Below, piece after piece: positions 1-15,493 of a stretch of 15,493 nucleotides of DNA. The stretch spans positions 1 to 15,493 of the forward strand of contig JAATGK010000244.1 in NCBI GenBank assembly GCA_015654715.1. Reading direction: 5' to 3'. The position numbers were made by a program, and so were the translations under genes. Position 1 is the first letter of the stretch; each line of letters begins with the position of its first letter. Origin of the DNA: Alphaproteobacteria bacterium (GTDB taxonomy: Bacteria > Pseudomonadota > Alphaproteobacteria > Micropepsales > Micropepsaceae). The notes beneath the pieces are model-generated. The model did not search any database and had not been told where the DNA came from. It worked only from the letters and a program-made list of their open reading frames with translations.

Positions 1-354
1 GTCGCGCTGGGAAACCGAGTTCTCGCGCAAGAGTTTGATACCGCGAAAACGGAAAAAGACCCTTCGTTGCATGCCGAAATGAAGGCTCTCCGCGAGGCTT
101 GCCGGCTATTGGGAGACGACAACTTGTCTGGCGCCGTGTTGATTTCGACATGTGAGCCGTGCCCCATGTGCGCCGCCATGGCCGTATGGTCGAATGTCGG
201 CGCGATTGTTTATGGCGCGTCAATCGCAGAGACCGCCGCGCGAGGGCGGTCGCGCATTACGATTCCAGTCCGACAGATTCTGGACAGTTCCCCCGTACGC
301 ATTGAGCTGCATCCCGGAATTTTGAGAAATGAATGCCTCGCTCTTTACGACTGA
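1..354 (+). CDS. Nucleoside/guanine deaminase family protein, 5'-truncated by window edge
   Basis: The frame is open from base 1, so the true start lies outside the window. What is visible is the C-terminal catalytic part of a zinc-dependent cytidine/deoxycytidylate-deaminase-fold enzyme. The HAE motif (His at bases 70-72, followed by Ala-Glu) supplies one zinc ligand and the proton-shuttling Glu. The CEPCPMC segment (about bases 151-171) supplies the PCxxC cysteines. The sequence after it (VYGASIAETAARGRSRI) resembles COG0590 nucleoside deaminases, which include TadA and guanine deaminases. TadA usually has LEPCxMC rather than the TCEPCPMC seen here, so a free-base or nucleoside deaminase is slightly favoured over tRNA adenosine deaminase. 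The substrate is not certain. The gene converges on the SDR gene with a 19-bp gap and no visible terminator. Confidence 0.85.
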   Translation, partial: VALGNRVLAQEFDTAKTEKDPSLHAEMKALREACRLLGDDNLSGAVLISTCEPCPMCAAMAVWSNVGAIVYGASIAETAARGRSRITIPVRQILDSSPVRIELHPGILRNECLALYD

Positions 355-373
355 CCGGCCGCGCAGGCCTGCC

Positions 374-1096
374 TCAACCGGCGGGCAATTTCCATTCCCG
401 GTAATTCACCAATTCGCCGTTCTTCTCCCACTCCGGCGACAGCATTTCGACAATCAGCGGCGCGATGTCTTCCGGCGTCGGCAGCGTGACCGGGTCTTCG
501 CCCGGCATGGCGCGGGCGCGCATCGCGGTATGCGTGGCGCCGGGATTGAGGATGTTGACGCGCACGCCCGTCGCGGCGCATTCGGCGGCATAGGTCAGCG
601 CTAAGCTCTCCAGCGCCGCTTTGCTCATGGCGTAGCCGCCCCAGAACGCCCGCGGCTTGCGCGCCACGCTCGACGACACGAACAGCACCCGGCCCGCCTC
701 GGACGCCCGCAACAGCGGATCGAGCGAGCGGATCAGTCGGGCATTCGCGGTGATGTTCACTGCTACCAGTTCGTCGAGCAGCTTGGGATCGAGATGCGCC
801 AGCGGGCTGAGGGCGCCGAGCACCCCGGCGTTGGCGAAAAAGGCATCGAGCCGGCCCCAGCGTTCGAAAAGCGAAGCGCCAAGGCGATCCAGCGCCGTGA
901 AGTCCTTGAGATCGAGCGGCACCAGCGTCGCCGAGCCGCCCGCGGCGCGCACCAGATCATCGGTCTCTTCCAGACCACCGACGGTGCGAGCAACGAGAAC
1001 CACATGATGCCCGGCCGCCGCCAATGCCACCGCCGCCGCGCGTCCGATGCCGCGTGAGGCGCCGGTCACCAGCGCAATGCGCCCCGGCTCGGCCAC
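374..1096 (-). CDS. Short-chain dehydrogenase/reductase (SDR), classical type
   Basis: A 240-residue NAD(P)-dependent oxidoreductase with a Rossmann fold, of normal length for a classical SDR. The cofactor loop TGASRGIG is at residues 11-18 and the structural NAG at 89-91. The catalytic tetrad is Asn114, a Ser in the SSS at 141-143, Tyr155 and Lys159 (YAMSK). Arg37 after the second beta strand (VLVAR) suggests a preference for NADP(H), which is an inference. The start is GTG at 1096-1094, only 4 bases after the purF stop, so it is probably translated from the same mRNA as purF. Its place at the end of radA-cvpA-purF is common in Alphaproteobacteria, but its substrate cannot be told from the sequence. 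Confidence 0.9.
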   Translation of the reverse strand: MAEPGRIALVTGASRGIGRAAAVALAAAGHHVVLVARTVGGLEETDDLVRAAGGSATLVPLDLKDFTALDRLGASLFERWGRLDAFFANAGVLGALSPLAHLDPKLLDELVAVNITANARLIRSLDPLLRASEAGRVLFVSSSVARKPRAFWGGYAMSKAALESLALTYAAECAATGVRVNILNPGATHTAMRARAMPGEDPVTLPTPEDIAPLIVEMLSPEWEKNGELVNYREWKLPAG

Positions 1097-1100
1097 CGCT

Positions 1101-2567
1101 TCAGGCTACTTCGGCGAGAAAGGAAAGCTGGCTGTCCTTGCTGGCGTCGGCATCGGTCATAGGAATCGGATAATCGCCGGAGAAGCAGGCGTCGCAGAAC
1201 TTCGGCGCCTTGGGATCGCGGCGCTCTTCGCCGACGGCGCGGTACAGCCCGTCCATGGTGATGAAGGCGAGGCTGTCGACGCCGATGAACTTGGCCATCT
1301 CCTCGACGTTCATCTCATGCGCCAAGAGCGCGTGCTCGTTGGGCGTATCGACGCCGTAGAAACAAGAATGCCGGGTCGGCGGACTGGCGACGCGGAAATG
1401 CACTTCCGAAGCGCCCGCATCGCGCACCATCTGCACGATCTTCTTCGAGGTGGTGCCGCGGACGATGGAATCGTCGATCAGGACGACGCGCTTGCCGGTC
1501 AAAGTGGCGCGATTGGGATTGTGCTTGCGGCGAACGCCGAGGTGGCGAATGCCGTCGGTCGGCTCGATGAAAGTGCGCCCGACATAATGGTTGCGGATGA
1601 TGCCGAGTTCGAACGGAATGCCGCTCGCCTGCGAATAGCCGAGCGCCGCCGGCACGCCGGAATCGGGCACCGGCACGATGAGATCGGCCGCCACCGGCGC
1701 TTCCTTGGCGAGCTGTTCGCCGATCGCCTTGCGCGCCTGATAGACGTTGCGCCCTTCCATCATCGAATCCGGCCGGGCGAAATAGATGTATTCGAAAATG
1801 CAGAAGCGCGGCTTCTGCTTGGCGAAGGGATGGAAGCTTTCCACGCCGTCTTTGGTGAAGACGACGACTTCGCCGGGCTCGACGTCGCGCACGAAATCGG
1901 CGCCGAGGATGTCGAGGGCGCAAGTCTCGGAGGCGAAGATCGGGGCGCCGTCGAGCATGCCGAGCACCAGCGGGCGCACGCCCCACGGATCGCGCACGCC
2001 GATCAGCTTCTTGGCGGTGAGCGCCACCAGCGAATAGGCCCCTTCCACCTGCTTCAGCGCATCTATCAGTTTCTCGACGATCGGCCCCCTGCGGCTGCGC
2101 GCCGCCAGATGGATGATCACTTCGGTGTCGGAGGTCGACTGGAAGATGGCGCCTTCCTGCACCAGCTTGGTGCGGAGCGCGTAGGCGTTGGTGAGATTGC
2201 CGTTGTGGGCGATGGCGACGCCGCCGCCGGTCAAATCCGCAAACAGCGGCTGGATATTGCGCACCGCCGAGCCGCCCGCCGTCGAATAGCGGTTATGGCC
2301 GATGGCGTAGTCGCCTTTGAGATTGGCGGTGTGGGCGCTGTTCTTGCCGAAAATATCGCCGACCAAGCCGGGATGGCGCTCGGCGATGAACTGGCCGTGC
2401 TCGTAGGTGACGATGCCCGCCGCCTCTTGGCCCCGGTGCTGCAAGGCGTGCAGACCGAGGACGGTCAGCGCCCCGGCGCCGTGATGGCCGAAGATTCCGA
2501 AAACGCCGCATTCCTCGTGCAGCGAGTCCGCAGTCTCGCTGGCAATAGGATCGGTCAGCCCGCTCAT
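1101..2567 (-). CDS. purF: Amidophosphoribosyltransferase (glutamine PRPP amidotransferase)
   Basis: First committed step of de novo purine synthesis: PRPP plus glutamine gives 5-phosphoribosylamine, glutamate and pyrophosphate, in the cytoplasm. Length is 488 residues. The N-terminal 19 residues look like a cleaved propeptide that exposes the nucleophile Cys20 (EE/CGVFGIFG). The Ntn glutaminase domain carries HNRYSTAG at 91-98 and HNGNLTN at 121-127. The phosphoribosyltransferase domain has the PRPP loop VVLIDDSIVRGTT at 361-373. Cys256, Cys402, Cys458 and Cys461 match the ligands of the [4Fe-4S] cluster of the Bacillus-type enzyme, so this is the iron-sulphur, oxygen-sensitive form. The ATG overlaps the cvpA stop (ATGA), which implies translational coupling. 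The SDR gene follows after 4 bases. Confidence 0.98.
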   Translation of the reverse strand: MSGLTDPIASETADSLHEECGVFGIFGHHGAGALTVLGLHALQHRGQEAAGIVTYEHGQFIAERHPGLVGDIFGKNSAHTANLKGDYAIGHNRYSTAGGSAVRNIQPLFADLTGGGVAIAHNGNLTNAYALRTKLVQEGAIFQSTSDTEVIIHLAARSRRGPIVEKLIDALKQVEGAYSLVALTAKKLIGVRDPWGVRPLVLGMLDGAPIFASETCALDILGADFVRDVEPGEVVVFTKDGVESFHPFAKQKPRFCIFEYIYFARPDSMMEGRNVYQARKAIGEQLAKEAPVAADLIVPVPDSGVPAALGYSQASGIPFELGIIRNHYVGRTFIEPTDGIRHLGVRRKHNPNRATLTGKRVVLIDDSIVRGTTSKKIVQMVRDAGASEVHFRVASPPTRHSCFYGVDTPNEHALLAHEMNVEEMAKFIGVDSLAFITMDGLYRAVGEERRDPKAPKFCDACFSGDYPIPMTDADASKDSQLSFLAEVA

Positions 2568-3301
2568 GGCTTGCTGCTCTTGTCGCTGATGTTTGTTTCG
2601 ATGAGCTTGTCTAGCGCTTGCCGGTCCTTGGCGCCATAGGCCTTCTTGGCATGTTTGGCCGCTTTCGGCTTGGACGGCCGGATAGGCTCGGCTTCGGCCG
2701 GTTTTTGGACCGGTTTGGCCTCGGGTTTGGGCGACGCCGTGTCGTTATCTTTGAGCTTTTCGGCGATCGGATCGGCCGAATCATCGGAATCTGTCCGGGT
2801 TTCCTTGGGCACGCGGACATCCTGGTTGGGAATCAGCGAGGAAACGATCTCGGCCGACGCATGAATCTCTGGGTACAACCTTGCGTTGACAAGCCAGCCG
2901 GGAGTGGTGTTCGGCGCATACATGACGAACACGAGGTAGGCGATGCCGACGATGGCGACGCCCCGAAGGATGCCGAAACCGGTTCCGAGCACGCTATCGA
3001 GCGTGCCGACTTGCGTTTTTTTGACGTTCTGGGAGATGCGCGAGGACGCAAACTGCAGCGGGATCAAGACAATCAGGAACACCAGGACATAGCCGGCGGC
3101 TTGGCCCAGCCACTGCGGCTTCATCATGTCCTGCATCCACCACGCCACCCACGGGCCGAAATAAAGCGTGGCATAAGCGGCGGCAATCCAGCCGAACACG
3201 GCCAGCGACTCGGATACGAGTCCGCGATAGGTCGCGTAGGCGGCCGATGCGATGACAATCAGCACCACCACCAAATCGAGGAATTGGAACGCAAAGCTCA
3301 T
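2564..3301 (-). CDS. cvpA: CvpA family inner-membrane protein
   Basis: A 245-residue membrane protein. Four hydrophobic segments are visible at about residues 7-25, 30-52, 67-86 and 103-128. A soluble tail of about 110 residues follows, rich in Pro, Lys, Glu and Asp (about 165-230), and is probably disordered and cytoplasmic. CvpA was named for colicin V production in E. coli, where it also precedes purF. Its general role is linked to envelope homeostasis and is not well defined. The family core is about 160 residues, so the charged tail is an extension of a kind seen in other Alphaproteobacteria. It ends in a 4-bp overlap with purF and starts 47 bases after the radA stop, so it belongs in the radA-cvpA-purF-SDR operon. 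Confidence 0.92.
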   Translation of the reverse strand: MSFAFQFLDLVVVLIVIASAAYATYRGLVSESLAVFGWIAAAYATLYFGPWVAWWMQDMMKPQWLGQAAGYVLVFLIVLIPLQFASSRISQNVKKTQVGTLDSVLGTGFGILRGVAIVGIAYLVFVMYAPNTTPGWLVNARLYPEIHASAEIVSSLIPNQDVRVPKETRTDSDDSADPIAEKLKDNDTASPKPEAKPVQKPAEAEPIRPSKPKAAKHAKKAYGAKDRQALDKLIETNISDKSSKP

Positions 3302-3348
3302 GGTTCAATTCTACTGCAAGCTGCGATTCGAAGAAATGCGGCGGCAGA

Positions 3349-4722
3349 TTACTTGTACGCCGCCCCGGCGCTGGCAACGGCGATCAGATCGCCGACGTCC
3401 TTGACCGGCCTTAGCGTCAGCCCCGGCACGTCGGCTTTGGTATCCTTAGGGACAACGGCCGCCGTAAAGCCCAGTTTCGCGGCTTCTTTGAGGCGGAGTT
3501 CGCCTTGCGGCGTCGGGCGGATGTCGCCGGTCAGGCTGATCTCGCCGAAAAACACCGTGTCGCGCGGCAACGGCGTCCCGGCGAAAGAGGAAATCAATGC
3601 CGCCGCTGCGGCAAGATCGGCCGCCGGTTCGCCGACCTTCAGGCCGCCCGCCACATTCAGATAGACGTCCTGAGCGCTGACCCCGACGCCGCCGCGCGAA
3701 TCGAGCACGGCAAGAATCATCGCCAGCCGCCCGGCATCCCAGCCGACCACCGCGCGCCGCGGCGTGCCGTAACTGGGCTGAGCGACGAGGGCCTGCACTT
3801 CCACCAGCAAAGGCCGCGTGCCTTCGATACCGGCGAACACCGCCGTGCCGGGCGCCACCGAATTGCGGTCGCCGAGAAACAGCGCCGAGGGATTGGCCAC
3901 TTCGGCGAGGCCCTTGCCGGTCATTTCGAAGACGCCGATTTCGTCGGTCGGGCCGAAACGGTTTTTGACGGCGCGCAAAATACGAAATTGATGGCCGCGC
4001 TCGCCTTCGAAATAGAGCACCGCATCGACCAAGTGTTCCACTGCCTTAGGTCCGGCAATCTGGCCGTCCTTGGTGACATGACCGACCAGGATCAGCCCGG
4101 CGCCGGAGGCTTTGGCGTAGCGCACCAGATCGAGCGAGGCGGTGCGGACCTGCGCGATGGTGCCGGGAGCCGCTTCCAGCGTGCCGGTCCACAAGGTCTG
4201 GATCGAGTCGATGGCGATCATGCCGGGCGGCTCGCGCTGCTCCAGCGTCGCCAGAATGTCCTCCACGCAGGTCGCCGAACCGAGCGCCACCGGGCTCTCC
4301 GACAAGCCCATGCGGGTGGCGCGCGAGCGCACCTGCGGCATCGACTCTTCGCCCGAGATATAGACGGCGGTGCCGCCCGAGCGCGCGTAAGCCGCCAGCG
4401 CCTGCAGGATGATGGTCGACTTGCCGACGCCGGGATCGCCGCCGACAAGCAGCGCACAGCCGGGCACCATGCCGCCGCCGCAGACACGGTCGAATTCGTT
4501 GATGCCGGTGACCCGGCGCGCCGGCTCGACGTCTTCGGTTTTCAAATCTTCGAGGGTGAAAGCCCGGCCGCGCTGGCGCTTTTGCGCCGTGGACCCCAGC
4601 GGCGGCGGCGCCGCTTCCTCGGTGATGGTGTTCCAGCCGCCGCACGCATCGCACTTGCCCGACCATTTGTTATGGACGGCACCGCAGGACTGACAAACGA
4701 AAGACGCGGATGTTTTGGCCAA
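3349..4722 (-). CDS. radA: DNA repair protein RadA (Sms)
   Basis: A 457-residue RecA-like ATPase that promotes branch migration and processing of recombination intermediates. The N-terminal zinc finger has Cys10, Cys13, Cys24 and Cys27. Walker A is GGDPGVGKST at 94-103 and Walker B IAIDSIQT at about 169-176. The RadA-specific KNRFG motif is at 253-257. The C-terminal Lon-protease-like domain covers about 300-457. Length and domain order are standard for the family. The start is TTG at 4722-4720. An in-frame TGA lies directly before it and the protein begins M-A-K-T with the zinc finger close behind, as in other RadA proteins, so no longer or clearly better start exists. That TGA is the stop of the upstream DUF559 gene. 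The ribosome-binding site lies in the adjoining palindromic repeat. Confidence 0.97.
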   Translation of the reverse strand: MAKTSASFVCQSCGAVHNKWSGKCDACGGWNTITEEAAPPPLGSTAQKRQRGRAFTLEDLKTEDVEPARRVTGINEFDRVCGGGMVPGCALLVGGDPGVGKSTIILQALAAYARSGGTAVYISGEESMPQVRSRATRMGLSESPVALGSATCVEDILATLEQREPPGMIAIDSIQTLWTGTLEAAPGTIAQVRTASLDLVRYAKASGAGLILVGHVTKDGQIAGPKAVEHLVDAVLYFEGERGHQFRILRAVKNRFGPTDEIGVFEMTGKGLAEVANPSALFLGDRNSVAPGTAVFAGIEGTRPLLVEVQALVAQPSYGTPRRAVVGWDAGRLAMILAVLDSRGGVGVSAQDVYLNVAGGLKVGEPAADLAAAAALISSFAGTPLPRDTVFFGEISLTGDIRPTPQGELRLKEAAKLGFTAAVVPKDTKADVPGLTLRPVKDVGDLIAVASAGAAYK

Positions 4723-4740
4723 TCAACCACCCTCCCCTTG
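4720..4740 (-). promoter_or_regulatory. Ribosome-binding site of radA, located inside a palindromic repeat
   Basis: On the minus strand the outer end of repeat copy A reads AAGGGGAGGG. It is followed by 7 bases (TGGTTGA) and the TTG start of radA. The purine run matches the anti-Shine-Dalgarno sequence well and the spacing is right. The same bases form one arm of the first repeat hairpin, so folding of the repeat RNA could hide or expose the site. That regulatory idea is an inference. Confidence 0.6.
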
Positions 4741-5163
4741 AGGGAGGGTCGGAAAATCGTTGCGAAGCGGCGATTTTACGGGGAGGGGTATGTCGTGCCG
4801 TCCGCAATGATGCACGATTCCCTCCACGATCCGTACCGGTTCTTTGAACACGTCAGCGTTGGGAAAACGCAGAACCCGGTAGCCGCGTTCTACCAGCCAG
4901 CGCGTTCGGTTTTCGTCATAATCGACGGCCTTTTTCGCACCGTGTTGATCGCCATCCAATTCGACGACCAACTTCGCCGACGGGCAGAAGAAGTCGACGA
5001 TGTATGGTCCGATGGGCTGTTGGCGGCGGAATTTCAACCCTGCGACCTGCCGGGAACGCAGAGCCGCCCACAATCGCCGTTCGGCATCGGTCATGTCTTC
5101 GCGCAAATGCGCCGCGAAGCCCGTCTTCAGATTCTGCCGCCGGAGCCTGCTCGGAAACGTCAC
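4723..5163 (-). CDS. DUF559-family endonuclease domain protein
   Basis: A 146-residue protein of the DUF559 family, which has a restriction-endonuclease-like (Vsr-like) fold. Family features are LRxxMTDAERRLWAALRSRQ (about 20-39), LKFRRQQPIGPYIVDFFC (43-60) with Asp57, VVELDGDQH (66-74) with Glu68, Asp70 and His74, and ERGYRVLRFPNADV (92-105). The acidic residues are likely metal ligands. The start is GTG at 5163-5161, which is also the end of repeat copy B. A purine run (GGGAAGGGG) in that repeat lies 6 bases upstream. Residues 123-146 (from HDIPLP to QGEGG) are encoded entirely by repeat copy A, and the stop abuts the TTG of radA. The tail is therefore probably not part of the catalytic domain. 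No methylase or helicase partner is near. The biological role of the family is unknown. ATG at 5094 is a possible later start but would cut conserved residues. Confidence 0.85.
   Translation of the reverse strand: MTFPSRLRRQNLKTGFAAHLREDMTDAERRLWAALRSRQVAGLKFRRQQPIGPYIVDFFCPSAKLVVELDGDQHGAKKAVDYDENRTRWLVERGYRVLRFPNADVFKEPVRIVEGIVHHCGRHDIPLPVKSPLRNDFPTLPQGEGG
4730..4797 (+). repeat. Palindromic repeat, copy A (plus orientation)
   Basis: A 68-bp unit. It opens with CCCTCCCCTTGAGGGAGGG, a hairpin with a 7-bp GC-rich stem. A second stem follows (AAAATCG paired with CGATTTT, loop in between), and the unit closes with GGGGAGGGGTATGTCGTG. Its inner end points towards the DUF559 gene and it encodes the last 24 codons of that gene. 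Its outer end carries the ribosome-binding site of radA. It forms an inverted pair with copy B. Confidence 0.9.
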
Positions 5164-5221
5164 GACATACCCCTTCCCGAAATTCGCTGACGCAAATTTC
5201 GACCCTCCCTCAAGGGGAGGG
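5161..5221 (-). repeat. Palindromic repeat, copy B (minus orientation)
   Basis: A 61-bp unit with the same layout as copy A on the opposite strand: outer stem, second stem (CGAAATTTGC against GCGAATTTCG), then GGGAAGGGGTATGTCGTG. The final GTG of the unit is the start codon of the DUF559 gene and the preceding purine run is its ribosome-binding site. Copies A and B face each other and enclose only that gene. Confidence 0.9.
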
Positions 5222-5274
5222 TGAGATTTTTCGTCAACGAGACGGTTTCAGCCATTGCAGAGCCAATTCGTTTA

Positions 5275-5334
5275 CCCTCCCCTTGAGGGAGGGTCGGAAA
5301 CGCCGGAGGCGTTTACGGGGAGGGGTATGTCGTG
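5275..5334 (+). repeat. Palindromic repeat, copy C (solo, plus orientation)
   Basis: A 60-bp unit. The outer stem is identical to copy A. The second stem is AAACGCC paired with GGCGTTT around a GGA loop, and the end is GGGGAGGGGTATGTCGTG. It lies 53 bp beyond copy B, back to back with it, and about 56 bp before the start of the small membrane-protein gene. It has no inverted partner close by. Confidence 0.9.
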
Positions 5335-5390
5335 TTTTGCGCGAACCATGAATCGACCATAGCATAGCCAGGGAACAAAAGGGAAACGGC

Positions 5391-5648
5391 ATGGACGCTC
5401 TGACGCTCTTCGGGCTGTTTGCGGTGACGGCAATGCTGGTCACGTACGCCCTCGAAAAACGCAGCCCCTGGTTCGTGCTGGCGTTTGCGCTGTCGTGCTG
5501 GCTGGGATCGGTCTACGGCTTTCTGCAAGGCGCTTGGCCGTTCGGACTTGTGGAAGCGATTTGGGGCGCGGTCGCAGTGCGAAGATGGTGGAGCATTGCC
5601 CCAATCCGTCAGGACGAGAGCAGCGGGCAGTCAAAATCCTCATCCTGA
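5391..5648 (+). CDS. Small conserved membrane protein
   Basis: An 85-residue protein with two or three hydrophobic stretches at about residues 4-20, 26-45 and 47-64, ending in a polar tail. The core, with ALEKRSPWFVLAFA and YGFLQGAWPFGLVEAIWG, resembles small uncharacterised membrane proteins I recognise from other Alphaproteobacteria. No function is known to me. A ribosome-binding site (AAAGGGAAA) lies about 5 bases before the ATG at 5391. The last codons and the TGA at 5646-5648 fall inside a different palindromic repeat (5638-5720), so the SSGQSKSSS-like tail may be altered by that insertion. It is transcribed opposite to the DUF559-radA genes. Confidence 0.75.
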   Translation: MDALTLFGLFAVTAMLVTYALEKRSPWFVLAFALSCWLGSVYGFLQGAWPFGLVEAIWGAVAVRRWWSIAPIRQDESSGQSKSSS

Positions 5649-5720
5649 GGAGACCTTTGGCCCTCCCCTTCGAAACGCGCCCCCCTCACGGTGAGGGCCA
5701 AAGGGCGTCTCGAAGGATGA
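5638..5720. repeat. Second palindromic repeat type (CATCCTGAGG...CGAAGGATGA)
   Basis: Nested inverted repeats. TCATCCT (5640-5646) pairs with AGGATGA (5714-5720). CTTTGGCCCTC (5655-5665) pairs with GAGGGCCAAAG (5693-5703). CTCAC (5685-5689) pairs with GTGAG (5691-5695). The outer part (CCTCATCCTGAGGAG with GTCTCGAAGGATGA) resembles a palindrome I recognise as dispersed in Bradyrhizobium-like and other alphaproteobacterial genomes. It holds the stop codon of the small membrane-protein gene. It is unrelated in sequence to copies A-D. Confidence 0.7.
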
Positions 5721-5999
5721 CCCCGTTCGAACACGCGCTACTCAAGGCTTCCTCATTACGGCGTGACTGAAGGCAAAACCGGAACCCGGTCCTTCCTTCG
5801 TTTGATGCACAAACGATGGTTCGCGATGTCCGGTGTTGCGTTGCAGATTTGCCGTTCGGCGGCACCCTGCGACATTGGTGCATATCGCGGCGGCTTTGTT
5901 CGGCCCGGCGGCGGCTTAGGTGGTTAACGGCGATCCTATTATAGGATTTTTTTGCTACAACTCTCTTGAAACCTCGCCGCCCATCACTACCTCCAGTCT
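5721..5999. other. Non-coding stretch before the first two-gene module
   Basis: I see no supportable gene here. It holds a 6-bp hairpin (CGTTTG at 5799-5804 with CAAACG at 5810-5815), the 10-mer TGGTTAACGG at 5921-5930, and an AT-rich palindrome followed by seven Ts at 5933-5953. A promoter for the gene at 6000 should lie here, but no convincing -35/-10 pair stands out. Confidence 0.5.
5933..5953 (+). terminator. Possible intrinsic terminator or AT-rich operator
   Basis: ATCCTA-TTA-TAGGAT (5933-5947) is a perfect 6-bp inverted repeat with a 3-base loop, and the T-run extends from 5947 to 5953. The stem has only two G-C pairs per arm, which is weak for a terminator in a GC-rich genome. It lies 285 bp after the small membrane-protein stop and 47 bp before the next start. 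It could equally be an operator or part of a promoter. Confidence 0.35.
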
Positions 6000-6353
6000 A
6001 TGAAGGCTGCAGACACTCCCGCCGCAGGCTCAAGTGCGCCTGCGCTGCAATTGCAGAATGAAATCCGCCGTCTGGTCGGCACGTCGCTGCCGCATCTGGC
6101 GCAAGGCAGCGCGTTGATCGCGCGCTGTCGGGATTTGCAGGCGCGCAACCCTCACGATACGCGGATGCTATGGCTCACCGCGCGGGTCATCACGGCGGAT
6201 TCCATCCTCGGCAAGCAACTGGCCAAGGTCCTCGCGCCGCCGCGACGCAAGGCGAAAAGAAAACGCCGTCAAAGCGTTGACGCCAAAATTGCGGAATTGA
6301 ATTCACATTTTGCGAATTTTGACACGGGGGGCGGCCCCAAGGTCAGCAAATGA
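6000..6353 (+). CDS. Hypothetical protein, first gene of two-gene module 1
   Basis: A 117-residue soluble protein that I do not recognise by name. It is probably helical in the middle (residues about 15-78) with a very basic stretch PRRKAKRKRR at about 81-90. The segment ARVITADSILGKQLAKVLA aligns with SRMINANARLGKAIGYLA in the gene at 13950-14540, sharing the LGK core and several flanking residues. I therefore treat the two as distant paralogues. The next gene starts inside its stop codon (ATGA at 6350-6353), so the pair is translationally coupled. No good ribosome-binding site precedes the ATG at 6000, so the start is less certain than the frame. Confidence 0.65.
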   Translation: MKAADTPAAGSSAPALQLQNEIRRLVGTSLPHLAQGSALIARCRDLQARNPHDTRMLWLTARVITADSILGKQLAKVLAPPRRKAKRKRRQSVDAKIAELNSHFANFDTGGGPKVSK

Positions 6354-6543
6354 GAAAACGCGTTCTCATCCCACCCGCTTTACGTTCGCCGCGCCGAACT
6401 GGCCGTCGCCGCGGTGCGCCACCCGGCAATCGCAATGCCTATAAGCATGGCAAATACACCCGCGAGCGCCGCACGCTTTACGCCGACATCCGCACCTATG
6501 TCCACCAAACCCGTGCGCTGACGGAAGCGCTTGCACTTTCTTA
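6350..6543 (+). CDS. Basic GNRNAxKHG-motif small protein, module 1; 3' end overrun by a repeat
   Basis: The supported part is about 64 residues, very rich in Arg and Lys, with RRRGAPPGNRNAYKHGKYTRERR at about residues 18-40. The GNRNAxKHG motif is shared with the protein starting at 13972. Similar motifs occur at the N-termini of many small phage and bacterial proteins, some annotated as terminase small subunits, but function is unknown here. AAGG about 8 bases before the ATG is a plausible ribosome-binding site. The frame has no stop where the gene should end. It runs into repeat copy D1 at 6544 and stays open to 8320, antisense to mlaF and mlaE, which I do not believe is coding. The native stop was probably lost when the repeat inserted, so the true product may carry a repeat-encoded tail. 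The given end marks the repeat boundary, not a stop codon. Confidence 0.5.
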
Positions 6544-6613
6544 CCCTCCCCTTGAGGGAGGGTCGAAATCTGCCAAGCGTAGCGGAGCAGATTTCGGAGA
6601 GGGGTACGTCGTG
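6544..6613 (+). repeat. Palindromic repeat, copy D1 (plus orientation)
   Basis: A 70-bp unit. It has the same first hairpin as copy A, a second stem CGAAATCTGC paired with GCAGATTTCG, and the end GAGAGGGGTACGTCGTG. It faces copy D2 across a 30-bp spacer. Confidence 0.9.
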
Positions 6614-6643
6614 ACGCCGGGCGTCGTGCCTCAATGCAGAGAA

Positions 6644-6705
6644 CACGACAAACCCCTCCCCGAAAAATCCCTGCGTGATTTTTCGACCCTCCTTCAAGGG
6701 GAGGG
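6644..6705 (-). repeat. Palindromic repeat, copy D2 (minus orientation)
   Basis: A 62-bp unit on the minus strand. The first hairpin has one change in its loop-side arm, and the second stem is CGAAAAATC paired with GATTTTTCG. The inner end is CACGACA on the plus strand. It ends 13 bp before the mlaF stop codon. With D1 it forms a twin inverted pair. Confidence 0.9.
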
Positions 6706-6718
6706 TTGGGGTTCATCC

Positions 6719-7516
6719 TTACCCCCGCACTTCCATCTTGATCGGGCCTTCGGCGCGGCCGTGGATGAATTGGCCGACGTAAGGGTTGCCGCTGTGGTCA
6801 ATCTCGGCGGTGGGGCCTTCCCAGATGATCTTGCCCTTGTACAGCATGGCAATGCGGTCGGCGATTTTGCGCGCGCTGACGAGATCATGGGTGATCGACA
6901 GCGTCGTGGTGCCGGTGCCGCGCACCGTATCGACGATCAGGTTGTTGATGACGTCGGACATGATCGGATCGAGGCCGGTGGTCGGCTCGTCGAAGAAGAT
7001 GATTTCGGGATCGGCAGCGATGGCGCGCGCCAGACCGACGCGCTTCTGCATGCCGCCGGAAAGCTCGGAGGGATAAAGCCCGCCGACATCGGCGCCGAGA
7101 CCGACCTTGGTGAGTTTCTCGTAGGCGATATCGCGCGCCTTCTTGCGCCCGACGCCGCGGCCTTGGATCAAGCCGAAGGCGACGTTCTCCCACACCGGCA
7201 TCGAGTCGAACAGCGCCGCGCCTTGGAACAGCATGCCGAATTTGCGCAAATAGGCATCGCGCGCGCGCCCCCGCAGCTTGGCGGTATCCTGACCATCGAC
7301 CAGGATCTGGCCCGCATCCGGCTTCAGAATGCCGAGCACGCATTTGATCGTCACCGATTTGCCGGTGCCCGAGCCGCCGATCACCACCAGCGACTGGCCT
7401 CTCGGCACGGTGAGATCGAGCCCATCGAGCACGACCTTGGGCCCGAAGCGCTTCTTGACGCCTTTGATGACGATCTTCGCCCCATCGTCGTCCGTAACGG
7501 AGGCTGCGCTTTCCAT
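6719..7516 (-). CDS. mlaF: ABC transporter ATP-binding protein, MlaF type
   Basis: A 265-residue ATPase of the Mkl/MlaF family, which drives phospholipid (or related lipid) movement between inner and outer membranes together with an MlaE permease. Walker A is GGSGTGKS at 47-54, the Q-loop Gln98, the signature LSGGMQKR at 152-159, Walker B IIFFDEP at 172-178 and the switch His210. The motif FQGAALFDSMPVWENVAF at 97-114 is typical of MlaF. It starts 9 bases after the mlaE stop, so it is in the same operon. No MlaD-type substrate-binding gene is in this window, so the partner must be elsewhere or the system incomplete here. Confidence 0.92.
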   Translation of the reverse strand: MESAASVTDDDGAKIVIKGVKKRFGPKVVLDGLDLTVPRGQSLVVIGGSGTGKSVTIKCVLGILKPDAGQILVDGQDTAKLRGRARDAYLRKFGMLFQGAALFDSMPVWENVAFGLIQGRGVGRKKARDIAYEKLTKVGLGADVGGLYPSELSGGMQKRVGLARAIAADPEIIFFDEPTTGLDPIMSDVINNLIVDTVRGTGTTTLSITHDLVSARKIADRIAMLYKGKIIWEGPTAEIDHSGNPYVGQFIHGRAEGPIKMEVRG

Positions 7517-7525
7517 GAGGAGCCT

Positions 7526-8305
7526 CTAGAAGTTCAGAATGTTGAAGATATTGGTGAGGATGTAATTCGCCACCAGGATCAGGATCGAGGCCGACACCAC
7601 GGCATTGGTGGTCGCCGCGCCGACGCCTTGGGCGCCGCCTTTCGAATTGAAGCCGTTATACGAACCCATCAGCGCGATCAGGAAACCGAACACCACCGCC
7701 TTGATCAGGCCGGACATCACGTCGTTGCCGTTGAGGTCGTTCATCGTGGTGTTGAGATAGATCGAGCCGGTGAAGCCGAGGCTTTTGGTGGCGGCGACAT
7801 AGCCGCCCAACACGCCGATGGCATCGGCGACGGCCACCAGCAGCGGCATCGAAACCAGCGCCGCCATCAGCCGCGGCACCACCAGGTATTTGACCGGGCG
7901 CGTCGCCAGTGTGGTCAGCGCATCGATCTGCTCGGTGACGCGCATGGTACCCAGCTCGGCGGCGATGGCGGCCGAAACACGCCCCGCCACCATCAAGCCG
8001 GCGATCACCGGGCCCAGTTCGCGCAAGATGCCGATCAGCACCACCGTCGGCACGAACTGCTCGGCGCCATAGCGCGCGGTGCCGATGTAAATCTGCAAGG
8101 CCAGCACGGCGCCGGTGAAGAAGGCCGTCAGGCCGACGACCGGCAGCGAAAAGAAGCCGATCCGCATCATCTGCGTGCCGACCAGCGACCAATAGATCGG
8201 CGGCCGGATGAAACTGGTTACCGCATCGGCGGTAAAAATCGACAGGCGGCCAACTTCCCCGAGCAGTTCGAGCGTGGACCGCCCCACGGCAGTAAAGAAC
8301 TTCAT
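7526..8305 (-). CDS. mlaE: MlaE-type ABC transporter permease
   Basis: A 259-residue integral membrane permease of the MlaE family, the membrane partner of the ATPase directly downstream. Hydrophobic segments are at about 50-74, 85-108, 146-171, 199-217 and 234-255. The family signature ELGPVIAGLMVAGR...ELGTMRVTEQIDAL is at 96-130 and contacts the ATPase. Length is normal. The ATG overlaps the alr stop (ATGA at 8305-8302), so translation is probably coupled to alr. The combination suggests outer-membrane lipid homeostasis. Whether it exports or retrieves lipid is not visible. Confidence 0.92.
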   Translation of the reverse strand: MKFFTAVGRSTLELLGEVGRLSIFTADAVTSFIRPPIYWSLVGTQMMRIGFFSLPVVGLTAFFTGAVLALQIYIGTARYGAEQFVPTVVLIGILRELGPVIAGLMVAGRVSAAIAAELGTMRVTEQIDALTTLATRPVKYLVVPRLMAALVSMPLLVAVADAIGVLGGYVAATKSLGFTGSIYLNTTMNDLNGNDVMSGLIKAVVFGFLIALMGSYNGFNSKGGAQGVGAATTNAVVSASILILVANYILTNIFNILNF

Positions 8306-9489
8306 GGCACGTCCTCGTAGCGGCGCCGGGCGCGGCGCGAAAGCGAGGTTAGGATTTCATACGAAATGGTGTTGGCGGCAGTGGCGACGTCGTCAAGCGA
8401 AATCGTCTCGCCGATCAGTTCGACGTCCTGGCCCGCCGCCACCGTTCCCGGCACGTCGGTGACGTCGAAGGTCAGAAGGTCCATCGAAACGCGGCCGACG
8501 ATCGGCGCCTTGATGCCGTTCACCGCCACCGCGCCGCTGTTTGACAGAGTCCGAAAAATGCCGTCGGCGTAGCCGAGCGCGGCGGTGGCCAGCAGCGACG
8601 GCCGCTTCAAGCGGTGCGTGGCGCTATAGCCGACGGTCTCGCCCTTGGGCGCGGCGCGCACCTGCATGATCTTGGTGGCAAGGCGCACCACCGGTTGGAA
8701 CGGATTGGCAAAACCGGGCTGCGGATTGCCGCCGTAGAGCGCAATCCCCGGCCGCACCATGTCGAACAGATAGTCCTTGCCGAGCAGGATGCCGCCCGAA
8801 GCCGACAGACTGGCGGGCGCTTCCGGCAACATCGCCAGCGCGGTCTTGAAGCGCTCGAGCTGGACGGCGTTCATCTTGGCATCGGGCTCGTCGGAGCAGG
8901 CCAAATGGCTCATCCACAACACGACGCGCAGGCCCGAGAGCAACCGCGCATGCTCGGCCGCCAAGGTTTTCAGCTCCGAGGCCGCCAAGCCCAAGCGATT
9001 CATGCCGGTGTCGATGTGTACGGCGGCATCAAGCCGGGTTTTGGTGGTGCGCGCTGTTGCCGACCAGGCGGCGATCTCGGCCAGTGAATTCAGCACCGGC
9101 GTCAGATTGTAACTGATAAGGGCGGGCACCATGTCCGGTTGCGCCCCGTCGAGGACGAAAATCCGCGCCCGCCGCGCCAGCGTCCGCAAAGCGATGCCCT
9201 CTTCGAGGCGCGCGACAAAGAAGGTGTCGCAACCGGCTTGGAGCAGCGCCTCCGCCACCGGGGTGAGGCCGATACCGTAAGCGTCGGCCTTGACCACGCC
9301 GGCGACCACGGAAGGACTGGCAAGTCTTTGTGCTGTGCGGAAATTCGCGGCAATCGCAAAGGTGCGCACCGTCAGGCACGCCGCCTCGAAATCCGTGACC
9401 AATTCGTCATCTGCCCGGTCCATGGCCGGACAATGCAGCCCCGCCGCTGCGGCGTCAAAGCTTCTTCGCAGGTGCGGCGAAACGGTCAC
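8302..9489 (-). CDS. alr: Alanine racemase
   Basis: A PLP-dependent racemase interconverting L- and D-alanine, supplying D-alanine for peptidoglycan. With the chosen start it is 395 residues. The PLP lysine is Lys67 in VVKADAYGIG, the second catalytic base Tyr288 in VGYSATHRL, and HIDTGMNRLG (158-167) and GRVSMD (332-337) are family motifs. I chose GTG at 9489 because it overlaps the upstream stop as GTGA and has GGGGG 6 bases upstream. ATG at 9423 would give an N-terminus closer to typical Alr length, and GTG at 9519 is also open, so the start is uncertain. The gene is coupled to mlaE downstream. No second, biosynthetic or catabolic racemase is nearby. Confidence 0.95.
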   Translation of the reverse strand: MTVSPHLRRSFDAAAAGLHCPAMDRADDELVTDFEAACLTVRTFAIAANFRTAQRLASPSVVAGVVKADAYGIGLTPVAEALLQAGCDTFFVARLEEGIALRTLARRARIFVLDGAQPDMVPALISYNLTPVLNSLAEIAAWSATARTTKTRLDAAVHIDTGMNRLGLAASELKTLAAEHARLLSGLRVVLWMSHLACSDEPDAKMNAVQLERFKTALAMLPEAPASLSASGGILLGKDYLFDMVRPGIALYGGNPQPGFANPFQPVVRLATKIMQVRAAPKGETVGYSATHRLKRPSLLATAALGYADGIFRTLSNSGAVAVNGIKAPIVGRVSMDLLTFDVTDVPGTVAAGQDVELIGETISLDDVATAANTISYEILTSLSRRARRRYEDVP

Positions 9490-10127
9490 CGGTGACCCCC
9501 GATAATGGCGGCCAGACACGGCGCGTTGGGATCGACGTTGGTGGGGCAGACTGGCGCGGTATTGCGCTCATGCGCCTGGACGTCGCTCGGGCGCAGTGTT
9601 TCCTGGTCCGGCAACTCCCGCGGGCGCGCGTTAAGGACGATGTTGCCGTAACGGTCGTAGACGAAATCCCACGGCTTGCGCCGGCATTCGGCGCGCATCT
9701 TGGAATTCAGCCATTCGTAGCTGTTGGCGCCGCAGGCGAGCGAGCGGCCCAGCGCCCATCCCATATCAGTGATGGCGTTGTTTTCTTCTTCGTCTTGTTT
9801 CGGGCGCAGCACGCGGGGAATAATATTGGGATTGACGGTACCGGCATTGCGGCTGGTCGGCTTGATCTTGGTATCTTGCGACACATGGACCGGCGATTGC
9901 AGCACCACCCACTCCAGCGGCTCAATCTTCTTTGGCACAAGAAACGCGATCGGCACCCATTCGGAGGTGATCAAAAGCACCACAATCAAAGTGTGCAGAA
10001 TGACGACGGCAATACCGGCATAGACCCGCCTGAGGTTGCGCTTGCGCTCAGCCTCCGCCACACGCAGACGTGCTTGAAGGTCTGCCAACAAGGTGGCGGA
10101 CTCACCAACAAAAGACGTGTCTGCCAC
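9486..10127 (-). CDS. Single-pass membrane protein of unknown function, coupled to alr
   Basis: A 213-residue protein that I cannot name. Residues 1-33 are charged and helical (ADLQARLRVAEAERKRNLRR), likely cytoplasmic and perhaps a short coiled coil. One transmembrane helix is at about 36-56. The remaining 155 residues are probably periplasmic. That part contains GWALGRSLACGANSYEWL, then RAECRRKPWDFVYDRYGNIVL, and ends with CPTNVDPNAPC. The four cysteines could form two disulphides. The layout (short cytoplasmic part, one helix, Pro-containing linker, small domain) resembles TonB-like or envelope scaffold proteins, but no TonB motif is present. The stop overlaps the alr start as GTGA if alr begins at 9489. 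The pairing with alr hints at an envelope role. Confidence 0.75.
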   Translation of the reverse strand: MADTSFVGESATLLADLQARLRVAEAERKRNLRRVYAGIAVVILHTLIVVLLITSEWVPIAFLVPKKIEPLEWVVLQSPVHVSQDTKIKPTSRNAGTVNPNIIPRVLRPKQDEEENNAITDMGWALGRSLACGANSYEWLNSKMRAECRRKPWDFVYDRYGNIVLNARPRELPDQETLRPSDVQAHERNTAPVCPTNVDPNAPCLAAIIGGHR

Positions 10128-10229
10128 CGACTGCCTGCTGCCCTTGAAAACCCGGGAATCCAGTTTATGCCATTCATCGAACCCGGGCGACTATACACCT
10201 GGACGTAATGATGTTTCCCCAGGGCGGGC

Positions 10230-11222
10230 TTAATCCCAGACGTTAGGGATTTCGAGCTGCCGACGTGCGGTGACAAGCCGCGGCGACCGCCACAGGGCCA
10301 TCGCCCCGGCCCATTTGGCCTCCCAGCCGGGCCGAATCCGGCCAATCAGCGGCGTCCCCTCCTGGGAATGGACCCGGCCGGCCCGGTCCGCGGCCTCGGG
10401 GCTGATCGAGCGCTCGAGAAAGTCGCCCATAGCCCGGGCGGCGGCCCGGGGCTCGCTTAACCAGTCCTCGTAGCGGACCAGGAGGCACCGGCTGCGGCGG
10501 GCGAGCCAAGCATAACAGCGTAGCGCGTTCATGTATTTGCAGACCGCCTTGGCCGGCCCGTTGCCGAACACCCGCGCCGTCGAGCGCGACCAACTCTCGA
10601 ACCGGCGGACCATTACGATGGTGCGGGCGTCCGGACGGCGCACGAACAGCTCCGGGGCGCGGGTGCATTCGGCCCGCAGCTTGACCACCGGCACCACGCC
10701 CAGCGCACCGGACAAATCACCCGACATCGCCCACATCGCCCGGCGGTAACGGGGCGCCAGCGGATTGAACGGGCGCGACCAGAACCACGACGCCATCTGG
10801 GTATAGAAGTCCGGCTCCGACACCGACGGAATTCCGGCTTCGAACAAAACCTGGCTCATCAACGTCGAACCGCAGCGTCCGGGCGAGAACAAGAAGACGG
10901 GATCTGCCGCCGGTGGCGTCCGGCTCAGGAATGCGTCATCGAGCGGGACACGCAACACGCGACGGGCATGCCGGCGCAAGTAAAGATAATAGAATGGCGC
11001 GCTTTGCACGCCTTGCGGTTCCACACCGGTAATGTAGATGGCGCGGCCATGAAGAAAATCGAGGCAATACGGAAACGCGCGCGGCACAAGCGTCGCAGGA
11101 GAACCTTTCGAACACACGAAATCGTTCGCCGCCGCAATGCTGATGCGCGATGTGTTTCGAACACGCAGAACGGTGCATTCGCTGGCGTTGCGGATCAAGC
11201 CGCCGTCCGTGTTGGAATCCAT
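10230..11222 (-). CDS. Sulfotransferase family protein
   Basis: A probable PAPS-dependent sulfotransferase, 330 residues from the ATG at 11222. The 5'-phosphosulphate loop is FLFSPGRCGSTLMSQVL at 110-126. The segment VMVRRFESWSRS at 203-214 fits the 3'-phosphate-binding strand and Ser. RYEDW at 250-254 is typical of bacterial sulfotransferases. The acceptor is unknown. The frame is open to GTG or ATG-like codons up to 11339 (369 residues), but the extra 39 residues look non-conserved and would remove the intergenic space shared with the divergent glycosyltransferase gene, so I prefer 11222. No strong ribosome-binding site is seen at either start. The neighbouring glycosyltransferase suggests a role in decorating a surface glycan, which is inference. 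Confidence 0.8.
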   Translation of the reverse strand: MDSNTDGGLIRNASECTVLRVRNTSRISIAAANDFVCSKGSPATLVPRAFPYCLDFLHGRAIYITGVEPQGVQSAPFYYLYLRRHARRVLRVPLDDAFLSRTPPAADPVFLFSPGRCGSTLMSQVLFEAGIPSVSEPDFYTQMASWFWSRPFNPLAPRYRRAMWAMSGDLSGALGVVPVVKLRAECTRAPELFVRRPDARTIVMVRRFESWSRSTARVFGNGPAKAVCKYMNALRCYAWLARRSRCLLVRYEDWLSEPRAAARAMGDFLERSISPEAADRAGRVHSQEGTPLIGRIRPGWEAKWAGAMALWRSPRLVTARRQLEIPNVWD

Positions 11223-11237
11223 GATGATAAATACGAG

Positions 11238-11251
11238 CGAACGCGCGTTCG
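11238..11251. promoter_or_regulatory. Perfect 14-bp palindrome in divergent intergenic region
   Basis: CGAACGCGCGTTCG is a perfect inverted repeat, 15 bp upstream of the preferred sulfotransferase ATG and about 125 bp upstream of the divergent glycosyltransferase gene. The size and position would fit a repressor operator. No regulator gene is next to it, and short CG-rich palindromes arise by chance in GC-rich DNA. Confidence 0.3.
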
Positions 11252-11376
11252 GTTGGCGGCATTTGTGTAATTGATTGTCACAAGGCGCTGCTTCGCCACC
11301 CGTTCCAACACTTTCGCTGACGGCGTGAACAGCACGCAAGCGCTAAGCTCGCATCATCTCCAAAGCACGCGAGTCC

Positions 11377-12206
11377 ATGCAGGTTTTCCTCATCAATCTC
11401 AATCGGCGCAACGATCGTCTCAGCGCCATGACGGCGCAACTGGCGCGGCTGGGACTTACCGCAACGCGAATTCCGGCGATCGACGCCGATGACGTCAGTG
11501 CCGCTTGGCTGGCACAATTTTTCCACGCAAGTGGTCCGCTAGGCGCGATCCCGAAAGGCGATCAGTGCTGCTCGCTCAGCCACCGCCGTGCTTGGTCGGC
11601 ATTTCTGGCCAGCGGCGCGCCTTATGCCTCCGTGCTGGAAGACGATGTCGTGCTCGGCGACGACGCCTCGGCTCTGCTGCGCCGCTCCGATTGGATCGCC
11701 AGCAGCGCCCACTTGGTGAAACTCGAGCACTTCGGTCCGCCGGGCCAGCGCGTGTTGATCGGCGAGCCAACCGACATCGGCGGCGGCCACAGCGTGGCGC
11801 CGATCTTGTCCCGCCACACCGGCGCGGCGGCTTACGTGATTTCGCGGCCCGCAGCGCTACGGCTCGCCGCGATCGAGCGCTGGGACGTGCCGGTCGACCA
11901 TCTGATGTTCAATCCCAACGTCTCGGCGCTGGCCCGAGAGCTGCAACCGTTCCAACTTCTGCCGGCGATCGCCCGCCAGCGCTCCGGCGCCTCCGACATC
12001 GCCCATTGGCGCCAGGCCGGCCGCAAGCTCGGCGCCAAACTCGTCAGGCGCGAGATTGTACGTGCCTATTACGAATGCCGCCTGTTGCCGCGGCAGATCG
12101 CGGCGGTGCTGACCGGCGAGGCGCATCTGGCGCGCGTCGCGGCCCCGCTCCCGGTCCGCTTCGACCGGCCGTCGATCGAATTCGTTGCCGCCCCCGCGGC
12201 AACGGT

Positions 12207-12210
<4 letters not shown>
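11377..12210 (+). CDS. Family 25 glycosyltransferase (LPS biosynthesis type)
   Basis: A 277-residue enzyme of the GT25 family, members of which add sugars to lipooligosaccharide or other glycans. The N-terminus VFLINLNRRNDRLSAM (3-18) is the family opening motif. CCSLSHRRAW (64-73) and VLEDDVVL (86-93), with the acidic EDD at 88-90 as probable metal and nucleotide-sugar ligand, follow in the usual order. PVDHLMF at 172-178 is the late conserved Asp motif. It is cytoplasmic with no signal peptide. The ATG at 11377 fits the family start, though the ribosome-binding site is weak. Donor and acceptor sugars cannot be told. Its TAG shares bases with the dnaB TAA (12207-12210) on the other strand, so no terminator separates the convergent genes. 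Confidence 0.88.
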
Positions 12211-13637
<1,427 letters not shown>

Positions 13638-13728
13638 CCGGTCCCAGGTGTTCTCGAAGAGGGCACCGAATCAACATTTTGCGCCCCCTGCCCGCAAGAC
13701 GATTCGCAAGGGCGGCGGTTTTGATAAC

Positions 13729-13756
13729 AAGTTATTAGAGCCCGTATGGCGTGCAA
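13729..13756 (-). promoter_or_regulatory. Candidate dnaB promoter with inverted repeat
   Basis: On the minus strand TTGCAC (13756-13751) is followed after 16 bases by TAACTT (13734-13729), a plausible -35/-10 pair about 92 bp before the dnaB ATG. The -10 lies within the inverted repeat ATAAC-AA-GTTAT (13724-13735). Just upstream, TGGGGATAA at 13761-13769 is one mismatch from a DnaA box (TGTGGATAA). All three are within the 3' part of the GNRNAxKHG reading frame. No measurement supports the promoter. Confidence 0.3.
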
Positions 13757-13949
13757 TTCGTGGGGATAAGTCCGCCGCGCCCCTTGCCTCAAGGTCGTGC
13801 GTTTGGAAGGCGGGCGGCCGAGGCCCAATTCATCGAGCATCGTATAGGTGCAGCGGATGTAAAGTGTCAGCGCTTGGCGCTTGGCGCGGCGCAGCTGCGT
13901 ATAGCGGCCGTGCTTGAGGGCGTTGCGGTTGCCCGGCTGACCGCCGCGC

Positions 13950-14540
13950 TTACGCGGAAGGGCTGGCGCCATCCATCCTCGCAGTTCCGGCTAGAGCGGA
14001 TTTGGCTTCGGCCGGGTTCGCCGGCGCCGCTTTTTCCTTTCTGGCTTTTTCGGCGGCTTCGGCTTGGGTAATGGCCGGATCGAAGCGCTCGTCGGCGATC
14101 ACCTTCATGTAGCGAAGCATCTTCCGCACAAGGTCGCGCTCCAGCAAAACTTCCGGAATCGAATTCGAATCGTTCCAAGCTTTCGGCGGCGCGAGATGCT
14201 GAATCACGGTCCGCCGCCGCTGCTCGACCTGGGCGAGATAGCCGATGGCTTTGCCGAGACGGGCGTTGGCATTGATCATGCGCGACATGACGAGGACGGC
14301 TTGCAGCCGGTCGTCGGCGGAAAAGGCGGGGTCTTTGCCGAGATCGGCCGCCTGTTGGACGCCGACGTTGAGGTGCTCCATCAGACGCAAAACCGTGCCC
14401 CGGCGCACCATCTCATCCCAGGCGGGGACCGGACCGTTATCGGGCGCGGGCTCGTTATTGCCTTTCGGGTTTTTGCCGGCCGGGCCCGGCGGCGGTTTCG
14501 GCCTAGCCTCGGTATGCGGTTCAGTATTGGTTGCAATCAT
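13950..14540 (-). CDS. Hypothetical protein, first gene of two-gene module 2
   Basis: A 196-residue soluble protein that I do not recognise. Residues 1-40 are low complexity, rich in Pro, Asn and Lys. Residues about 40-150 look helical, with RLQAVLVMSRMINANARLGKAIGYLAQVEQRRR, in which SRMINANARLGKAI resembles ARVITADSILGKQL of the gene at 6000-6353. The C-terminal 40 residues are Ala/Lys/Glu rich. I chose ATG 14540 because GAGGAG lies 6 bases upstream. The upstream ATG at 14558 (six residues longer) has no such site. The downstream GNRNAxKHG gene overlaps it by 23 bases, the same order as in module 1. The pair is directly upstream of dnaB on the same strand and might be transcribed into it. 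Confidence 0.7.
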   Translation of the reverse strand: MIATNTEPHTEARPKPPPGPAGKNPKGNNEPAPDNGPVPAWDEMVRRGTVLRLMEHLNVGVQQAADLGKDPAFSADDRLQAVLVMSRMINANARLGKAIGYLAQVEQRRRTVIQHLAPPKAWNDSNSIPEVLLERDLVRKMLRYMKVIADERFDPAITQAEAAEKARKEKAAPANPAEAKSALAGTARMDGASPSA

Positions 14541-14684
14541 GCTGGTCTCCTCTAGCATAAGGAGAACATTGGGAGCGCATTCCCTGTTTCAAGGGGTGCG
14601 GTGGGAATATTTACATGAATTGGTTAACGGACCGACGTCGCCTTAGCCACCGCCGCTGAACGGGGGCGAGCGGAACTTTGTTAT

Positions 14685-14703
14685 CTTCGCCTAACAAGCG
14701 AAG
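14685..14703. promoter_or_regulatory. Hairpin in the divergent intergenic region
   Basis: CTTCGC and GCGAAG form a perfect 6-bp stem around the loop CTAACAA, 48 bp before the ATG at 14751. No T-run follows on either strand, so it is not a standard terminator. It could be an operator or a leader hairpin of the plus-strand gene. Confidence 0.25.
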
Positions 14704-14750
14704 GCCTAAACTTAATATCTTGTGCGGCGAGTCAGATAGCGAGTCCCAAT

Positions 14751-15493
14751 ATGGAAAAGTTGCCGGCGGATGAGCCTTCCAAAACTCCGGAAGAGATAAA
14801 AGAAATTGCCAATACCATCCGCGTTGCATGTGGCACCATCAAAAGCAGCATCGAACGTGAGAGTTCGTGGCGTCGACTTAGCGCAGACGACACGTTGGTT
14901 AATGAACGCTGGAAAACTGTTTTGCTTCGCCTTGAGGACACTCGACTCGACCTCAGAGCGGCAGGATCTGAATACGGCGTTGGAGATTTATTTCTCAAAC
15001 CATCTTCGATGAAGGCAAAACGTCTCACACGCGCATTCCAATCGGTTCAATCGCTCGTCGTTGAACTCCTTACCGACCAACCGTTTCTGAAAATGGCCGA
15101 GGCAACCCGCTTCCGAATGGCACCTCCCACTCGATTTCTTCGCCTATATGAGGGGGCGGAGTATGTAGTCCAAGCACTTCTCCGGACACTTAAACTCATC
15201 CAATACTTACTCCCCCAACAGAAAACTCCAAGCAAAGACTCCGCGCGCGTTTTACGCGAGATAGTCCCGCAGCAGAAGGTTTCGCCTGTCCAGTTTTCGG
15301 TGAAAGATGGAAAGTTGGTGGTCGTCCAGCAAAAGGCGACCGCCAACCCTGAAGACACGGCCAATATTCAGACGTCGCGGGAAACCCTCGTTGCGAAAGG
15401 TAATCAACTTGTCGAAGAACTACGGCGCTCTAATTGTGACCGTCGCCTGCTGCAGGGAGTTGCCGAACTACAGCAGAGCTTGCAGAGGTGCGA
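14751..15493 (+). CDS. Unrecognised protein, 3' end beyond the window
   Basis: An open frame of 247 codons from ATG 14751 to the window edge with no stop. The protein begins MEKLPADEPSKTPEEIKEIA. It is mostly hydrophilic and looks largely helical: Leu, Glu, Arg and Gln rich, with heptad-like stretches at about 52-70 and from about 215 to the edge (ETLVAKGNQLVEELRRS, then VAELQQSLQRC). There is no signal peptide or membrane segment and no motif I recognise. Composition differs from the core genes, with many A/T-ending codons (AAA, GAA, CTT, TTG), which suggests recent acquisition. Upstream there is only a weak GCGAG site. I cannot assign a function. A role in a defence or mobile locus continuing to the right is possible but unsupported. 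Confidence 0.65.
   Translation, partial: MEKLPADEPSKTPEEIKEIANTIRVACGTIKSSIERESSWRRLSADDTLVNERWKTVLLRLEDTRLDLRAAGSEYGVGDLFLKPSSMKAKRLTRAFQSVQSLVVELLTDQPFLKMAEATRFRMAPPTRFLRLYEGAEYVVQALLRTLKLIQYLLPQQKTPSKDSARVLREIVPQQKVSPVQFSVKDGKLVVVQQKATANPEDTANIQTSRETLVAKGNQLVEELRRSNCDRRLLQGVAELQQSLQRC

Follow-up and report, generated by a model that had tools for sequence, protein, structure and literature searches.

The DUF559 nuclease gene studied here and the palindromic repeats that enclose it probably belong to a widespread family of minimal mobile elements that carry a lone Vsr-like nuclease. Sequence comparison brought out the association of such genes with inverted palindromic ends, the co-variation of enzyme and ends, the lineage-specific presence of the elements, derivatives with internal deletions, and gene-free copies that match the gene-bearing element of the same genome. 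By position, co-variation, copy distribution and sites empty in close relatives, a family of small nucleases annotated without a function is tied to one class of palindromic repeat. Bacterial genomes commonly contain intergenic palindromic repeats, and for many of these we know of no enzyme that moves them; DUF559 cassettes suggest a likely source for one such class.

The radA locus and its repeat copies

The window is the whole stretch of DNA that was analysed (15,493 nt of contig JAATGK010000244.1, alphaproteobacterial assembly GCA_015654715.1). The following features were located in it.

3349–4722, minus strand: radA, start altered by the insertion; the name is that of the first-pass annotation and the Pfam domains agree with it
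4719–4721, no strand: CCA at the left junction, possible 3 bp target duplication
4722–5348, no strand: inserted block, 627 bp, made up of copy A, the DUF559 gene, copy B, a 50 bp spacer and copy C
4723–5163, minus strand: DUF559 nuclease gene, 146 amino acids, GTG start, PD-(D/E)XK nuclease of predicted Vsr/EDxHD-type fold
4729–4797, plus strand: element copy A, with terminal hairpin, second hairpin and tag GGGGAGGGG; encodes the C-terminal end of the DUF559 protein
5161–5223, minus strand: element copy B, inverted with respect to A; the gene takes its purine run and GTG start codon from it
5274–5334, plus strand: element copy C, the third in the inserted block, at its far end
5346–5348, no strand: second copy of the junction CCA
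6543–6613, plus strand: element copy D, half of the gene-free inverted pair D–E
6642–6706, minus strand: element copy E, other half of the pair D–E

The first-pass annotation, made from the letters of the window, had described two copies of one repeat facing each other around a single DUF559 gene. This arrangement was confirmed by repeat search and by Pfam (PF04480, 127.5 bits against a cut-off of 20.6), with copies A and B proving a few bases wider than annotated. Read from the outside towards the gene, both copies consist of a hairpin (ACCCTCCCC-TTGA-GGGAGGGT), a second hairpin and a tag, GGGGAGGGGTATGTCGTG in A and GGGAAGGGGTATGTCGTG in B. It was also correctly noted that B ends in the GTG of the gene and supplies its purine run and that the last codons of the gene lie in A; the purine run in the tag of B is, from its sequence, a plausible Shine–Dalgarno element for the DUF559 gene. 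Single-strand DNA folding gave z-scores of −5.0, −5.0 and −4.7 for A, B and C, respectively, and the 21 nt head, with up to two mismatches, was matched 25 times in the genome of the window but not once by the reversed pattern. These head matches and folding scores indicate that the repeat family is more than a product of chance. No Rfam family scored above its gathering threshold in the window.

The genome assembly from which the window derives (3.13 Mb, 518 contigs, 74% complete) holds six inverted pairs whose heads are 118–143 bp apart, and three DUF559 genes above 120 bits together with one weak match. The other two strong DUF559 genes have palindromic flanks as well, with sequences that differ from those in the window; the inverted-flank score is strong for one of them (L003, 60) and weak for the other (L001, 31). 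At G000:C312:127–617 (L010) a pair of the window family was observed around approximately 340 bp containing an unrelated small open reading frame, hydrophobic by eye, which can start at the GTG that ends the element tag, as the DUF559 gene of the window does. Since this pair encloses a different small reading frame, other genes can sit between such ends.

The start of radA was read in 12 of 29 congener loci. In nine of these the block is absent and the radA start is undisturbed, and the other three are too diverged upstream to tell; the junction was derived from G391, G388, G412 and the six further congeners. The closest, G388, has 89% identity in radA. At the empty site in the nine congeners GCCATG (ATGGC on the radA strand) continues into a conserved upstream stretch, whereas the window has 627 bp inserted between ...TTGGCCA and TGAATCG. 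On the evidence of these alignments the block at 4722–5348 is a lineage-specific insertion that splits the radA start, and the gene is not one inherited vertically at this locus without the repeats, a possibility that the first-pass annotation had raised against its own proposal. The unit of A, gene and B that had been described as a cassette of about 490 bp is real, but the inserted block is larger and includes C.

The insertion broke the ATG start of radA; in its place TTG follows the DUF559 stop without a gap (TGATTG). At window positions 4720–4725 the stop TGA abuts this TTG, so the two genes may be translationally coupled; after the insertion radA may depend on a new promoter. No target-site duplication had been obvious from the window by itself. 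Comparison with the empty sites revealed the three bases CCA at both junctions, which is compatible with a target duplication but too short for proof, and because of this repeat the placement of the block is uncertain by 0–3 bases leftwards. Neither junction falls on a hairpin base (7 nt are extra on the left, and on the right 14 nt follow C), and the last step may therefore be more complex than simple transposition; the block also has three ends rather than two. In G414 and G408, pairs of the window family and of another family lie slightly upstream of radA.

DUF559 genes, their flanks and the encoded enzyme

Flanks were compared by locally aligning the 350 bp to the left of each gene with the reverse-complemented 350 bp to its right, and control windows of the same geometry were shifted along the same loci. 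The 190 alphaproteobacterial genomes contained 84 DUF559 matches of at least 90 bits, including those in the window's own genome; 83 were examined (one at a contig edge was omitted) and two of these had less than 200 bp on one side, leaving 81 in the flank test. Matches below 90 bits and 27 further loci inspected without a control are outside these counts. Inverted flanks with a score of at least 36 were found at 60 of the 81 genes compared with 3 of 757 shifted windows, and with a score of at least 40 at 52 of the 81 genes and none of the 757 windows. The cross-phylum set comprised the best 80 of 338 related loci from named genomes, of which six were dropped and one is common to both sets. 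Here a score of at least 36 was reached by 61 of 74 genes (4 of 677 windows) and a score of at least 50 by 34 of 74 (2 of 677 windows). A lack of enrichment of DUF559 genes beside such repeats would have refuted the proposal of the first-pass annotation; both sets show a strong enrichment.

The cross-phylum members with scores of 39 to 54 include genes from Gemmataceae (L171), Chloroflexi (L190, L234), Nitrospirae (L220), Bacteroidetes (L188), Deltaproteobacteria (L195, L210), WOR-3 (L231) and Pontiellaceae (L211). Below the threshold of 36 were 21 of the 81 alphaproteobacterial and 13 of the 74 cross-phylum loci, the latter including Elusimicrobia (L244), Stenotrophomonas (L223), Pseudomonas (L184), Stutzerimonas (L178), Methylobacterium (L199, L246) and L209, which is one of the two fully flanked WOR-3 loci. 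Of the 83 alphaproteobacterial loci, 82 have a hairpin with a pyrimidine or purine arm on one side or more (99 of 757 control windows) and 55 have one on both sides (4 of 757); all 22 low-scoring alphaproteobacterial loci have such a hairpin on at least one side. Genes for Vsr, which has the same fold, were used as a second control: from 38 matches 30 loci were taken, six at contig edges were dropped, and inverted flanks with a score of at least 32 were found at none of the remaining 24. Among inverted neighbour pairs 150–1800 bp apart at the 83 DUF559 loci, 29 enclose a DUF559 domain and three something else, a count biased by the choice of the loci for DUF559. Judged from these alignments, inverted palindromic flanks around DUF559 genes are a general arrangement.

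Ends of unrelated sequence follow a common layout. The hairpin is rich in C/T on its 5′ arm and in G/A on its 3′ arm; after it come a short linker or a further hairpin and then a GGGTGAGGGG-like purine tag, which is similar to the 3′ arm of the first hairpin. Among the 52 elements with a score of at least 40, 50 have a stem of at least six pairs (median 10), and the hairpin is outer in 38 of these, inner in seven and central in five. The tags GTAG/CGTC were absent within approximately six bases of 48 of the 50 scored hairpins and present near the other two.

Eight residues (E28, R47, Q48, D57, E68, D70, G71 and R99) are invariant in 78 sequences, and H74 and D83 are near-invariant in DUF559 sequences. 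A profile match to the homing endonuclease I-Bth0305I (PDB entry 3r3p) was obtained with an E value of 7.6e-5, and Foldseek and VIA-align gave matches to 3hrl, 3r3p and Vsr. According to the structure model, the DUF559 protein has the fold of I-Bth0305I and Vsr; the window protein contains one Pfam domain above the cut-off, spanning residues 15–119, and the ends of its model are of low confidence. For one Caulobacter member, VsrA, an excerpt of PMC12907096 links the protein to DNA damage when the cytosine methylase is missing and predicts a role in mismatch repair.

Co-variation was assessed with the 49 of 83 loci that had sufficient flank, contained no stop and scored at least 40. Between genomes, the identity of the proteins correlated with the similarity of the ends at r = 0.33, a value reached by none of 2000 label permutations, same-genome pairs being left out and relatedness otherwise being ignored. 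The median end similarity was 0.29 for same-genome paralogues (34 pairs) and 0.28 for different genomes (1142 pairs). Paralogue ends are no more alike, which means that the repeat is not just whichever one is local to the genome. At the sequence level, DUF559 enzyme and end sequences co-vary.

Gene-free pairs, copy numbers and empty sites

Inverted doublets occur in the genome of the window, in its congeners and in G014, and single copies occur too. The gene-free copies in G014 have a left-type and a right-type end, which are unequal, around a short variable middle, and match the ends of the DUF559 cassettes; the two DUF559 genes of this genome have different end families, and gene-free copies of both types are present. 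In both G014 and G148 the gene-free copies share both ends with the gene-bearing element of the same genome. Five short pairs in G148 were compared with the cassette. The alignment, which includes the ends, extends for 221 bp in one pair and for 112 bp at 80% identity in another, and approximately 150 and 40 bp, respectively, of these two reach past the end into the gene region; the remaining three have an end and a few bases in common with the cassette and a different middle. The 221 bp pair gave a PF04480 match of 33.5 bits (G148:C6:2722–2853), and a fragment in G014 at 1222202–1222366 is a remnant of a DUF559 gene in a short pair. Because of these remnants, some short pairs can be derived from full cassettes. 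From their sequences, gene-free pairs look like MITEs and the mobile unit looks like the left-end/right-end pair rather than the single palindrome. In three short pairs of G148 (L260–L262) a common middle was seen that by eye resembles a piece of an insertion-sequence transposase gene, which suggests that the elements can capture foreign DNA.

Copies were counted over the 190 genomes with a degenerate pattern of the end type described above, the raw counts including the genes' own ends. Of the 47 genomes with a full DUF559 gene, 43 had at least two pattern copies, compared with 12 of the 143 without (Fisher 6e-27, kinship being ignored). After subtraction of two copies per DUF559 gene, at least two remained in 40 of 47 versus 12 of 143 genomes and at least ten in 28 of 47 versus 6 of 143. 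The highest count was 279 (G056, where the reversed control gave 25). The first-pass annotation had named relatives with the repeats but without a DUF559 gene as a difficulty for its proposal; such genomes exist, as a minority. Those with at least five copies are G003, G005, G011, G016, G139, G144, G157 and G178, and gene loss or incomplete assemblies could account for some of them. Conversely, four DUF559-bearing genomes (G072, G089, G145 and G186) are without the pattern. Weak PF04480 matches of 23–26 bits were present in three of the 12 copy-bearing genomes without the gene (G005, G016 and G144), and their reading as gene remnants was dropped: the match in G016 lies beside a Vsr match and that in G144 in a frame of 1619 residues, so these three matches are no good evidence for lost genes.

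The Y1 transposase domain (Y1_Tnp) occurred in 15 of the 55 genomes that bear the element and in 30 of the 135 that do not (odds ratio 1.3, p = 0.46). When the 145 genomes free of Y1 are taken by themselves, the element was present in 30 of 32 with DUF559 and in 10 of 113 without. Vsr genes were found in 15 of 55 element-bearing genomes and 16 of 135 others (p = 0.016, kinship again being ignored), a weak association from which it follows that part of the presence/absence links reflects genome type.

Further sites were compared between species. At the site of pair D–E, 30 bp lie between the matched flanks in G391 compared with 216 bp in the window. In G388 and G412 a different palindromic family, CTGTCATCCCCGGC .. 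GGGACCCAGGT, inverted, was observed at the place corresponding to window 6526–6717 (L383, L385), and these two genomes were rejected as empty-site cases. A cassette of the window family lies between two genes in G408; the genes abut in G004, where the site is empty, and in G397 a gene-free pair, decayed at one end, takes its place. No clear target repeat was found at the G408 site. The cassette of G014 is absent from G147, with flanks of 83–84% identity. Comparison of a gene-free pair of G014 with G147 was dropped as an empty-site case, G147 having a different repeat there, of the type CGTCATCCCTGCGAACGCAGGGATCC (L343, ~3030–3190).

At an intergenic site in the genus of G232, full-length matches spanning the cassette were obtained in six species (G232, G366, G334, G333, G377 and G346), by alignment only except for the query. 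This site (L143) was read in 11 of 30 loci in addition to the query, with families assigned by eye. Among these 11, a gene-free pair of the same family was present in one (G343), pairs of other families in five (G250, G370, G349, G355 and G351), a solo hairpin in four (G353, G358, G357 and G337) and several elements in one (G359). G232 and G250 differ at the shared site despite flanks that are 97% and 91% identical. Across L274–L288 one and the same site carries varied families, clusters or solo hairpins depending on the species, in the manner of a preferred target or of a terminator to which elements are drawn.

The fabI–ycjD–sapF region of Escherichia coli has a match in 5375 genomes, of which 3362 retain 80% or more of its length. 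No clean empty site for the DUF559 gene ycjD was obtained among the strains opened, since in a strain whose match stops after fabI other genes follow and another strain has a truncated ycjD. Degraded repeats of the same type were observed 3′ of ycjD in strain K-12 (L139:1208–1250 and 1396–1423), and a near-identical copy of the ycjD-side repeat lies between tkt and ypfG in strain 300444 (L299). At the tkt copy most of the 25 records listed cover 96% of the region in two pieces, with a stretch of similar length, and this case was set aside. Phage records gave three matches and plasmid records 45, all with less than 60% identity to the query.

Proposed movement of the element and alternatives

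A complete element would consist of a left end, the DUF559 gene and a right end, together roughly half a kilobase, and the short gene-free left-end/right-end pairs would be its non-autonomous derivatives, comparable to MITEs or REPINs. We infer that the DUF559 nuclease is the mover of the element. It would recognise its own ends when these are extruded as hairpins or cruciforms and would nick or cut there, starting the copying of the pair to new sites, which would probably be completed by host replication and repair. In the window the element would have landed in the start codon of radA, and as the purine tag is a plausible ribosome-binding site the insertion would bring its own translation start. 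Two versions can be distinguished, a transposase-like role for the whole unit, which is preferred, and homing into existing pairs. If the nuclease is the mover, a transposition enzyme may consist of a single PD-(D/E)XK domain without a partner transposase; to our knowledge, no such enzyme has been described. The identified ends, the empty sites and the matching gene-free copies make the role of mover directly testable. More tentatively, we lean towards the existence of an unnamed mobile superfamily in which a lone Vsr/EDxHD-type nuclease of approximately 110–150 residues acts as the transposase of hairpin-ended elements. It would extend over Proteobacteria with single examples in Planctomycetes, Chloroflexi, Nitrospirae, Bacteroidetes and others, and would be the source of many C/T-rich palindromic intergenic repeats of the CCCTCTCCC..GGGTGAGGGG type, perhaps including the low-copy ones around E. 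coli ycjD.

In the homing version DUF559 would be a selfish nuclease that invades existing pairs; these would be moved by something else and the gene would be copied in during repair. Apart from 3hrl, the nearest relative of known structure is the catalytic domain of I-Bth0305I, and a gene-free pair stands at the site of a full cassette in another species (G397/G408 and G343/G232), both of which speak for homing. We nevertheless consider it rather unlikely, given the DUF559 gene remnants in short pairs of G148 and G014, the rarity of copies where DUF559 is absent and the co-variation of enzyme and ends; the intact radA starts in congeners, moreover, point to the arrival of the cassette where no pair stood. 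Movement of the hairpins by a RAYT or another transposase, with DUF559 as a passenger, is improbable. It would account for the resemblance to REPIN/RAYT arrangements (PMC3116915, in excerpt), and the genome of the window has one weak Y1_Tnp match (48.7 bits, C476), but Y1, the transposase family that was tested, is about as frequent in genomes with and without the element and the GTAG/CGTC tags are near just two hairpins. A RAYT as the general mover was rejected, since over the 190 genomes the presence of Y1 does not track the element.

That the ends form a general, integron-like cassette for small genes, of which DUF559 is merely the commonest cargo, would agree with the pair on C312 and its unrelated reading frame usable from the tag GTG. 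The preponderance of DUF559 among enclosed genes, biased as this count is, and the co-variation of ends with DUF559 sequence make it very improbable. Almost no credence is given to DUF559 genes being host repair genes with terminators or chance neighbours as flanking hairpins: the Vsr fold and the Vsr-like Caulobacter member (PMC12907096, in excerpt) would suit this, but Vsr genes are without such flanks, and the flanks of DUF559 genes match in inverted orientation, recur gene-free, and come and go between close species. An explanation by terminators alone was rejected on the basis of the shifted-window control, the Vsr control and the co-variation of enzyme and ends.

With a transposase-like role of the DUF559 unit as the preferred reading, its likeness to known systems can be specified. 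An excerpt of PMC3116915 describes REPIN/RAYT systems as short palindromes in inverted doublets and a gene flanked by inverted repeats. The DUF559 elements share with these the inverted palindrome doublets, the several copies per genome and the gene between inverted repeats, but the flanked gene encodes a PF04480 PD-(D/E)XK nuclease of the Vsr/EDxHD type without a Y1 domain (PF01797), and the ends consist of a hairpin with an arm-copying purine tag and mostly no GTAG/CGTC. As both enzyme and end tag differ, the DUF559 element is not a member of the REP/RAYT family. The first-pass annotation had suggested a REP/RAYT-like arrangement with a different enzyme, which flanks, empty sites and copy distribution support; as to the REP-like detail, the inverted doublets stand, the REP-type tag does not, and the unit is the pair of left and right ends. 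MITEs and palindrome-associated elements (PATE-like, IS200/IS605), among them PATE, an ends-only element in PMC7290912, resemble the gene-free copies, which keep both ends of a larger element whose gene is lost; the parent element here, however, codes for a DUF559 nuclease and no known transposase.

One DUF559 gene is assigned to the EDxHD homing endonuclease family in an excerpt of PMC9403480. With I-Bth0305I the DUF559 protein shares the predicted fold and a detectable sequence relation of the catalytic domain, but according to Pfam it has no added DNA-binding domain, and its genes are mostly flanked by their own palindromic ends. The modelled fold also agrees with that of Vsr, from whose genes those of DUF559 differ by their palindromic flanks. 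In a search of open-licence papers no report of DUF559 with such repeats was found. RIME of rhizobia and Bru-RS of Brucella are named in papers as repeats of Alphaproteobacteria. Both have a similar arrangement; that they are identical with the DUF559 end family is no more than a suggestion.
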